Virus record (IMG/VR): IMGVR_UViG_3300046413_000510
Location: 1 to 55,509 of that record
DNA from: a virus
Strand: one strand, 5' to 3'
Length of the DNA stretch: 55,509 nucleotides
A program made the translations under genes and the position numbers. The notes beneath the pieces are model-generated. The model ran no database searches and was not told where the DNA came from. It worked only from the letters and a program-made list of their open reading frames with translations. Positions 1 through 55,509 of this stretch are shown in pieces (position 1 is the stretch's first letter; each line of letters opens with the position of its first letter).

Positions 1-540
1 GTTCGTAAAAGATATCCTCATATATTAGAAGATAAAGATATATTATATGTTGAACACAATATACTTGATTGGTATGATGATGAAGTTAAAAAACTTGGTA
101 ACTTTGATTATGTACCAGAGAATGATTATAATAACTATAATGTTGTTGTTAGAACACCAAACTATTACAAATACAAAGACAAATATCCAGATGTAGTAAA
201 AAAATTAAATCATAAAAATACAATGTGGAAAGCATTTAACGGCAGGTCACCAGAGTTTACAGACGTTATTCAAGCAGCTGAAATAGACCGTAAAATGTGT
301 GCAGCCTTTCCTATGGTGCCTGTTATAGATTTTGAAAAAAGACATATTGTACATTGTAGTAAAAAATTTGCTAACAATAAAGAGTTATCTAAAACGTTTG
401 AGTTAACACAGGAAAATATTGACAAAATGATGAACTTTCAATTGTTCAAATATGAAAACTATTGTAAGACTTGTACTGAATGGGTACAACCAAAAGGTCA
501 TTTTCCTATGAGAAAATATGCGAGGGTATTAAATGCATAA
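1..540 (+). CDS. unidentified protein, 3' part only
   Basis: The reading frame is open from the first base of the window, so the true start lies upstream and only the last 179 codons are visible. I do not recognise the family. The visible part is rich in Tyr, Asn and Lys and ends with a small cysteine pair (YCKTC) near its C-terminus, which could bind a metal or be structural. The stop overlaps the next start by 8 nt, so it is the upstream member of the glycan/small-molecule cassette. Its function may be related to that cassette, but this is only inferred from position. Confidence 0.75.
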   Translation, partial: VRKRYPHILEDKDILYVEHNILDWYDDEVKKLGNFDYVPENDYNNYNVVVRTPNYYKYKDKYPDVVKKLNHKNTMWKAFNGRSPEFTDVIQAAEIDRKMCAAFPMVPVIDFEKRHIVHCSKKFANNKELSKTFELTQENIDKMMNFQLFKYENYCKTCTEWVQPKGHFPMRKYARVLNA

Positions 541-2017
541 TATAAATGCTGTGGCTTTAAATCTACACGACCAAAATACTTATGATGGTGTATATCACAA
601 TCAAAGAGAAAGACATACCAGATTTAAACACAATCTACCTTATCACGCTGAAGCATACTTAACTGAAAATGATAAGTTAAATACAAACGATTATAGATTA
701 AACAATGAGTTTGTAAAAGATTATTGGAAAAAAACAGATGATGTATTAGCATTTACATACACTAATGGTGGTATTAGAATGTGTAAAGATGTGGTGCCAA
801 AAGGTGTGTTTGAATATGAACCTAAAAAATTATGGGACTTTTGGTTTGAAGATAATGTGTATTATATAGACCATCATCAATCACACGCTACTTACGCTTT
901 CGTTAACTCTGGTTATAGTGAATCAGATATACTTGCCATAGACGGAATAGGTGCTAAGTATAGATGTATATTCGTTGATAAGACAGGTAATATAAAAGAT
1001 TTATCAAAAGAACTACCGATAGGGTGGTTATGGAATCAAATGTCTAAACTTACAGGATTTGGGTCATTAGGCGCAAGTAAACTAATGGGGTTGGTAGGCT
1101 ATGGTAGTTTTAATCAATACTACTATGATGTCTTTGAAATGATAATCTCCGGCGATATCCGAGAGAAAAAATACGATATTCACAAACTAATTAATATTGA
1201 GAAATTTGGTAAAGAAAGTTTAGCATACACCTTACAAAAGTTTACAATAGATAAAATAAAAGAATATATTTACCCATTAAAAAGTTGTGATAACTTATGT
1301 ATAGCAGGTGGTGTTGCATATAATGGTTATATGAATGAAGAGTTTACCAAACATTATAAAAATGTATTCATACCACCAGCAGTTGGTGATGAAGGACAAG
1401 CTATAGGTGTTTATCAACACGCTGATTGTACATTAAACAATAATTTACATAAGTCAAATACCTTTGCTGGTACGAATTATGAATATGACGGAGAGAAAGT
1501 AAATTACAAAGAAATAGCACAATCAATTGCTGATGGCAAAATAGTAGGTTGGTTTCAAGGTAAATCAGAAAGTGGTAATCGTGCATTAGGTAATAGAAGT
1601 ATATTAGCAGACCCTAGAAATCCGGATATAAAAAATATTATTAATCACACTATAAAAATGAGAGAAGATTTTAGACCATTTGCACCAGCAGTATTAGAAG
1701 AGTATTACAAAGATTACTTTGATACAAATAGTCCTAGTCCATATATGTCAAGAATATGTAAAGTAAAATCAGACAAAGTACCAGGTATAACACACGTTGA
1801 CGGTACTGCAAGAATACAAACGGTCAATAAAGATTTTAATGAAAAGTTTTACAATATTATAAAAGAGTTTTGGAAGATAACAGGAATACCAATGCTTTTG
1901 AATACGAGTTTTAATTGTCAAGAACCTATTGTAGAAACACCAGAACAAGCTTTAAAAACATTTAATAAAACTGCAATTGATATATTAGTTATCAATGATT
2001 GTGTGATAAGAAAATGA
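533..2017 (+). CDS. carbamoyltransferase (NodU/CmcH family)
   Basis: The family transfers a carbamoyl group from carbamoyl phosphate, via carbamoyl-adenylate, onto a hydroxyl of a sugar or small molecule. The 494-residue length suits a full two-domain enzyme. The N-terminal Kae1/HSP70-like half carries the metal-binding HHxxHA motif (residues 114-119) and the phosphate loop AIDGIG (135-140). AGGVAYNG follows near 258-265. The C-terminal half, from about 320, has GNRALGNRSILADPR (348-362) and the REDFRPFAPAVL segment characteristic of the carbamoyltransferase C domain. It overlaps both neighbours by 4-8 nt, so it is translationally coupled inside the cassette. The acceptor is unknown. Nearby glycosyltransferases and an epimerase make a surface or virion glycan plausible, but that is inference. 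Confidence 0.92.
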   Translation: MHNINAVALNLHDQNTYDGVYHNQRERHTRFKHNLPYHAEAYLTENDKLNTNDYRLNNEFVKDYWKKTDDVLAFTYTNGGIRMCKDVVPKGVFEYEPKKLWDFWFEDNVYYIDHHQSHATYAFVNSGYSESDILAIDGIGAKYRCIFVDKTGNIKDLSKELPIGWLWNQMSKLTGFGSLGASKLMGLVGYGSFNQYYYDVFEMIISGDIREKKYDIHKLINIEKFGKESLAYTLQKFTIDKIKEYIYPLKSCDNLCIAGGVAYNGYMNEEFTKHYKNVFIPPAVGDEGQAIGVYQHADCTLNNNLHKSNTFAGTNYEYDGEKVNYKEIAQSIADGKIVGWFQGKSESGNRALGNRSILADPRNPDIKNIINHTIKMREDFRPFAPAVLEEYYKDYFDTNSPSPYMSRICKVKSDKVPGITHVDGTARIQTVNKDFNEKFYNIIKEFWKITGIPMLLNTSFNCQEPIVETPEQALKTFNKTAIDILVINDCVIRK

Positions 2018-2676
2018 GTTATTACGATATAATAAAAAAAAGAAAACACGTTAGAAGTTATGATATGAATGTCATACCACCTAGAGAAGATATTGAAGAA
2101 GTATTACAAAAGGCATATGAACTAACACCTTCTAAACAAAATATTGTACCTTATCAAGTAAATGTATTAGGTCCTGATAAACAAGATGAAAAGGAAAAAA
2201 TCTATAAAAACGTAGTAGGCAATCATAAGTTTATGGAAATATATGGCTCTTACCCCTGGAAAGGTGAGAAAGATAGAGAAAATCCTGATTATCAACACGT
2301 AAGATATAATCCTTATTTGTTATTGATAACTATGAGGTGGGTAAGAAAAACAAATGAATGGTATCAACATCAAATATCTTTAGGCCATTATATGGAACAA
2401 ATGGATGAAAGAAGAGTAAAAGAAGGTGATGACTCTAATGGCACAGCAGTTGAAATAGGATTGTATGCAACTAATCTAACTGGTCTAGTAGTAGAAAAAG
2501 GTTTAGATTTATCTTATTGTTTATGTTTTCATAGAAACCTAAAGCATTGGATAGATTTTGATTATGTAAATTATAGACCAATGTTATTAATTTCAATTGG
2601 CAAAGCTAAAGAATATAGAGGTATTGTACAAGGTGATATAAAATCAAATATAGAGGATATTGTTAAATGGATATAA
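2014..2676 (+). CDS. nitroreductase-family protein
   Basis: A 220-residue protein resembling FMN-dependent nitroreductases. The N-terminal KRKHVRSYD segment matches the family's RRSxRxF flavin-phosphate contact. The region with SKQNIVPYQ resembles the conserved PSxxNxQPW-type substrate/flavin segment. A late helix (TAVEIGLYATNLTGL) resembles the family's conserved A-x-xG-x-xxxNL segment. I chose the ATG at 2014 because it gives a 4-nt ATGA overlap with the carbamoyltransferase stop. An in-frame ATG at 1999 would overlap by 19 nt. The substrate is unknown; family members reduce nitro groups, enones or flavins, or act in dehalogenation. In this cassette it may be an oxidoreductase acting on the same product. 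Confidence 0.72.
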   Translation: MSYYDIIKKRKHVRSYDMNVIPPREDIEEVLQKAYELTPSKQNIVPYQVNVLGPDKQDEKEKIYKNVVGNHKFMEIYGSYPWKGEKDRENPDYQHVRYNPYLLLITMRWVRKTNEWYQHQISLGHYMEQMDERRVKEGDDSNGTAVEIGLYATNLTGLVVEKGLDLSYCLCFHRNLKHWIDFDYVNYRPMLLISIGKAKEYRGIVQGDIKSNIEDIVKWI

Positions 2677-3335
2677 AACAATTACAAACTATATTGAATA
2701 TGTTGATAACGCCTGCAATGAGAGAAGTAGTAAATAATCCTAAAGAAGGTAGAGGTGAAAATAGAACGGCTGAAGAAAAAGATTTATTAGATTCATTTAG
2801 TCCTAATCAATTTCTATCTAAAATGAATTTAATTAATCATATTAATAATTTAAATATCTTAACAAAGAATTCACAAATAGTTATATTTGGTAGTTGGTAT
2901 GGTAGTATATTGATACCAGCATTTTACGATAAAGTTAAAAAGATTACTTGCATAGACCAAGATTCTAAAGTTATTAACAGAGCAAAATATGAATTGTTTA
3001 AAGATTTAGATGTTGATTTTATAACTGGTGATGTATTTGAATTTAGAAATGCATACAAAAATGCTAACTTGTTTATTAATACTAGTTGTGAACATATGAA
3101 ACCAATGAGAGAATGGGGACCTGCTCCAGAATATAAAAATCCTTGGTGGGATAGAGTGTCGCCAGCTTACTTTGCGTTTCAATCTAATGCTATGTTTGAT
3201 ATACCAACACACATAAACTGCGTTAAGAATATAGAAGAATTTAAAAAACAATTGCCTGATAAAGCAGAGGTATTAGTTGGAGATGAAATACCAGATGACA
3301 GGGGTACTAGATTTACATTAATAGGTAAGATATGA
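2667..3335 (+). CDS. class I SAM methyltransferase-like protein
   Basis: A 222-residue protein with a Rossmann-type start in its second quarter. IVIFGSWYGS (71-80) fits motif I (glycine loop), followed about 20 residues later by ITCIDQD (93-99), whose acidic residue would hold the SAM ribose. DVDFITGDVFEF resembles motif II/III. The N-terminal 60 residues are helical and contain no recognised domain. Overlaps: 10 nt with the gene before and 4 nt (ATGA) with the gene after. Methylation of a cassette product is a reasonable guess, but no substrate can be read from the sequence. Confidence 0.65.
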   Translation: MDIKQLQTILNMLITPAMREVVNNPKEGRGENRTAEEKDLLDSFSPNQFLSKMNLINHINNLNILTKNSQIVIFGSWYGSILIPAFYDKVKKITCIDQDSKVINRAKYELFKDLDVDFITGDVFEFRNAYKNANLFINTSCEHMKPMREWGPAPEYKNPWWDRVSPAYFAFQSNAMFDIPTHINCVKNIEEFKKQLPDKAEVLVGDEIPDDRGTRFTLIGKI

Positions 3336-4159
3336 AAAGATTAATTTATAGTATTTACATTGAGGTGCCTGATAGTGAATTTGTTGATAATCAAAAAACA
3401 AATTTAAACACTAAAAAGGAACTAAAAGAAAACTATCAAAGATTGATAGATTGTAAACAACAATATGCTGATAGTATTGGTGCTGACTTTGTATTAATAA
3501 ACAAATATGAAGAATATAAAGATGAAATGAAAAGTAAATATCCTTTTTTGACAACATATAATATAATAAACTTTTACAAGATATTTTTATTATATAAGTT
3601 TTCTTCAAAGTATGACCAAATGTTATATCTTGATTTTGATGTAATACCTAATACTAAAGAAAACTTTTTTGAAGTTTTTGATTTATCTAAAGGCATAGCT
3701 ATCGCAAATAATAATGATAAGGTTTCAAAGATAGATAATATAACAGAAACATCACAAACTATTAGAAGTCCTAACTCAAAGTATTATAATTCTCAAGCAA
3801 TGTTATTACAAAGAGGTCTAAGCTCTGAATGTGATGTAGTTAATACTGGTATTATTGGTATAGATAAATCACATTTATATAAGTTAGAATACTTTAATCA
3901 ATTTGACCAAGATATGATTACAATGACACAATTAAAATTTGATAAGAGTATGTTTCCTAAAAAAATTGTTGACTATTTTGGATATGATAATGAGACTTTG
4001 TTTAGTGTAAAATTAAAACAACATAACGTACCTGTTCAATGGTTAGATGATGATTGGCATTATTTCTTTTATGATAATCTTTTTATACCTGAAAGTGCTA
4101 AACTTATACACGCAATTAATAAAAAGTTTGATATAGTATGGAGAAATGTAAATGCTTAA
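3332..4159 (+). CDS. glycosyltransferase-like protein (GT-A fold, DxD)
   Basis: A 275-residue protein. The segment MLYLDFDVIPN (97-107) is a hydrophobic strand ending in a DxD motif, the usual Mn2+/nucleotide-sugar site of GT-A enzymes; the preceding helix and the 'YD..LYLDFDV' context resemble GT8/GT32-type proteins. A conserved-looking NTGIIGIDKSH segment follows, a usual place for acceptor and metal ligands. It starts within the preceding stop (ATGA) and overlaps the following gene by 8 nt. Probably transfers a hexose within the surface/virion glycan pathway encoded here; the donor and acceptor are not deducible. Confidence 0.68.
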   Translation: MKRLIYSIYIEVPDSEFVDNQKTNLNTKKELKENYQRLIDCKQQYADSIGADFVLINKYEEYKDEMKSKYPFLTTYNIINFYKIFLLYKFSSKYDQMLYLDFDVIPNTKENFFEVFDLSKGIAIANNNDKVSKIDNITETSQTIRSPNSKYYNSQAMLLQRGLSSECDVVNTGIIGIDKSHLYKLEYFNQFDQDMITMTQLKFDKSMFPKKIVDYFGYDNETLFSVKLKQHNVPVQWLDDDWHYFFYDNLFIPESAKLIHAINKKFDIVWRNVNA

Positions 4160-4844
4160 GATATGCACGGTCTATCATAAAGGTTTTTATACGCCAGACT
4201 ATGTTGGTAATTTATATAGAGATTTAAAAAAACATAGTAAGATACCTTTTGAATCTATTTGTATAAGTGATACAGACGTGGATGCTGATGTAGTATTACC
4301 TTATAATCATCATAGTGATATTGTAAAACATTGGCACAAATTAAAATTTTTTAGTCCTCAATTTGGTAATCAGAAGCCAGGTGATGACATTATAATTATG
4401 GACATTGACCAGAAAATTGTAAACAATGTAGATAGAATATTAAATTATAAAGTAAAAGACGGTGAACTATTAACATATTCTTCTTGGTGGGATAACAAGT
4501 TAGGTATCAATGGTGGTTTTTATAAATTCAAATCAGGTACTTTAAATCACATATGGGACGACTTTGCATTAAACCCTAAATATTGGCAAAACCATTATTA
4601 TGATACTGGTGTAGTACACCACAAATATTATGGTGAACAAAATTATGTAAAGGGTAAAGCAAATGATATTATATGTTTACCAGGAAAATGGTTATTTAAA
4701 AAGTCAGATAACTTTCAAGAAAATTTAGAACTACAAAAGTTATATTGTAGTTTGTTTAAAACAGACTATGCTGAAATGGGTGGTCAAGTAAACGATAGTA
4801 TAAGAATTATACATTACGCTGGACCAGGTAGAATTATTAAATGA
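4152..4844 (+). CDS. glycosyltransferase-like protein
   Basis: A 230-residue protein with the layout of a small GT-A nucleotide-diphospho-sugar transferase. An N-terminal strand (LKICTVYHKGFY) and a D-rich segment (DTDVDADVV) are followed by IIIMDIDQKIV (80-90), where DID could act as the DxD metal site. Later it has W and H-rich segments (YYDTGVVHHKYYGEQ). It is similar in style to the product of 6833-7405, which has FDLDM at the equivalent place, so the two may be paralogues. Coupled to both neighbours by short overlaps. Substrate unknown. Confidence 0.58.
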   Translation: MLKICTVYHKGFYTPDYVGNLYRDLKKHSKIPFESICISDTDVDADVVLPYNHHSDIVKHWHKLKFFSPQFGNQKPGDDIIIMDIDQKIVNNVDRILNYKVKDGELLTYSSWWDNKLGINGGFYKFKSGTLNHIWDDFALNPKYWQNHYYDTGVVHHKYYGEQNYVKGKANDIICLPGKWLFKKSDNFQENLELQKLYCSLFKTDYAEMGGQVNDSIRIIHYAGPGRIIK

Positions 4845-6115
4845 ACGAAACACAAAAAACAGAGTTTGAAAAGAAACTAAAAGATAAAAAAATATGGTGG
4901 TGTCCTTTGCCTTGGACTCATATATTTTCTAGTTTAAGTGGTAGATATGCACCTTGTTATGACGCATTAGCTCCTACTGGCCACAATATGGAAAACACAA
5001 CCATTAAAGAATGGTATACATCTGATTATCAAAATAGATTACGAGAAGAAATGTTAAAAGAAGATTTTGATGGTGAGTTTTTTGACAAACATTGTACAGG
5101 TTGTAGAAAACACGAACTATTATATGGTCGTTCAGATAGAATGAAATATGTTGAACAAGTATTAGCAGGCACCTTTGATAGTAAAGTACCAGAGTTATTA
5201 AGAGCGGTACAAAAATTTCAAGAAGAAGGTAAAATAGATTTAGATGAGAGAATATTAGACATTAAAATGAAAATGTTTGGTAATGCTTGTAATCTTGATT
5301 GTTATATGTGTACACCAAGAAGTGCTAACACTAGAACTATATCACTTAAAAAAATAGGTAAAGTATTTGACCCCGATTTAGACCCTAAAGACGGTGAACG
5401 TATGAATACAATGAAACACGACGGAGAAGAACATTTAGATGATGTGGCTTCAGTAGCAAAATATACTAGGTCAATTAAGTTGATAGGTGGCGAACCTTTA
5501 GTTATGAAAAATCATTATAAACTTTTAGACAAACTGGTACAAACAGGACATTCAAAAGGTATTGACTTGATATATAAAACAAATTTATCTGTATTTAAAA
5601 TGGATAATTATGATTTTAGAAATTACTTTGGTAAATTTAAAGAGTTTGTTATGAAAATATCTATTGATAGTTATGGTAAATACAATGACTACATTAGAAA
5701 AAAATCTGATTGGCCACAATTAATTGATAATATGATGGTTATGAAAGCAAGAAAAGATAGTAGAGTAAATGTTCATAGTGTAGTATCTTTTTTAAGTGTT
5801 ATGCATATTTGGAAACTTCAAGAATATCTAAAAGAAATAGGTATACCTCACACATATTATATTATACAACATCCAGCAATATTACAAGTTAAGAACTTAC
5901 CTTATGAAATTAAACAAAAACTAATACCAAAATACAAAGACTATCCTAATATTATAAAATCATTAGAAAAGAAACAAAATAAATTAGACTTTGTAAAAAC
6001 AATTGAATATTGTCAAGCGTTAGACCGTAATCATAATAATTATAAACTATTTGAATTATATCCCGAACTTGAACAATATTATAAAGAGGCTAAAAATGAA
6101 ACTAACTTACTCTAA
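4841..6115 (+). CDS. radical SAM protein with extra Cys clusters
   Basis: A 424-residue protein. The radical SAM cluster motif CxxxCxxC is at C150, C154 and C157 (CNLDCYMC), preceded by a hydrophobic strand (ILDIKMKMFG). IKLIGGEPL about 60 residues later is the family's GGEP motif. An N-terminal extension carries WCPLPWTHI and C21, C39, C85 and C88 (HCTGC). This resembles an auxiliary Fe-S or 'twitch/SPASM-like' cluster placed before the barrel, as in many phage 'twitch domain' radical SAM proteins. The 3' end overlaps the PP-loop gene by 20 nt. The chemistry (modification of a sugar, nucleotide or peptide) cannot be decided from sequence alone. Confidence 0.85.
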   Translation: MNETQKTEFEKKLKDKKIWWCPLPWTHIFSSLSGRYAPCYDALAPTGHNMENTTIKEWYTSDYQNRLREEMLKEDFDGEFFDKHCTGCRKHELLYGRSDRMKYVEQVLAGTFDSKVPELLRAVQKFQEEGKIDLDERILDIKMKMFGNACNLDCYMCTPRSANTRTISLKKIGKVFDPDLDPKDGERMNTMKHDGEEHLDDVASVAKYTRSIKLIGGEPLVMKNHYKLLDKLVQTGHSKGIDLIYKTNLSVFKMDNYDFRNYFGKFKEFVMKISIDSYGKYNDYIRKKSDWPQLIDNMMVMKARKDSRVNVHSVVSFLSVMHIWKLQEYLKEIGIPHTYYIIQHPAILQVKNLPYEIKQKLIPKYKDYPNIIKSLEKKQNKLDFVKTIEYCQALDRNHNNYKLFELYPELEQYYKEAKNETNLL

Positions 6116-6836
6116 TCAAACAATAGATTTGTTTAGTGAAGACCTTTTTCCTGAACTGCCAAATAAGATAGTAATATCATTGTCTGGTGGATTAGATTCA
6201 TCTTCATTAACTTATTTAATTGCAAATTATTTTCCTAATATTGATATATTTCCTTTTCATTCAAAAGATATAGACGGTCCTTTAGATACAGAATGTGCCA
6301 TCAATGTTCATAGATACTTAAAAGGTATGTTCCCTAATATAAAAGATTTAACTATATTTGATGTCAATACAAGTGACCCTATTTGGTTAAAAAAGGCTCA
6401 AGAAGAATTAGATTCGCCAAAGGGTAAAATTAATGGTGTACCAAAATGGCGAACCGTTAGAGGTGGTTCAAAGGCACTACAAAATAGAAATGCTAGAAAA
6501 ATAATGTATGATAGACATAATACGGTTGTTGCAATGGCTATGTCTATGAATCCTCCTATTGAAGATATGAAACGATTAGGTTTTTATGATGTTGCTGAAA
6601 GAAAAAGAGACCCAGGCAGGTCAAATGAAAAATTATTAGATAGTGGTGTTTATATGCCATATTTACACGTTAATAAAAAATTTGTAGCAGGTGTTTATAA
6701 AGAACACAACCTTATAAAAGAATTATACCCTATGACAAAATCGTGTGCGTGGGGACCTGAAAGTGGTAATACAAACTATCCAGAACCTTGTGGTAAATGT
6801 TTTTGGTGTAATGAAAAAGCGTGGGCATTTCAATGA
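6096..6836 (+). CDS. PP-loop ATPase, QueC-like
   Basis: A 246-residue protein of the N-type ATP pyrophosphatase superfamily. The P-loop SGGLDSSS is at residues 30-37. The C-terminus has a four-cysteine set C217-x14-C232-x2-C235-x2-C238 (PCGKCFWC), like the zinc site of QueC (7-cyano-7-deazaguanine synthase) but with a longer first spacer. I start at 6096 because AAAGAGG lies 6 nt upstream; an earlier ATG at 6051 would overlap the radical SAM gene by 65 nt. No FolE, QueD or QueE is visible in this window. The enzyme may therefore adenylate another carboxylate in the cassette's pathway rather than make preQ0. It overlaps the next gene as ATGA. Confidence 0.78.
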   Translation: MKLTYSNQTIDLFSEDLFPELPNKIVISLSGGLDSSSLTYLIANYFPNIDIFPFHSKDIDGPLDTECAINVHRYLKGMFPNIKDLTIFDVNTSDPIWLKKAQEELDSPKGKINGVPKWRTVRGGSKALQNRNARKIMYDRHNTVVAMAMSMNPPIEDMKRLGFYDVAERKRDPGRSNEKLLDSGVYMPYLHVNKKFVAGVYKEHNLIKELYPMTKSCAWGPESGNTNYPEPCGKCFWCNEKAWAFQ

Positions 6837-7405
6837 GAATAATTTGTTGTCAATTTGGTGAAAAGTTTACTCAATGGCACGTTGAGAATCTAAAGTATAT
6901 GATTGATAACTTTTCTGGTTTAAAGTACGATAGTTTTGAAGTTATTAAACGAGACTTATATGGTAACTGGTACAATAAACTACAAATGTATGATAGATTT
7001 AGAGACGGTGAAAACTTATACTTTGATTTAGATATGATTATATTTGGCAAATTACCTAATCTAATTAAAAATAACTTTACTTTATTAGACGATAGTTATT
7101 GGCGAGAACCTGCTCACACACCTTTAAATTCATCTGTTGTTAGTTGGACTGGTGACGTGTCTTATATATGGAAAAAATTTAAATCTAACGAAGAGTATTT
7201 TTTAAAGAAATACAACAAAGGTAGTGATGAGTTTTATTATAGAGAATTAAAATATTATCAAACTTATCCTAAAGTATGTGAATCTATTGCCAATCACATA
7301 TATAAAAAACCAGATAATTATAATATGTTGACATTAGGACAATACCATCACATTATGGAAAAAGGTTGGAATGGTTGGTACTCTAACTTCTTTCTGCCAA
7401 GATAA
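6833..7405 (+). CDS. glycosyltransferase-like protein
   Basis: A 190-residue protein. GENLYFDLDMIIFG places a DxD (DLD) at the end of a hydrophobic strand, the standard metal site of GT-A enzymes. An SSVVSWTGD segment about 40 residues later and a Y/W-rich tail follow. It resembles the product of 4152-4844 in size and layout. The start is the ATG inside ATGA, overlapping the PP-loop stop. It is the last gene of the + strand cassette and its 3' end overlaps the 3' end of the convergent gene by 23 bp. Confidence 0.58.
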   Translation: MRIICCQFGEKFTQWHVENLKYMIDNFSGLKYDSFEVIKRDLYGNWYNKLQMYDRFRDGENLYFDLDMIIFGKLPNLIKNNFTLLDDSYWREPAHTPLNSSVVSWTGDVSYIWKKFKSNEEYFLKKYNKGSDEFYYRELKYYQTYPKVCESIANHIYKKPDNYNMLTLGQYHHIMEKGWNGWYSNFFLPR

Positions 7406-7883
7406 TTTGTAAAGCATACAATAATGCTTCAATCTTTGTAGTAGATTTTCTTAATTGAGTTTTTAATTCTTCTTTTTTAGTATCTCTAATTTCTTTTATT
7501 TCAAATAAAGCCAGTTTTAATGCAAACAAATGGTCTTCATTTTCAGGCTCTTCAAATATTGCTTTTGTTAATATAGGAAAAAAACTAGTATCTATTTTAT
7601 CGTGACCTAATACAAGACCACTATTTTTAGCAATTTCTATTGCTGTTCTTTCAAACTCAGCTCTCTCTGCTTTCTTTGTGTTGTAAGTTGTTTCGTGTAA
7701 TTCATCAACACTCATAACTTTCATTAATTCTTGAAAATCAGGATGCTCTGTATCGTATTCTATAACCGTACTATTAGTTATCTTGTAATCTTTAGAAGTA
7801 TATAATACCTCAATCATCTTTCTTTCATTATCTATAAAATTTGCTTTGACCAAATGGTCTTTCAAATTCACTTCAGTTAACAT
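7383..7883 (-). CDS. conserved-type phage protein of unknown function
   Basis: A 166-residue acidic/lysine-rich soluble protein with no motif I recognise. The N-terminal half looks like a small beta domain (KMIEVLYTSKDYKI), and the C-terminal half is predicted helical, with long charged stretches rich in E, K and L. The start overlaps the stop of the epimerase gene by 11 nt, so it is expressed after it. It sits at the border between the glycan cassette and the fibre genes. I assign no function. Confidence 0.7.
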   Translation of the reverse strand: MLTEVNLKDHLVKANFIDNERKMIEVLYTSKDYKITNSTVIEYDTEHPDFQELMKVMSVDELHETTYNTKKAERAEFERTAIEIAKNSGLVLGHDKIDTSFFPILTKAIFEEPENEDHLFALKLALFEIKEIRDTKKEELKTQLRKSTTKIEALLYALQIILAERS

Positions 7884-8601
7884 TTCTATTCTCCTTTAAA
7901 TAATTATATAAGTTTACTTTTGGTTTCCAACCTAACCTATTTAGTGTAGTAATATCAGCTTTGTTATCCAGTCTTTCGTTTTCACCACCCATTTTTCTCT
8001 CACAATCAATATGAAAATAATCTACCAAGTCAACTAATTCGTGAGTATGACCTGTACCTATATCTACAACACCCCTTACATTTTCTATCATTAATATATC
8101 TATGGCACTTATAATATCATCAACGTGTATGAAATCTCTTTTATGATTTGTGTTAATATATTGAACGTCATTTTTTAACATTTTAGGTATCAACATATTA
8201 GACTTAGCATTAGGACCATAAACGGTTGTAAATCTCATACCTAAACTATTTTCTGGTGCTATTTGTTCAAGACTATATTTACTCATTGCATAAGGATTTC
8301 TCCAAGGTTCCCAAGCTGTAGATGAACTGGCATATAAAATTTTTGTGTCTGCAAAAAAATCAAATAGTCTTTGACCTGCAATTACATTTTGTTTCCAGTA
8401 TTCTTCAGGATTATCTAAACTATCTCTAACACCAGATAGACCTGCTAAATGAATTACAACGTCTGCGTTATAATGTAAATCACAGGTTAATAAATCATAA
8501 CCTGAAATTTTATCTATGTTGATTACGTTGTGTTTTTTGGTAAGATGTTTATATAGATTTTGACCTATAAAGCCATCACCGCCTGTTAATAATATATTCA
8601 T
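7873..8601 (-). CDS. NAD-dependent sugar epimerase/dehydratase (extended SDR, short)
   Basis: A 242-residue protein with the extended SDR signature. The Rossmann motif TGGDGFIG is at 6-13, the acidic residue ending strand 2 lies in NVINID, and VVIHLAG is at about 48-54. ASSSTAWEP supplies the catalytic Ser, and Y104-x3-K108 (YAMSKY) is the catalytic pair. RDFIHVDD is also typical of the family. UDP-glucose 4-epimerase relatives usually have 310-340 residues, so the C-terminal substrate domain is shortened. It probably interconverts a nucleotide sugar used by the neighbouring glycosyltransferases. It lies directly downstream of the fibre genes on the same strand. Confidence 0.85.
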   Translation of the reverse strand: MNILLTGGDGFIGQNLYKHLTKKHNVINIDKISGYDLLTCDLHYNADVVIHLAGLSGVRDSLDNPEEYWKQNVIAGQRLFDFFADTKILYASSSTAWEPWRNPYAMSKYSLEQIAPENSLGMRFTTVYGPNAKSNMLIPKMLKNDVQYINTNHKRDFIHVDDIISAIDILMIENVRGVVDIGTGHTHELVDLVDYFHIDCERKMGGENERLDNKADITTLNRLGWKPKVNLYNYLKENRNVN

Positions 8602-8610
8602 AATTCATAA

Positions 8611-9549
8611 TTAAGTTAAATTAACCTTCAAAAATGTTGTACTAATTGTTGCTGATGTTCCGTCAGGAAACTCTTGAGCTCTATAATCGTTTGTGTTAAC
8701 GTATCTTGTTTGGTAATTACCTGTACCATTTAGTCTAGTATCAGTCATACCTGAACCTTTACTTGTACCAGCACCACCTAAATTATATCTTAACTTAAAT
8801 GTTCCTGCACTTGCAATAACTTCGTGTCTAATTAATTCATTTGATAATGTATCAACATCAGCCGTTGAAAATTCTTGTACATCATTATCAGACCTTAATT
8901 GTAAAGGCAAAACTGATAAAGATGGTGCTGATATAATATTTTTCTTTAAGTAATAACTTGTAATAGTTGTAGGTTGGTCTGGCGTTTCACCTATACCGTC
9001 TTGCGTATAAGCACTTGTATCCGCTCTTGTATCTAAAAATACAGGAGTTGCTGACATTAATTGTTGGCCGCCTGATAGAGTTGCCGTTGTATCTATAAAA
9101 TATGTTCCAGCAGTTGTAGCATTATTTTGACCTGTTGTTAATTCTAAAATTACCGGCCGTATTATTGAGTCTAACATATCTTGGTGTGTCATAGCTTTTA
9201 AATTATTTGTATCATCTATGTAAACAAAATAACGTTTACCATTATCTGTTCCTAAAGTAGGAGCAGCTGCAACGTTTTGAGCTATTCTAGTGTAAACTAC
9301 GGAAGTTTGAGTAATATCGGCAGTTTCAGCTTCTGTTGAAAATCTATCTGTTCTAGTATTTGAAGCACCAGCAACCATACGTGTGTCGGTTATAGAACCT
9401 AAACTACCGCCTGAAGATACTACTGATAATGCTATTGGATTTGCTTGTTGAAATTGATATTTAAAAACACTTTTCAATAAATCAAACATAGTGTCATCCA
9501 TTGCTTGGATGTTTCCACTATTTAAATAAACTGGTCTGACTACTGCCAT
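8611..9549 (-). CDS. virion/tail fibre-associated protein
   Basis: A 312-residue, low-cysteine protein rich in Thr, Ser, Asn and Gly with alternating beta-type sequence, typical of marine T4-like fibre or adhesin subunits. The N-terminus (MAVVRPVYLNSGNIQAMDD) reads as a compact attachment region, followed by beta-rich segments. It lies directly after another fibre-type gene with a 21-nt gap, at the end of the baseplate/fibre transcription unit. The assignment is by composition and position; no catalytic motif is seen. Confidence 0.6.
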   Translation of the reverse strand: MAVVRPVYLNSGNIQAMDDTMFDLLKSVFKYQFQQANPIALSVVSSGGSLGSITDTRMVAGASNTRTDRFSTEAETADITQTSVVYTRIAQNVAAAPTLGTDNGKRYFVYIDDTNNLKAMTHQDMLDSIIRPVILELTTGQNNATTAGTYFIDTTATLSGGQQLMSATPVFLDTRADTSAYTQDGIGETPDQPTTITSYYLKKNIISAPSLSVLPLQLRSDNDVQEFSTADVDTLSNELIRHEVIASAGTFKLRYNLGGAGTSKGSGMTDTRLNGTGNYQTRYVNTNDYRAQEFPDGTSATISTTFLKVNLT

Positions 9550-9570
9550 AATATATCCTCATTGTTATTC

Positions 9571-10491
9571 TTACGAACCTGCACCAAAAATTGTTTTCTG
9601 TGCTACACCTGCACTATTATATAGTATCAAACTAACTGCGTTTGAAAATTTTGCTGATGTTATTGTATTGTTTGAAATGTTAGAGTTTGAAATTTGACCT
9701 ACACCACCTGTTAACATAACATCTCCACCTGCGTCTGGAAAAGTTATAACTCTGTCTGCTGTTGGGTCTGTTACCGTTAATGCTGTTTCAAAACCATCAT
9801 CTGTAGCACCTTCAAATATAACTAATTTGTTTGGCGATAATCTAATAGATGAACCAAATGAAGTTTCACCAGCTAAAGTATTGATATCACCTGCTGTGCC
9901 ACCAAATTCAGTACCGTTTATGGTTACTTTATTTGTGCCTGTTGCTATGTTATCATTAAAAGTAATTGTATTAGAGTTTGATGACGAAATAGTATTTCCT
10001 GATACGTTAATAGAACCAAGAGTTGCGTCACCTGAAGTAATAATAGCAGCGTTAATATTAATAACTCCACCAGATACATCATCTATAAGATTTGTTTTTA
10101 CGGCTGCTGAACCTGTTGTTGCAATATTTCCTGCTGAACTAATACCACCATTACCGACATTTAAACCATTTGATATGGTTACGTCTGACGGTAAACCTAT
10201 TACTAATGTGTCTGTAGCTTGAACAGCGGCTGTAATTTCGTTTGTTGTACCTTGTACGTGTAATTCTTGACCTGAACCAATTAATTGTCTAGTAGATGAA
10301 GAATCAACTACAAAGAAACCAGCAGCGGCACTAACAATACCGATAGTTTCATTCATAGCGCCAACAATACTTGTAGCGTTAATAGAACTATCTAAATTTG
10401 CAATATCACCGAAGTCCTGTGAAGTAAGAGCATTAAACTGCGTTCTTAAATCTTCTAAACTATCTGTTATATTAATTGTTCTTACAGCCAT
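9571..10491 (-). CDS. tail fibre-like repeat protein
   Basis: A 306-residue protein dominated by Asn/Thr/Gly/Ser-rich beta repeats. It contains phrases such as SSAGNIATTGSAAVKTN and GDATLGSINVSGNT, which recur in trimeric phage fibre shafts. The C-terminal part has ITFPDAGGDVML, a phrase common in marine phage fibre proteins. The first 60 residues (INITDSLEDLRTQFNALT) look like the conserved attachment end. It probably forms part of a distal or side fibre; the host receptor is unknown. Confidence 0.68.
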   Translation of the reverse strand: MAVRTINITDSLEDLRTQFNALTSQDFGDIANLDSSINATSIVGAMNETIGIVSAAAGFFVVDSSSTRQLIGSGQELHVQGTTNEITAAVQATDTLVIGLPSDVTISNGLNVGNGGISSAGNIATTGSAAVKTNLIDDVSGGVININAAIITSGDATLGSINVSGNTISSSNSNTITFNDNIATGTNKVTINGTEFGGTAGDINTLAGETSFGSSIRLSPNKLVIFEGATDDGFETALTVTDPTADRVITFPDAGGDVMLTGGVGQISNSNISNNTITSAKFSNAVSLILYNSAGVAQKTIFGAGS

Positions 10492-10492
10492 T

Positions 10493-10711
10493 TTATTTTA
10501 CTAAATCCTTAATTAAATTTTTTATTTCTCTTAATTCTGTCTTCAAATTATTTATCTCTCTACAAGCACCTTTAATCTGGTCACTTTGACTTTTTCTAGA
10601 TTCTCTTCTTTGCATATAAAGTTGATACTCGGTTACGTTTGTATTTACTATAGCATTTGAGTTTGTGTCTCTTACCATATTATCATAACCTTCTACTTTA
10701 ATTTTTGCCAT
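10493..10711 (-). CDS. small coiled-coil protein between fibre genes
   Basis: A 72-residue protein whose second half is a charged helix with heptad spacing (INNLKTELREIKNLIKDLVK). I start at the ATG at 10711 because it follows the stop of the giant virion gene directly; an upstream in-frame start at 10729 would lie inside that gene. The N-terminal VEGYDNMVRDTNSNAIVN segment resembles short assembly or attachment proteins seen next to T4-like fibre genes. It may be an oligomerisation adaptor for a fibre; this is inference. Confidence 0.6.
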   Translation of the reverse strand: MAKIKVEGYDNMVRDTNSNAIVNTNVTEYQLYMQRRESRKSQSDQIKGACREINNLKTELREIKNLIKDLVK

Positions 10712-10712
10712 A

Positions 10713-13700
10713 TTATACCGCCAGAGCAATCGCTCTAAAATCTTTCAATCTAGCAGGATAAGCAGAGTTTGTTCCATTGAATACTACTTTAATTTGGAAT
10801 GATGTAAACTCTGGTAAATCTTTAACACTAAATTTGTAATCTTTGAAATCTCTATCAATAACTTGGTCGCCAGTTGAAGGAGCAATATTTGTATCGGAAG
10901 AACCATCTGTATTAAATGGTGTATATTCAATATCCTGAATACGTCTTGTTTCTTCACCACCTGTTAATCTGTAAAACATTTTAATAGATGAAGTTGACCT
11001 TACACTAGCCGCCACCCTTACTTCAATAGCAGTTGATGGATTTGCTAAACTTACAGGTTTAATTAAGTAAACACCTTCAGACGAACCACCCTCTGTTGCT
11101 GTATCATCTTCAAAATCAACCGTGTTGGCTAATTTTGCAACTATTTTTGAACCTGCAGCTGGAGCAGTTGTTAATGTTAATGTTGAACCTGAAACTTGAA
11201 AGTCATCTACTGGTGCTAATTTTTTACCTGATTTTTTAACAGCTAACAAGTGTACACTTGCCGGTGTACTTGATAATGTAAATGTAGCAGTAGAACCGTC
11301 ACCTGTAAATGTATCAGTTGATGTTACCGTAGGTTGATTTAATCTGTTTGAAATTGCAAAAGCATTACATCTTTTTAAATCAATTACAGGAGATACGTTA
11401 GCATTTTGTGTTGACATAGTTAAGTTAAGAAATAAAGATTTATTTCCAGTCATTTCATTTGTCTCATTTATTTGACTTACAACCATTCTAGGGTCTGTAA
11501 AATAAATATTATCTCCTAATACAACACTTCTTGCTTCTGAATTACTTGCCAATGCAAACGCTGTCTCTGAACCGTGAACTGAACGACCACTTGTTGTCCA
11601 CATTTGTGAAGTCAGATTTGTTCTAGGATGTAAAACGTGTCCGACTTGTAATTGCATAACGTTAAATTGTCTATTTTGTGAAGCAGTCACGGTAGCACCA
11701 CCAACATCACCTGTTGAAGTAGCGGCACTTGAAGCAGTAATATCATAACTATCTAAAGTTATGTTTGTAATAGTTGTATATGTTCCGTTAATATCAGAAT
11801 GTGGAATACCATTGTATGTTCCTGAAGCCAATCCTGCAATTGTCACGTTATCATTTGAACTATGCATACCGTGGTTTTTATGGAACACTCTAACAACATT
11901 TGAACCAGCAAATGTTCTAATTGGATTATTATCTAAAGTTTTAACTGGTAAACTACCATTACATAATGTTACCGTTCCTGAAGATGAGTTATCAAATACT
12001 GCCTTCTTCAAAGTTAACTTCATATCTTCCATTTGTTCAGCTGACCACGTTCTATTGTTAGCTGATTTGAATAAGACACCCATATTAGGTTGAGTTGATA
12101 CCGTTCTATTTGAACCAATTTGTTTTTCACCTAGTCTTGCCACATAAGCAGTATAATCTACCGAATCTGAATATAATACTAGAGCATACTCAACACCTTC
12201 TTGTAGATAGACAGGTGAGTCAAATGTAAATGTTGTAGCTGAACTTGCGTCTGTGCTTGTAGTTACCTGATTTGGATTAATCCATTTTAATCCGAAAGGT
12301 AGAATTTTTGTTCCTGGATAACCATTGACCATATTTCTTATTTCTGCTTTAACAGGAATAGTTTCCGATTTAGTTGCAAAGAAAACATCAACACTAGTAC
12401 AGAATATACCGTCTTCATCATCAACCATAAATGATTGAGCTAATGGGTCACCATCACCTCCTCCACCTCTATCATTATCATTACCACCTCTATCAGGTGG
12501 TTGTCTTCTTGCAATAACTCTACTTGCCGTTCTAGTAATTGTTCTATTTGATGTGGTAGTTTGTCTTACCGTTCTTGCTTCTCTACTAGCAATAATAGCT
12601 TCTTGCGTTGTTTCTAACAATCCTTTTGCGTCATAATCACCTTCAGCTGAAGTTGCAACGGCTCTTCTATCTGTACTATTTGTAGATGAACTAGATAATC
12701 TGAATACTCTTTTTCCTGTTCGCCATTTTGGTTTAGTTGTATCATTAGGGTCAGGTATTGCAAAAACACCTTTTACATAACCTGTTGAATCTGTAATTAA
12801 GTTTCCTCCTAACGAACCACCATCTGGTGTCACATAAGTTGCTACTGCAATTTCATCAAAGAAAGGAAATACTTTTGTATTAGGTCTCATACCATAAGCT
12901 TGGAATGTTACCTCTCTACTTCTTATAAATGGTACAAAGTTTACAGATATAACTCTACTACCTAAACTTTGTCTTAAAGTTTGAGGAACTATTGTTGTTC
13001 TTATACCACTTCTAACTTGACCAACATCTGTATTTGTTGTTTGAACTAAATCTCTGCCTTGCCAACTTTGATTAGACCTTGGATTACCTGACCATTGGTC
13101 TTGCCATTCATTCCAAACGGTACCAACTGGTATTTCTGAAATACTTGTATTATCTAAACCTCTTTGAATTGCCATAATATCAAAAGAACCATTTACGTTT
13201 GCAACTATTTCAGGAGCAACTCTTGTTTCTTTCCATTCATCAACTGGCGGGTCTAAATCAATATCACCAATCCAATCAAATATTAAGAAAGGATTTAAGT
13301 TTTCTGTTTTAGTTGCAAAAGGTTGAGTGATGTATGCTGTTTCAGTATAAGGTAATGTAATTAAATCACCAGTTTTTTGATAGTTTGCGTCTGTTCTATC
13401 ACCTGCTGTAATTGCTGAACCATCATCATCTGATTCTGCTAATTCAATTACGTCTTCATTAAAATATGTTCTTGCCTCACCTCTTGCCATATCAATAGAT
13501 AATTTGTAATCATTGTTAGCTACATCACCAACATTGTGTCCTGTGAAGTTGTCAACAACAAAACCATTTTTAAATCTATCAAAACCATCACTATCTTGTA
13601 TTTGTAAAGATTGTGCGTCAGCTTCTAATAAAGAGAGTTGAGTATAATACTCCATATTTTTAATTCTTTTTTCTAAAGAACCAATATCTCTCATTGTATA

Positions 13701-16700
13701 TCTTCTATTATCTTCAGCTTCAACATCAACGTCATCCGTTCTCAAAGTATAAGAAGGAACATTTACCGTTGCCATTAACATATGACCATCTAAATCTGCT
13801 GGTGATAATGGGTTTAAATCAGACGAACCTTTTACCGTTCTTAATTGGCCTTCTCTTGTCAAGAAAATTTTATCTATTCTGTTTAGATAAAATTCTAAAT
13901 CTGAAGTAATATCTGAATTGAATTTTGGTATGTCAACACTTGAAGCACCTGTGCCATCATAAGACCTAGCGACTAAATCTGAAGTAATTGTACTGGCGTC
14001 ATCTACTCTTGGTCTAAAATCTAAAGTGTCTCTTAATTCATAACTTTCACCTGTTGTATCTGAAACATAATTAGGTATTAATTCGTAATTAACAACACCT
14101 GAATATGAGTCAACATCAAAATAATCTCCAGAACCGTGAGAAAAGAAATCAAAGTTAACTAACAATTGACCTGTTGGTCTAATAGCACCTGGTTTTAATT
14201 TTAATCTACCAATGTCATAGAAGTTATCTCTTTGACCGTTGTCTAAATCAAATCTGTTTGTAATATCTGTATCTGAAGCACTTGCAGCTGAACCAAATCC
14301 ACCAGACATATAAACATTATTGATTTTAAAAATATCAGCTTTGCCTAAACCTATTGTACCACTTTCAATTGTTTGTTGACTAGATATGTTTACCGTTTGA
14401 GCACTATTTAAACTTTTTGTTTTAGAACCTGCAACCGCTCTACTGACCGTTGCAATAATTTTAATTTTATGTCCAGCAAAGTTAGCACCAAAATCTAGGT
14501 TTAAAGTTTTACCTGTAGGTGAACCTGTTAGATTGAATATTGAATCGCCTTCGTGATTACTACCTGTTAAGTTTAGTGTATCTCCAACTGCACCAGTAGA
14601 ACCTGAACCGGTAGTCATAACAGATACAGAGAAGTCACTATTTGATAATGAAGCAAATGTTTCGTTTGTACCCGCTGAAATAGTTGCGTCACCATTTGAA
14701 GATAGTGTTGAAGTAAATTGTCTTCTTACTTGAAAGTTAGTATCAGTTAAACCAGAGTTAGAAGTTGTTTTTAAAGTCTTGATTGTTTTATATGGTAACT
14801 TAAACAATAAAATATTGTTTTCTGGTTTTTGTAATTTTGCTCTTTTTCTTGTCACAACGGTAGCAGTTGATACATCAGCAGCTCCCACATTGGCAGTTAA
14901 AGTTGCTTCTGCTTGTGAAACTATATTTTTAATTACTGCATTAACGGTAACACCGGCGTCATTTGTAAATGATATATTATCATTGATTTTTAAATCAACA
15001 TTAAAGTTTGTACCTTTACCTAATAGTTGTGCCGAACTATTTGCAATAGAAACGTTACCTTGAATATTTACGTGTTGAGAAAACGTAGCAGACAAATCAA
15101 CATCAGCTGTATAAGGAGGTGTTCCTGGCATACCAATTTGTTTAGTTGATGATATATCTTTTGTTATAACACCTCTTCTACCTAAAGAATCTGATTGAAT
15201 ATTTGCTGAAGCACTTGACGATTGACCTGTTACCGTTTCTCCTGCAATAAATGTTCCTTGAACATTAGATAAAATTAATACTCCGTGTAATATTGTAGGT
15301 GGTGATGTGTATGAGGTAACATTTACTGCGTCTCTACCACTAGCACTATACAATTCAAAAGTATTTGTTGTAGCATTTCTAACTGAATAAATTCCTGGAG
15401 TATATGCTGAACTATCTACTTGAAAATCGCCACCTGATAAATTTATTTGTTGACCATCTACTAATCCGTGGCCGTTTAATGTCACAACACCTGGACTTGC
15501 AACACTAATTGCTGAAGCCGGAGAAAATGTGTGGTCTACTGATATGAATTGAACAATACCACTTGCGTTAGAAACTGCACCATTAACAATTTCACCATCT
15601 GTAAATTGCATAACAGGCATACTTGTTAAATTTAAGTGTGTAAACATTTCAACATCAAAAATATAATGACGCCAAATACCATCTGTATTAAATATGTCAT
15701 TAGTTTCAGAACCACTTACATATTGGAAACCTCTACTCTTAGCACGACCAATTTGTGGAACATCAAAACCTACAACTGCATTTTCTGTACCTCTAACTGA
15801 AGTTGCTCTGTCGTATAAATTAATTGCTTTAAAAGGTTCTACATCACCAGAAACAAATCCTACATCTGGCGAACCATAAACATTATTGACATTAAAATAA
15901 TTATCTACTTCAAATCTTGTTTTGTTATTATTACCTGTATCAAAGTCTCTTGCTTTGTCTATATCAACAAAAGTTGTACCTAATCTTTGTGATTCATAAC
16001 CGTTTACGTAAGCTTTAAAAGGCGATACACCTATTGCTAGTTTAGTTGCAAGACCACCATCAGCTGCTGAAAAAACTCCTCTATTATCACCAGAGGCTAA
16101 ATGTTCTCTAACATCATAATCAGGATTAGTTAAAACATAATCACCTGATTCGTCAAATGTTCTTCTAGCTAATGTTTCTTCTAATATGGCATACTCGGTC
16201 TCTCTGACCATAGTTTGAATAACACCATTATCAACTCTTGATATTTCGTAAAAATTATTATCATCAGCAGAAGCTAAAGTTTTCTTTGTTAAACCTAATT
16301 GTATTTTAAATCTATGAGCACCTGGAGCATTCGTGTTTGATACACCTTGAGCATTATCATTTAAAGTATTGTCATCATTAGGTGTCACAAAACTTTCTGT
16401 AATTGTTAAACCTATTCTGTATGATGGTGTGTTTGTGTATTTGTCTAATACTAAAGTTGAAGTATCAACACCTACAAAAAATCCATTTATATAATAAGTA
16501 CCTGCTTGTATAGCTGCAGCTGAACCAATGTGTGTCGTAGCAACAACGCAAGTCGGAGTACCTGAACCATCTGAAGTTAATGTTTCTCCGTCTGTAAAAA
16601 TTATTGAAGTATTATTAGTACCAGCTTTATTATACTTTACAAATAAAGTGTCGGGGTCTGTACCATCTGTAGCAGAAACACCAACTACTTTTGCTGTCAC

Positions 16701-17003
16701 ACCTGAAGTACCACCTGTTAGTGTAGTATTATTATAATCGCTAAGTGATGAAGCTGATTTTGAAGTTAATTTTATTGATTCGTAATTAGTGTCAATAGAA
16801 ACTTGACCAGGAATAACCATAGCTCCTTGTTTGAACATATGGTCACCAAATTTTTCAATTTGGTTTTGTAAAATCGTTTGTGATTGTGTTAACTCTCTCG
16901 CTTGTACGGCAAATGCTGGTCTAAAAAGTATTCTATGAAACTTTTTACTTTCAGCAAAATCATCATAATAGGGCGATAAGTTAAAATCAGTTGGACTTGG
17001 CAT
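10713..17003 (-). CDS. giant virion protein, DUF4815-type N-terminus
   Basis: A 2096-residue structural protein. The first 70 residues (FRPAFAVQARELTQSQTIL..) match the DUF4815 type found at the start of large tail/fibre proteins of marine T4-like phages. The body is a string of beta modules, including GxxSGAxA/SxA units (near GGTSGVTA, SNASGIVQ and SSSASANI), 'HG(L/M)..G..' modules (NGHGLVDGQQI; KNHGMHSSND) and an FTGDGSTATFTLS unit. A Gly/Asp/Arg-rich linker (near PDRGGNDNDRGGGGDGD) precedes a DPLAQSFMVDDEDGIF-type domain. It is flanked by gp8 and fibre genes. It is probably a major baseplate-attached fibre or spike; in T4 the gp9-gp12 proteins occupy this place. Confidence 0.85.
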   Translation of the reverse strand: MPSPTDFNLSPYYDDFAESKKFHRILFRPAFAVQARELTQSQTILQNQIEKFGDHMFKQGAMVIPGQVSIDTNYESIKLTSKSASSLSDYNNTTLTGGTSGVTAKVVGVSATDGTDPDTLFVKYNKAGTNNTSIIFTDGETLTSDGSGTPTCVVATTHIGSAAAIQAGTYYINGFFVGVDTSTLVLDKYTNTPSYRIGLTITESFVTPNDDNTLNDNAQGVSNTNAPGAHRFKIQLGLTKKTLASADDNNFYEISRVDNGVIQTMVRETEYAILEETLARRTFDESGDYVLTNPDYDVREHLASGDNRGVFSAADGGLATKLAIGVSPFKAYVNGYESQRLGTTFVDIDKARDFDTGNNNKTRFEVDNYFNVNNVYGSPDVGFVSGDVEPFKAINLYDRATSVRGTENAVVGFDVPQIGRAKSRGFQYVSGSETNDIFNTDGIWRHYIFDVEMFTHLNLTSMPVMQFTDGEIVNGAVSNASGIVQFISVDHTFSPASAISVASPGVVTLNGHGLVDGQQINLSGGDFQVDSSAYTPGIYSVRNATTNTFELYSASGRDAVNVTSYTSPPTILHGVLILSNVQGTFIAGETVTGQSSSASANIQSDSLGRRGVITKDISSTKQIGMPGTPPYTADVDLSATFSQHVNIQGNVSIANSSAQLLGKGTNFNVDLKINDNISFTNDAGVTVNAVIKNIVSQAEATLTANVGAADVSTATVVTRKRAKLQKPENNILLFKLPYKTIKTLKTTSNSGLTDTNFQVRRQFTSTLSSNGDATISAGTNETFASLSNSDFSVSVMTTGSGSTGAVGDTLNLTGSNHEGDSIFNLTGSPTGKTLNLDFGANFAGHKIKIIATVSRAVAGSKTKSLNSAQTVNISSQQTIESGTIGLGKADIFKINNVYMSGGFGSAASASDTDITNRFDLDNGQRDNFYDIGRLKLKPGAIRPTGQLLVNFDFFSHGSGDYFDVDSYSGVVNYELIPNYVSDTTGESYELRDTLDFRPRVDDASTITSDLVARSYDGTGASSVDIPKFNSDITSDLEFYLNRIDKIFLTREGQLRTVKGSSDLNPLSPADLDGHMLMATVNVPSYTLRTDDVDVEAEDNRRYTMRDIGSLEKRIKNMEYYTQLSLLEADAQSLQIQDSDGFDRFKNGFVVDNFTGHNVGDVANNDYKLSIDMARGEARTYFNEDVIELAESDDDGSAITAGDRTDANYQKTGDLITLPYTETAYITQPFATKTENLNPFLIFDWIGDIDLDPPVDEWKETRVAPEIVANVNGSFDIMAIQRGLDNTSISEIPVGTVWNEWQDQWSGNPRSNQSWQGRDLVQTTNTDVGQVRSGIRTTIVPQTLRQSLGSRVISVNFVPFIRSREVTFQAYGMRPNTKVFPFFDEIAVATYVTPDGGSLGGNLITDSTGYVKGVFAIPDPNDTTKPKWRTGKRVFRLSSSSTNSTDRRAVATSAEGDYDAKGLLETTQEAIIASREARTVRQTTTSNRTITRTASRVIARRQPPDRGGNDNDRGGGGDGDPLAQSFMVDDEDGIFCTSVDVFFATKSETIPVKAEIRNMVNGYPGTKILPFGLKWINPNQVTTSTDASSATTFTFDSPVYLQEGVEYALVLYSDSVDYTAYVARLGEKQIGSNRTVSTQPNMGVLFKSANNRTWSAEQMEDMKLTLKKAVFDNSSSGTVTLCNGSLPVKTLDNNPIRTFAGSNVVRVFHKNHGMHSSNDNVTIAGLASGTYNGIPHSDINGTYTTITNITLDSYDITASSAATSTGDVGGATVTASQNRQFNVMQLQVGHVLHPRTNLTSQMWTTSGRSVHGSETAFALASNSEARSVVLGDNIYFTDPRMVVSQINETNEMTGNKSLFLNLTMSTQNANVSPVIDLKRCNAFAISNRLNQPTVTSTDTFTGDGSTATFTLSSTPASVHLLAVKKSGKKLAPVDDFQVSGSTLTLTTAPAAGSKIVAKLANTVDFEDDTATEGGSSEGVYLIKPVSLANPSTAIEVRVAASVRSTSSIKMFYRLTGGEETRRIQDIEYTPFNTDGSSDTNIAPSTGDQVIDRDFKDYKFSVKDLPEFTSFQIKVVFNGTNSAYPARLKDFRAIALAV

Positions 17004-17017
17004 AGTCTGATATCCCC

Positions 17018-18481
17018 TTAAAATTCAATAATCAGTTTAATATTCTCTGTCTGGTCTGCCGCTCTTGTTATTGGCGCTCTGTTTTCTACGTATAAAACAT
17101 CACCTGAATCGTGGTCTAATTCTGGCACAGAATATCCTGAATTGAATACTACATTGTTCGTTGTTGCTGAATGACTAGTATCAGGTGTTGCGCTGCCTGA
17201 AGTCGCTCCGCTGATTACGTTAGCTGCACTAAAGGCTACTTTATTTCCATTTGTATCAATACCTTCATTTGAATGTCTTGTTTGAACATAATATAAAATT
17301 GCATTTGTAGAGTCCCACTCTACAACTTTACCAACTGCACCTGTTGTTGCTTGTGTAATTTTATCATCAATTGCAAAACTTCCAGATACACCTGTTAATT
17401 TAATAGCAGACGTAGCTCTTAATGTTGAAGCACTTGCAGCTGAACCACCCGATTTAGGGTCTTTAATCATACATACTCTTCTAAAGTCATTAGCTACTGA
17501 AACGTCACCAGAGTTTGCTGATTCTGTTCCTTCTAAACTTGTATTAGTCATTACAAAGAAAGCACCGATTTCTTCTATTGCGTTAAAACCGTGGCCACCT
17601 TTTGGAGGAATAATTACATCTAATTCTGCACCAACTAAATTAGTTGCACCAGCAGCTACTATTTGAGCATTACTGATTGTTGCAAAAGTATAACCTGTTC
17701 CTGCTGTGGTCACCGTTACCGCTGTGACTGCACCTGAAGTAACCGTGACTGAAACTTTACCACCAGAACCATCGCCTCTAATATCAATGTTTGTGTGTGT
17801 ACCATCAGTACCACCAGAGCCGGCAGTTTTAATTTTGATAATGTCAATTGCGCCATCTACTGCGTTTGATGAAACTGAAGTATTTGTTGATACTGGCATA
17901 AAATCTGTTGAAAGGAAATTTGATTGCTCTGAAGCAGAAAGTGTGTACATATATTTCCACTTATAACCATCAGCAGTTGATAGAATTGTTGAAGCATTTG
18001 TGCCAGTTGGTTCTACCGTTGAAGCTGTGTTATTGTCATTATCTAAACACTTGTAAACATTTCTAGCAGAATTCATTACATAGAAACTTGCGTCAAATAT
18101 ATTAAATACACCACTATTAGCCGATTGTAGAGTAGTTGTGCCAGTTATTCTTTCTCCATAATCGTGTCTATAAATGTCATAAGTTGTACCTGTGACCCAA
18201 TTTCTTCTAGGTGCTACAAAAGCAACATCTGTTGCTGTAATTTTCTTAGCAGCCAATAAATCATCATAAGTAAATGATTCTGAATTTATGTTATCTGCTG
18301 GTGTAATAGGTAATACATCTGTACCTAAATTATCTGTTCTACTATCACCTCTAGTTGATGTAGTAAATGGTAAAGACCTACCAATACCTAGATAATATAC
18401 GTTTCCTGCAGCTTCAGAAAAAGATTCCTGAAATTGCTTGGAATTGTGTATTCTAAACTTATTTGTTATAATTGCTGGCAT
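17018..18481 (-). CDS. gp8: baseplate wedge subunit gp8
   Basis: T4 gp8 is a dimeric wedge component joining gp7, gp6 and gp10. This 487-residue protein shares its landmarks: an N-terminal IITNKFR (T4 has VTSKFR), a YLGIGRSLPF stretch (T4 FITFGRSEPW), VAPRRNW (T4 VIPRRDW), NVYKCLDN (T4 LVYRCLD) and TADGYKWKYMYTLS (T4 GDGYVWEYLYEIP). It is longer than T4 gp8 (334 aa) because of added beta modules in its second half, including a GAVGKVVEWD unit of the type shared with other virion proteins here. Its start is 20 nt downstream of a late promoter. The position after the gp6/gp7-like genes agrees with T4 order. Confidence 0.85.
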   Translation of the reverse strand: MPAIITNKFRIHNSKQFQESFSEAAGNVYYLGIGRSLPFTTSTRGDSRTDNLGTDVLPITPADNINSESFTYDDLLAAKKITATDVAFVAPRRNWVTGTTYDIYRHDYGERITGTTTLQSANSGVFNIFDASFYVMNSARNVYKCLDNDNNTASTVEPTGTNASTILSTADGYKWKYMYTLSASEQSNFLSTDFMPVSTNTSVSSNAVDGAIDIIKIKTAGSGGTDGTHTNIDIRGDGSGGKVSVTVTSGAVTAVTVTTAGTGYTFATISNAQIVAAGATNLVGAELDVIIPPKGGHGFNAIEEIGAFFVMTNTSLEGTESANSGDVSVANDFRRVCMIKDPKSGGSAASASTLRATSAIKLTGVSGSFAIDDKITQATTGAVGKVVEWDSTNAILYYVQTRHSNEGIDTNGNKVAFSAANVISGATSGSATPDTSHSATTNNVVFNSGYSVPELDHDSGDVLYVENRAPITRAADQTENIKLIIEF

Positions 18482-18500
18482 ATTTGTTTTCCTTAATCAA

Positions 18501-18508
18501 TATTTATA
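18501..18508 (-). promoter_or_regulatory. T4-type late promoter
   Basis: TATAAATA on the minus strand, 19 nt before the gp8 ATG, with a purine-rich AAGGAAAA Shine-Dalgarno-like stretch in between. It matches the T4 late -10 element used by the gp55/gp33/gp45 system and has no -35 hexamer, as expected. Confidence 0.75.
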
Positions 18509-18518
18509 AGACTTCTCA

Positions 18519-20114
18519 CTATGTTATGTTAATTGTTCCGTTCATACCGCCGTGTGCTGTACATTGGTAATAAAGAGTTGCTGGAGTATCCATAGATACG
18601 TGAAATATGATTGCTCCTGAATTAGCTGCATTATTGGTAACTCCTGTATTATAAGCAGTACCACCGGTTCCTGTTGTTGATTGTATTCTAAATGGGTGTG
18701 AACCACCTGAATTATTAATAAAATAGTATGTATTACCTTTTTTCAAGTGTAAAGTAGGGTTATCACCTGAAGTTGAAGGGAAACCTGCACCTGTAAATAG
18801 ATAAGCACTTGAACCGTTTGCTGTGACTAGTAATTGTGAAACTGGTGTTGTTGCTTGTACCCAAGCAGAACCATTATAAACTAATGTGTGACCTGCAACC
18901 GGTGATGAATTGGTTACATCTGATAAATCATTTAGAGCAGAAGCGCCACCAGTAATAGTAATTGTTTTAGTTGCACCTGAACCAGTAGCGGTTACAGCAG
19001 AACCTACAAAATTCAATGTTGAAGCTGCTGTTGATAATGATGAACCTTCTTCTTGAATTGTTAGAGAAGACCCACCTGATTCAGCTGATGGTTCAAAACG
19101 ACCATTTCCTGATACCCATTTTAGAACATCACCATTTGAAATACCTGTTATGGTTACGTTAGTGTGTCTTTCAACACCATCATTCTCTGTTAACAATCTT
19201 ATATAACCTGATTGTGAAGCAACGTAAGGTACTAAACCTGTTTCTTCAAGAGCAAATAGTCCTGAATAATTTGCGTAATTAGGAAAACTTGCAAAGTTAG
19301 CAAAGTTACCTCTGACTTTAGAACCTGAACCTGTTGTATCAATAGTACCTGTTCCTGATAGTGAAGATGTACCAGATAGGTTAAAGTTTCCTGCTGATGA
19401 TAAAGTACCACCTAATGAAATTGAACTATTACCAATTGTAATACTAGAGTTAGCTAAATTAGCATTTGTAATTCCAGCAGAACCAGATAAATCAGAGTTT
19501 GATAAATTTGATACGTTTAGAGTTACCGTATTACCTGTAACCGAACTTGATACTGAACCAGTACCTAAAATTGATAATGTTTCACCTAAACTTACAACAT
19601 CTGTTGTTGACGTATTATCTCTAATTGTAAAACCAGAATTTGTTAGTGAGTTATTTCCAATATTTGTAAATGTGTTTAAAGACCCATTCATTGACTTATT
19701 AGTCAAAGTTTGTGTTTGGTCAGTTGAAGCAAAATCTGTTCCAGTTATTGCTGTATTGAATTCTGTTAGTGTACCTGTGACGGTATTATTAGTTAATGAG
19801 ATTGACTTATTTGTAAGAGTTGCCGAAGCAGTTGCTGTTAATACTGAAGAGTTAACTGATATTTGTAATTTACCACTTGCTATAGCAGTATCAATACCTA
19901 AACCACCAGTCACCGTAATAGGTTGACCAATGTTGGCTCTTAAAACCGTTGATGTGTCATCTGCAAAATCAATGTAAGGTTTTAAGTTAGTACCATCACC
20001 AAGATTCGTGTAAATCTCGTTGAAGTTATTGTTAATGATAGTACCACCGGTACGTAGGTTTGAACCTGTTCCGTCATTCGGTGAACTTCCTAAATTTAGT
20101 GTACTTTTTGGCAT
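18519..20114 (-). CDS. fibre protein with C-terminal cupredoxin-like domain
   Basis: A 531-residue protein. The N-terminus (LNLGSSPNDGTG..) and repeated 'TLTNKS' units (NKSISLTNN, TLTNKSMNG) are typical of marine T4-like fibre shafts. The last ~110 residues form a separate domain with a complete type-1 copper-like ligand set: H473 (SHPFRI), C518, H521 and M524 (YYQCTAHGGM). The C-x2-H-x2-M spacing is that of amicyanin. The domain ends three residues before the C-terminus of the conserved beta strand. Copper binding is predicted, not shown. It lies between gp8 and the gp7-position gene and has its own late promoter. Confidence 0.75.
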   Translation of the reverse strand: MPKSTLNLGSSPNDGTGSNLRTGGTIINNNFNEIYTNLGDGTNLKPYIDFADDTSTVLRANIGQPITVTGGLGIDTAIASGKLQISVNSSVLTATASATLTNKSISLTNNTVTGTLTEFNTAITGTDFASTDQTQTLTNKSMNGSLNTFTNIGNNSLTNSGFTIRDNTSTTDVVSLGETLSILGTGSVSSSVTGNTVTLNVSNLSNSDLSGSAGITNANLANSSITIGNSSISLGGTLSSAGNFNLSGTSSLSGTGTIDTTGSGSKVRGNFANFASFPNYANYSGLFALEETGLVPYVASQSGYIRLLTENDGVERHTNVTITGISNGDVLKWVSGNGRFEPSAESGGSSLTIQEEGSSLSTAASTLNFVGSAVTATGSGATKTITITGGASALNDLSDVTNSSPVAGHTLVYNGSAWVQATTPVSQLLVTANGSSAYLFTGAGFPSTSGDNPTLHLKKGNTYYFINNSGGSHPFRIQSTTGTGGTAYNTGVTNNAANSGAIIFHVSMDTPATLYYQCTAHGGMNGTINIT

Positions 20115-20130
20115 ATTTAAATCTCTCTAC

Positions 20131-20138
20131 TATTTATA
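20131..20138 (-). promoter_or_regulatory. T4-type late promoter
   Basis: Minus-strand TATAAATA, 16 nt before the start of the fibre/cupredoxin gene, followed by an AGAGAG purine stretch that can serve as ribosome-binding site. Confidence 0.75.
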
Positions 20139-20145
20139 ATCATTT

Positions 20146-22785
20146 CTATGGCGTTGTGTCATCAAACGTAGCCGTTGTTTGGCTGAAGTTAGTTATAGTG
20201 TTAGAAAAGTCGTTTTTATTTGTTCCAATCGTAGCAGGAATAGCAAAATTAGATTTTAAATTTCTACCGTCTGCTGTTGAGGTTGCAATAAAAATAGCTG
20301 GTTGACCATCTAAACCTGTTTTAGTACCAATGATTTTTATATCATTAAACGTCTGAAAGTTAAATCCTGCACCGCTGTATATACTTTGAATATGTTTATT
20401 TAAAAAAGTATATCTTGGTCCTGCGTATGCGTGGCCTGATTTAACAAGAAACGTACCATTTTTACCTGCTATTAATCTTCTTACTCTACTTAAATAATCT
20501 ATTTCTAATGGTGGTGTTCTTAAAGTTAAATCTCTAGTACCTGAAGTGAAATGGTCGTGAGTTTGTGTGTCGTTATCTATTTGTCCACTTGTATGTGCAT
20601 TTGGTCTTAATGAAGTACCATCTGAAGCAGTACCTAATCTTCTACCAAAAATAGTAGAGAATAGAGTATTGAGAATTGACATCAATGGACTATCAGATAC
20701 ACCTGAAATAGAACCAGTAATTGGTGATTGTGTTTTAGCATTTAATCTAGTAGCAACGTTTACTTGACCTGTAAAATAAAAACCTGAAGTGTGCATAGTT
20801 TTTTTGAAACTATCTCTCCAAGCATTAATAGATTGACCAACTTTAATTACATAAGAAAAATCTTGATAATACAAACTATCTTGAATCTTCATTGTACTTT
20901 CTGAAAGTTTACCATCTTCATTAATAAACGCACCATCTGTATCGGTAACTGGTACAACATTTACTGAAGCAGTTGCTATATTAATTTTTTTGAACTTACA
21001 AGTACCACCTGTTGAAGAAGTTATAGTATCATTTAAAGAAAAACTACCTGATATATCTTTTAATTTTAAAATACCTCTATTTACATCTATACTAACAATT
21101 GTTGCCGAAGCACTTCCTGAACTTGTAATAGTTGTATTCGGATTAAAAGTACCTGAAATATTTGTGACTAAAAGATTTTGAAGAAAACTTAATGTAGGTG
21201 CTGGTGAAGTTTCGTATTTTTTACCGTGTTCAACGGTTCTTAATCCATCAATTTTTCCTATTTGATTACCAAATGCTTTTAAATTACCATTTGTTCCACC
21301 TGAAGTGTTAATAGATAAAATAGGAGTATCTTTATATCCGCCACCTGAATTAGATATGAATATTTTTGTTATCTCACCTGTTGTTGTATCTGCTGAACCA
21401 GGAAAACCAGGCACAGCCGGTGAAGTTGTTGCAAATTCTTGAACAATATTATTACCAGAATATGCGTCACCTGAAGTTGTTTCATCTTCAAGTAAAATAT
21501 TATCTTCGGTACCATTTGCTGGAGCTTTACTACCGTTTTGGTCAACAAGACTACCGGTAACTATACTTACAAAACCTTGAGCATTAGAACCAAAAGTACC
21601 TGTGTTATCAAAACTAATTGTATCGCCGATAGCATAACCCGAACCTGAATTGTCAATTATAATTTCTTCTACTGAACCTGTACCAATGTCTGATATTTGA
21701 AATAAAGCACCTACACCACCACCTGAAACTTTTACATCATCTTCTAATTTATATAATGCACCTGAATTTGTAATTGTTTTTGTTCCAGGAATACCTGTAA
21801 TATCTGCCTTAATAAAATAATCATCTATATCTGAAGCAGTACCAGAAACTTCTTCACCAACATTAAAAGTACCTACAACACTTTGTTGATTTAAAATTAA
21901 TTCTGTAATAGTGTCATCACCAATTTGAAATCTAGCTAAGTTTTCAATAACAGCAGTTGCACCAGAATTTTTACCTGTAATTGTTCTACCAATAAGACCT
22001 TCGGTATTTCCTACTCTTTCAATAATTCTTAATATTTTTAAAGAGTCATATTGACCATCTGAAGTCTTTAATAGTTGTTCTCTAGGATAAATTGTTTCTG
22101 ATTGTTCATTAAATAATAATCTAAAAAATAATTCGTGACCAGCAGCAGTACCTTTTGCTTTATATAATGATTTAACGTTTTTAATTAAGTTTCTTTTGTT
22201 AACTTCATTATCTAAAACTTCTGGTATAGTTGCTAAGAATTCATTTCTAAAATTACTTAAAAATGATTCAATTGCTTTATCGGGGTCTCTAAAGTTTACA
22301 AGGTCAGAAATGTTTTGAACAGGTTGTGGTCTGTAATTAGTTATTGTTGCTGAAGCTGAAGATAATACACCTTCAACAATTTCACCACTTATAAATTTAT
22401 CTTGAGCTGAAATTATTAATCTATTGTTTGCTAAATCTTCCGATAATACAAATGCTTTTGCGCCAGACGTTCTACCTTGTATTTCTTCACCAAAAGTAAA
22501 TTTACCATAAGCAGTTTCTTCTAATAGAATTTTGTCGCCTTCATTTAATGGCGTACTAGAACTACCAATACCAGTAGAGTTAAAAACAATATTATTTTCT
22601 TGACCTGTTTCCGTTTCAATTAAAACACCAACGGTGTTTTGAACATCTTTAACTTTTAATTCAGCAGATTCTAATAATTGATAATAGGTTTTTAAAAATT
22701 CGGCAAATTTAGGGTGGTCAGCTACTACAAATTCTGGTAGTTGGCTGTTAAGTATCGTTGAGATTTTTTCATTGAACTTTGCCAT
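20146..22785 (-). CDS. large baseplate-associated protein in the gp7 position
   Basis: An 879-residue protein. The N-terminus (KISTILNSQLPEFV..HPKFAEFLKTYYQLLE) and a helical region around residues 165-250 (FLSNFRNEFLATIPEVL; LYKAKGTAAGHELFFRLLF) are of the kind conserved in marine T4-like baseplate proteins. The remainder is beta modules with repeated GxxSGAxAxV units (GRTSGAKAFV, GKNSGATAVI, SSGSASATIV). T4 order is gp25-gp6-gp7-gp8, and this gene lies between gp6 and gp8, so a gp7-like wedge role is likely. Sequence identity to T4 gp7 (1032 aa) is not evident by eye. Confidence 0.6.
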   Translation of the reverse strand: MAKFNEKISTILNSQLPEFVVADHPKFAEFLKTYYQLLESAELKVKDVQNTVGVLIETETGQENNIVFNSTGIGSSSTPLNEGDKILLEETAYGKFTFGEEIQGRTSGAKAFVLSEDLANNRLIISAQDKFISGEIVEGVLSSASATITNYRPQPVQNISDLVNFRDPDKAIESFLSNFRNEFLATIPEVLDNEVNKRNLIKNVKSLYKAKGTAAGHELFFRLLFNEQSETIYPREQLLKTSDGQYDSLKILRIIERVGNTEGLIGRTITGKNSGATAVIENLARFQIGDDTITELILNQQSVVGTFNVGEEVSGTASDIDDYFIKADITGIPGTKTITNSGALYKLEDDVKVSGGGVGALFQISDIGTGSVEEIIIDNSGSGYAIGDTISFDNTGTFGSNAQGFVSIVTGSLVDQNGSKAPANGTEDNILLEDETTSGDAYSGNNIVQEFATTSPAVPGFPGSADTTTGEITKIFISNSGGGYKDTPILSINTSGGTNGNLKAFGNQIGKIDGLRTVEHGKKYETSPAPTLSFLQNLLVTNISGTFNPNTTITSSGSASATIVSIDVNRGILKLKDISGSFSLNDTITSSTGGTCKFKKINIATASVNVVPVTDTDGAFINEDGKLSESTMKIQDSLYYQDFSYVIKVGQSINAWRDSFKKTMHTSGFYFTGQVNVATRLNAKTQSPITGSISGVSDSPLMSILNTLFSTIFGRRLGTASDGTSLRPNAHTSGQIDNDTQTHDHFTSGTRDLTLRTPPLEIDYLSRVRRLIAGKNGTFLVKSGHAYAGPRYTFLNKHIQSIYSGAGFNFQTFNDIKIIGTKTGLDGQPAIFIATSTADGRNLKSNFAIPATIGTNKNDFSNTITNFSQTTATFDDTTP

Positions 22786-22791
22786 TTATCA

Positions 22792-24645
22792 TTAATAACT
22801 TGAGCTAGTTGAGTAACCGACACCTGCCTCGGCAGAACCACCAACAAAAGTATCCTCTTCTACAATAACGATTGAGTTTGATACATCTATTTCAACAATT
22901 TGGTCTCTAACAGGAACAACATCATTAGAAGACGGTTGTACCGTAATTTCAATTATTGTTGAGGAAGCTCCTCTTATATTTGATATTGAAGCAACGTTTA
23001 ATAGGTTTAAAGTTACCTGACCATTTGTATAATTAATTGTACCTTGCGTACTATCTGCATATGTTTTGACACCTGATACAAGATAATATCTTCTTACATT
23101 TCCATTACCGTCATCATCTAAAAACATTTCGTTATTGTCACCAGATACTTTAAATCCAGTTGAACTTAAAATACCACCAGCGGCTGTGTTATGTCCTGAA
23201 TGAGGATTATATAATGCATTTCTAAAATAAACATCATATTTCGTAGCAGAATTAATTACAGGTGTTAAACTTTTTCTTATTTTGATAGTTGTTGTGTTTG
23301 ATAAAATACTTGCGTCTGTATCATCAATTAATCCTGTTATTTTTGAATGTCTGTAAACACCATCAAATTTTTGTAATGATGATGTATTATAATTTGTAAT
23401 AGTAGATATAATATCTGATTTTAAAGTATCTTTAGATTTTGTTGTGCTGTTTGCATTATACTTAATATTAGAAGTTAGTAAAACTGAAGTTGTTTCGGGG
23501 TCAACTATTTCAGGTTTAACTGAAGCGACATTGTAAGGTTTCAAACCGTTTACAATATCTAATTTTGTTTGGTCTGTTAATGTTGAACCTGAACCTGCTT
23601 TAATAGCAATCTTAACAATACCATATCTTGGCGTTTCATCATCTTCACCACCCCAAGCACTAACAGATAATGCATTAGGATAAATTTGTTGTACAAGTGT
23701 TTCATAATCAGTTGTTGTAACCGCTCTGTCTTGAGCAACAAAATTTAAAGGCGCATTAAATTTAACTGATTCATTATCTTCAGCTTCTGAGCCGCCTTGC
23801 GATACTGAATTAGTTGTAATAGAAACGTCTGTAAATCCACCAACACTTCCTTGTAAAGTAAAATTTTTAGCACCGTTTGAATCTGTTTTATTGGTAACAA
23901 TATATTCTAATATAACAATATTACCATCTACTAATTTATTTCCTGTGACACCATCACCAAAATAAACTTGAAATTTGCCGTCACTACCTTCTTGAATAAA
24001 ATAAACTTTAGAATCTGCTTTTACACCTGAATACCCACTTGATAATGAATATGTGTTTGAAGTCGTATCTGTAGCAGAATTTTGAACCGTAATTTTTAAA
24101 GTTGAAGTATCTGCATTAGCACTTGGTATAATAAATCTTTGGTCAACATCTGTTTCATCTACGGTGTATTTAAATTTAACTAAAGTACCTTCGTATAAAG
24201 TCACATCTGAAAAAGTATAAACACCGTTAGCAGGTGTTGTTGTAATATCTTCGTTAGTTATATATTGATAAGTTGAATCACTAACGGATGAATTAAATAC
24301 CGTTCCTTTTGCCATAGTTATAGATGTACCTGTTCCGTTATTAACAACTAAATTAATTGACGCTTTCGGTGCTCTTGGTGAACTAGGTGTATAACCTAAC
24401 ATTTTTGCTAATGATACAATATTGTTTCTAATATCGGCACTATCAAGATATAATTCATTTGTTGCCATATTAGCTAAGTAAGCCATATAGTGAGTGTTGT
24501 AAGATAAAATATCTAAAAGAATTGCTAGTGATGAACCTTCAAAATCATAATCTTGAAATTGTGATTGACTTTGTAAGAATGTTTTTAGATTTCTTTTTAT
24601 ATCATTAAAATCTAAATCTGAAACTATTAACTTGCTATTTGCCAT
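22792..24645 (-). CDS. gp6: baseplate wedge subunit gp6 (baseplate J-like)
   Basis: gp6 forms the inner iris of the T4 baseplate and joins wedges into a ring. This 617-residue protein is close to T4 gp6 (660). Its N-terminus (FNDIKRNLKTFLQSQSQF..YDFEGSSLAILLDILSYNTHYMAYLANMA) is the strongly conserved gp6/baseplate-J start. The middle contains QDRAVTTTDYETLVQQIYP, the typical J-like core segment preceding a beta domain (WGGEDDETPRYGIVKIAI). It lies immediately downstream of gp25, as in T4. Confidence 0.93.
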   Translation of the reverse strand: MANSKLIVSDLDFNDIKRNLKTFLQSQSQFQDYDFEGSSLAILLDILSYNTHYMAYLANMATNELYLDSADIRNNIVSLAKMLGYTPSSPRAPKASINLVVNNGTGTSITMAKGTVFNSSVSDSTYQYITNEDITTTPANGVYTFSDVTLYEGTLVKFKYTVDETDVDQRFIIPSANADTSTLKITVQNSATDTTSNTYSLSSGYSGVKADSKVYFIQEGSDGKFQVYFGDGVTGNKLVDGNIVILEYIVTNKTDSNGAKNFTLQGSVGGFTDVSITTNSVSQGGSEAEDNESVKFNAPLNFVAQDRAVTTTDYETLVQQIYPNALSVSAWGGEDDETPRYGIVKIAIKAGSGSTLTDQTKLDIVNGLKPYNVASVKPEIVDPETTSVLLTSNIKYNANSTTKSKDTLKSDIISTITNYNTSSLQKFDGVYRHSKITGLIDDTDASILSNTTTIKIRKSLTPVINSATKYDVYFRNALYNPHSGHNTAAGGILSSTGFKVSGDNNEMFLDDDGNGNVRRYYLVSGVKTYADSTQGTINYTNGQVTLNLLNVASISNIRGASSTIIEITVQPSSNDVVPVRDQIVEIDVSNSIVIVEEDTFVGGSAEAGVGYSTSSSY

Positions 24646-24646
24646 T

Positions 24647-25072
24647 TTATCTTAGCCTTTGTAAAAACGTCTGTACCGTTTGTGGCTCTGGTACGCCTAC
24701 TACATAAAAGTAAATATCAACAACTAATCTATTACTATCTTGGTCATCATCTACTTTAACACTTTGTAAATTTATTCTTGGTTCGTAATTTTCTAATACT
24801 TCAGTAATTTTATTTTGTAAAAATACTTTAGTCATTGGCGTAAAATTTTCAAATAATAATTCTCTAATACCACATCCTAATTCTGGTTGAAATGGTCTTT
24901 CATAATAACCAGTTTGTACTAAATTTTTTACTGCTCTTTTAACTGCTATAACATCTTCAACTCTTAATACATCACTAGTAACCACGTTTCTAGTGAAATC
25001 AATATCAATATCACTAAACTTTCGTGAATTACGGTTAGATTTACTTACTAATGCTGAGTCGTATTGTGCCAT
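24647..25072 (-). CDS. gp25: baseplate wedge subunit gp25
   Basis: A 141-residue GPW/gp25 family protein; T4 gp25 has 132. It forms part of the sheath-initiating core of the wedge. The characteristic segment GYYERPFQPELGCGIRELLFE is followed by YEPRI and VDIYFYV, the usual beta hairpin. The start codon is 8 nt after a TATAAATA late promoter, so the mRNA leader would be about 3 nt. The stop is almost adjacent to the gp6 start. Confidence 0.95.
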   Translation of the reverse strand: MAQYDSALVSKSNRNSRKFSDIDIDFTRNVVTSDVLRVEDVIAVKRAVKNLVQTGYYERPFQPELGCGIRELLFENFTPMTKVFLQNKITEVLENYEPRINLQSVKVDDDQDSNRLVVDIYFYVVGVPEPQTVQTFLQRLR

Positions 25073-25080
25073 ATCGCTAA

Positions 25081-25088
25081 TATTTATA
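25081..25088 (-). promoter_or_regulatory. T4-type late promoter, near-leaderless
   Basis: Minus-strand TATAAATA with only 8 nt to the gp25 ATG. If initiation is 6 nt after the element, as in T4, the leader is about 3 nt and cannot hold a Shine-Dalgarno. Confidence 0.7.
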
Positions 25089-25096
25089 TACTTTTA

Positions 25097-25399
25097 CTAG
25101 CCGTTTGCAAAAACATTTGGCGAACCACCTGTCATAGCACCTGCGTCTGTACTATCACCAATTCTACCAACTTTTATACCTACAACATACACATTTGGCG
25201 AAGCTGCATTTATAACTTTAACGTGAGCTGGACATACTGGTACTGGTGGCGCTATATGTGCTACGGTTGGGTCGCCTTTTCTTGCAACTAAAATATTGTT
25301 TGCAAAAACCGTTCCTTGTCCGGGTGTATTAAGTGTAGTTGTTCCTACACAAGCGTGACCTGTTGATAAAGGGTCGCCTTTTCTTACTACTGCTGGCAT
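25097..25399 (-). CDS. PAAR-type spike tip protein
   Basis: A 100-residue protein of the PAAR/gp5.4 type that caps the tip of the contractile spike. It has VRKGDPLSTGHACV and RKGDPTVAHIAPPVPVCPAHV repeats, with histidines and cysteines placed to bind one metal ion at the cone apex, and a terminal GGSPNVFANG. The length is that of a bare PAAR cone with no effector extension. It lies upstream of gp25 and shares its last base with the next gene upstream. Confidence 0.93.
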   Translation of the reverse strand: MPAVVRKGDPLSTGHACVGTTTLNTPGQGTVFANNILVARKGDPTVAHIAPPVPVCPAHVKVINAASPNVYVVGIKVGRIGDSTDAGAMTGGSPNVFANG

Positions 25400-25650
25400 T
25401 ATCTCTCTCTTGCTGCTTTTAGTGCTAATCTACGTTTTTCTTGTTCTATTGATTGTCTTAATTTTCTACCTATCGGAATTATTATACTATGACACATTTG
25501 TTTTCCTTTTTTACTAATATATTCAACGGAAATCATTTTATCTTTATAATCGCCTTGTACCGACCTTGTAGCTTTCTTTAAACTTATCGCTTCTTTTTCT
25601 TTTTCTTCGCCTGCTTCATTCCAAAACAGGAATTTTCTCATTTTTGGCAT
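25399..25650 (-). CDS. small basic protein upstream of PAAR gene
   Basis: An 83-residue protein, highly charged, with a beta-rich middle (DKMISVEYISKKGKQMCHSIIIPIG) and a basic helical C-terminus. Function not recognised. AAAGGA precedes the ATG at 25650 by 6 nt, supporting this start. It has its own late promoter, so expression with virion genes is likely. The stop overlaps the PAAR start by one base. Confidence 0.65.
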   Translation of the reverse strand: MPKMRKFLFWNEAGEEKEKEAISLKKATRSVQGDYKDKMISVEYISKKGKQMCHSIIIPIGRKLRQSIEQEKRRLALKAARER

Positions 25651-25676
25651 AAATTCCTTTTTTTATTGCTTTTTTA

Positions 25677-25684
25677 TATTTATA
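25677..25684 (-). promoter_or_regulatory. T4-type late promoter
   Basis: Minus-strand TATAAATA lying in the short gap after the lipoprotein stop, 26 nt before the ATG of the 83-residue gene, with an AAAGGA site between. Confidence 0.7.
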
Positions 25685-25888
25685 TTAAAAATTACAGCGT
25701 GATTTTGCTAGGATTTGCTCAATCTGAACTATGCCATCCAACGATTCGCTAAGTGATTCGCTTTTTAAGTCAAATTCCGGCCGAAATTCGCAATTTTCTT
25801 GATATTTTGAGCATCCGGACGCTAAAAAGAACAAAGATAGAACAAAAAAAATTAAAAAGCGTTGATTTATAAGGGTTTTTTTATGCAT
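25685..25888 (-). CDS. small lipoprotein (possible outer spanin)
   Basis: A 67-residue protein. A positively charged start (MHKKTLINQR), a hydrophobic core and a lipobox LASGC give a mature lipoprotein of about 42 residues. The open frame continues 5' to 26197, but that part lies antisense to a convincing + strand gene, so I use the ATG at 25888. No Shine-Dalgarno is visible. A short phage lipoprotein near lysis/tail genes could be an outer spanin (Rz1-like), but no inner partner is adjacent; this is a guess. Confidence 0.6.
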   Translation of the reverse strand: MHKKTLINQRFLIFFVLSLFFLASGCSKYQENCEFRPEFDLKSESLSESLDGIVQIEQILAKSRCNF

Positions 25889-25915
25889 TTTTTTGAAAAT
25901 AATTGAAAATAGTGC

Positions 25916-25944
25916 TTGCTTTCTATATTTAGTTGTGGTATACT
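25916..25944 (+). promoter_or_regulatory. sigma70-type promoter, extended -10
   Basis: TTGCTT (25916-25921), a 17-nt spacer, then TATACT (25939-25944) preceded by TGG, giving an extended -10 (TGnTATACT). The predicted +1 is near 25951, about 26 nt before the ATG of the first + strand island gene. Confidence 0.75.
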
Positions 25945-25976
25945 GGTTATAGAAAATGAGAAAGGACATAAACACT

Positions 25977-26165
25977 ATGAAAACACTAATTTCAACAACT
26001 TTAATAGCTCTTGGTATTGCTATGATGGCTGGTTCTGCTGGCGATTGTGACGGAAAATGTATGGAGCTTGGAAACACTATCGGTGAAATGCTGATGTACG
26101 CTTTAGGCGGTATGGCAATGATGATTGCCGGTGGATATATTGCAATTTTAGATAATAACAAATAA
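25977..26165 (+). CDS. small membrane/exported protein
   Basis: A 62-residue protein with an N-terminal hydrophobic signal-like segment (LISTTLIALGIAMMAGSA), a short Cys-containing loop (DCDGKCMELG) and a second hydrophobic segment rich in Met and Gly (MLMYALGGMAMMIAGGYIAIL). It therefore looks like two membrane passes, or a cleaved signal plus one anchor. I start at 25977 because GAGAAAGGAC lies 5' of it. It is the first gene after a strong sigma70-type promoter and is probably early. Function unknown; a host-membrane effect or holin-like role is possible. Confidence 0.65.
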   Translation: MKTLISTTLIALGIAMMAGSAGDCDGKCMELGNTIGEMLMYALGGMAMMIAGGYIAILDNNK

Positions 26166-26179
26166 GGAAGGACTACACT

Positions 26180-26542
26180 ATGACAATCGTAAATCAAACT
26201 GCCGATACACTAGAACAAGGCGTAAAAAATTTAATGGCAGGCGCTAAAGCTGACTATGTTAAATGGTCAACAATGGGCGGTAAAGAATTAACTGGCTATT
26301 GTAAAGAACAAGTTGAGAAATGGGATAGTAATACTAAAGTTTCTCAAGGAAAAAAATATATTAAAATCGTACAAGAAAACGGCGTATTTTGTTTTATTTG
26401 TAAAACTGATTTTAAACATTTTAAGAAAGGTGATATATTGAAAGCCGCTGGTTACAATGCACCTGCTCTTAATCAACCTAGAGGAAATGTCTTGACAGGT
26501 AATTACCCTATTCAATGGACTGGTCCTCTTTACTTAAAATAG
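26180..26542 (+). CDS. small protein of unknown function
   Basis: A 120-residue soluble protein preceded by AAGGAAGGA 8 nt upstream of the ATG. The C-terminal two thirds look like a small beta domain with a Cys pair (VFCFICKTDFKHFKKGDILKAAGY) and an ending GNYPIQWTGPLYLK. I do not recognise the family. It is co-directional with its two small neighbours and the tRNA, so it probably belongs to an early, host-interaction island. Confidence 0.7.
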   Translation: MTIVNQTADTLEQGVKNLMAGAKADYVKWSTMGGKELTGYCKEQVEKWDSNTKVSQGKKYIKIVQENGVFCFICKTDFKHFKKGDILKAAGYNAPALNQPRGNVLTGNYPIQWTGPLYLK

Positions 26543-26550
26543 GATACACT

Positions 26551-26823
26551 ATGAATAAATTACCTAATGATAGACGAAGAAAAGTTTTTGAAAGAGTTGT
26601 TAATCCTCTCTTATTAAAATACTTAACATCTAATCCTGCTGATGTTTGTATAGCGGCTAATATACCTATCAAATATCTGCCTTACTTCAAAGAAGTTTCT
26701 GCTTCAAGGAGAGCAAAAAAGATTAGATATAGATATAGAGGCACATCAAAACCTGGTTATAAAAGACCTCAATCTTTTTGTCATATGAATCACGCCGATA
26801 CTTTTGCCATTTATTACAGATAA
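26551..26823 (+). CDS. small basic protein of unknown function
   Basis: A 90-residue protein, strongly basic (RRRKVFER; SRRAKKIRYRYRGTSKPGYKR) and ending in HMNHADTFAIYYR, compatible with nucleic-acid binding. I start at the ATG at 26551, which has AGGATAC upstream; an earlier in-frame ATG at 26515 would run back into the preceding gene. No known family recognised. It is the last protein gene before the tRNA promoter. Confidence 0.62.
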   Translation: MNKLPNDRRRKVFERVVNPLLLKYLTSNPADVCIAANIPIKYLPYFKEVSASRRAKKIRYRYRGTSKPGYKRPQSFCHMNHADTFAIYYR

Positions 26824-26826
26824 GGC

Positions 26827-26855
26827 TTGACAATCAATTAAAACACCTGCATAAT
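26827..26855 (+). promoter_or_regulatory. sigma70-type promoter for the tRNA
   Basis: TTGACA (26827-26832), a 17-nt spacer and CATAAT (26850-26855). The predicted +1 at about 26862 is one base before the 5' end of the tRNA, a good positional agreement. Confidence 0.72.
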
Positions 26856-26862
26856 ACACAAA

Positions 26863-26940
26863 CTGCTCGTAGCTCAGTTGGATTAGAGCAACAGCCTTCT
26901 AAGCTGTGGGTCGTAGGTTCGAGTCCTACCGAGCAGGCCA
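26863..26940 (+). tRNA. tRNA-Arg (anticodon TCT), CCA encoded
   Basis: The acceptor stem CTGCTCG pairs perfectly with CGAGCAG, followed by discriminator G and an encoded CCA. D stem GCTC/GAGC, anticodon stem ACAGC/GCTGT with loop CTTCTAA (anticodon TCT), variable loop GGGTC, T arm GTAGG/CCTAC with loop TTCGAGT: a complete cloverleaf. It reads AGA, which is by far the commonest arginine codon in the genes of this window, so it likely supports phage codon use. A reading frame across it (26778-26999) is not a gene. Confidence 0.95.
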
Positions 26941-27056
26941 ACTTTTACAGGAGATTACAATGTAAAGGATTCTCTCAAAGGAGGATAACTAACAATTAAA
27001 GGAGATACAAAGCAGTAGTACGTAAGTCGTTAATCGTGGTCAGTAAGTCTTTGGAA
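26941..27056 (+). other. gene-free stretch with three Shine-Dalgarno-like sites
   Basis: Between the tRNA and the terminator there is no ORF of useful size, yet AGGAG occurs three times (around 26949, 26980 and 27000, the second as AAAGGAGG), each with a typical spacer. The first is followed by the minimal frame ATG-TAA. The stretch would be transcribed with the tRNA as a ~115-nt trailer. It could be a small RNA, a set of decayed leaders or a decoy for the anti-Shine-Dalgarno; nothing further can be read. Confidence 0.4.
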
Positions 27057-27083
27057 AGGGGGAATTGCATCCCTCTTTTTTTA
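27057..27083 (+). terminator. Rho-independent terminator of the + strand island
   Basis: Seven-base-pair stem AGGGGGA/TCCCTCT (one G-T pair), 6-nt loop, then a run of seven T (27076-27082). It ends the tRNA/small-gene transcript just before the convergent operon. Confidence 0.85.
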
Positions 27084-27179
27084 TATAATATCAAAAGTAC
27101 CTAATATCATACAAACTAAAACATAACACATATAACCTAGTATTAAATAGCCTGCAATTTTTTCGTACCAACTAAACAT
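27081..27179 (-). CDS. 32-residue membrane peptide
   Basis: ATG directly after the TAG of the IscA-type gene. It encodes a 32-residue product with a single hydrophobic segment (YLILGYMCYVLVCMILG) after a short polar start (MFSWYEKIAG). Its stop lies at the foot of the + strand terminator. Translational coupling and composition suggest a real membrane microprotein; function unknown. Confidence 0.55.
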   Translation of the reverse strand: MFSWYEKIAGYLILGYMCYVLVCMILGTFDII

Positions 27180-27488
27180 CTATATTGCAAAAGAAGTACC
27201 ACAACCACAAGAACTTGTAGCCTTTGGATTATTAAATTTAAACATAGATTCAAAATCATCATAACTATAATCTAATTCCATACCTAGTAAATATAATTCA
27301 TAATCTCTACTAACTAAAAGTATGTTATCAACTATTACATCATTACGTTGTTCTTCTTCAGCAAAACTCCAATGATAATTAAAACCGGCACAACCACCAC
27401 CTTTAATATCAAGTCTAACATATTTGTTATCGTTCTTCTTACTTAACTCTGTTAATCTTTTATATGCGTTGTCTGATAACTTAATCAT
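27180..27488 (-). CDS. A-type Fe-S cluster carrier (IscA/ErpA/HesB family)
   Basis: A 102-residue protein. A-type carriers hold and deliver Fe-S clusters through three cysteines, all present here: C33 (GGGCAGF) and C94/C96 (SSCGCGTSF). The rest of the fold ([13 protein letters not shown].., [22 protein letters not shown]) matches. It overlaps the 5-aminolevulinate synthase stop by 4 nt (ATGA), so the two are one operon. It may repair or supply clusters of host enzymes during infection or serve the phage's radical SAM enzyme; the target is not known. Confidence 0.92.
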
Positions 27489-28675
27489 TTTTTACCACAT
27501 CTTCTTATTGCTGATTTAACTTTTAATACCATATCATATATATGTGCGTCTGTATGTAAGGGTGTAGGTGTAAATCTTAATCTTTCTGTGCCTACTGCAA
27601 CCGTAGGATAATTTATTGGTTGTACGTATATGCCTTCTTTGTAAAGTAATTCATCTGATACTGCTTTACATTTTTTTGCCTCACCAATAATAACAGGTAC
27701 AATATGGCTATTGTTTTCTTTTACATTTATACCGTGTCTTTGTAATTCATCTTTTGTAAACTTTGCTCTTTCTTGTAATTTCTCTCTTAACTCTGGATGG
27801 TCTTTTACGTATTTAATACTTGTTAAAGCACCAGCACAAATAACAGGACTTAAACTTGTTGTAAATATAAACGCACTTGCTAAACTTCTTATTGCGTCTA
27901 TGAATATTTTATTACCTGCAATGTAACCACCTTGGACACCAAATGCTTTTGCTAATGTACCATTTATAATATCAACATCTATATTATCTCTTTCACAAAT
28001 ACCAGCACCATACTTACCATACATACCAACTGCGTGAACTTCATCAATATAACTTATTGCATTATACTTTTTACATAAGGCTACTATTTCTTTTACAGGT
28101 GCAATATCACCGTCCATACTATAAACAGATTCAAACACCACACATTTAGGACCAGTATTTGACATTAATATACTTTCTAAATCACCAAGGTCATTATGTT
28201 TAAATATTTCTTTTTTTGCTTTACTATGTCTTATGCCTTGTATAATAGATGAATGATTTTCTGAATCAGATATAAACATAATATCTGGTATTACTTTGGC
28301 CATTGTTTCTAATGTGGTTTGATTTGCATTATAGGCACTTGTAAATAATAATGCACTTTCTTTTTTATGAAGTTTGGCTAACTCTAATTCTAATGCAACG
28401 TGATAATGTGTTGTGCCTGATATATTACGAGTCCCGCCTGCACCTGCGCCTGCCGTCTCTAGCGCCGTCTTCATACTATCAATTACATATGAGTGTTGAC
28501 CCATACCTAGATAATCGTTAGAACACCAATTAATGATTTTTTTAATTGAATACTTTGAATACCATATAGCGTTAGGAAAATCACCCGCTGTACGTAGTAT
28601 ATCATTAAAGACACGATAATTACCATTATCTTTTAATTTATCTATAACATCAGCAAACTTATCTAATTCAATCAT
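27485..28675 (-). CDS. hemA: 5-aminolevulinate synthase (ALAS)
   Basis: Condenses glycine and succinyl-CoA to 5-aminolevulinate, first step of the C4 heme pathway, with PLP. The 396-residue length fits bacterial ALAS. Landmarks match alphaproteobacterial enzymes: [52 protein letters not shown], and NGTLAKAFG carrying the PLP lysine (about K233). [12 protein letters not shown] and ERLRFTPTP lie near the end. These favour ALAS over the relatives KBL and BioF. The start at 28675 agrees with the family N-terminus; a TTG at 28717 is less likely. A late promoter lies 5 nt upstream. The C4 pathway points to an alphaproteobacterial host. Confidence 0.94.
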
Positions 28676-28680
28676 AGCAA

Positions 28681-28688
28681 TATTTATA
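28681..28688 (-). promoter_or_regulatory. T4-type late promoter, leaderless ALAS mRNA
   Basis: Minus-strand TATAAATA with exactly 5 nt before the ALAS ATG. By T4 late-promoter geometry the first transcribed base would be the A of the ATG. There is no Shine-Dalgarno. Confidence 0.68.
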
Positions 28689-28692
28689 CTAA

Positions 28693-28800
28693 CTAATCTA
28701 TCTTTATAATCGTACAATACATTACAAAATAAAAAACAAAGAAGATTATTATAAGGGTTTTGATTTTACGCCACAGATTAGGTGGTTCTTGTAAATCCAT
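28693..28800 (-). CDS. possible 35-residue membrane peptide
   Basis: ATG to TAG frame of 35 codons: a polar start ([14 protein letters not shown]) and one strongly hydrophobic segment ([18 protein letters not shown]). No clear Shine-Dalgarno. It fills the gap between two genes on the same strand, like other microproteins here, but the support is only composition. Confidence 0.4.
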
Positions 28801-28831
28801 TGAGGTATTTAGAGTCCGAAGAATCCGACGG

Positions 28832-29302
28832 CTATCTTAAAAAGAACATATAACCAAGAAACATAAGAAAACCACCAACAAGCATTATTAACATTACTAT
28901 AAGAAAGAACTCTACAATTGCTCTTTTGGCCTCTCTTTGACGATAAACTTCCTGTTCTCTTTGCTTTCTTAACTTACGTCTTAACTCAATCATTTCATTA
29001 TAGACATTATGGCCGTATGTGTACATTATAAGAGTACGTAATTCTTTTTCTTGTTCTTGTATCTTTTGTTTATTAATAGTAATGTCTAACGCCATTTGTT
29101 CTATACTACCTTTTAATAATAGTTTAGATACACCGCCAGCGTTATTTACTTCTCTTTCTGCATAGTTAAAATCTGATACTGCTCCGTACCATTTACTTAA
29201 TTGTTTAGACATAGTATCTAAATCTTGTCCAAACGCTATGCCTTTTTTTATAAGATTAAATGCTGTAGTGGCCGTTGCTACTGCCGTAATAGGGTCTAAC
29301 AT
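28832..29302 (-). CDS. membrane-anchored coiled-coil protein, conserved type
   Basis: A 156-residue protein. The N-terminus (MLDPITAVATATTAFNLIKKG) is a pattern that I associate with a conserved hypothetical of marine T4-like phages. A long charged helix follows, with heptad character (INKQKIQEQEKELR; IELRRKLRKQREQEVYRQREAKR). The C-terminal hydrophobic segment (FFLIVMLIMLVGGFLMFLGYMFF) anchors it in the membrane. I start at 29302, where AAAGGA lies 7 nt upstream, rather than at 29332. Topology (helix inside, C-terminal anchor) could suit a lysis-timing or membrane-remodelling protein; function unknown. Confidence 0.72.
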   Translation of the reverse strand: MLDPITAVATATTAFNLIKKGIAFGQDLDTMSKQLSKWYGAVSDFNYAEREVNNAGGVSKLLLKGSIEQMALDITINKQKIQEQEKELRTLIMYTYGHNVYNEMIELRRKLRKQREQEVYRQREAKRAIVEFFLIVMLIMLVGGFLMFLGYMFFLR

Positions 29303-29334
29303 TGAAAGTCCTTTGAAAGAAGTGTAAGTCACCT

Positions 29335-29475
29335 CTATTTATGGACAAACTCTTGGAAGTTGTAATTATATCCAGGAAAATTTTTGATAAAAAGTGTACC
29401 TTTGGTACCTAGCTGGTTTCCTGAAGTTTCAACACCACTATGTATAAAATCAGAGTCCTTTACTTGATACGTAAT
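29335..29475 (-). other. protein-like frame without a standard start
   Basis: 46 sense codons from an ATT to TAG with a balanced, folded-protein-like composition (DFIHSGVETSGNQLG; GTLFIKNFPGYNYNFQEF) and no ATG, GTG or TTG. It begins just inside the 3' end of the 74-residue membrane gene in another frame. It may be the remnant of a gene, a frameshift extension or a gene using ATT. Not called as CDS. Confidence 0.35.
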
Positions 29476-29684
29476 ACCTTATGTACAAACCATTTAAGAA
29501 AGCTTTTGATATAACCATTTACCCACTTATTCATAAAGTATCTAAAGAACCTTACTACAATTAGAATAGGGCTTGAAAGAACATCAAACGCAACTAATCC
29601 AATATCTACTAATAAATCTATCCAATGGTCAACGGTATTCCATTCTTTAAACTTTTGCCATTTAGTCCTAATCTTTTGAAACAT
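29460..29684 (-). CDS. small membrane-associated protein
   Basis: A 74-residue protein. Basic/aromatic helices (KIRTKWQKFKEW; YFMNKWVNGYIKSFLKWF) flank a hydrophobic segment (IDLLVDIGLVAFDVLSSPILIVV). GGAGGGT lies 6-9 nt upstream of the ATG, one of the stronger ribosome-binding sites here. It probably lies at the inner membrane. No family recognised; it follows the spike gene, so a role in entry or lysis is conceivable. Confidence 0.65.
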   Translation of the reverse strand: MFQKIRTKWQKFKEWNTVDHWIDLLVDIGLVAFDVLSSPILIVVRFFRYFMNKWVNGYIKSFLKWFVHKVLRIK

Positions 29685-29778
29685 ATTTTTACCCTCCGAT
29701 ATATGTTTTATGGATGTTATTGCATTTATAGTTTAGAGTTTTACTTTGCTTTTTTAATAGCGCTTTTTCTGGAGATTT

Positions 29779-30885
29779 TTACTCATTCAAGTCAATTCTA
29801 TTTGCCAATACTTTAAACGTCTGACCTGTATGTAAAACGGCCTGTGTAGTGTTAGATGTTTTGGTCTTTGAAATGGTCTCTTTGTAATCGCCTCGTACAT
29901 CTAAATTCATATTACCATCTACTTTAATATTGTAATCACCACCAACATTGGTATTTAACTGGCCATCTTTGACTACCACATTTAGGTTGCCTTTATCTAC
30001 CTGTATGTTAATATTAGCATTAGGGCCAACTTGTATATCATAGTGGTTATCTGTTTGACCGTCTTTGTTAATATAAAGTTTATGTCGGCCACCTATGGTA
30101 ATATCAGATTGGCCATCAATACTTGCTTGACTTTTGCCGTAGGTTATGGTATAATGGTCACCTTTTATAATGTCGGTCTTTGTACCATTTGGTGATATTT
30201 CGTAAGAGGTGCCTGTTCTATGCGCCTCGTAAATTCTTTCATTGCCTTTTGTGTCATCATACTCTACAATATGGCCACTCTCTGATTCGTAAACGTGGTT
30301 ATATGGATAAACGGCCGCATAAGGTATAGCAGGCTGATTCCAAGTATCACCATCAGAGGCCGCAATCTCTGTGCTTACGTGGTCTGTAATAGTAACCAAA
30401 TCAAAGTCGGCCGTTGGGACTCCGGTGATACGTGATAGTTTACGCAACTCTAATGACAAATGAGGATTAGCACCATTAACGGCCAATCTATTGGTATCAG
30501 GCTCATCTTTATATTTTGGGTAAATGGTATTTGGGTCATAGAAACCTTTACCGGCCTTTGCGAGCTCCGCTGGGACACCTGGCAAACTGCCCAAGACCAT
30601 TGGCTCTTGACAATCTTCGCCGTCTCTAAAGTACCCAAAAACCCACGTACCTTCTACAAGAAAACTTGGCGACTGACCTAATCCTGAAATGGCCGCTGAT
30701 GTAGTAGGCAATACGCATTGCGCCCAAGGTAAGTCCGAAGTCGGTAAAACGGTAATGTCCTGCGTATGAAGGCCAACACAACGTACTCGCACTCGGCCTA
30801 GTTTCTGTGGGTCTTGTCTGTCTTCAACTACGCCGTTAAACCAGATGAAACCGTTAAACCCTAAATAATTTTTATCGTATCTCAT
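29779..30885 (-). CDS. gp5: baseplate central spike gp5-like, no lysozyme domain
   Basis: A 368-residue protein. The N-terminal OB fold (FIWFNGVVEDRQDPQKLGRVRVRCVG; LPWAQCVLP..; WVFGYFRDGEDCQEPMVLGSLPG) is the gp5/VgrG type that sits on the hub. The C-terminal part is a repeat-rich triple-stranded beta helix (INIQVDKGNLNVVVKDGQLNTNVGGDYNIKVDGNMNLDVRGD). T4 gp5 has 575 residues with a ~170-residue lysozyme between these domains; here that domain is absent. It starts within the stop of the 80-residue gene (ATGA). Confidence 0.87.
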   Translation of the reverse strand: MRYDKNYLGFNGFIWFNGVVEDRQDPQKLGRVRVRCVGLHTQDITVLPTSDLPWAQCVLPTTSAAISGLGQSPSFLVEGTWVFGYFRDGEDCQEPMVLGSLPGVPAELAKAGKGFYDPNTIYPKYKDEPDTNRLAVNGANPHLSLELRKLSRITGVPTADFDLVTITDHVSTEIAASDGDTWNQPAIPYAAVYPYNHVYESESGHIVEYDDTKGNERIYEAHRTGTSYEISPNGTKTDIIKGDHYTITYGKSQASIDGQSDITIGGRHKLYINKDGQTDNHYDIQVGPNANINIQVDKGNLNVVVKDGQLNTNVGGDYNIKVDGNMNLDVRGDYKETISKTKTSNTTQAVLHTGQTFKVLANRIDLNE

Positions 30886-31124
30886 AAATTTTTCCGATAT
30901 TGCTCGCCTTTTAAAGCACTAAGCATACGCATTTTATTACCATTTAATAATTCCTTACGCAAACTGCTATTGTTAATACTTCTATACGCATACAACTTGC
31001 GATAGAGCGCCGTTAGAGCACGCTTGAAGGTCATTGTAATAGATAAACTCTGCGTATCTCTACGGTGGCCTGAGCGATAACCTGATATAATCTCGTTGGA
31101 TATCTCAAATACTTTCCCTATCAT
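30882..31124 (-). CDS. small basic protein before gp5
   Basis: An 80-residue basic protein (RSGHRRDTQ; LYRKLYAYRS; SLRKELLNGNKMRML), predicted mainly helical. Unknown family. It is coupled to gp5 by a 4-nt overlap and lies 3 nt after the previous stop. Its place in the hub/spike operon suggests an assembly factor; inference only. Confidence 0.6.
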   Translation of the reverse strand: MIGKVFEISNEIISGYRSGHRRDTQSLSITMTFKRALTALYRKLYAYRSINNSSLRKELLNGNKMRMLSALKGEQYRKNL

Positions 31125-31127
31125 ATC

Positions 31128-31304
31128 TTACTCTACGGCCTCCTGTGTGGTATCTATATATTCGCCACTATGTATTCTATTATCTTTTATCACGGCTCTT
31201 TTAGGATAACCCTCTCGTCTGGCCTCTGAATTGCCCTCTGTATTGGCCTCCTTACACGCCGGAAGCGCCGGACTCAACGGATTCTCTGAGCCATTCTTAA
31301 ACAT
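31128..31304 (-). CDS. small protein after gp27-like gene
   Basis: A 58-residue hydrophilic protein of low complexity (GSENPLSPALPACKEANTEGN), probably without a stable fold. Start chosen at 31304 because GGGAG lies 6 nt upstream; ATGs at 31310 and 31319 are in frame. It overlaps the end of the gp27-like gene by 8 nt. Function unknown. Confidence 0.5.
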   Translation of the reverse strand: MFKNGSENPLSPALPACKEANTEGNSEARREGYPKRAVIKDNRIHSGEYIDTTQEAVE

Positions 31305-32763
31305 AGACATCTCCCTCAAACTCCTTTAATTGTTCGTTGTATATATTAAACTTTGAAGTCTTGTCTTGACCTATGTTGGATAATGCCTCCTCCTCTGTCG
31401 GAAATGCACTCCTAACGCTGTCCTTTTGACATTCTAACACCATTTCGTGTCTTTGTGCTGATATATTAACTATATGTTTAATGGCCACTACTAGATAACG
31501 GCCACTAGAATAATTGTTTAATCCTTCGTCTGTAGCACTATCTTGTGGTTTTTTTACTTGTTGAGTAAATAATATTATATCACCTGCGTTGACCATTGTA
31601 TTACCATATACTAACAAGGTTAGATTATGATTTACCATACTCTGTTTAAAACTTGTTCTAATGCCTAATTTGCTTGACTTTGTGTCTTCATAGTCATTAT
31701 GTTTCTTGGTTGTATTGGTGTTTACCATTACCTTACTTTCATAGTGTTGATTTAGTGGTGTTCGTGTGTCTGCATACTCAACGCCTTCAGGATATAATAG
31801 ACCTGCCTCTTTTCTCATTTCATTATGTGGTTGTTTCTTACCCTCTTTTATATAATCAAAATTGGTAGTGGTAATAGTTTTATTAAATGCGTTATGACTT
31901 ATGACCTTGTTGGCATATAGTCCTTCGTTTATATTACCTAATACATCAACAGGTCTTTTGTAGTCATATCTTATTACACTAGATAATCTTCTTTCTACGT
32001 CTCGTACCTGTGGCATTTTTTCATTTTCAGTCACACTAGATATCATTGACGCAAACTTCCACCTTGGCGTAATCTCTGAGCCTATACTATTATATGCCAA
32101 CATACTGGCAACTGACCTAAAATAAAACCCTTGACTATTTTCATAAAAAACATAACCTGAATTATTAGGAAATTGTGATGGCACGGCACTCTTGGCCAAT
32201 AATGCGATTGCTCTATATGGTTTGAGGTTTGGTATTACTACCTTTGTATTTGTTGCCGTTGGTTCAAAGAAAAATGGTTTATTAGATTTTAAATAGTTTC
32301 TGATTATATCATTGACGGCATTTTCTACTGGACCTGCATATGCCTTACTTACTTTAGTAATAGAATTTCTATACATTTCAGGCGAACAAAAATATATAAT
32401 ATAACCTTGAGCCTTTGGTTGATTAGGGTCTTCTTGTACACTATCAACTTTATATATCTGCAATGGTACACCGGTCACGTCTGAATAATCATAACCTGAT
32501 ATACCTGGTGATTTAAATGTGAGTGAAAGTCTTTCTAAACCGGTAATAGGCAACACGGTTCTAATATCTTGCATATCATAAACAACAATTCTTCCCATTA
32601 CATTATTGGTCAAAATGTCTTCTCTTATTTCAAAGTTGACCAATATGCCTAATATATCAATACTAATCGGAAGTTTATCTTTATCGTGCCTGTATGATAG
32701 TATTCTGCACTCTTCTAAATTAAATTGCCCTGCTCGGTCAAATGTATCTCTGTCTGTTGCCAT
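31297..32763 (-). CDS. gp27: baseplate hub subunit, gp27-like
   Basis: A 488-residue protein in the place of the hub ring protein that holds the gp5 spike. It has the alternating beta-barrel domains expected of a tube-like hub (ILGILVNFEIREDILTNNVMGRIVVYD; ERLSLTFKSPG) and a C-terminal region (VYGNTMVNAGDIILF.. GRYLVVAIKHIVN..HEMVLEC) like gp27/gpD-type hub proteins. T4 gp27 is 391 residues. Downstream are gp5 and upstream gp53, consistent with tail-hub organisation. Assigned by fold-like pattern and position more than by close identity. Confidence 0.68.
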   Translation of the reverse strand: MATDRDTFDRAGQFNLEECRILSYRHDKDKLPISIDILGILVNFEIREDILTNNVMGRIVVYDMQDIRTVLPITGLERLSLTFKSPGISGYDYSDVTGVPLQIYKVDSVQEDPNQPKAQGYIIYFCSPEMYRNSITKVSKAYAGPVENAVNDIIRNYLKSNKPFFFEPTATNTKVVIPNLKPYRAIALLAKSAVPSQFPNNSGYVFYENSQGFYFRSVASMLAYNSIGSEITPRWKFASMISSVTENEKMPQVRDVERRLSSVIRYDYKRPVDVLGNINEGLYANKVISHNAFNKTITTTNFDYIKEGKKQPHNEMRKEAGLLYPEGVEYADTRTPLNQHYESKVMVNTNTTKKHNDYEDTKSSKLGIRTSFKQSMVNHNLTLLVYGNTMVNAGDIILFTQQVKKPQDSATDEGLNNYSSGRYLVVAIKHIVNISAQRHEMVLECQKDSVRSAFPTEEEALSNIGQDKTSKFNIYNEQLKEFEGDVYV

Positions 32764-32767
32764 ATCA

Positions 32768-33307
32768 TTATTGTCTTATCAATAATCTAAATTCATCTAC
32801 AAATGCATTTAAATAATTAGGTGATAATAGTTTTATCTGTCTCTTTTCATCTTGTAATCTCGCTTCATATTGTAAGTTAGATACTGATTCAGCACCTGCC
32901 TCATCACTATTAACTTGAATTTTGTGTGTAAAATCAGCAGGTCCTTCGCCCTTTTGTTTACCACTTGATTGTGTTATTTCATAATGGTGTATGGCTTCAG
33001 GATTAGCGTACTTATCTTTTACAAATTGTTGAAAGTTATACTCATCTAATGGCCAATCGTGAAATCTATTGACTACATTATTTAATAAACATACAACCCA
33101 AAAATAATCTGTACTACCATATGCCTTGTAAGCAATTGTTTCAGGTGAATCACCTTCAGGCACTTCAACACTATCATATAGAGCTAAATTGTTTGCTATC
33201 TTACTTCTTACCTTTACTCTTCGCCATATATCGGTCACCTGTTTTAGGTTGCCACTTTGGCCAGATATGTTATAGTTGATAACAGGAAATTCGTTAAAAT
33301 ATTGCAT
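32768..33307 (-). CDS. gp53: baseplate wedge subunit gp53
   Basis: A 179-residue protein; T4 gp53 has 196. gp53 clamps neighbouring wedges at the hub. Matching landmarks are an N-terminal YFNEFPVINYN, YDSVEVPEGDSPETIAYKAYG (LysM-like segment; T4 has GSPRPEELANAIYG), DYFWVVCLLNNV (T4 LYWVLLMCND) and a C-terminal RQIKLLSPNYLNAFVDEFR (T4 RQIKIIAKSDINSFMNDLIR). Start and stop overlap with the gp48-like gene as TAATG. Confidence 0.92.
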   Translation of the reverse strand: MQYFNEFPVINYNISGQSGNLKQVTDIWRRVKVRSKIANNLALYDSVEVPEGDSPETIAYKAYGSTDYFWVVCLLNNVVNRFHDWPLDEYNFQQFVKDKYANPEAIHHYEITQSSGKQKGEGPADFTHKIQVNSDEAGAESVSNLQYEARLQDEKRQIKLLSPNYLNAFVDEFRLLIRQ

Positions 33308-34332
33308 TATGCCCCTTGTACGATATCTTGTTTAGTTATTATTCTGTCTTCTATAAATTGTACGGTCAATTGTGTGTGTACAGGTATGCCTGTGCCTTCA
33401 AAGAATGTCGCTTGACCATCAGGTGTATAATTTACCTGAACATCTGTACAATAACAGGCTGATATATGATTTAAGTTTGAGTTTCTTTCGCCATTGTACA
33501 TATAACTAATGTTAAAGTAATTAGGATTTTCAAAGAAACCTGAACCTAATGTACCACTTATACCTGGTGCTGAATTATATTTAAATATGTAAATAATATC
33601 TTCTACTGCTTTTGCCTCTTTAGGATTTCTAGGCCAAAAATCAAACGTGTAATTAAAACTTCTAAATTTTGGTGAGTCATAAAATTGTTCATTTCTAGGA
33701 TTAATTGCTACACCTGCTCTTTTTTGAATTAGTTTTATAGGGTCACCTGCACCTGTCATTGATATAACACTACCAACAAATTCAGACGCCTTGGTTACTG
33801 CAAAACTACCACCTGTTTTTAAAGCGGCAACTAACTTTTCTCCTTCTTCAGCAGATTCATATGCTTGTATAGCGGCCTCACCTGCACCTGCAATACCAGC
33901 AGTTTCAGGAGCATACTCTTGACCATAATCAACGGTAATTGTTGATGGCATATACAATGCTATTGCTGAATTTGATATCTTACCATCTGGTAACTTTGAC
34001 CTAAAACCTTGACTGCCTGGTTTAACACTCTTATTAATAAAATTACTAGTTTGAGGACTATACTTTAAAAAACCTGCTTCAAATATCATATAATGGCCTA
34101 ATTCATTAGAACCTAGGTCTAACGGATATTGTATTGGCGAAAATGATAATTTATTTGCTAATAGTTGTTGTGATGGTGAATCATCTATCTCAAATGGTGA
34201 CTTGTTTTTTAATTTAGCTGCAATTTTACCAGCATTAGCAGCACTTTCTTTTTGTCCAAAATTGGCCATTGCGCCTGATATGAACGGTTGTGCTAAACTA
34301 GAGATATGATTTTTTAAGTTCTTAAATGCCAT
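33307..34332 (-). CDS. gp48: baseplate tail-tube cap protein, gp48-like
   Basis: A 341-residue protein, near T4 gp48 (364). gp48 sits on the hub and, with gp54, starts tail-tube growth. It shows the tube-like beta domain (SFNYTFDFWPRNPKEAKAVEDIIYIFK; IPVHTQLTVQFIEDRIITKQDI) common to gp19, gp48 and gp54. The N-terminal region is hydrophobic/helical with small residues (AGEAAIQAYESAEEG). It lies between the tape measure and gp53 genes and has its own late promoter. Confidence 0.68.
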   Translation of the reverse strand: MAFKNLKNHISSLAQPFISGAMANFGQKESAANAGKIAAKLKNKSPFEIDDSPSQQLLANKLSFSPIQYPLDLGSNELGHYMIFEAGFLKYSPQTSNFINKSVKPGSQGFRSKLPDGKISNSAIALYMPSTITVDYGQEYAPETAGIAGAGEAAIQAYESAEEGEKLVAALKTGGSFAVTKASEFVGSVISMTGAGDPIKLIQKRAGVAINPRNEQFYDSPKFRSFNYTFDFWPRNPKEAKAVEDIIYIFKYNSAPGISGTLGSGFFENPNYFNISYMYNGERNSNLNHISACYCTDVQVNYTPDGQATFFEGTGIPVHTQLTVQFIEDRIITKQDIVQGA

Positions 34333-34333
34333 T

Positions 34334-34341
34334 TATAAATA
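34334..34341 (+). promoter_or_regulatory. T4-type late promoter for gp4
   Basis: TATAAATA on the plus strand, 35 nt before the gp4 ATG; GGTGAG lies close to the start. It overlaps face to face with a minus-strand late promoter at 34352-34359. Confidence 0.65.
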
Positions 34342-34351
34342 CCTTTACCAA

Positions 34352-34359
34352 TATTTATA
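34352..34359 (-). promoter_or_regulatory. T4-type late promoter for gp48-like gene
   Basis: Minus-strand TATAAATA, 19 nt before the ATG at 34332, with AAAGGT between. It points toward the + strand late promoter 11 nt away, so the two initial transcripts overlap. Confidence 0.7.
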
Positions 34360-34376
34360 TAGATTATAGGTGAGAA

Positions 34377-34808
34377 ATGGCAAAGAGTTATCAAGGATTA
34401 TATAGACCAACCAACCCAAAGAAATACGTAGGTGACGTTAAAAAGGTAGTGTATAGGTCATTACTAGAAAGACGGTTTATGCGTTATTGTGATTTAAATG
34501 ACAACGTGTTATTTTGGGCAAGTGAAGAATTACCAATTAGATATTTCAATCCAATAGACAAAAGATATCATAGATATTTTCCAGACTTTGTTGTAAAGAT
34601 GTCAACAAATAAGAAGTATATGATAGAGATAAAACCATCAAGACAAGTATCAAAACCAAAACCACCTAAAAAGAAAACCAAATCTTATATGCGTGAGAGT
34701 TTTGAGTATATCAAGAACCAAGCCAAATGGCAAGCGGCACAATCTTATTGTGAAGATAATGATTTAGAATTTAAATTGATTACTGAAAAAGATTTAGGCC
34801 AATATTAA
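34377..34808 (+). CDS. gp4: head completion nuclease-fold protein gp4
   Basis: A 143-residue protein of the T4 gp4/gp50 type, needed to finish DNA-filled heads before tails attach. It has a TnsA-like endonuclease layout: E31 in SLLERRFMRYC, then PIRYFNP and RYFPDF (D70), the EIK motif (E84, K86) and an R-Q just after. It is the only large virion gene on the plus strand in this part. Its TAA and the stop of the opposite tape-measure gene share the palindrome TTAA. Confidence 0.9.
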   Translation: MAKSYQGLYRPTNPKKYVGDVKKVVYRSLLERRFMRYCDLNDNVLFWASEELPIRYFNPIDKRYHRYFPDFVVKMSTNKKYMIEIKPSRQVSKPKPPKKKTKSYMRESFEYIKNQAKWQAAQSYCEDNDLEFKLITEKDLGQY

Positions 34809-36772
34809 GTGGCCATTCCCAATCTTAATGCAATAGGGTCAGTATCACTATTTAACTGATAGTTATTACTTTCTCTTTTTATAGAGGTTACAGAGGCGTC
34901 TGTTTTTTTAGCGTCAACGGCAATGTTGGTGCCTGGTTGTTCTTTTACTGCATTTGCTTTTGCTTGTTCTTGTAAAAATGCCTGACCTTGGTTGTTAATA
35001 CTTCTTTCAATTAAAGCTTTTAATCCTTCGGGGTCATCTTTGTACAACTTTTGTACATCTTTAAAATCAAATTGTAGACCCATTGTTGTGCCTAATTTAT
35101 CTAATTGCTTTTGTGCAAAGGCAGCTTTAGCATTAGCACTCGCTAACTCTTTTTGTGCGTCTGATTCGGCTCTCTCTATATCTGTATTGAAACCTAAATC
35201 AGCAATTTTACCCGCTAATGTTTTTTGTTGTTCTTTATCTTCCGTCTCTCTGGCCATTTTAGCATACATCAATGCTTCTTGAGCATTTGCTTGTCTTATC
35301 TGTGCCTTTTGTAAATCATTTTGTAAATCTTTTGCCTTTTCTAGTTGGTCACCACCAAATCCTTCTTTATTAAGAGCAATGTCTTGTATAGCACCACCAG
35401 TATTACCTGCTTTTACCTCTGCCTTAGCAAAGTTTTGTATTCTATCACTAAACGCTGACATTTTTTCAAATATATCTTTACTAGATTCACCAAAACCACC
35501 TTGACTTGCAATAGATTTTAATGACTCAATTGTATTGAAGAAGTTTCTTGATTTAGTTCTATCAGACATAATATCTCTTAATGCCTGGTCACTATAACCA
35601 ATTAATGTATCACCTAATGCTAACAATTTAGTTTGCATAGCTGTATCAGCAGTAAATTTTTCTACACCTTTTTGTTTCAATTGTTCTTGAGCTTCGTCTG
35701 TAGCAACAGAGGCTTCGCCTATTGCTGACAATTTACCTAATCTAATACCCATTTTTTCAAGTAAACTTTCTTCTTCTTTGGCAGCCCACTCACCCATTTG
35801 TTTACTTAATTTTTCTGTTGTATTTGCTAATTTCTCTAATGTCATTTCTTGGTATTCGTCTATCTTTTTTGTGATAAACATTGCACCTGCACCTAAAGCA
35901 ATTGCACCACCAATACCAATTAATACAGGTAATGAAGCTAAAGCAGTACCAAATGTTGCTACTGCACCTATTTTAGAACCAGCCAATAATGCACCAACTT
36001 TACCTGCTGTAAACATACCAGCAGCTGCTGTACCAATACCTGCTATTGCAAAATCTTTATCACTAACTTTTGAAGCGTCTAAATTACCACTAATAAACTT
36101 TGCTACTCTAGCAATATACGGCGTGGTTGCACCTATAACGGCACCAGGAATACCTGCAACACCAAAACCAACAGCAGCACCTGTTAATGAGTTTGCTATA
36201 TCTTTTTTACCTTGCTCTGTTAAATCTAATTCAAATTCGTTATTAAGATAGTTTATCAAAGGTGGACCTGCTACGGCTGCTAATGCACCATATAAACCAC
36301 CTTTTACTAGTTTAGTACCTAACATTGCACCTGCTGATTTTAAAGCGGCGCCTGATAGTAATGTTGTACCAAGACCAAGTGTCAAAAAATCTTTCATTTT
36401 ATCTAAACTCATACTTGAGGTTTCATCTTCACCTGTATTGACACCATTGCCGTCACCTCTTGTATTACCACCTAATCTTGCCTGTTCTTTTGCAAGTTCA
36501 GAGGCTTGGTCTCTTTCTCTTCTTTCTTTTTCTTCAGCTAAATTTAATTGTGATTGTAATATAAAACCAACTTGTTGAATACTCTCATAAGATTTTTTAC
36601 CATATTCTTTAATCTCATCCAGTAATTTAAAACCTGGTCTATTTTCAGGTTGTTCTTCATTTGTCAATATTTGTGGTGGAGGTGGTAACATAGCAGCTAC
36701 ATTGGTTAGTGATGAACCAACCTGTCTCTGCATTGTATTTACAATACCTTGAGCTGCTAATACGTCTGCCAT
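34805..36772 (-). CDS. gp29: tail tape measure protein (gp29 equivalent)
   Basis: A 655-residue protein (T4 gp29, 590) that sets tube length and is ejected into the host. Typical layout: Pro-rich start (MLPPPPQIL), charged helix (AEEKERRERDQASELAKEQARLG), a long Ala/Gly-rich hydrophobic middle (about 130-300) with several membrane-compatible segments, and a C-terminal charged helical region (LEKAKDLQNDLQKAQIRQANAQE..). It stands upstream of the gp48-like gene. Its stop overlaps the convergent gp4 stop. Confidence 0.82.
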   Translation of the reverse strand: MADVLAAQGIVNTMQRQVGSSLTNVAAMLPPPPQILTNEEQPENRPGFKLLDEIKEYGKKSYESIQQVGFILQSQLNLAEEKERRERDQASELAKEQARLGGNTRGDGNGVNTGEDETSSMSLDKMKDFLTLGLGTTLLSGAALKSAGAMLGTKLVKGGLYGALAAVAGPPLINYLNNEFELDLTEQGKKDIANSLTGAAVGFGVAGIPGAVIGATTPYIARVAKFISGNLDASKVSDKDFAIAGIGTAAAGMFTAGKVGALLAGSKIGAVATFGTALASLPVLIGIGGAIALGAGAMFITKKIDEYQEMTLEKLANTTEKLSKQMGEWAAKEEESLLEKMGIRLGKLSAIGEASVATDEAQEQLKQKGVEKFTADTAMQTKLLALGDTLIGYSDQALRDIMSDRTKSRNFFNTIESLKSIASQGGFGESSKDIFEKMSAFSDRIQNFAKAEVKAGNTGGAIQDIALNKEGFGGDQLEKAKDLQNDLQKAQIRQANAQEALMYAKMARETEDKEQQKTLAGKIADLGFNTDIERAESDAQKELASANAKAAFAQKQLDKLGTTMGLQFDFKDVQKLYKDDPEGLKALIERSINNQGQAFLQEQAKANAVKEQPGTNIAVDAKKTDASVTSIKRESNNYQLNSDTDPIALRLGMAT

Positions 36773-36774
36773 AT

Positions 36775-36912
36775 TTAATTACCTTTTTTACAATCGTTGC
36801 AATGACAACTATTACAACATAATACTAAAACTTCTTTATTATCACCGTCTTTATATGTTTGTGTGCAAGTTTCACCACAATGTTGTTTATGTCCACAATT
36901 ATTACAAGACAT
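36775..36912 (-). CDS. 45-residue cysteine-rich protein
   Basis: ATG overlaps the stop of the holin-like gene (TAATG), and its TAA is 2 nt before the tape-measure ATG. The product has nine Cys and three His in 45 residues: C3-x2-C6-x5-C12-x3-C16, then a 15-residue polar insert and C32-C33-x2-C36-x-C38-x2-C41. This pattern could hold two zinc ions or behave like a metallothionein. I know no named family that fits exactly. It is embedded in the tail operon, so a structural or metal-handling part in tail assembly is possible. Confidence 0.68.
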   Translation of the reverse strand: MSCNNCGHKQHCGETCTQTYKDGDNKEVLVLCCNSCHCNDCKKGN

Positions 36913-37193
36913 TATTTTTTTGCCTGTATTTTAGTTGATTTACCATTTACATATAAACCAAACCAGGCAGCGCCAGCACCAACAACTACTGATACAAAAC
37001 CAGCCTGTGCGTTATTTGGGGCTTCTAATGCCATAAACCAAGTCATAGTTTCATAGAATACTAGACCATATAGTACCATCATAAGTCTTGGTACGGTTCT
37101 CCAGTTTGATAAAAATTGAGGTAGTTCTTCTTTTAAAAACCACCATAGCCATTTGATTTTCTCAACGGCTGATTGTTTTGCTTCTTCTATCAT
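36912..37193 (-). CDS. two-segment membrane protein (holin-like)
   Basis: A 93-residue protein. A charged N-terminus (EEAKQSAVEKIKWLWWFLKEEL) is followed by two hydrophobic helices (RLMMVLYGLVFYETMTWFMAL; AGFVSVVVGAGAAWFGLYVNG) and a basic tail (KSTKIQAKK). Size, two passes and charged ends agree with class II holins. I know similar proteins from marine T4-like phages, but only as uncharacterised. It overlaps the stop of the gp51-like frame by ATGA. Holin function is plausible, not shown. Confidence 0.62.
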   Translation of the reverse strand: MIEEAKQSAVEKIKWLWWFLKEELPQFLSNWRTVPRLMMVLYGLVFYETMTWFMALEAPNNAQAGFVSVVVGAGAAWFGLYVNGKSTKIQAKK

Positions 37194-37375
37194 TTGTTTC
37201 TCTCCCTAGCCTTTTCGTTTTCCTCTTTGATATGAGTTACCAAAAGGTCTACATATATTTCCCTCTCCCAAGGTAGCATACCCTCTAACTCTGTTAGAGA
37301 ATATTTATGATGTTGCATTAACGCAAAATTCACCTTAAAGTAATTCTCTAAGCTGTCGTGAGAGAGGGCAATACG
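37190..37375 (-). CDS. gp51: gp51-like C-terminal frame reached by -1 frameshift from gp26
   Basis: A 61-codon frame open directly after the slippery heptamer at the end of gp26 and in the -1 frame. It reads as a compact helical protein (LENYFKVNFALMQHHKYSL; LEGMLPWEREIYVDLLVTHIKEENEKARER) resembling small baseplate-hub assembly proteins of the gp51 type, which in T4 lies next to gp26. It has no well-placed start codon of its own (ATG at codon 20 has no near Shine-Dalgarno). Its TGA overlaps the next ATG (ATGA), evidence that it is translated. Expected fusion product is about 298 residues. Confidence 0.66.
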   Translation of the reverse strand, partial: RIALSHDSLENYFKVNFALMQHHKYSLTELEGMLPWEREIYVDLLVTHIKEENEKARERNK

Positions 37376-38085
37376 AAAAAATCCTGTGCCCCTTTCATCA
37401 CTACCGTACTCTTTACTTTAGTTTTGGGATTCTCAATCTCAACTTCGTGTCTTAATTGAGGCATAGTCTCAAAAAAGTTATTAATTTTATCAAAAGCTTT
37501 TCTGTCTAAACTCTCTAAAAATTTATTCATTTCTTCTTTAGAATAATCATTAACTTGGTGTTGAGTTTCGCCCTCATATATTGAGTCAATACATTTAATA
37601 ATCATATCAAATAATTGATTTGTCTTCATACCTTTAACATTCAAAGCAGGGTCAACGGTATCAATAGTAGGATATTTCATAGTCATACCAATATTTTTAT
37701 CTTTATCAATAACAATATTGTTTGAGTGTTTATCATCTACTTGTACTTCTACCTTTGATAGGTCTACTTCGGTGTTTACATAAGTTTCTTTGTCATCTTG
37801 ACATAGTAATCTTACTTTTGCTACCTCACCAACTGACTTACTACGTATTTGCAAAAATACATATTCTAAATCAAATGTTGGTATTTTGCTGGCGTCTAAA
37901 GAACCAAACGTACAAGTATTAACAATCTCTTTGATTGCATTTTTAATTTCCTTGTCGTCTGAAGTCTCTAACGCTTGCAATAAAACCTTTTCTTCTTTTA
38001 CAAGAAATGGTCTGTATTTAACAACAATATCTGCTGAAGGTAACGTCAACTCATATGTCGCTGTTTCTAATATAGGCAATGCCAT
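37348..38085 (-). CDS. gp26: baseplate hub protein gp26-type (T4_baseplate family)
   Basis: A 245-residue protein whose start (LPILETATYELTLPSADIVVKYRPFLVKEEKVLLQALE) is the hallmark of the gp26-type family of T4-like phages. gp26 takes part in hub assembly. The rest is soluble and charged (TMKYPTIDTVDPALN..; LESLDRKAFDKINNFFETMPQL). Eight codons before its stop lies the slippery T_TTT_TTC, from which a -1 frame of 61 codons opens. AAAGGAGA stands upstream of the start. Confidence 0.8.
   Translation of the reverse strand: MALPILETATYELTLPSADIVVKYRPFLVKEEKVLLQALETSDDKEIKNAIKEIVNTCTFGSLDASKIPTFDLEYVFLQIRSKSVGEVAKVRLLCQDDKETYVNTEVDLSKVEVQVDDKHSNNIVIDKDKNIGMTMKYPTIDTVDPALNVKGMKTNQLFDMIIKCIDSIYEGETQHQVNDYSKEEMNKFLESLDRKAFDKINNFFETMPQLRHEVEIENPKTKVKSTVVMKGAQDFFVLPSLTTA
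37375..37381 (-). promoter_or_regulatory. -1 ribosomal slippery heptamer (T TTT TTC)
   Basis: Minus-strand T_TTT_TTC in the 0 frame GAT-TTT-TTC of gp26, eight codons before its stop. Slipping back one base continues into the gp51-like frame. The downstream hairpin potential is weak (TCTC/GAGA), so efficiency may depend mainly on the heptamer. Confidence 0.6.
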
Positions 38086-38107
38086 AATTTATCTCCTTTA
38101 TAATATA

Positions 38108-39058
38108 TTAGCCAAATGGTGGAAATAGTCTACCACCTGTCACTTTACCAATAGGTAAAGAGCGTCTTGCTACTTGTAGGGCGTCTCTGCCTGCTCTTTG
38201 TAATTCAGGCGGAAGTTTACCTAATAAACCACCAAACAAGCCAAAATTCTTTCCTGCTTTTATTGTAGGTACATCACCAAGTGATTTACCTGTTGTTGCA
38301 CCATTAACTTGGTCCATTGTTAAATTTACCCAAGTTCTAAAATTTAATGTAATAGGTACTATTGTCTGTTCATCTGCACCATAACTATAATCAATTGAAC
38401 CAATCGTTTGAGGATAAACTTCAGATAATCTTACTGCATATGTCACTCTTGCGTCATCATCTTGTTTTGCGTCAAACTGACCTAATGTTAAAATATCCAT
38501 ACTGCCAACATAGTCATCATAAAATCTCATTGAGTGACTTTCTTGGCTAATTATTTTCTTTTGCCAATTTTCAAAAAATAATCTTTGTCTTAAAAATTTA
38601 TCTGCATAAAAAGAACATTGTATCTGTCCACTAAAACTATATGCATATGGCATTTCTCTTTTAGGACCATATGTTCTATGTGCTACGGTGTTTATATCTC
38701 TATTTGGTAATGTCACAGCATTACACATCATATTGATACTTTCAATAGTTTGTTTACTTTCTAAATCATTATTAGCAGCCGGTAGAGTACCTTGTCTAAT
38801 TGCCATAGGGTCGGTTCTTCTATTGAGAGCCTCCTGTGCAACGCCATTAGGTAAATTTATTCTTACAACATATCTATTTGGCCTAGCAAAACCTTCGCCT
38901 TGATTTATTTGTGATTGAAACCTTTGTAATACACCAGCACCACCAGGTTGTCTCTGCAATCTAGGGTCTTTGTGTATATCTACTAATGATTTATCTCTAG
39001 GTAATCCTATTCTAACATCATAATTACCTATTCTTCTACCACCTCTTAATACTGCCAT
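38108..39058 (-). CDS. gp54: baseplate tail-tube initiator, gp54-like
   Basis: A 316-residue protein, close to T4 gp54 (320). It has a tail-tube-type beta domain: RPNRYVVRINLP, NMMCNAVTLPNRDINTV, YAYSFSGQIQCSFYADKFLRQRLFFENWQKKI and DEQTIVPITLNFRTW. It closes with a flexible basic tail. The N-terminal RPNRY..I and 'W..I' features resemble gp19-like tube proteins, so gp54 (initiator) rather than an enzyme. Stop and start neighbours touch those of the 184-residue gene. Confidence 0.65.
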   Translation of the reverse strand: MAVLRGGRRIGNYDVRIGLPRDKSLVDIHKDPRLQRQPGGAGVLQRFQSQINQGEGFARPNRYVVRINLPNGVAQEALNRRTDPMAIRQGTLPAANNDLESKQTIESINMMCNAVTLPNRDINTVAHRTYGPKREMPYAYSFSGQIQCSFYADKFLRQRLFFENWQKKIISQESHSMRFYDDYVGSMDILTLGQFDAKQDDDARVTYAVRLSEVYPQTIGSIDYSYGADEQTIVPITLNFRTWVNLTMDQVNGATTGKSLGDVPTIKAGKNFGLFGGLLGKLPPELQRAGRDALQVARRSLPIGKVTGGRLFPPFG

Positions 39059-39612
39059 TAGATTTTTCTCCTACTATCTGCGAATACTTGACCAATACTT
39101 GCTTTATTAAATTTAGCAACTGGTAAGTATATTGCAATCGCCATTTCTTGTACATCAACTCTTAAAAAATTACTTCTTACATAACGCCAAAGGTATTTTT
39201 TAATGGCTGGTTTTATTAAACCAATATTCTTTACTGCGTCATACGTGACCTGTAATCTTGTTGATTGGTCAAACTTTGAGTTTGTACTAAACTGCTGTAA
39301 TTGGTCTAATAATTTATAACGTAAACCGTAGGGAAGATAATGAAAGTTTAAACCTATAAAACCTCCTCTAAACGTATCAATAGGTAATACTAGTGGAAAT
39401 GTATCGTAAAATGGTAGTTTTGCTTTTGTTTTAGGGTCATATACAAACATAGACATTCTGCCTGCACTTGGTCTACCTAATAACTTGCCGTCTCTCATTA
39501 ACTTACCAGATGTTGCTCTATCTGATATTAATGAAGCTGCATTACGATACCAAGACGCCGATTTGAATTGTTTGTCTTGTAAATCAACTAGTGGATTAAA
39601 TATATTTACCAT
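39058..39612 (-). CDS. conserved virion/assembly protein
   Basis: A 184-residue protein beginning FNPLVDLQDKQFKSASWYRN and containing a hydrophobic, proline-containing segment (LPFYDTFPLVLPIDTFRGGFIGLNFHYLPYGLRYKLLDQL). The C-terminal half includes a R/K-rich region (YLWRYVRSNFLRVDVQEMAIAIYLPV). The pattern is familiar from marine T4-like phages, but I cannot name a T4 counterpart with confidence. Neighbours (gp54-like, gp26) suggest tail or neck assembly. Late promoter only 5 nt upstream. Confidence 0.72.
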   Translation of the reverse strand: MVNIFNPLVDLQDKQFKSASWYRNAASLISDRATSGKLMRDGKLLGRPSAGRMSMFVYDPKTKAKLPFYDTFPLVLPIDTFRGGFIGLNFHYLPYGLRYKLLDQLQQFSTNSKFDQSTRLQVTYDAVKNIGLIKPAIKKYLWRYVRSNFLRVDVQEMAIAIYLPVAKFNKASIGQVFADSRRKI

Positions 39613-39617
39613 ACCAC

Positions 39618-39625
39618 TATTTATA
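39618..39625 (-). promoter_or_regulatory. T4-type late promoter, leaderless
   Basis: Minus-strand TATAAATA, 5 nt before the ATG at 39612; predicted +1 is the A of the start codon. It begins right after the terminator of the gp32 transcript. Confidence 0.7.
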
Positions 39626-39657
39626 AGAAAACCCTTAGCGATTTCTCGCTAAGGGTT
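39626..39657 (-). terminator. intrinsic terminator after gp32
   Basis: Perfect 12-bp stem AACCCTTAGCGA/TCGCTAAGGGTT with a 4-nt loop (39630-39657), followed on the minus strand by TTTTCTTAT. It separates gp32 from the late tail operon. Confidence 0.88.
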
Positions 39658-39683
39658 AAGCATTCGTGATTGAGAGAGAAAGA

Positions 39684-40580
39684 TTAATCTTCGTCTGCTA
39701 ATCTACTAAAATATGACAAAGTATCGTCATCATCACTAGCAGGCTTAGATTTAACATCACTTGAGCTTGGCACAGACGTTGTGGTTTGTGGTGGGAGGTC
39801 TACATTTTCCACGGTCTCTGTGTTTCGTTGTCCCATAATTACCCTATTCAGTTTCTCTTTGAGTTCATCATAGGTCTTAAAATTACTAGGGTCAACAAAA
39901 GGTTTTAGAGGATATTGTTTAGCCCAAATAGCTTTGATATCATCATCACTATCTTTGATTTGGCTAACACCCTCAAATTCAGACTTGTCATAGTTCCAGT
40001 AACCATCAACTTTTCTAATCTTCAGTTTGAAGTTAGCACCTTTCCAAAAGTCAAATGGGTTGATTGGTGTCTCATCATCAAACGCTGGTTGCATTGCTTC
40101 AGTAATCTTATCAAAGATTTTCTTACCGAATTTAAATATAAAAACTTTACCTTCGTTTTCAGGATGTTTTGGGTCTGACACAACAAAGATGTTTGAGTAG
40201 TATGATAATTTTCTTTTTCTCTTACGAGCAATTTCTTTATCACTATCAACACCTGTGTTCCATAATCTTGAATTTTCTTCACTAACAGGATCCTTTTGAT
40301 TAAGAGTTGTTAATGAGTTCTCAATAAACCAACCACCTTTATCTTGGAATGCGTGTGACCATACTCTTTGCCAAGGCATTTCTTCACCTGTACTTGCTGG
40401 CAAGAATCTGATTACTGCATAACCATTACCAGTTTTATCTAGTTCAGGTTTCCAAATTCTATCGTCTTGGTATTTGTTAGATTTATTACCAGAGGATTCT
40501 GGTTTTTCTGTTGAAGCTTCTAATGCTTTTGTTATCTTATCAAAGTTAGAAGCACTTGATTTTAAACTTTCAAAGTCCAT
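39684..40580 (-). CDS. gp32: single-stranded DNA-binding protein gp32
   Basis: A 298-residue protein (T4 gp32, 301) that coats ssDNA in replication and recombination. Shared landmarks: [12 protein letters not shown] (T4 GNGQAVIRFLPS), [34 protein letters not shown] (T4 [34 protein letters not shown]), [25 protein letters not shown] and an acidic tail ([16 protein letters not shown]) for partner proteins. The zinc-binding Cys of T4 are missing; no Cys occurs in the protein. A late promoter sits 66 nt upstream and AAGGAGA precedes the start. A terminator follows. Confidence 0.96.
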   Translation of the reverse strand: [298 protein letters not shown]

Positions 40581-40646
40581 ATTATATCTCCTTTGTATTA
40601 AATATGTTCGTTGTATTTGTGTTGGCTATATTATCGCCATCAATAG

Positions 40647-40654
40647 TATTTATA
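40647..40654 (-). promoter_or_regulatory. T4-type late promoter upstream of gp32
   Basis: Minus-strand TATAAATACTATT, 66 nt before the gp32 ATG, giving a ~60-nt leader with AAGGAGA. In T4 the gp32 leader carries autoregulatory structure; I see no obvious pseudoknot here. Confidence 0.68.
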
Positions 40655-40660
40655 ATAGTT

Positions 40661-41203
40661 TTACTTAGCATTTCGTAAATAATCTACCATATTTTTCGGT
40701 GTTGTTTCAAAGTATGGGTCATCATCTATGCCTTCATTATTGATACCTGGTTCTTGAAACCATTTCTCAACAACGCCATCATTTATAACTGCCATATATC
40801 TCCAACTCCTATTACCGAAACCTAAATGGTTTTTACCAATTAGCATTCCCATAAATCTTGTAAAGTTACCTGAACCATCAGGTATCATCTTAACACTTTT
40901 TATATTCATATGATTTGACCAAGCATTCATTACATAAGAGTCATTAACTGATACACAATAAACTTCGTCTATGCCTAATAATTTAATTTGAGCATACTCT
41001 TCTTCAAATCCTGGTAATTGTTGTGATGAGCAAGTAGGTGTAAATGCACCTGGTAAGCTAAACAATACAACTCTCTTACCCTTAAAGTAATCGTCTGTTG
41101 TTTTATTAAGCCATTGACCACCGATAGCACAACCGCCGTCTGTCTCTACCTCATCACCAACTCTTGTTCTAAATGTAACCTTTGGTATTTGTAATCCGTT
41201 CAT
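40661..41203 (-). CDS. peroxiredoxin (Prx5-like)
   Basis: A 180-residue thiol peroxidase that reduces H2O2 and organic peroxides. The catalytic motif PGAFTPTCSSQQLPGF has peroxidatic C58 and T55. WSNHMNI and DGSGNFTRFMGML match the Prx5 family, and an Arg (GFGNRSWRY) completes the active site. Prx5 enzymes are often recycled by glutaredoxin, and a glutaredoxin gene occurs at 52622-52891. A sigma70-type promoter lies about 30 nt upstream. Likely protects infected cells or DNA from oxidative stress; inference. Confidence 0.93.
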   Translation of the reverse strand: MNGLQIPKVTFRTRVGDEVETDGGCAIGGQWLNKTTDDYFKGKRVVLFSLPGAFTPTCSSQQLPGFEEEYAQIKLLGIDEVYCVSVNDSYVMNAWSNHMNIKSVKMIPDGSGNFTRFMGMLIGKNHLGFGNRSWRYMAVINDGVVEKWFQEPGINNEGIDDDPYFETTPKNMVDYLRNAK

Positions 41204-41239
41204 AATCTATTCTTTTGTTATTCGTTAGTATTGTTTATT

Positions 41240-41268
41240 AATATACACCATTTAAGATAGATTGTCAA
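41240..41268 (-). promoter_or_regulatory. sigma70-type promoter for peroxiredoxin
   Basis: Minus-strand TTGACA (41268-41263), 17-nt spacer, TATATT (41245-41240). Predicted +1 near 41233, about 30 nt before the ATG. The -35 lies inside the end of the upstream gene. Confidence 0.75.
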
Positions 41269-42178
41269 TGCTGGAATAGTCAACATAAAATAAATTTTGT
41301 GTGCCTTCCCACTCTGGTACGTGTTGATTAACGTTATCTTTTAGGTTTAAATCTCTATTTACCTTGTAAAATGTGGTGTTAGGGTACAATTTAAATAACT
41401 GCAACCATTGATTTACCCAATTATCGTGTGGTGTAGGGCTATTTTCGGGTGCCAGATAGTGTTTTGACCCTTTGTATATGTTATTGATTCGGTCTGTTTT
41501 TGATTTTAAATCGTGGCCTATCAAAAATACTTCTTTTGCCTTATATGTTTCACAAGCAACATAACCACTACTAGGACCACAAGCCCAACCTCTATCTTTA
41601 CCCATAACATCTGTCAAACTAGTTGACTTATCTTTTTTAGGGTGTATCCAAGAAATCTTAATTTGACCTACACTAATTTTTTTCTCTATAACTTCTTTAT
41701 TCTTTTTTATAATATGTGCTAGGCCTTCTAATTTAGAACCGTGAAATACAAACTCTTCAGCCAGACCTTTTTCGTTAGAAGTAAATACGCCTTTGGTATT
41801 TTTAATTAGGTCTACATCTAATTCAGATATATTACCTTCTACCATTAGTTTATATAAGTGTACAGGTACTTTTGTCCAATCTCTAAAGTATGATGGTATT
41901 TCAAAACAAATACCACTATGGTATATTTCGTGCATAATACCGTGGTCTACTGAAACAATTGCGTCTGGTTTAAAATCTCTGTACAATGCATTACAACCCA
42001 TAATGGTACCTAGTGGTCGTAATCTCTCTAAATCAAAACCTAATCTTGATTCACCATTGCCTATACAAAATGCTCTACTCATTTTTGTTCTATCTAGTTT
42101 ATTTTGTCTTGACATTTTAAGACCAATGTTTAATATCTCTTCTTCTTTTGGCCATTCTTCATCAAAATATTTAGCCAT
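41252..42178 (-). CDS. MptE/DUF115-like protein, unknown function
   Basis: A 308-residue protein. The segment FCIGNGESRLGFDLERL..GTIMGCNALYRDFKPDAIVSVDHGI has a Rossmann-like GNGxS loop and a 'CNALY...D..VSVD' strand-turn typical of DUF115/MptE-like and sialyltransferase-like proteins. Later GPSSGYVACETYKAKEVFLIGHDL is compatible with a second half-site. The substrate cannot be read. It overlaps the membrane gene upstream by 8 nt. Could add a sugar or nucleotide group to a surface molecule. Confidence 0.58.
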   Translation of the reverse strand: MAKYFDEEWPKEEEILNIGLKMSRQNKLDRTKMSRAFCIGNGESRLGFDLERLRPLGTIMGCNALYRDFKPDAIVSVDHGIMHEIYHSGICFEIPSYFRDWTKVPVHLYKLMVEGNISELDVDLIKNTKGVFTSNEKGLAEEFVFHGSKLEGLAHIIKKNKEVIEKKISVGQIKISWIHPKKDKSTSLTDVMGKDRGWACGPSSGYVACETYKAKEVFLIGHDLKSKTDRINNIYKGSKHYLAPENSPTPHDNWVNQWLQLFKLYPNTTFYKVNRDLNLKDNVNQHVPEWEGTQNLFYVDYSSIDNLS

Positions 42179-42500
42179 AATAATAATTTACTAGTCCACT
42201 TGCAAATATAAAGATAGCAACACCATTTAACATTATCAATGCTCTGTCGTGCCACATCATACCTACAACTAACCAACCAGATACACCTATTAAATGTGTC
42301 CACATATTCCAAGGTTCTATACTTGATGATGTCAATACCATACCTGATAGTATTACTAAAGATGAAAACCATTTTACGTACCAAGATAAATCACCTTTTG
42401 GTGTTACCTTTTTAAATACTCTTGATGAATTTAATGCCTTGATTTTATCATCTAGTTTAGGTTTCCACTTATCATATTCATCTTTCACTTCTTTAATCAT
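42171..42500 (-). CDS. small membrane protein, conserved type
   Basis: A 109-residue protein with a charged N-terminus (EVKDEYDKWKPKLDDKIKALNSS) and two or three hydrophobic helices (WFSSLVILSGMVLT; THLIGVSGWLVVGMMW; ALIMLNGVAIFIFASGLVNYY). The phrase WHDRALIMLNG recurs in my memory of marine T4-like phages (possibly the DUF6552 type). ATG at 42500 chosen because GAGG lies 9 nt upstream; a TTG at 42506 is less likely. Function unknown. Confidence 0.68.
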   Translation of the reverse strand: MIKEVKDEYDKWKPKLDDKIKALNSSRVFKKVTPKGDLSWYVKWFSSLVILSGMVLTSSSIEPWNMWTHLIGVSGWLVVGMMWHDRALIMLNGVAIFIFASGLVNYYYG

Positions 42501-43104
42501 TAACAAATACCTCTTTCATAATCATTTTTGCTTCTGTCACATTAAAATTTAAAAACGGCTTCAATCTGGTAATCGTATGTGAGATTTTAGGCCATACAAC
42601 TTTTTCATTAATATCTTTATCCCAATTTTTGAAAAACGCAAGGTGTTTATCCAGATAGATGGTGGTTTCGTGTTTAATTTTCCCTTGAATAAGTAATCGT
42701 AAGAGTCTAGGATGTTGTCCATTAGATACGCCCAAACCATCATCAAAAGAAATACGCTTGTTGCTAAAATCATCATTAATCCGTACGCAATCGTCCCTAA
42801 AGTGATATCTAAAAGACTCTTTATACTTTTTATATCTGGTGTAATTGTCAGTACCTTCATTGTTTAATAAATTTCCTATCCACTTGTCGCCATTAATAAC
42901 AAAATTAGCAACAAAATAATCCAAGATATCTCGTTCATTAAATCGCTTAGATAACTTATGAAAAAAATATCTATCTTTTCTTTTAGTGAATGTATCCAGC
43001 GTTGCATTTGTTTTACCACCATATTTTATATAATCATATGTATCGGTTGTAAAGTGTAGTTTAACACCAAGATATACTTTATATACATCAAATCCACCAT
43101 ACAT
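42493..43104 (-). CDS. gp59: helicase loader gp59
   Basis: A 203-residue protein (T4 gp59, 217) that loads the gp41 helicase on gp32-coated forks. Shared pattern: VYKVYLGVKLHFTTDTYDYIKYGGKT (T4 VYKLYLMIKQHMNGKYDVIKYNW) and RKDRYFFHKLSKRF (T4 RRDKYFFQKLSEKY), then YFVANFVINGDKWIGNL. Gene order gp33-gp59-gp32 is the T4 order, supporting the call. It overlaps the small membrane gene upstream as TAATG. Confidence 0.88.
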   Translation of the reverse strand: MYGGFDVYKVYLGVKLHFTTDTYDYIKYGGKTNATLDTFTKRKDRYFFHKLSKRFNERDILDYFVANFVINGDKWIGNLLNNEGTDNYTRYKKYKESFRYHFRDDCVRINDDFSNKRISFDDGLGVSNGQHPRLLRLLIQGKIKHETTIYLDKHLAFFKNWDKDINEKVVWPKISHTITRLKPFLNFNVTEAKMIMKEVFVND

Positions 43105-43247
43105 TAATGTTTATCCCTAGTCTCGCTATAACCATAATCCATAACAATACTTATAATAGTGAATATGACACCTAATGCTATTATTCCCCATAGACCTTTG
43201 TCATACTCAACAAACAACATATGATATAACATTTCTAAGCCATTCAT
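43104..43247 (-). CDS. 47-residue membrane protein between gp33 and gp59
   Basis: Its ATG overlaps the gp33 stop (ATGA) and its TAA overlaps the gp59 start (TAATG), so it is coupled at both ends. The product has one hydrophobic segment (GLWGIIALGVIFTIISIVM) after a short Met-rich N-terminus and ends in DYGYSETRDKH. Unknown function; perhaps anchors replication proteins to the membrane. Confidence 0.65.
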   Translation of the reverse strand: MNGLEMLYHMLFVEYDKGLWGIIALGVIFTIISIVMDYGYSETRDKH

Positions 43248-43462
43248 ACAGGTAAAGTACCACCTTTCTTAATCTTAAGCATATTGGCATTTATAGCCTC
43301 AGCTTTGATTTTTTCTTTTAGTGATTTTGAGATTAATCTTGAAGTAGTTTCTACTTCAATGTTTTGAGATTCACAATAGTGTACTATTGCGTCAATATAA
43401 GTTATTGGTTTTTTTTCTTTAACTATATCGTTTATTTTATTTGTAAATTCTTTGCTATTCAT
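43244..43462 (-). CDS. gp33: late transcription co-activator gp33
   Basis: A 72-residue protein (T4 gp33, 112) that links RNA polymerase to the sliding clamp on late promoters. The match is with T4's C-terminal core: ITYIDAIVHYCESQNIEVETTSRLISKSLKEKIKAEAINANML (T4 SYLEATTAFLEENSI..IIEKIQSEAIDENLL). ATG at 43462; a GTG extension to 43528 would run into the tmRNA 3' hairpin. Order with gp59 and gp32 is as in T4. Its presence supports the TATAAATA promoters listed here. Confidence 0.8.
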   Translation of the reverse strand: MNSKEFTNKINDIVKEKKPITYIDAIVHYCESQNIEVETTSRLISKSLKEKIKAEAINANMLKIKKGGTLPV

Positions 43463-43500
43463 ATTATATAATATATCACTTATTCTATTAAATGTAAAGC

Positions 43501-43528
43501 GTGGTGTTTCTGTTGCCAAGTACACCAC
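43501..43528 (-). terminator. hairpin at the 3' end of the tmRNA coding piece
   Basis: Seven-base-pair stem GTGGTGT/ACACCAC with a 14-nt loop, followed on the minus strand by GCTTTACATTT. It could be a weak terminator or a processing stem of the tmRNA coding piece. Confidence 0.45.
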
Positions 43529-43548
43529 AAAACTCCGTCACCTATTAA

Positions 43549-43602
43549 CTAGGCAGCAATAGCAAAATTTTCGTTGCCATTTAAAATTGCGTTTGAGTTC
43601 GC
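43549..43602 (-). other. ssrA: tmRNA tag-peptide reading frame
   Basis: After AATAGTTG, resume codon GCG starts the frame ANSNAILNGNENFAIAA, then TAG. AN at the start and a small-residue AIAA end are the usual form of ssrA degrons (compare E. coli AN...LAA). Reading either other frame gives no such tag. Confidence 0.87.
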
Positions 43603-43666
43603 CAACTATTACTCTCTATAAAGTCTTTCAATACGAGTCGAACCTACCACACCCCCCATAAGCACA

Positions 43667-43765
43667 TTATTTACAAAGGTCTTCGTACTTTGTAGTATGT
43701 AGTCTATGTTTACTTAAATCACCTTGGTGTTTGATAGTAAACAAATTTAGAAACCATTTTAACAT
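43667..43765 (-). CDS. 32-residue ORF inside the tmRNA spacer
   Basis: In the spacer between the two tmRNA pieces an ATG with a well-placed GGAG (6 nt upstream) opens a 32-codon frame ending TAA: MLKWFLNLFTIKHQ.. then a polar, basic remainder. It would be released when the precursor is processed or be translated from it. It may be chance, but the ribosome-binding site is among the better ones locally. Confidence 0.45.
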   Translation of the reverse strand: MLKWFLNLFTIKHQGDLSKHRLHTTKYEDLCK

Positions 43766-43857
43766 ACTAATCTCCTACAATGTGTTTATGGTGGAGGTGG
43801 TGGGAGTTGCACCCACGTCCTCTATACCTATTATACTCTACGTCAACAAGTAATTCT

Positions 43858-44202
43858 TTAAGTACCTAATTTATTCTTATAAGTTAAATCAAAAGAATGA
43901 GATACTATACAACTTTCGGAACCTGATGGTGCCGTTAGGACTATCAAGTGTTCCTCACTGCCATTAGTGAAAGTGGTAACATAGTAAGCTGGTGGGTTAT
44001 CTGCGATAGCACCCTCCCTCGCTATAGAAAATGTTTCAGGTTCAAAACCAAAGTCTTGAATATACTGATTTACAATTTCACTAGGTCCACATTGCGCTGG
44101 CAATCCCATAGGCGCTAAACCATAATTTCTTTTTAATTCGTGGTCAGCTTGGGCTGTAAACGCAATCACACTAAACAAAAGTGTTATTATTATTTTATGC
44201 AT
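43858..44202 (-). CDS. small exported protein of unknown function
   Basis: A 114-residue protein with a standard signal peptide (MHKIIITLLFSVIAFTAQA, cut before DHELK). The mature part has two Cys (AQCGPSEIV; SESCIVSHSF) likely to form a disulphide in the periplasm, and an ETFSIAREGAIADNPPAYYVTTFTNGSEEHLIVLT core. Family not named by me. Lies directly upstream of the tmRNA on the same strand; a late promoter may lie within the exonuclease gene 78 nt upstream. Confidence 0.68.
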   Translation of the reverse strand: MHKIIITLLFSVIAFTAQADHELKRNYGLAPMGLPAQCGPSEIVNQYIQDFGFEPETFSIAREGAIADNPPAYYVTTFTNGSEEHLIVLTAPSGSESCIVSHSFDLTYKNKLGT

Positions 44203-44242
44203 TATGCCTCCTATAAGGACTTAATTAGACGAGGCCACTTGA

Positions 44243-44926
44243 TTAATTTTCTAGCTTTGTTTTATTAAGTTCTTCATAATATTTATAAAAGTCCTTAATG
44301 GCTTTTTCTAGTTGTGACAAGTATTCTGATTTTTGTTTTACAAAACTATTACAACTACCATCTTCGCCTGCTTGTAGTACAACAATTTGTTCTATCGGTT
44401 TACCGAATAGCTCTTCATACATAATTGCATAAGCAGAACATTGTAAGTAGTATGATTCATTCCAACTATCAATACGTTCTTTGTTTGCTGTTTTGAAATC
44501 TATTACTGATAATTTACCATTGTACTCTGCAATACAATCAACTTGACCAGCAAGGGTCAGTTTGTGTGAGTACATAATCTTTTCAAGACAATGTATATTA
44601 TCAACTTGGTCTAGGTATGGTTTCATCAACTTAAACATACCATTTGGTAGTACGTCTTTAATAGTTTGTTGTTGACCTTTTAAGTATTGCTCAACAAGTG
44701 TGTGTGTTGCTTTACCTCTACGTGCCGCTCTGGCCATTTCCCATTTGGCAGCCTCTTCACCAACATTCTTACGCCACTTTTCTAGGCCTGCTTTCTTTTG
44801 AATACCTAAAATTGTGGTTACAGATGGATAGTGTTTGCCATCTACGGCATAAAACCTAAAACCATTCTGATTCATTCCCTTTGTATTTGGGAATTTACTC
44901 TCATCTAATTGTATAAAATTCTTCAT
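44243..44926 (-). CDS. PD-(D/E)XK nuclease (RecB/Cas4-like exonuclease)
   Basis: A 227-residue protein. Nuclease motifs: GKATHTLVEQYL (H75 region), LAGQVDCIAEYNGKLSVIDFKT with D130, D143 and K145, then a YYLQCSAYAIMY helix typical of RecB-family single-domain exonucleases (QxxxY). Marine T4-like phages often carry such a nuclease for recombination or host DNA breakdown. It begins within the stop of a 33-codon gene (TAATG). Confidence 0.85.
   Translation of the reverse strand: MKNFIQLDESKFPNTKGMNQNGFRFYAVDGKHYPSVTTILGIQKKAGLEKWRKNVGEEAAKWEMARAARRGKATHTLVEQYLKGQQQTIKDVLPNGMFKLMKPYLDQVDNIHCLEKIMYSHKLTLAGQVDCIAEYNGKLSVIDFKTANKERIDSWNESYYLQCSAYAIMYEELFGKPIEQIVVLQAGEDGSCNSFVKQKSEYLSQLEKAIKDFYKYYEELNKTKLEN
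44280..44287 (-). promoter_or_regulatory. possible T4-type late promoter inside exonuclease gene
   Basis: Minus-strand TATAAATA within the last 45 nt of the exonuclease gene, 77 nt before the small exported protein. The only element of this kind found inside a coding region; could drive the exported protein, or be chance. Confidence 0.4.
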
Positions 44927-45027
44927 TATATTGTTCCTTGCATATAGTTTAGTAAGTATGATAGTGCTGTAATAACTCCTACAACACTACCAATACCTAT
45001 TAAATATCTTAATATCGTGTTTTTCAT
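44926..45027 (-). CDS. 33-residue membrane peptide
   Basis: ATG to TAA, with the stop overlapping the exonuclease start (TAATG). One hydrophobic segment (YLIGIGSVVGVITALSYLL) after a basic start (MKNTILR). The sigma70-type promoter upstream would place +1 on the A of this ATG, so it would be translated from a leaderless mRNA. Function unknown. Confidence 0.6.
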   Translation of the reverse strand: MKNTILRYLIGIGSVVGVITALSYLLNYMQGTI

Positions 45028-45033
45028 ATGTTC

Positions 45034-45061
45034 ATTATATACTATTTTATTATATTGTCAA
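45034..45061 (-). promoter_or_regulatory. sigma70 consensus promoter, leaderless
   Basis: Minus-strand TTGACA (45061-45056), 16-nt spacer, TATAAT (45039-45034): consensus in both hexamers. Predicted +1 at 45027 equals the first base of the 33-codon gene. Confidence 0.85.
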
Positions 45062-45063
45062 GC

Positions 45064-45156
45064 CTAAATTGAGCGGTGTTTCATTAATTCGTCATTAATT
45101 TTATTACGTTCTTTCAAGCTTGCCGCCTCTTTTTCATCATTAAGACGTTTAAGGTT
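45064..45156 (-). other. in-frame open extension after the lysozyme TGA
   Basis: After the TGA of the lysozyme gene the same frame stays open for 30 codons to TAG, with a charged helical composition (NLKRLNDEKEAASLKERNK..). No start codon in it is well placed. Could be read by TGA read-through or be a former C-terminal tail. Confidence 0.35.
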
Positions 45157-45600
45157 TCAAGCTAATGCTTTGACCCTATCTCTTAATCTTTCTGCTCTAT
45201 TACCAACTTGTTTTGCCCAACGGCTATCCATCATTTCTACTGCCGCTGTTGACCAGTTATTGTCATTTACAGCTGCAACAAATTTTTTGAATTTTGCAAG
45301 TCTTGGAGCTCCCATATTAAAGCACATATTTACAATTACCTGTTGTGCTTCTTCAGGTAAATCATCAAGGTTAGGAAATACCTTTTTTGATTCATCAATA
45401 TACGTTTGTACGTCTGAATCAAATACACTATTCACTCTATCCTCTGATACAGGAGTACCTACTGGTGCTCCATACTCTTCATCACCTGCTACTACCAAAT
45501 GGCCAATGCCAAAAGTTTTGTAACCTAGGTGGTCATCATAGACTTCAAATTTTACGCCTTCGTCTATTTTTAGTTGTTCTCTTAACTTATTAGTATCCAT
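45157..45600 (-). CDS. endolysin, T4 lysozyme family (GH24)
   Basis: A 147-residue muramidase that cleaves peptidoglycan between MurNAc and GlcNAc. Catalytic triad with T4 spacing: E14 (KIDEGVK), D23 (VYDD) and T29 (YKTFGIGH). VIVNMCFNMG and the C-terminal RWAKQVGNRAERLRDRV are typical of the family. No signal or anchor, so a holin is needed. The TGA stop is followed by a 30-codon open extension in frame. Confidence 0.95.
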   Translation of the reverse strand: MDTNKLREQLKIDEGVKFEVYDDHLGYKTFGIGHLVVAGDEEYGAPVGTPVSEDRVNSVFDSDVQTYIDESKKVFPNLDDLPEEAQQVIVNMCFNMGAPRLAKFKKFVAAVNDNNWSTAAVEMMDSRWAKQVGNRAERLRDRVKALA

Positions 45601-45601
45601 A

Positions 45602-45991
45602 TTATCCTCTTGTTAATTTGAGTAATTTCTCTATCTGAGCCTTAATTATTGGCGCTCTGTTTGGCCAATGTATATAAGGTTCGTCTGACTTCATTAAGTT
45701 ATATAAAAACGGTAAGATAAGTTTTTCTATATCTTTAAACTTGCCTATCGTTTCTTCATCACTAATTTCTTTTGTGATGGTCTCTTTTTCACTCACTATT
45801 TGCATTATCTCATTCATCATACTTTTGATTGATGAAACGTCACTCTTTACTTTTGATAATTCTAAATTCTGATTGTCAATTGCTTTTGGGTCTATACTTG
45901 GTTCTGCTTTTGGCATTTCGCCAACAGGTGTCATACCCCAATCATCATCAAGGTCAAATCCACGCATAAAATCTGGTATATCTTTTGCCAT
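45602..45991 (-). CDS. acidic coiled-coil protein, conserved type
   Basis: A 129-residue protein with an acidic start (DIPDFMRGFDLDDDWGMTPV) and a helical middle with heptads (NQNLELSKVKSDVSSIKSMMNEIMQIVSEKE). The C-terminal part has a conserved-looking motif (DEPYIHWPNRAPIIKAQIEKLLKLTRG). Such proteins recur in marine T4-like phages, often close to head or tail genes, without assigned role. Overlaps the upstream stop as TAATG. Confidence 0.68.
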   Translation of the reverse strand: MAKDIPDFMRGFDLDDDWGMTPVGEMPKAEPSIDPKAIDNQNLELSKVKSDVSSIKSMMNEIMQIVSEKETITKEISDEETIGKFKDIEKLILPFLYNLMKSDEPYIHWPNRAPIIKAQIEKLLKLTRG

Positions 45992-46290
45992 TATTTTCCT
46001 TTTCTTTTACGGTGTTTTTCTATAACCTGTTTTGTTTTGATTTCTTTAATTGACTTCTTACCATATCGGTCAGCGAGAGCACTTGTAGGATGTGCCTCTG
46101 CTATTCTTTGCAAATTGTCTTTCCAACCTGAATCATTCTTGATACCTCCTGTACCACTAACTATATTTATCTTTGTAATAAGTTGTTTAATGTGTGGATT
46201 TTGTTCTAAATATGTCTCTCTATCAGATATAGACATATATTCATCAAACACTTTACCAGACTTGGTATTCTCAAATGTATATGTTGGCAT
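45991..46290 (-). CDS. FmdB-like small protein without zinc cysteines
   Basis: A 99-residue protein beginning PTYTFENTKSGKVFDEYMSISDRETYLEQNPHI, which follows the FmdB-type start (MPxYxF/Y...) but lacks the CxxC pairs of that zinc ribbon. Basic C-terminus (IEKHRKRKGK). A conserved marine T4-like hypothetical by appearance; a role in DNA or RNA contact is possible but unproved. Confidence 0.6.
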   Translation of the reverse strand: MPTYTFENTKSGKVFDEYMSISDRETYLEQNPHIKQLITKINIVSGTGGIKNDSGWKDNLQRIAEAHPTSALADRYGKKSIKEIKTKQVIEKHRKRKGK

Positions 46291-46415
46291 TAATAACTCG
46301 CTACTACTACAAAAACTAGAGCACCTATAAAACCTAAAATCAAAACGTGATTACCTAGATTCAATAAACTTTTACCAACCGTATTGGGGTTTTTAGGGTC
46401 TATAATGTTATTCAT
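46290..46415 (-). CDS. 41-residue membrane peptide
   Basis: ATG overlaps the previous stop and its TAA overlaps the next ATG (TAATG at both ends). Polar start (MNNIIDPKNPNTVGKS) and one C-terminal hydrophobic segment (HVLILGFIGALVFVVVASYY-like). Very likely translated by coupling. Function unknown. Confidence 0.66.
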   Translation of the reverse strand: MNNIIDPKNPNTVGKSLLNLGNHVLILGFIGALVFVVVASY

Positions 46416-46663
46416 TACTGCTGACTCTTGAATGGGTCACTTTGTTCAAAGTAAGTTTTAATTACTTCTAACTGGTCGTGATACTTAGCAATAACTTCTA
46501 ATTCTTTTTCAACTGCGTCTAATACATCAGGATGTTCACCAACTCCAGCGGCGTTCTTCAAGTATATCTCAACGTTCATTGAGTGTTTTTTAATATGGCC
46601 TTTGGCGTGGTCTTTAATCGCCTCAATCATATTGTCTCTGTTATATTCATTAATGTTTGCCAT
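46415..46663 (-). CDS. small acidic helical protein, conserved type
   Basis: An 82-residue protein (NINEYNRDNMIEAIKDHAKGHIKKH..GVGEHPDVLDAVEKELEVIAKYHDQL), mainly helical. The pattern is one I associate with small conserved proteins of marine T4-like phages; no function known. AAAGGAGA lies upstream of its ATG. Confidence 0.68.
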   Translation of the reverse strand: MANINEYNRDNMIEAIKDHAKGHIKKHSMNVEIYLKNAAGVGEHPDVLDAVEKELEVIAKYHDQLEVIKTYFEQSDPFKSQQ

Positions 46664-46808
46664 TTTTTTTCTCCTTTAATAATCTACCATAATTTGGCCA
46701 TCCGAATTTATCTGGTGATTCGTCTGTATATCTCCAACGTATAACACCTGTATTAGGATTTCTTTCAAATATTTTAGGCCTAGATATATTGTTCTTCTTC
46801 GTTGCCAT
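46650..46808 (-). CDS. 52-residue basic protein
   Basis: Starts at ATG 46808 inside the 3' end of the next gene; a longer frame to 46865 would overlap it by 86 nt. Product NNISRPKIFERNPNTGVIRWRY.. is basic and rich in W/Y/R, ending GRLLKEKKNGKH. Overlaps the next start by 14 nt. Unknown. Confidence 0.6.
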   Translation of the reverse strand: MATKKNNISRPKIFERNPNTGVIRWRYTDESPDKFGWPNYGRLLKEKKNGKH

Positions 46809-47370
46809 ATATTTTACCTTCTTTGTACCAATCTGGTACTTTTGCTGGACTTTTCCACGTAGCAAATCTTTTCTTCTCTAGTATATAATAGTTTCTATAA
46901 CTAGCTACTGCGTCACCATCAACTTTGCAATATTCAGGCATTGCTGGTTTAGGGTCTGTTGCAATTTTATTATATTTAGCGTTTTTAGGTGGATGTTTTA
47001 ATATGTCACCTAGTTTATCAATAGTCAAATGATTTTTTGTATGATTATATCTTTTCTTGTATTCTTCATTAAGAGCCATCATATGTTTATATAACCAAAT
47101 ATAGTTGTAAGCAGATTCAAATAACCATATTGTACTAGGGTGTTTTACCCAACCTGCTTTGTATAAAATAGGTTCTAAATTAGAATTAGGGTGTTTCCAT
47201 CTTTTAATCTTACGACCATTTTTAGTCTTGTCATAATACTCTGTACCATCTTGTACACGGTGGCAAGTTGATAATAGTTGTGCTGATTCTAAAATCATTT
47301 TGACAATATGTTTATCACACATTTGTTCAGCAGCTTTTACTGGATGTTTATCTACATAAAATACATTCAT
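46780..47370 (-). CDS. conserved phage protein of unknown function
   Basis: A 196-residue protein starting NVFYVDKHPVKAAEQMCDKHIVKMILESAQLLSTCHR, a distinctive His/Cys-containing segment I recall from many marine T4-like phages. Further segments are W/H-rich (RWKHPNSNLEP; KHPSTIWLFESAYNYIWLYKHM). The conserved H, C and D residues suggest an enzyme or metal site. I cannot name a family. Confidence 0.72.
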   Translation of the reverse strand: MNVFYVDKHPVKAAEQMCDKHIVKMILESAQLLSTCHRVQDGTEYYDKTKNGRKIKRWKHPNSNLEPILYKAGWVKHPSTIWLFESAYNYIWLYKHMMALNEEYKKRYNHTKNHLTIDKLGDILKHPPKNAKYNKIATDPKPAMPEYCKVDGDAVASYRNYYILEKKRFATWKSPAKVPDWYKEGKIYGNEEEQYI

Positions 47371-47555
47371 TAATGTATTGCCTTCCTAAAATAATCCATC
47401 TTATCATACTTTTCACATAAAGCCCTAAAGGTATTGTACCAAAAGTTCTTACCCCAATCGTTAGTTGCTTTCTTACATCTATCTTCAGCGCTTTTGATAC
47501 GCCTCATCTGTAAGTCTGGATGGATTAGTTTATTAATATCATCTGTCATAATCAT
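47370..47555 (-). CDS. 61-residue protein, early-promoter driven
   Basis: A helical, charged product (DDINKLIHPDLQMRRIKSAEDRCKKATNDWGKNFWYNTFRALCEKYDK). An ATG at 47564 lies inside the -10 of its promoter, so I use the one at 47555, one base after the predicted +1. Its stop overlaps the next ATG as TAATG. Unknown function. Confidence 0.62.
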   Translation of the reverse strand: MIMTDDINKLIHPDLQMRRIKSAEDRCKKATNDWGKNFWYNTFRALCEKYDKMDYFRKAIH

Positions 47556-47562
47556 TTGTTTC

Positions 47563-47591
47563 ATTATACCTCATTATATAGTTATTGTCAA
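47563..47591 (-). promoter_or_regulatory. sigma70 consensus promoter
   Basis: Minus-strand TTGACA (47591-47586), 17-nt spacer, TATAAT (47568-47563). Predicted +1 near 47556, one base before the ATG at 47555. Perfect hexamers; probably an early promoter. Confidence 0.85.
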
Positions 47592-47594
47592 GCT

Positions 47595-47759
47595 TTATTT
47601 ACCTGCATTGGCACCATTTGTTATAATGGTTCTAAAGAGTGTGAATTTAGGGTCTTTCCAATCTACCGTTTTCTCACATTTGTGAGGCGATATACAGGTT
47701 GTTTTCATACAACCCATTAGTAAACTACTTATCGCTAGAAGGATTAATATTCGGGTCAT
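47595..47759 (-). CDS. 54-residue lipoprotein (possible outer spanin)
   Basis: ATG at 47759 overlaps the end of the coiled-coil membrane gene by 35 nt, with GGAG just upstream. Signal (MTRILILLAISSLLMGC) with lipobox LMGC, so a mature part of ~38 residues containing two more Cys (TTCISPHKCEK). The overlap with a membrane protein gene and short length recall Rz/Rz1 spanin pairs, but the upstream protein is larger and multipass, so the role is open. Confidence 0.66.
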   Translation of the reverse strand: MTRILILLAISSLLMGCMKTTCISPHKCEKTVDWKDPKFTLFRTIITNGANAGK

Positions 47760-48783
47760 TCCACTCCATTATTTGGTCTAGTTTGATTCGTATTGCGTCA
47801 GGATCCAGACCTAGTTCCGTTAGTTCTTTAGTACCCATTTGTCTAAAAAAGTTTTCATAATCTCTATTCTTTAGGTTTCTTTTACCTAACTTGTCAAAAA
47901 AGTCTTTATAAACTTTTTGCTTATTTCGGAGGTCTCTCGCTTTAGCTTTTGCGTTAGTAGCCTCTTTTTGCCAGTTTCTTTGTCTCGTAGCCTTTGCTTC
48001 TGCTTCTTGTTTAATTTCTTTTTTCTTGTTTCGGTCATTATTCCAAGTCCTCAATGATATGTTGGCCGCTATTAATAGTAATACTGCTAATGGGTCAAAT
48101 ACAAATATTAAAACCATTATAGCATATCTAACAGCTTCGTCAAAATGGTCTTTTGCATTTTCACCATATATTAATTCTGCTATGTATTTAAGTGGACCAA
48201 CCTCTGCCTCTATCTTTTGTTGTTCCAATTCTACTGAAGATTTTTCTTTATATAATTCTGATATATTAAACGTAGATTTTTTAATTTCTTCTTTTAATAG
48301 ATTTCTTTCATCTTCTTGTTTTCTTCTTTCTTTTAAACCTCTTGTAGCATAATCATTATCTAAATAAACTTCTATTGATTTATCTAATTGTAATAAAGTT
48401 TTCTCTGCTCGTTCTATATTACGTTCTTCTTGTTGTATTTGTTTATCAATTAAACTAGTTTGTATTGTAAAGTTTGCTTGAGGTTGTACACTATCTAGGT
48501 GTGCTTTTGATAAGAAACCAAAAATACCCATAGACGTTATAAAAATTAAAACTATAACAGCACTTGTTAGATATGCTTTTATAGTTTTAGGTACAAGTGA
48601 ATTTGACCAGTTGTTATACAACCAACTGGCGGCGACTAATTTACCTACTTCTAATGCACTACCCATAGCAATGATAGGTACGTATGCACCGGCAAATATT
48701 GTGGCCAAACCTATAATGGAATAACCTGCGGCTATTACAGATATAGAAATGGCACTTAAAAAAGTTAAAAATATTGTAAACAT
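47725..48783 (-). CDS. multipass membrane protein with coiled coil
   Basis: A 352-residue protein. Three N-terminal hydrophobic helices (IFLTFLSAISISVIAAGYSIIGLATIFAGAY..; LTSAVIVLIFITSMGIFGFL), then a long charged coiled coil (LIDKQIQQEERNIERAEKTLLQLDKSIEV..), another hydrophobic helix (AIMVLIFVFDPLAVLLLIAANI) and a basic helical tail. The ATG at 48783 is used; a TTG at 48810 lies in the previous gene. Conserved-looking membrane coiled-coil protein of marine T4-like phages, function unknown. Confidence 0.7.
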   Translation of the reverse strand: MFTIFLTFLSAISISVIAAGYSIIGLATIFAGAYVPIIAMGSALEVGKLVAASWLYNNWSNSLVPKTIKAYLTSAVIVLIFITSMGIFGFLSKAHLDSVQPQANFTIQTSLIDKQIQQEERNIERAEKTLLQLDKSIEVYLDNDYATRGLKERRKQEDERNLLKEEIKKSTFNISELYKEKSSVELEQQKIEAEVGPLKYIAELIYGENAKDHFDEAVRYAIMVLIFVFDPLAVLLLIAANISLRTWNNDRNKKKEIKQEAEAKATRQRNWQKEATNAKAKARDLRNKQKVYKDFFDKLGKRNLKNRDYENFFRQMGTKELTELGLDPDAIRIKLDQIMEWNDPNINPSSDK

Positions 48784-48787
48784 AGTA

Positions 48788-49495
48788 TTATTTATTGTTT
48801 TCGGAAACAACCTTATCTATCTTCTCTATCATTCTAATTACCCTCTTGTCATAATCTTCAGTTGTAGAAAATGCTTTTAATGTTTTAATTAGTTTTTTAG
48901 AATCTAGTTCTTGATTTTTTGCCCACATCTTTTGCCTTAATTTTCTAAAGTCTTCATATGCTGGGTGTTCATTCAATAATCTAATATACTCTTTAACACT
49001 ATCACATTTTGTTTCAAATTTTCTAACACCCCAACCCGGCCATTTTGTTATGCCTTCTGGTAATAAATGTGGTGCTGTTGATTTAAACACTCTGATACCA
49101 AACAAGTTGTTTGCTTCTTTTGCAAATCTTGATTGACCCCAACCAGACTCTAATACTGCTTGACCTATTAACATCTGTATAGGCACTCTTTTGTCTGCTG
49201 GCGTGGTAAAGTTTATGTAATCTACACAATACTTTACTGATTCAATAAACTCATAATTTGTTTTGTATCTCATTTCTGGTGGATATAAACCAAGGTTTTG
49301 AGCCCATATTGTATGCTCTTGTCTTAACTCTTCGTTTGCCCACTTCTTTGCTAGAGGATTTGGATAGAAAGTTCCTATACCATAAACGACCCCTAACATT
49401 ATTAACGACCAAATAATTCTTTTTGACCAGTACCATATTTTTTTACTCATATTACTTTCTATTATTTTGGTTTCTATTTTAGTTTTTTTTCTCAT
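48788..49495 (-). CDS. membrane-anchored glucosaminidase (GH73/Bax-like)
   Basis: A 235-residue protein. An N-terminal basic region and one hydrophobic segment (RIIWSLIMLGVVYGIGTFY) anchor or export it. The catalytic domain has LIGQAVLESGWGQSRFAKEANNLFGIRV with catalytic E117, and WPGWGVRKFETKCDSVKEYIRLL. This is the glucosaminidase fold that cuts GlcNAc-beta-1,4-MurNAc bonds. It is a second cell-wall hydrolase beside the GH24 enzyme and could act from the periplasmic side without a holin, or weaken the wall during entry. An internal ATG at 49450 is an alternative start. Confidence 0.87.
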   Translation of the reverse strand: MRKKTKIETKIIESNMSKKIWYWSKRIIWSLIMLGVVYGIGTFYPNPLAKKWANEELRQEHTIWAQNLGLYPPEMRYKTNYEFIESVKYCVDYINFTTPADKRVPIQMLIGQAVLESGWGQSRFAKEANNLFGIRVFKSTAPHLLPEGITKWPGWGVRKFETKCDSVKEYIRLLNEHPAYEDFRKLRQKMWAKNQELDSKKLIKTLKAFSTTEDYDKRVIRMIEKIDKVVSENNK

Positions 49496-49498
49496 ACA

Positions 49499-49819
49499 CT
49501 ACTTTTTAATTGCTATGTATTCAAAACCAGTAATATCATATGGTTCTTGTTCACCATATTCTGACCAACTGCCAACAGAGATAGGTTTCATACGTTTCTG
49601 TAAGAACATAATATTAGGATTATTATCCATAATCTTATTCATCTTCTTAAAGATTTTCTCTGATTGTTTTTCAGTAAAGTTATTCATAACATCTGTTGCC
49701 CAATTACCAGTATAATAGGTAATCTTCTTTTCTTTGTTATTCTCAAACTTTTCTAGGTTGATTGGCACACTATTGATTATGTGCTTAAGATGGTGGTCTA
49801 GTTCTTTCGTCTTTCTCAT
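49499..49819 (-). CDS. small protein of unknown function
   Basis: A 106-residue, Lys/Asn/Met-rich soluble protein (NVWATDVMNNFTEKQSEKIFKKMN-like middle). No motif recognised. GAGAGGA lies upstream of the start. It ends 4 nt before the glucosaminidase start. Confidence 0.62.
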   Translation of the reverse strand: MRKTKELDHHLKHIINSVPINLEKFENNKEKKITYYTGNWATDVMNNFTEKQSEKIFKKMNKIMDNNPNIMFLQKRMKPISVGSWSEYGEQEPYDITGFEYIAIKK

Positions 49820-49843
49820 TATATAGTCCTCTCACTTTGTTAA

Positions 49844-50260
49844 TTATAAACCTAGACCTAGGGTCTTGGCCTTTTTTTCAAACGACCAGAATATCTTGTT
49901 ATGATTTCCTGTGTCGCCCAAATTCTGCATTTGATATAGATGTACCATTTCGTGGCACAATGTATCAAGAAAGTATTGGAAGCTTGGATACTTTGGTAAC
50001 ATTTCAAGATGATATCTTCTAGTACCTTTTCTCTTCCACTCCAGTATGTTAACTTGACCAACACATTTTTGTCTAGCCAAGTTTTTAATTTCAACTTCGT
50101 TGAACGGTGATAATTTGCCACCGAACATTCCTTCATTAATGTATTTAAAATATTGTTTGATTGCTTTATAGGTAGTTTTATATTGTCTCTCGCCAGAGGC
50201 ATTTACACCTCTCTTGATAAGTTTTTTGACTTTGAGTTTTTTACTTGTAAGTTTTGGCAT
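49844..50260 (-). CDS. SprT-like metalloprotease
   Basis: A 138-residue protein with the zinc site H103-E104-x2-H107 (LCHEMVHLYQ), and H120 as a likely third ligand (DTGNHNKIF). This is the SprT/Spartan-type layout but without the usual C-terminal zinc ribbon. An N-terminal basic region (KKLKVKKLIKR) could hold nucleic acid. Phage SprT-like proteins are thought to act on DNA-protein links or host regulators; the substrate is unknown. Confidence 0.85.
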   Translation of the reverse strand: MPKLTSKKLKVKKLIKRGVNASGERQYKTTYKAIKQYFKYINEGMFGGKLSPFNEVEIKNLARQKCVGQVNILEWKRKGTRRYHLEMLPKYPSFQYFLDTLCHEMVHLYQMQNLGDTGNHNKIFWSFEKKAKTLGLGL

Positions 50261-50263
50261 TTT

Positions 50264-50584
50264 TTATTCTTTACATTCATAGGAGCCACCTTCAAGTAAT
50301 TTACATTTATATATTTTATCAGCGTTTTGTCTCATTTCAGAAGCAATACCTTCTAAAATATTTGGTAGATGTTTTTGTAAAACAAAAGTCATTTCAGTAG
50401 CAAAATTATAAGTCAACTTTTGCAACTCTGCCTCTAATACAGAGGTATCTACGTTACCACCATTTACTTTAGTTTGTATTATATGACCAATAACTGCTGT
50501 GTTATAGTCATTTGCTTTTACTGAATTTGAAATAGCACTTAAGCCAAACCATACAACCGCCAGTAAAAATATCAACTTTTTCAT
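50264..50584 (-). CDS. small periplasmic protein of unknown function
   Basis: A 106-residue protein with a signal peptide (KKLIFLLAVVWFGLSAISNSVKA, cut before NDY). Mature part is helical with two C-terminal Cys (YKCKLLEGGSYECKE) that may form a disulphide. Late promoter 19 nt upstream with AGGAG before the start. Not recognised; possibly an entry/exclusion or lysis accessory. Confidence 0.68.
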   Translation of the reverse strand: MKKLIFLLAVVWFGLSAISNSVKANDYNTAVIGHIIQTKVNGGNVDTSVLEAELQKLTYNFATEMTFVLQKHLPNILEGIASEMRQNADKIYKCKLLEGGSYECKE

Positions 50585-50603
50585 AATGTAATCTCCTATT
50601 TTA

Positions 50604-50611
50604 TATTTATA
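50604..50611 (-). promoter_or_regulatory. T4-type late promoter
   Basis: Minus-strand TATAAATA, 19 nt before the ATG at 50584, with AGGAGA between. A sigma70-like TTGCCT..TATACT pair (18-nt spacer) lies just upstream, so the gene may have both early and late expression. Confidence 0.72.
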
Positions 50612-50673
50612 GGTATAGTATATACTACCAACAGCGACAAGGCAAGCACTTTTTTAAATAAAAAAGCGAGTAA

Positions 50674-50691
50674 AATCAATGGTTTTTGATT
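50674..50691 (-). terminator. weak AT-rich hairpin after the 182-residue gene
   Basis: AATCAA/TTGATT stem with a 6-nt loop, followed on the minus strand by TTACTCGCTTTTTTATTT. Could stop transcripts from 51249 or act as a pause; low strength. Confidence 0.4.
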
Positions 50692-50700
50692 TATTTTGTT

Positions 50701-51249
50701 CTATTTTTGTTCTGGTTTGACATAATTATCGTCCCAACCAAACGCTTCCTTGACTACCGAATCACTTAAACCCTTATATACTTTGTTCAATTTCTTATCT
50801 TTCATATCAAGTAATACTTGAGCTTCTTCTTGTTGAAGACCCTCTAATATCTGTATATACATTGTTTCTTTTTGAGTTTTAGTGGTCTCCGGGTCTGCAC
50901 CCTCTACAAAATGCCACAATCTTTTTGCTTCATTCTCTAATAGAGTATGTTCAGTTCCTTTAGGTGCTTCGTTAGCCATATATGGTGGTGTACCATTTGG
51001 TAATGACCATTTTATATTAGGGTCAAAAGAACCTTTTAAAACCATTCTCAAAGAAGGCGAGTCATATTGTTTTAAGACTTGTATCTTCTTTGCTTTGTCT
51101 TTAGCGTTGTTTACTTTAGTTAGAATTTCTGAAATCATTATCTGACCTGAAGCTTCGTACCCTTTACCAGAGTCCATAGCTGCTTTAGGCATAATACCTA
51201 ATCTTTGCTGGTGTTGTGATTCCATAATCTTATTATCATTTTCTGCCAT
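50701..51249 (-). CDS. conserved marine T4-like protein (DUF6433-like)
   Basis: A 182-residue protein with LRMVLKGSFDPNIKWSLPNGTPPYMANEAPKGTEHTLLENEAKRLWHFV and a C-terminal LLDMKDKKLNKVYKGLSDSVVKEAFGW. This pattern recurs in marine T4-like phages and, as far as I recall, is a named domain of unknown function. Start at 51249 (GGAGA 7 nt upstream) rather than the TTG at 51261. Late promoter 22 nt upstream. Confidence 0.7.
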   Translation of the reverse strand: MAENDNKIMESQHQQRLGIMPKAAMDSGKGYEASGQIMISEILTKVNNAKDKAKKIQVLKQYDSPSLRMVLKGSFDPNIKWSLPNGTPPYMANEAPKGTEHTLLENEAKRLWHFVEGADPETTKTQKETMYIQILEGLQQEEAQVLLDMKDKKLNKVYKGLSDSVVKEAFGWDDNYVKPEQK

Positions 51250-51270
51250 AATTTTCTCCAATTCGTATTA

Positions 51271-51453
51271 CTATTTATACTTATTTAGGTACTTCTTTTT
51301 GTACCATTTGTAAAATGCCTTGTCTGTAAATATCTCTGCAACCTCACTAGCAGGCACCTGGTCACTTCTTATACAATCAGCTAGAGATTGATATTCATAT
51401 GTATCCACTTTTCTGGTCATTGTTTTATCTTTACTCGCCTCTGCTAATGTCAT
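51271..51453 (-). CDS. 60-residue conserved-type protein
   Basis: Small charged protein with a recognisable end CIRSDQVPASEVAEIFTDKAFYKWYKKKYL, which recurs in small proteins of marine T4-like phages. I start at the ATG at 51453 (AGG 7 nt upstream); a TTG at 51495 overlapping the previous gene is possible. Function unknown. The late promoter at 51272-51279 sits within its last codons. Confidence 0.6.
   Translation of the reverse strand: MTLAEASKDKTMTRKVDTYEYQSLADCIRSDQVPASEVAEIFTDKAFYKWYKKKYLNKYK
51272..51279 (-). promoter_or_regulatory. T4-type late promoter
   Basis: Minus-strand TATAAATA, 22 nt before ATG 51249, with TTGGAGAA as ribosome-binding region. Confidence 0.68.
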
Positions 51454-51478
51454 TGTAAACCTATTGTTCTTTTCTTGT

Positions 51479-51691
51479 TTAAAATTTTCTGACAATATGT
51501 TTTCTTAATTCTTTTACAAAAAACTCTATCTTGTCTATACTAGCAATCAAGTTAGGGTCTGTAATATATTTTCCTTGGTCTTTTAATTCGTCATATTCTT
51601 TTAATGGAATCTGTACCATCGGACTTGGTGGTTGATGTTCGTTTTCCATTGTAGCGTCAAGCGCTCTTTGTTTTTCTTCACTATCTGTCAT
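51479..51691 (-). CDS. 70-residue acidic protein
   Basis: Acidic/proline-containing start (MENEHQPPSPMVQIPLKEYDELKDQ) and helical end (IDKIEFFVKELRKHIVRKF). AAGG lies 5 nt before ATG. Lies after the terminator of the winged-helix gene, so it needs read-through or its own promoter. Unknown function. Confidence 0.6.
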   Translation of the reverse strand: MTDSEEKQRALDATMENEHQPPSPMVQIPLKEYDELKDQGKYITDPNLIASIDKIEFFVKELRKHIVRKF

Positions 51692-51716
51692 AAAAACCTT
51701 TTGGTTAACCTTAAAT

Positions 51717-51743
51717 GAAAACAGGGGCCTTTAGGGCCCCTGT
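51717..51743 (-). terminator. strong intrinsic terminator after winged-helix gene
   Basis: Nine-base-pair GC-rich stem ACAGGGGCC/GGCCCCTGT (51721-51743), 5-nt loop, followed on the minus strand by TTTTCATTT. It lies 15 nt after the stop of the winged-helix gene. Confidence 0.85.
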
Positions 51744-51757
51744 CTCCTATTTTTTTA

Positions 51758-52021
51758 TTATGCTGAGTAAGCAGTTTGCTTACCGAATACAGCGTTGATA
51801 CCAGCAGCGATAATCGCTTTTGATGGTGTTCCAACTCTGTAAGAAACGCCTTTTGAAGACCTATTTTCATAAATCATCATTCCTTCGTTTCTCAATTTCA
51901 TCACCATTGAAGCTGGTGATTTAAGGTCGTGTGTGTTTCTCAAAGTTTTCCAAGAAACCTCTGAACCTTTTGCGAAAAGGTTTCTTACCTTTTCAGTTTT
52001 AGTTAGCTTTGTTCTAGCCAT
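51758..52021 (-). CDS. small winged-helix DNA-binding protein
   Basis: An 87-residue protein. KTEKVRNLFAKGSEVSWKTLRNTHDLKSPASMVMKLRNEGMMIYENRSSKGVSYRVG reads as a winged helix: recognition helix around SPASMVMKLR and a wing with VSYRV. The TPSKAIIAAG end is common to such proteins in marine T4-like phages. Start at 52021 (GGAAG upstream); an upstream ATG at 52066 would add 15 residues. Likely a transcription or DNA-structure factor; target unknown. Followed by a strong terminator, so it is probably abundant. Confidence 0.78.
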   Translation of the reverse strand: MARTKLTKTEKVRNLFAKGSEVSWKTLRNTHDLKSPASMVMKLRNEGMMIYENRSSKGVSYRVGTPSKAIIAAGINAVFGKQTAYSA

Positions 52022-52058
52022 AGTATTACTCTTCCTTTCATTGAAGATATTTAAAAAG

Positions 52059-52163
52059 TTAAACATTATTGTTTACCTTACCTTTCTCTAGTGTTATGGT
52101 CACCACACCATTCAGAGTACATAGCGAACATTTGTTGTATGCCCTCCAGAATTCTTTAGTCAT
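52059..52163 (-). CDS. possible 34-residue CxxC protein
   Basis: ATG within the end of the preceding gene and TAA near 52059. Product contains KCSLC and a mixed polar end. It fills the only gap before the winged-helix gene and has an overlap like other small genes here, but no good Shine-Dalgarno. Low support. Confidence 0.33.
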   Translation of the reverse strand: MTKEFWRAYNKCSLCTLNGVVTITLEKGKVNNNV

Positions 52164-52629
52164 CAAGGTCAAAGTCTGGTTCAAACAGGTCTCCGCCTTC
52201 TCTTAAATAGTCTAATTCTTTTTTAATGTCTCTTGACAAAACATTTCTTGGTGGTTGTGGTTTTGTCAAAAACATATCATAAGTTATTTTAGCAGTTCTA
52301 AAATTGCCATCTTTATTGACTTTTAAATCTACCATTTTCTCACTCAATAATTGTGCTGGGTGAGCCATATCAAAATCTCTATACACTAAACCTCTTATCG
52401 TATCAATCACAATCGCCAAGTCTTTTGTAAAGGTTGTTGCATTTGTTTTAACACCTGAATCAACAAACTTTTTTAATAAATCAAATCCTATATCATCAAC
52501 TACTGATTCTATGAAGTCAATCGTTTGTTTCTTCTTTAAATCGTCAGCAAACTGACTCTTTGCCTTGTCATTGATTGGTACTTTCCTTTTAATCTTGTTC
52601 TCTGGAAAGAAAATGATATTATCACTCAA
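52156..52629 (-). CDS. protein of unknown function, conserved type
   Basis: A 157-residue acidic protein. Segment FIESVVDDIGFDLLKKFVDSGVKTNATTFTKDLAIVIDTIRGLVYRDFDMAHPAQLLSEKMV is mainly helical, ending with acidic DLFEPDFDLDD. The pattern (AIVIDTIRGLVYRD) is familiar from marine T4-like phages near replication/transcription genes. No function assigned. Overlaps the glutaredoxin stop by 8 nt. Confidence 0.68.
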   Translation of the reverse strand: MSDNIIFFPENKIKRKVPINDKAKSQFADDLKKKQTIDFIESVVDDIGFDLLKKFVDSGVKTNATTFTKDLAIVIDTIRGLVYRDFDMAHPAQLLSEKMVDLKVNKDGNFRTAKITYDMFLTKPQPPRNVLSRDIKKELDYLREGGDLFEPDFDLDD

Positions 52630-52891
52630 TTACTTCTCCCTTAAAATTAACTTGGTTCTTATCAGCAAAGTGTTCTACTAGTTGATTATAACCACCAATC
52701 AACTTACCGTCAATCTTAATTTGTGGCATAGTTCTAACATTTTTACCAATGTCTTCAACCAACTTTGTAGGGTCTGAGCCAAAATCTTTTTCTAAAGATT
52801 TTTCTTCGTATTCAAGGCCAAGATTTTTAAGTAATCCTTTGGCCTTGGTACAGAAGACACAATTGTTTTTACTATAAACTATTATTGTCAT
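52622..52891 (-). CDS. glutaredoxin
   Basis: An 89-residue thioredoxin-fold oxidoreductase. Active site CVFC (C11-C14), cis-Pro in RTMPQI and the GGYNQL glutathione contact are all present. It could reduce ribonucleotide reductase, as NrdC does in T4, or recycle the Prx5-like peroxidase. Overlaps both neighbours (8 and 20 nt). Confidence 0.94.
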   Translation of the reverse strand: MTIIVYSKNNCVFCTKAKGLLKNLGLEYEEKSLEKDFGSDPTKLVEDIGKNVRTMPQIKIDGKLIGGYNQLVEHFADKNQVNFKGEVIE

Positions 52892-53492
52892 CTTTATTTT
52901 CTAATACTTCTTTATATGCGATATTAGCTTTCTCTTTTACATTGTAAGCGTCAACAGCCTCTTCAATGGTATAATTATACATCTTATTATACTCACCTAG
53001 TGGCAATCTCAAACCAATCCACGCTCTATAATAACCATTCTTTGTTAAGGTTACATCTTGTTTCCAAATTTCATAACCTCTAACTTTAGTATCTTTGATT
53101 ATATTTACTAGTGTAGATTCTACCTCTGATACGGTAGTTTTACTATGTGTTTTACCTAATTCAGTTATAAACTGCTTAGATTGTTTGTTCATTTCACCTG
53201 CAACAATATCAGCAATTTCTGATTTTGCATACATTTTTGCTTTCTCAATAGCAAGTTGTAGGTCTGGAGAAACGGATGTTGCTACACCAAATAGACATTC
53301 TTTATCTTTGCCTTTACCAAGTAAGTCTGTATCACAGGCTTTTCTCTCTGAATAATCTGCCATATACCACTTTGGTACTTGGTTCATAGTCTTTCCGTTT
53401 TCTGATTTAATTTTATAAGTACCACCAGCACAAGCATTAAGCATTAGCGCCAAACCTATAGCACCTATAATTTTCACGTTGTTTTTCATCAT
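52872..53492 (-). CDS. LPP20-type lipoprotein
   Basis: A 206-residue exported protein: signal with lipobox LNAC (MLNACAGG) and a mature part with VPKWYMADYSERKACDTDLLGKGKDKECLFGVATSVSPDLQLAIEKAKMYAKSEIADIV, the LPP20 pattern (PxW... GxA...A...A...L). One extra Cys pair. Would sit at the outer membrane of the infected cell, possibly blocking superinfection or altering the envelope. Sigma70-type promoter upstream and AAGGAGA before ATGATG. Confidence 0.78.
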   Translation of the reverse strand: MMKNNVKIIGAIGLALMLNACAGGTYKIKSENGKTMNQVPKWYMADYSERKACDTDLLGKGKDKECLFGVATSVSPDLQLAIEKAKMYAKSEIADIVAGEMNKQSKQFITELGKTHSKTTVSEVESTLVNIIKDTKVRGYEIWKQDVTLTKNGYYRAWIGLRLPLGEYNKMYNYTIEEAVDAYNVKEKANIAYKEVLENKDDNNSL

Positions 53493-53632
53493 AAGTTTTT
53501 ACTCTCCTTTACATCATATACTAAATTTTGTAAAAAGTCAAGCGTGGATTGAACGTATCCTAACGCTTGGTCACCTGATACATCATATACTATAATTAAT
53601 ACAAGAGCAATAATGATTATATTTCTAATCAT
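53489..53632 (-). CDS. 47-residue membrane protein
   Basis: Starts with ATGA overlap on the upstream stop and ends with ATGA overlap on the LPP20-type gene: coupled on both sides. N-terminal hydrophobic segment (MIRNIIIIALVLIIVYDV), then an amphipathic helix (LGYVQSTLDFLQNLVYDVKES). Its coding region contains the promoter of the next gene. Function unknown. Confidence 0.66.
   Translation of the reverse strand: MIRNIIIIALVLIIVYDVSGDQALGYVQSTLDFLQNLVYDVKESKNL
53513..53541 (-). promoter_or_regulatory. sigma70-type promoter for the LPP20-type gene
   Basis: Minus-strand TTGACT (53541-53536), 17-nt spacer, TATGAT (53518-53513); +1 near 53506, leader about 14 nt with AAGGAGA. Inside the 47-codon gene. 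Confidence 0.75.
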
Positions 53633-54108
53633 TGAGTTACCTCCCATTTACCGTTTGTTTGAAGACACATCTTTCCAAATGATTTGAAAGCGTGTCCTGG
53701 CCGACTATAATATCGGCAATATGAAGGATTATTGGTATCGTGATAATAGAACATAGCGAATAAGTCCCAATAACTTGGTCCATCGAATCGCTTTCTACCA
53801 TCAGCACACTCCATAATCTCTTCTTTTATTATGGTATCACCTTTTTGTTTGATGACCACCTTAATAAAGCAGTATTGACCGTTTGTTTCCGCTGGGTCTA
53901 ATGGTTTAATTGTACTATGATATACAGATGTATCATTGTTTTGTTTTTCTATCTTATCTAAAATCTCTTCTACTTTGCTTACAGGATATGTGTCACCACT
54001 TAAATCGCCATTCTCATTGGCAACTGCAATACCCGATATAATTAAAAATATTATTAATATAAAAGACCAGACTAGATATTTCTTTTCATTATAATTAGGG
54101 TCAAACAT
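53629..54108 (-). CDS. membrane-anchored exported protein, unknown
   Basis: A 159-residue protein. Cytosolic start (FDPNYNEKKYL), one hydrophobic segment (VWSFILIIFLIISGIAVA), then a periplasmic part with several Cys (GQYCFIKVVIKQKGD; IMECADGRKRF; SYCRYY; KMCLQTNGKWEV). Its final GKMCLQTNGKWEV resembles the ending of the 54262-54753 lipoprotein (GTACQMPDGQWIE), suggesting a shared domain type. Unknown function. Confidence 0.66.
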   Translation of the reverse strand: MFDPNYNEKKYLVWSFILIIFLIISGIAVANENGDLSGDTYPVSKVEEILDKIEKQNNDTSVYHSTIKPLDPAETNGQYCFIKVVIKQKGDTIIKEEIMECADGRKRFDGPSYWDLFAMFYYHDTNNPSYCRYYSRPGHAFKSFGKMCLQTNGKWEVTQ

Positions 54109-54262
54109 ATTTTTTTAACTCCTCAATAGATTGTTTTGTATTATAAATCTCCTCTTCTAATTCTACTACTCTCTTGTCATTAGAAATTTCTATCTCTTCT
54201 TCTTTATCTTTTACTTCAGATTCTAATTGTTGTATTCTATCGTTGTATCTACTAGTGTACAT
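54101..54262 (-). CDS. 53-residue coiled-coil protein
   Basis: Acidic heptad-like helix (RIQQLESEVKDKEEEIEIS..VVELEEEIYNTKQSIEELKK). I start at 54262, overlapping the previous stop (TAATG); an ATG at 54286 is possible. Overlaps the next gene by 8 nt. Unknown. Confidence 0.6.
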   Translation of the reverse strand: MYTSRYNDRIQQLESEVKDKEEEIEISNDKRVVELEEEIYNTKQSIEELKKYV

Positions 54263-54753
54263 TATGTCCTCGGCTTTTCTATCCATTGACCATCAGGCAT
54301 TTGACAAGCAGTACCAAACACCACTTCTCTATTTACATTACCAACACCTATCAAAGGCCATTGATTAGTAATATCAACCGTAGCGTCATAATCTACACAC
54401 TTTATAGGTCCTTTCAAATACGACCTTGTTGTGTGTATAATACCACTATTACCTGTTTTTTGATTGTACCAATTTGTATAACTAGAACCGTTCGGACTAG
54501 TATTTAAATGGTCTACGAATACTGCGTTGTGAACATCATAATCACTTTTATACATAATTTCTGCACCTGCAAAAGCACCAATAATAGCACAAGCACCAGC
54601 GGCATATGGGTCGGTAAGACCGTGTTCTACACATACTGCTGTAGTAGTTGTACCACCTAGTATTGCACCTGTGGTAGACCTACTTGTACTACAATTTGTT
54701 AACGTCAACACCATTATAATCATAATGGTAATCTTTGTCAAGGGTGTTTTCAT
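54262..54753 (-). CDS. 17-kDa surface-antigen-like lipoprotein
   Basis: A 163-residue lipoprotein. Signal with lipobox LTNC, then a glycine-zipper region (TGAILGGTTTTAVCVEHG..AAGACAIIGAFAGAE) and a C-terminal beta region (TNWYNQKTGNSGIIH..VVFGTACQMPDGQWIE) typical of rickettsial-type 17-kDa antigens common in Alphaproteobacteria. Such proteins insert in or bind the outer membrane. Start at 54753; 54759 is also possible. Could be taken from an alphaproteobacterial host; inference. Confidence 0.72.
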   Translation of the reverse strand: MKTPLTKITIMIIMVLTLTNCSTSRSTTGAILGGTTTTAVCVEHGLTDPYAAGACAIIGAFAGAEIMYKSDYDVHNAVFVDHLNTSPNGSSYTNWYNQKTGNSGIIHTTRSYLKGPIKCVDYDATVDITNQWPLIGVGNVNREVVFGTACQMPDGQWIEKPRT

Positions 54754-54940
54754 AATCATTTATATTCTCAAAAAATTCTGAATCAACTTTAGTTTTGGCA
54801 ACTAATAATGAATCTGCTTGTATATTCTCAATTTTGTTTTTAAGTAAATAAGGGTCAGATGGCGGAGTATTACGTAAATCATCCGCCATTTTCTTAATAG
54901 AATCTATTTTATCACAAAAAGATTTTATATTCTGTACCAT
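54689..54940 (-). CDS. small helical protein of unknown function
   Basis: An 83-residue soluble, charged protein (VQNIKSFCDKIDSIKKMADDLRNTPPSDPYLLKNKIENIQADSLL), ending in a D/Y/N-rich tail. Overlaps the lipoprotein start by about 65 nt, unusually long for this genome, but both frames look like proteins. Unknown. Confidence 0.58.
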   Translation of the reverse strand: MVQNIKSFCDKIDSIKKMADDLRNTPPSDPYLLKNKIENIQADSLLVAKTKVDSEFFENINDYENTLDKDYHYDYNGVDVNKL

Positions 54941-55266
54941 TATTTCTTACTAAAAAGATTAATAATCTTTTCCTTTGTACTGATAAATTGTACTCTCATA
55001 TCAGCCCAAGACTCTGCTTGGTATTCTTTTGTTTTTTGCCATTCACTCTGAGCAAAGTTAGATACTTTACCAGGTACAGCAACAATGGCTTCGCCAAACT
55101 CTTTAGGAGTTATTGAAGCTTCATCAGCTTTCGCTTTGTTAAGTTCTAAAGATACAAGTACAAACGCAGCTATGACTACCATACCCCACATTGCAACTCT
55201 CTCCCAAACTTTCTTTATTACTTTATCCACGATATCCTCTATCTGTTGGTTTGTTAAATTAGACAC
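54940..55266 (-). CDS. membrane-anchored helical protein
   Basis: A 108-residue product from a GTG at 55266 with GGAAGG 6 nt upstream; an ATG at 55296 would overlap the preceding gene by 38 nt. Sequence LTNQQIEDIVDKVIKKVWERV, then a hydrophobic segment (MWGMVVIAAFVLVSLEL) and a periplasmic/charged helix (GKVSNFAQSEWQKTKEYQAESW). Unknown; could be a lysis or exclusion factor. Confidence 0.6.
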   Translation of the reverse strand: MSNLTNQQIEDIVDKVIKKVWERVAMWGMVVIAAFVLVSLELNKAKADEASITPKEFGEAIVAVPGKVSNFAQSEWQKTKEYQAESWADMRVQFISTKEKIINLFSKK

Positions 55267-55509
55267 CAAGACCTTCCGTTGCTTTTTTCTCTGCAAGTTC
55301 TATCTCGGAGATTCTCATTTTTTCGGCATAAGACATACCAAAAACCGTGTTATAAAAGAAATCAATAGGACTGGTACTTGACCAAGCCTCTAATAACTTT
55401 TCAAAATTTATATCTAAACCAGAATAGTAATGTGGATTAGTTTTTTTCAATTCAATATGGTCTTTGAAGAATTGTATTCTATTATCAAATTTGTCATTTT
55501 CTTTGGCAA
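55259..55509 (-). CDS. unidentified protein, 5' end cut by window
   Basis: The frame is open to the right edge of the window (no start codon with a good ribosome site is visible; an in-frame TTG at 55450 is not convincing), so only the last 82 codons are seen. Sequence contains YYSGLDINFEKLLEAWSSTSPIDFFYNTVFGMSYAEKMR, then a charged helix. Not recognised. Confidence 0.6.
   Translation of the reverse strand, partial: AKENDKFDNRIQFFKDHIELKKTNPHYYSGLDINFEKLLEAWSSTSPIDFFYNTVFGMSYAEKMRISEIELAEKKATEGLGV

Follow-up and report, generated by a model that had tools for sequence, protein, structure and literature searches.

The window, i.e. the whole 55.5-kb virus contig analysed here, carries T4-like genes for baseplate, tail tube and gp33, as recognised by PHROG matches. 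Across the region described below, its nearest isolate is Pelagibacter phage Mosig EXVC030M (72.5% identity, with 67% of 7 kb covered), with HTVC008M next, and the virus is probably a T4-like pelagimyophage of the Kyanoviridae whose host group is among the abundant ocean bacteria. On the minus strand, a PD-(D/E)XK-type exonuclease gene (44243-44926) lies upstream of a gene for a small hypothetical protein (43858-44202), which ends ~6 nt ahead of a tmRNA gene. The 3' neighbour of the tmRNA gene, on the same strand, encodes a T4 gp33-like late-transcription regulator (43244-43528; PHROG 254, E 1.6e-22; synteny in relatives); its listed ORF overlaps the tmRNA 3' end, and the PHROG match and the relatives start at about codon 20. 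Mosig shares the gene order exonuclease, small protein, tmRNA (annotated as SsrA) and gp33. Two other RNA elements were noted: a lone tRNA-Arg (TCT) gene called by ARAGORN at 26863-26940 on the plus strand of the window, opposite to the adjoining tail genes, and, in phage Mosig (L002, 2605-2812), a manA RNA motif (RF01745, 64 bits) between annotated genes.

The tmRNA gene extends over approximately 43852-43498 on the minus strand and is circularly permuted and two-piece. ARAGORN calls a permuted tmRNA ('tmRNA*') at c43458-43885, and cmscan matches the full models of both RF04321 (tmRNA_permuted, positions 1-213; 97.5 bits, E 9e-18, gathering 47) at 43851-43549 and RF01849 (alpha_tmRNA; 75.3 bits, E 1e-18, gathering 50) at 43898-43498. 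The first-pass annotation, made from the letters alone, had read a permuted two-piece tmRNA on a T4-like phage and had named ARAGORN, RF01849 and conservation of the acceptor stem and tag in related phages as checks. All three are positive, and RF04321 agrees. Its location of the tmRNA was right, but its coordinates, 43529-43830, left out both ends of the gene.

The tRNA-like 3' (acceptor) piece comes first (43789-43852, minus strand, from the RF04321/RF01849 alignment and the sequence), with the T arm GGACGTGGGTGCAACTCCCAC, CACCTCC, the discriminator A and CCA (43791-43789). It is followed by a 132-nt spacer (43657-43788, minus strand, from the sequence and relatives) and then by the mRNA-like 5' piece (43498-43656, minus strand, from ARAGORN, Rfam and alignment), comprising the acceptor 5' strand GGGGGTG, GGTAGGTTCGAC, the tag and a 3' hairpin. 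The strands CACCTCC (43799-43793) and GGGGGTG (43656-43650) form 7 bp, with A-CCA at 43792-43789; this arrangement, an acceptor end ahead of its 5' partner with a single G-U, is seen in the sequence just as first described. The sole G-U is G3-U70, an identity position of tRNA-Ala. The PK2-like 3' hairpin CTTGGCAACAGAA, at ~43523-43499, agrees with relatives. From the window, viral contigs and Mosig, 21 distinct spacer/5'-end variants of the tmRNA were gathered. Their alignment keeps the 5' piece and the CAACAGAA hairpin, and about 20 distinct relatives keep the acceptor, G3-U70, the tag with its stop, the 3' hairpin and the spacer stem. HTVC008M also has a permuted tmRNA (L443 / NC_020484, 145161-145370; RF04321, 90.6 bits) that is missing from the record annotation; a separate antisense match between the clamp-loader region of HTVC008M and tmRNA query positions 188-233 (E 2) was judged to be chance.

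ARAGORN and the comparative alignment place the tag frame at 43549-43578 on the minus strand, with GGC as the resume codon: the 9-aa tag GNENFAIAA (43578-43552) is followed by the stop TAG (43551-43549). In 21 distinct relatives, the region aligned with the alphaproteobacterial resume codon is GGC, GCA or GCT, and the relatives' tags (GNSNFALAA, GEDNFALAA, ANDNNFALAA) likewise end in a hydrophobic-Ala-Ala degron and a stop. The first-pass annotation had proposed a 17-residue tag, ANSNAILNGNENFAIAA, and the upstream frame is indeed open in the window. However, in several relatives a 1-nt indel, a deletion, throws the 8 codons preceding GGC out of frame and leaves everything from GGC onward intact, and the alphaproteobacterial model alignment also sets the resume at GGC. 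The tag is therefore GNENFAIAA, and the longer version is extremely improbable.

It is plausible that the phage rescues ribosomes with a tag of its own. An SmpB gene was not found in the window or in the three complete relatives searched (Mosig, Melnitz and HTVC008M), so host SmpB would be needed for such rescue. A specific host as the source of the tmRNA was considered and rejected: in two AT-rich alphaproteobacterial genomes of 1.2 Mb, whose tmRNAs have the tag ANESYAIAA and a very short spacer, identity to the coding piece is just 82% across 44 nt. This match suggests, but does not prove, a SAR11 ancestry of the phage tmRNA.

The two ends of the spacer form a stem, CATAAACACATT / AATGTGCTTATG, with 11 of 12 pairs formed in the window; in the smallest relatives there are just 24 nt from CCA to the 5' G (CCA-TAAACACATTTATGTGTGCTTATG-GGGGGTG). 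An alignment of 19 distinct arm pairs has 93.9% of its cells paired, and at five of the 12 pairs both partners have changed, for example from U-A to A-U or from C-G to G-C/A-U. Its covariation score of 0.288 exceeds that of shuffles (0.108 +/- 0.021) and of slid arms (0.064 or less). The register of the 3' arm was picked for each sequence as the best pairing of three offsets, which favours the pairing percentage, so the both-side changes and the sliding control weigh more. RNA folding also predicts the acceptor stem as extended by the spacer ends (-63.7 kcal/mol, z -2.2). The spacer stem is a conserved RNA structure that presumably serves maturation.

The window has ~105 extra bases in the loop of the stem, among them an SD AGGAG (~43776-43772), an ATG (43765), 32 codons and a TAA (43669-43667). 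This nested ORF (43667-43765, minus strand; MLKWFLNLFTIKHQGDLSKHRLHTTKYEDLCK) was missed by the first-pass annotation. Its stop codon falls at the 3' strand of the stem, ~10 nt ahead of the mature 5' G. The window insert passes a test for an SD followed by an ORF of 25 or more codons, as do only 0.12% of its dinucleotide shuffles. A search for a known function of the nested protein gave no match in Pfam, PHROGs or PDB, and weak matches to other spacer ORFs (E 0.003-5) were disregarded. An intron-encoded homing endonuclease was considered and rejected, as the ORF has only 32 aa and no Pfam match, and an Rfam search at E up to 1 found no group I or other intron family in the spacer.

The nested protein belongs to a family of phage small proteins, defined here by the C-terminal module DLSKHRLHTxxYEDLCK, the relatives of which were sought by degenerate DNA patterns. 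There are seven further distinct nested versions besides that of the window. The family is nested in tmRNA spacers in ~16 viral contigs and free-standing in 11 others, in several of which it lies between endolysin and the PD-(D/E)XK-type exonuclease gene, directly upstream of the latter. Counted over 53 loci (on overlapping contigs), there is one family copy each, 38 nested and 15 free, and both together in none; the window has no copy at the free-standing upstream site. Where the contigs with free copies show the tmRNA (L210, L287, L291, L386 and L393), the family is absent from the spacer, which in L210 is ~29 nt. Diverged pairs of the 32-codon nested version give dN of 0.05-0.12 and dS of 0.23-0.77, and the free-standing copies retain DLSKHRLH[TS]xxYEDLCK with many codons differing, the synonymous change being large and partly saturated. 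Judging by these codon differences, the nested ORF, with its conserved C-terminal module, is under purifying selection at the codon level.

The family also reaches a cultured phage, through contigs L459 and L504, in which a nested 52-aa ORF, MRQWLLNLKFVVITKDYFAERQRKADAKIPKYLSGDMSKHRLHTTKYEDLCK, joins the C-terminal module of the window to the spacer ORF of Melnitz. The C-terminal 15 codons of this ORF encode a peptide identical to that of the window with four synonymous differences, and its N-terminal part is 68% identical over 38 aa (E 2e-9) to the spacer ORF of four Melnitz isolates. Over 36 codons, the comparison with Melnitz gives 14 synonymous and 11 non-synonymous codon differences (dN 0.27, dS 2.5). 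The Melnitz spacer ORF (MFKWLSKTRLVV...), at which the Melnitz records annotate SsrA alone, is SD-led, is without the last module and extends into the 5' piece. This truncation, a 1-nt deletion in the L510 copy and a 13-codon spacer ORF, MLKYWLYLWRKYR, that retains the SD, at L396 (3283, plus strand) and eight further loci suggest that some copies may be decaying. Close relatives with no spacer ORF include Mosig, with its 44-nt spacer, and several with spacers of 24-34 nt, and the ORF is thus unnecessary for tmRNA function; in all, many relatives have an ORF-less spacer of 24-47 nt.

A different gene is nested in L291 (3998-4200), where the 203-nt spacer holds a 62-aa ORF with a weak SD; genes homologous to it stand on their own immediately 5' of the tmRNA in L386 (61% identity) and Melnitz (59%). 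Taken with the family above, at least two unrelated phage genes thus occur both free and within the spacer. Elsewhere, differing SD-led, putatively coding spacer ORFs are found (MFNWIKNYFDKWVKKEEERRIRYLSGKGK, MEKFFLRFKWYRNYVENAEKKRIKYLGL, a 21-aa hydrophobic ORF and the 96-aa ORF of L398), and further hydrophobic spacer ORFs terminate in the 5' piece. Such SD-led spacer ORFs, mostly hydrophobic, 21-96 aa in length and in some cases reaching into the mature 5' end, were noted in L398 (8156, plus strand), L415, L416, L418, L423, L432 and L467 (10688, plus strand), and contigs L398, L415 and L432 carry phage-family proteins. In L069 (2526, minus strand), a tRNA-like acceptor piece is followed by an SD-led ORF (MFIIRKILEW...KIPKYLSGRRGMME), downstream of which no mRNA-like piece was recognised by motif or ARAGORN.

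Taking these observations as a whole, we consider it highly probable that a phage two-piece tmRNA uses its spacer as the gene for a conserved small protein, with translation and processing possibly competing. The alphaproteobacterial-type permuted gene, seated between the phage exonuclease and gp33 genes, would give a transcript with paired acceptor strands and an additional stem made by the spacer ends. Excision of the spacer by RNase P and 3'-processing nucleases of the host would yield the two-piece tmRNA, for which homology predicts charging with alanine and, together with host SmpB, addition of GNENFAIAA to stalled products. In this phage clade the spacer would not be waste, as it holds an SD and a 32-codon gene. 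With both in the spacer, a single transcript could serve as tmRNA precursor and as mRNA, and the ORF may be translated either before the precursor is cut or after the spacer has been released. Because the stop falls at the stem's 3' strand, ~10 nt short of the 5' cut site, a ribosome reading the ORF would be expected to melt the stem and, on finishing, to cover that site and prevent cleavage, so that protein and tmRNA would be made at each other's expense. That the protein has a function, and that its translation is coupled to processing, is what we infer, the coupling from the geometry of the locus. A more elaborate version, which we think rather unlikely, is a dual-function precursor in which a regulatory protein would be made only before cutting and ribosome occupancy would gate maturation, tying the supply of tmRNA to free ribosomes in infection.

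There is about an even chance that the nested gene is simple cargo at a tolerated insertion site, with a protein that acts independently of the tmRNA, for example in host takeover, and no coupling. The anatomy is common to this reading and to competition between translation and processing; the two differ in the last inferred step only. The occurrence of the same families as free-standing genes elsewhere in the genome is consistent with cargo, as is the variety of small ORFs, some hydrophobic, that fill spacers. Against this, the recurrent association across divergent tmRNA clades fits coupling, and so does the stop of the contained ORFs, 22-31 nt ahead of TCGAC, although the stem alone could also force that placement. 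It is quite improbable that the phage has just an ordinary copy of a two-piece tmRNA from the alphaproteobacteria, with a chance insertion in its spacer, roleless and open by accident. Two-piece tmRNAs are already known in pelagimyophages (PMC9004378), and many relatives have short spacers with no ORF, but the presence of an SD, the rarity of such ORFs in shuffles, the homologues that keep the peptide while their codons diverge, the free-standing copies and the second nested gene family (L291) largely refute this as to coding status. A decayed or non-functional tmRNA, such as a transduction relic, is very improbable indeed, for although its T-loop and D-region depart from the Rfam consensus and its bit score is below those of the alphaproteobacteria among the matches listed (about 145-167 bits), its functional elements and spacer stem are kept in ~20 distinct relatives and the stem covaries.

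The permuted tmRNA gene gains a protein-coding layer, in that the part normally discarded can hold conserved phage genes, in viruses whose hosts probably include some of the ocean's most abundant bacteria. For a phage tmRNA, the finding makes a link from translation to RNA maturation open to test, and it presents a noncoding RNA gene as a site where small phage genes enter and leave. The Melnitz records, as the cultured example, suggest that small genes are hidden when the entire span is annotated as a single tmRNA feature. The annotations of the related records examined make no mention of a spacer gene, and a text search of open-licence papers found no report of an ORF in the spacer or intervening segment of a permuted tmRNA. 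The two-piece phage tmRNA itself was already known; what appears to be genuinely new is a tmRNA gene whose excised spacer carries genes.

The statement of the first-pass annotation that phage tmRNAs are usually one-piece is broadly true overall, but two-piece marine phage tmRNAs had been published: according to PMC9004378, 53 of 133 unique phage tmRNAs were called two-piece, 50 of those 53 being marine or aquatic, and two-piece ssrA genes were described in Methylophilales phage Melnitz and Pelagibacter phage Mosig, the records of which annotate SsrA at the locus. As in the window, these are alphaproteobacterial-type permuted tmRNAs upstream of gp33 in T4-like marine phages. In the Melnitz spacer, too, an SD-led ORF of this protein family begins, whereas Mosig has its 44-nt spacer and no ORF and the window has a complete 32-aa nested gene; the available text of PMC9004378 makes no mention of a spacer ORF. 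Control of the window tmRNA by a glutamine riboswitch, as that paper describes for Melnitz, was considered and rejected, since no match was found near the tmRNA or in the window. In Melnitz (L125, 2354-2402), a glnA glutamine riboswitch (RF01739, 52.8 bits) is situated 3' of the tmRNA, where the RF01849 match ends at 2346, and upstream of gp33; control of the downstream genes is therefore likelier than control of the tmRNA, contrary to the wording of PMC9004378.

The permuted tmRNAs of alphaproteobacteria (RF01849; RF04321, the unified permuted model with its database in PMC11915505) share with the window the gene order, a T arm-CCA ahead of a GGGG 5' end, a tag and a 3' hairpin. A permuted tmRNA match was found in 359 of 385 alphaproteobacterial genomes. 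Among the best ~150 of these 359 matches, which our statements on bacterial spacers cover, the matched span is mostly 185-250 nt and exceeds 300 nt in two, against 303 in the window. Unlike the window, most of those listed have a short spacer, and three with long spans (two >300 nt, one 289 nt) have no SD-led ORF filling it. This survey was used in place of 37 genome-contig loci, which were set aside as a spacer control because the search pattern allowed short gaps only and so biased them. Some tmRNA genes contain a group I intron that encodes a LAGLIDADG homing endonuclease (PMC11915505). In these the intron is in the T-loop region and its product is a nuclease, whereas the window has a permuted-gene spacer with no Rfam intron match and a small non-nuclease ORF; they resemble it in having a protein gene within the removed part of a tmRNA gene.
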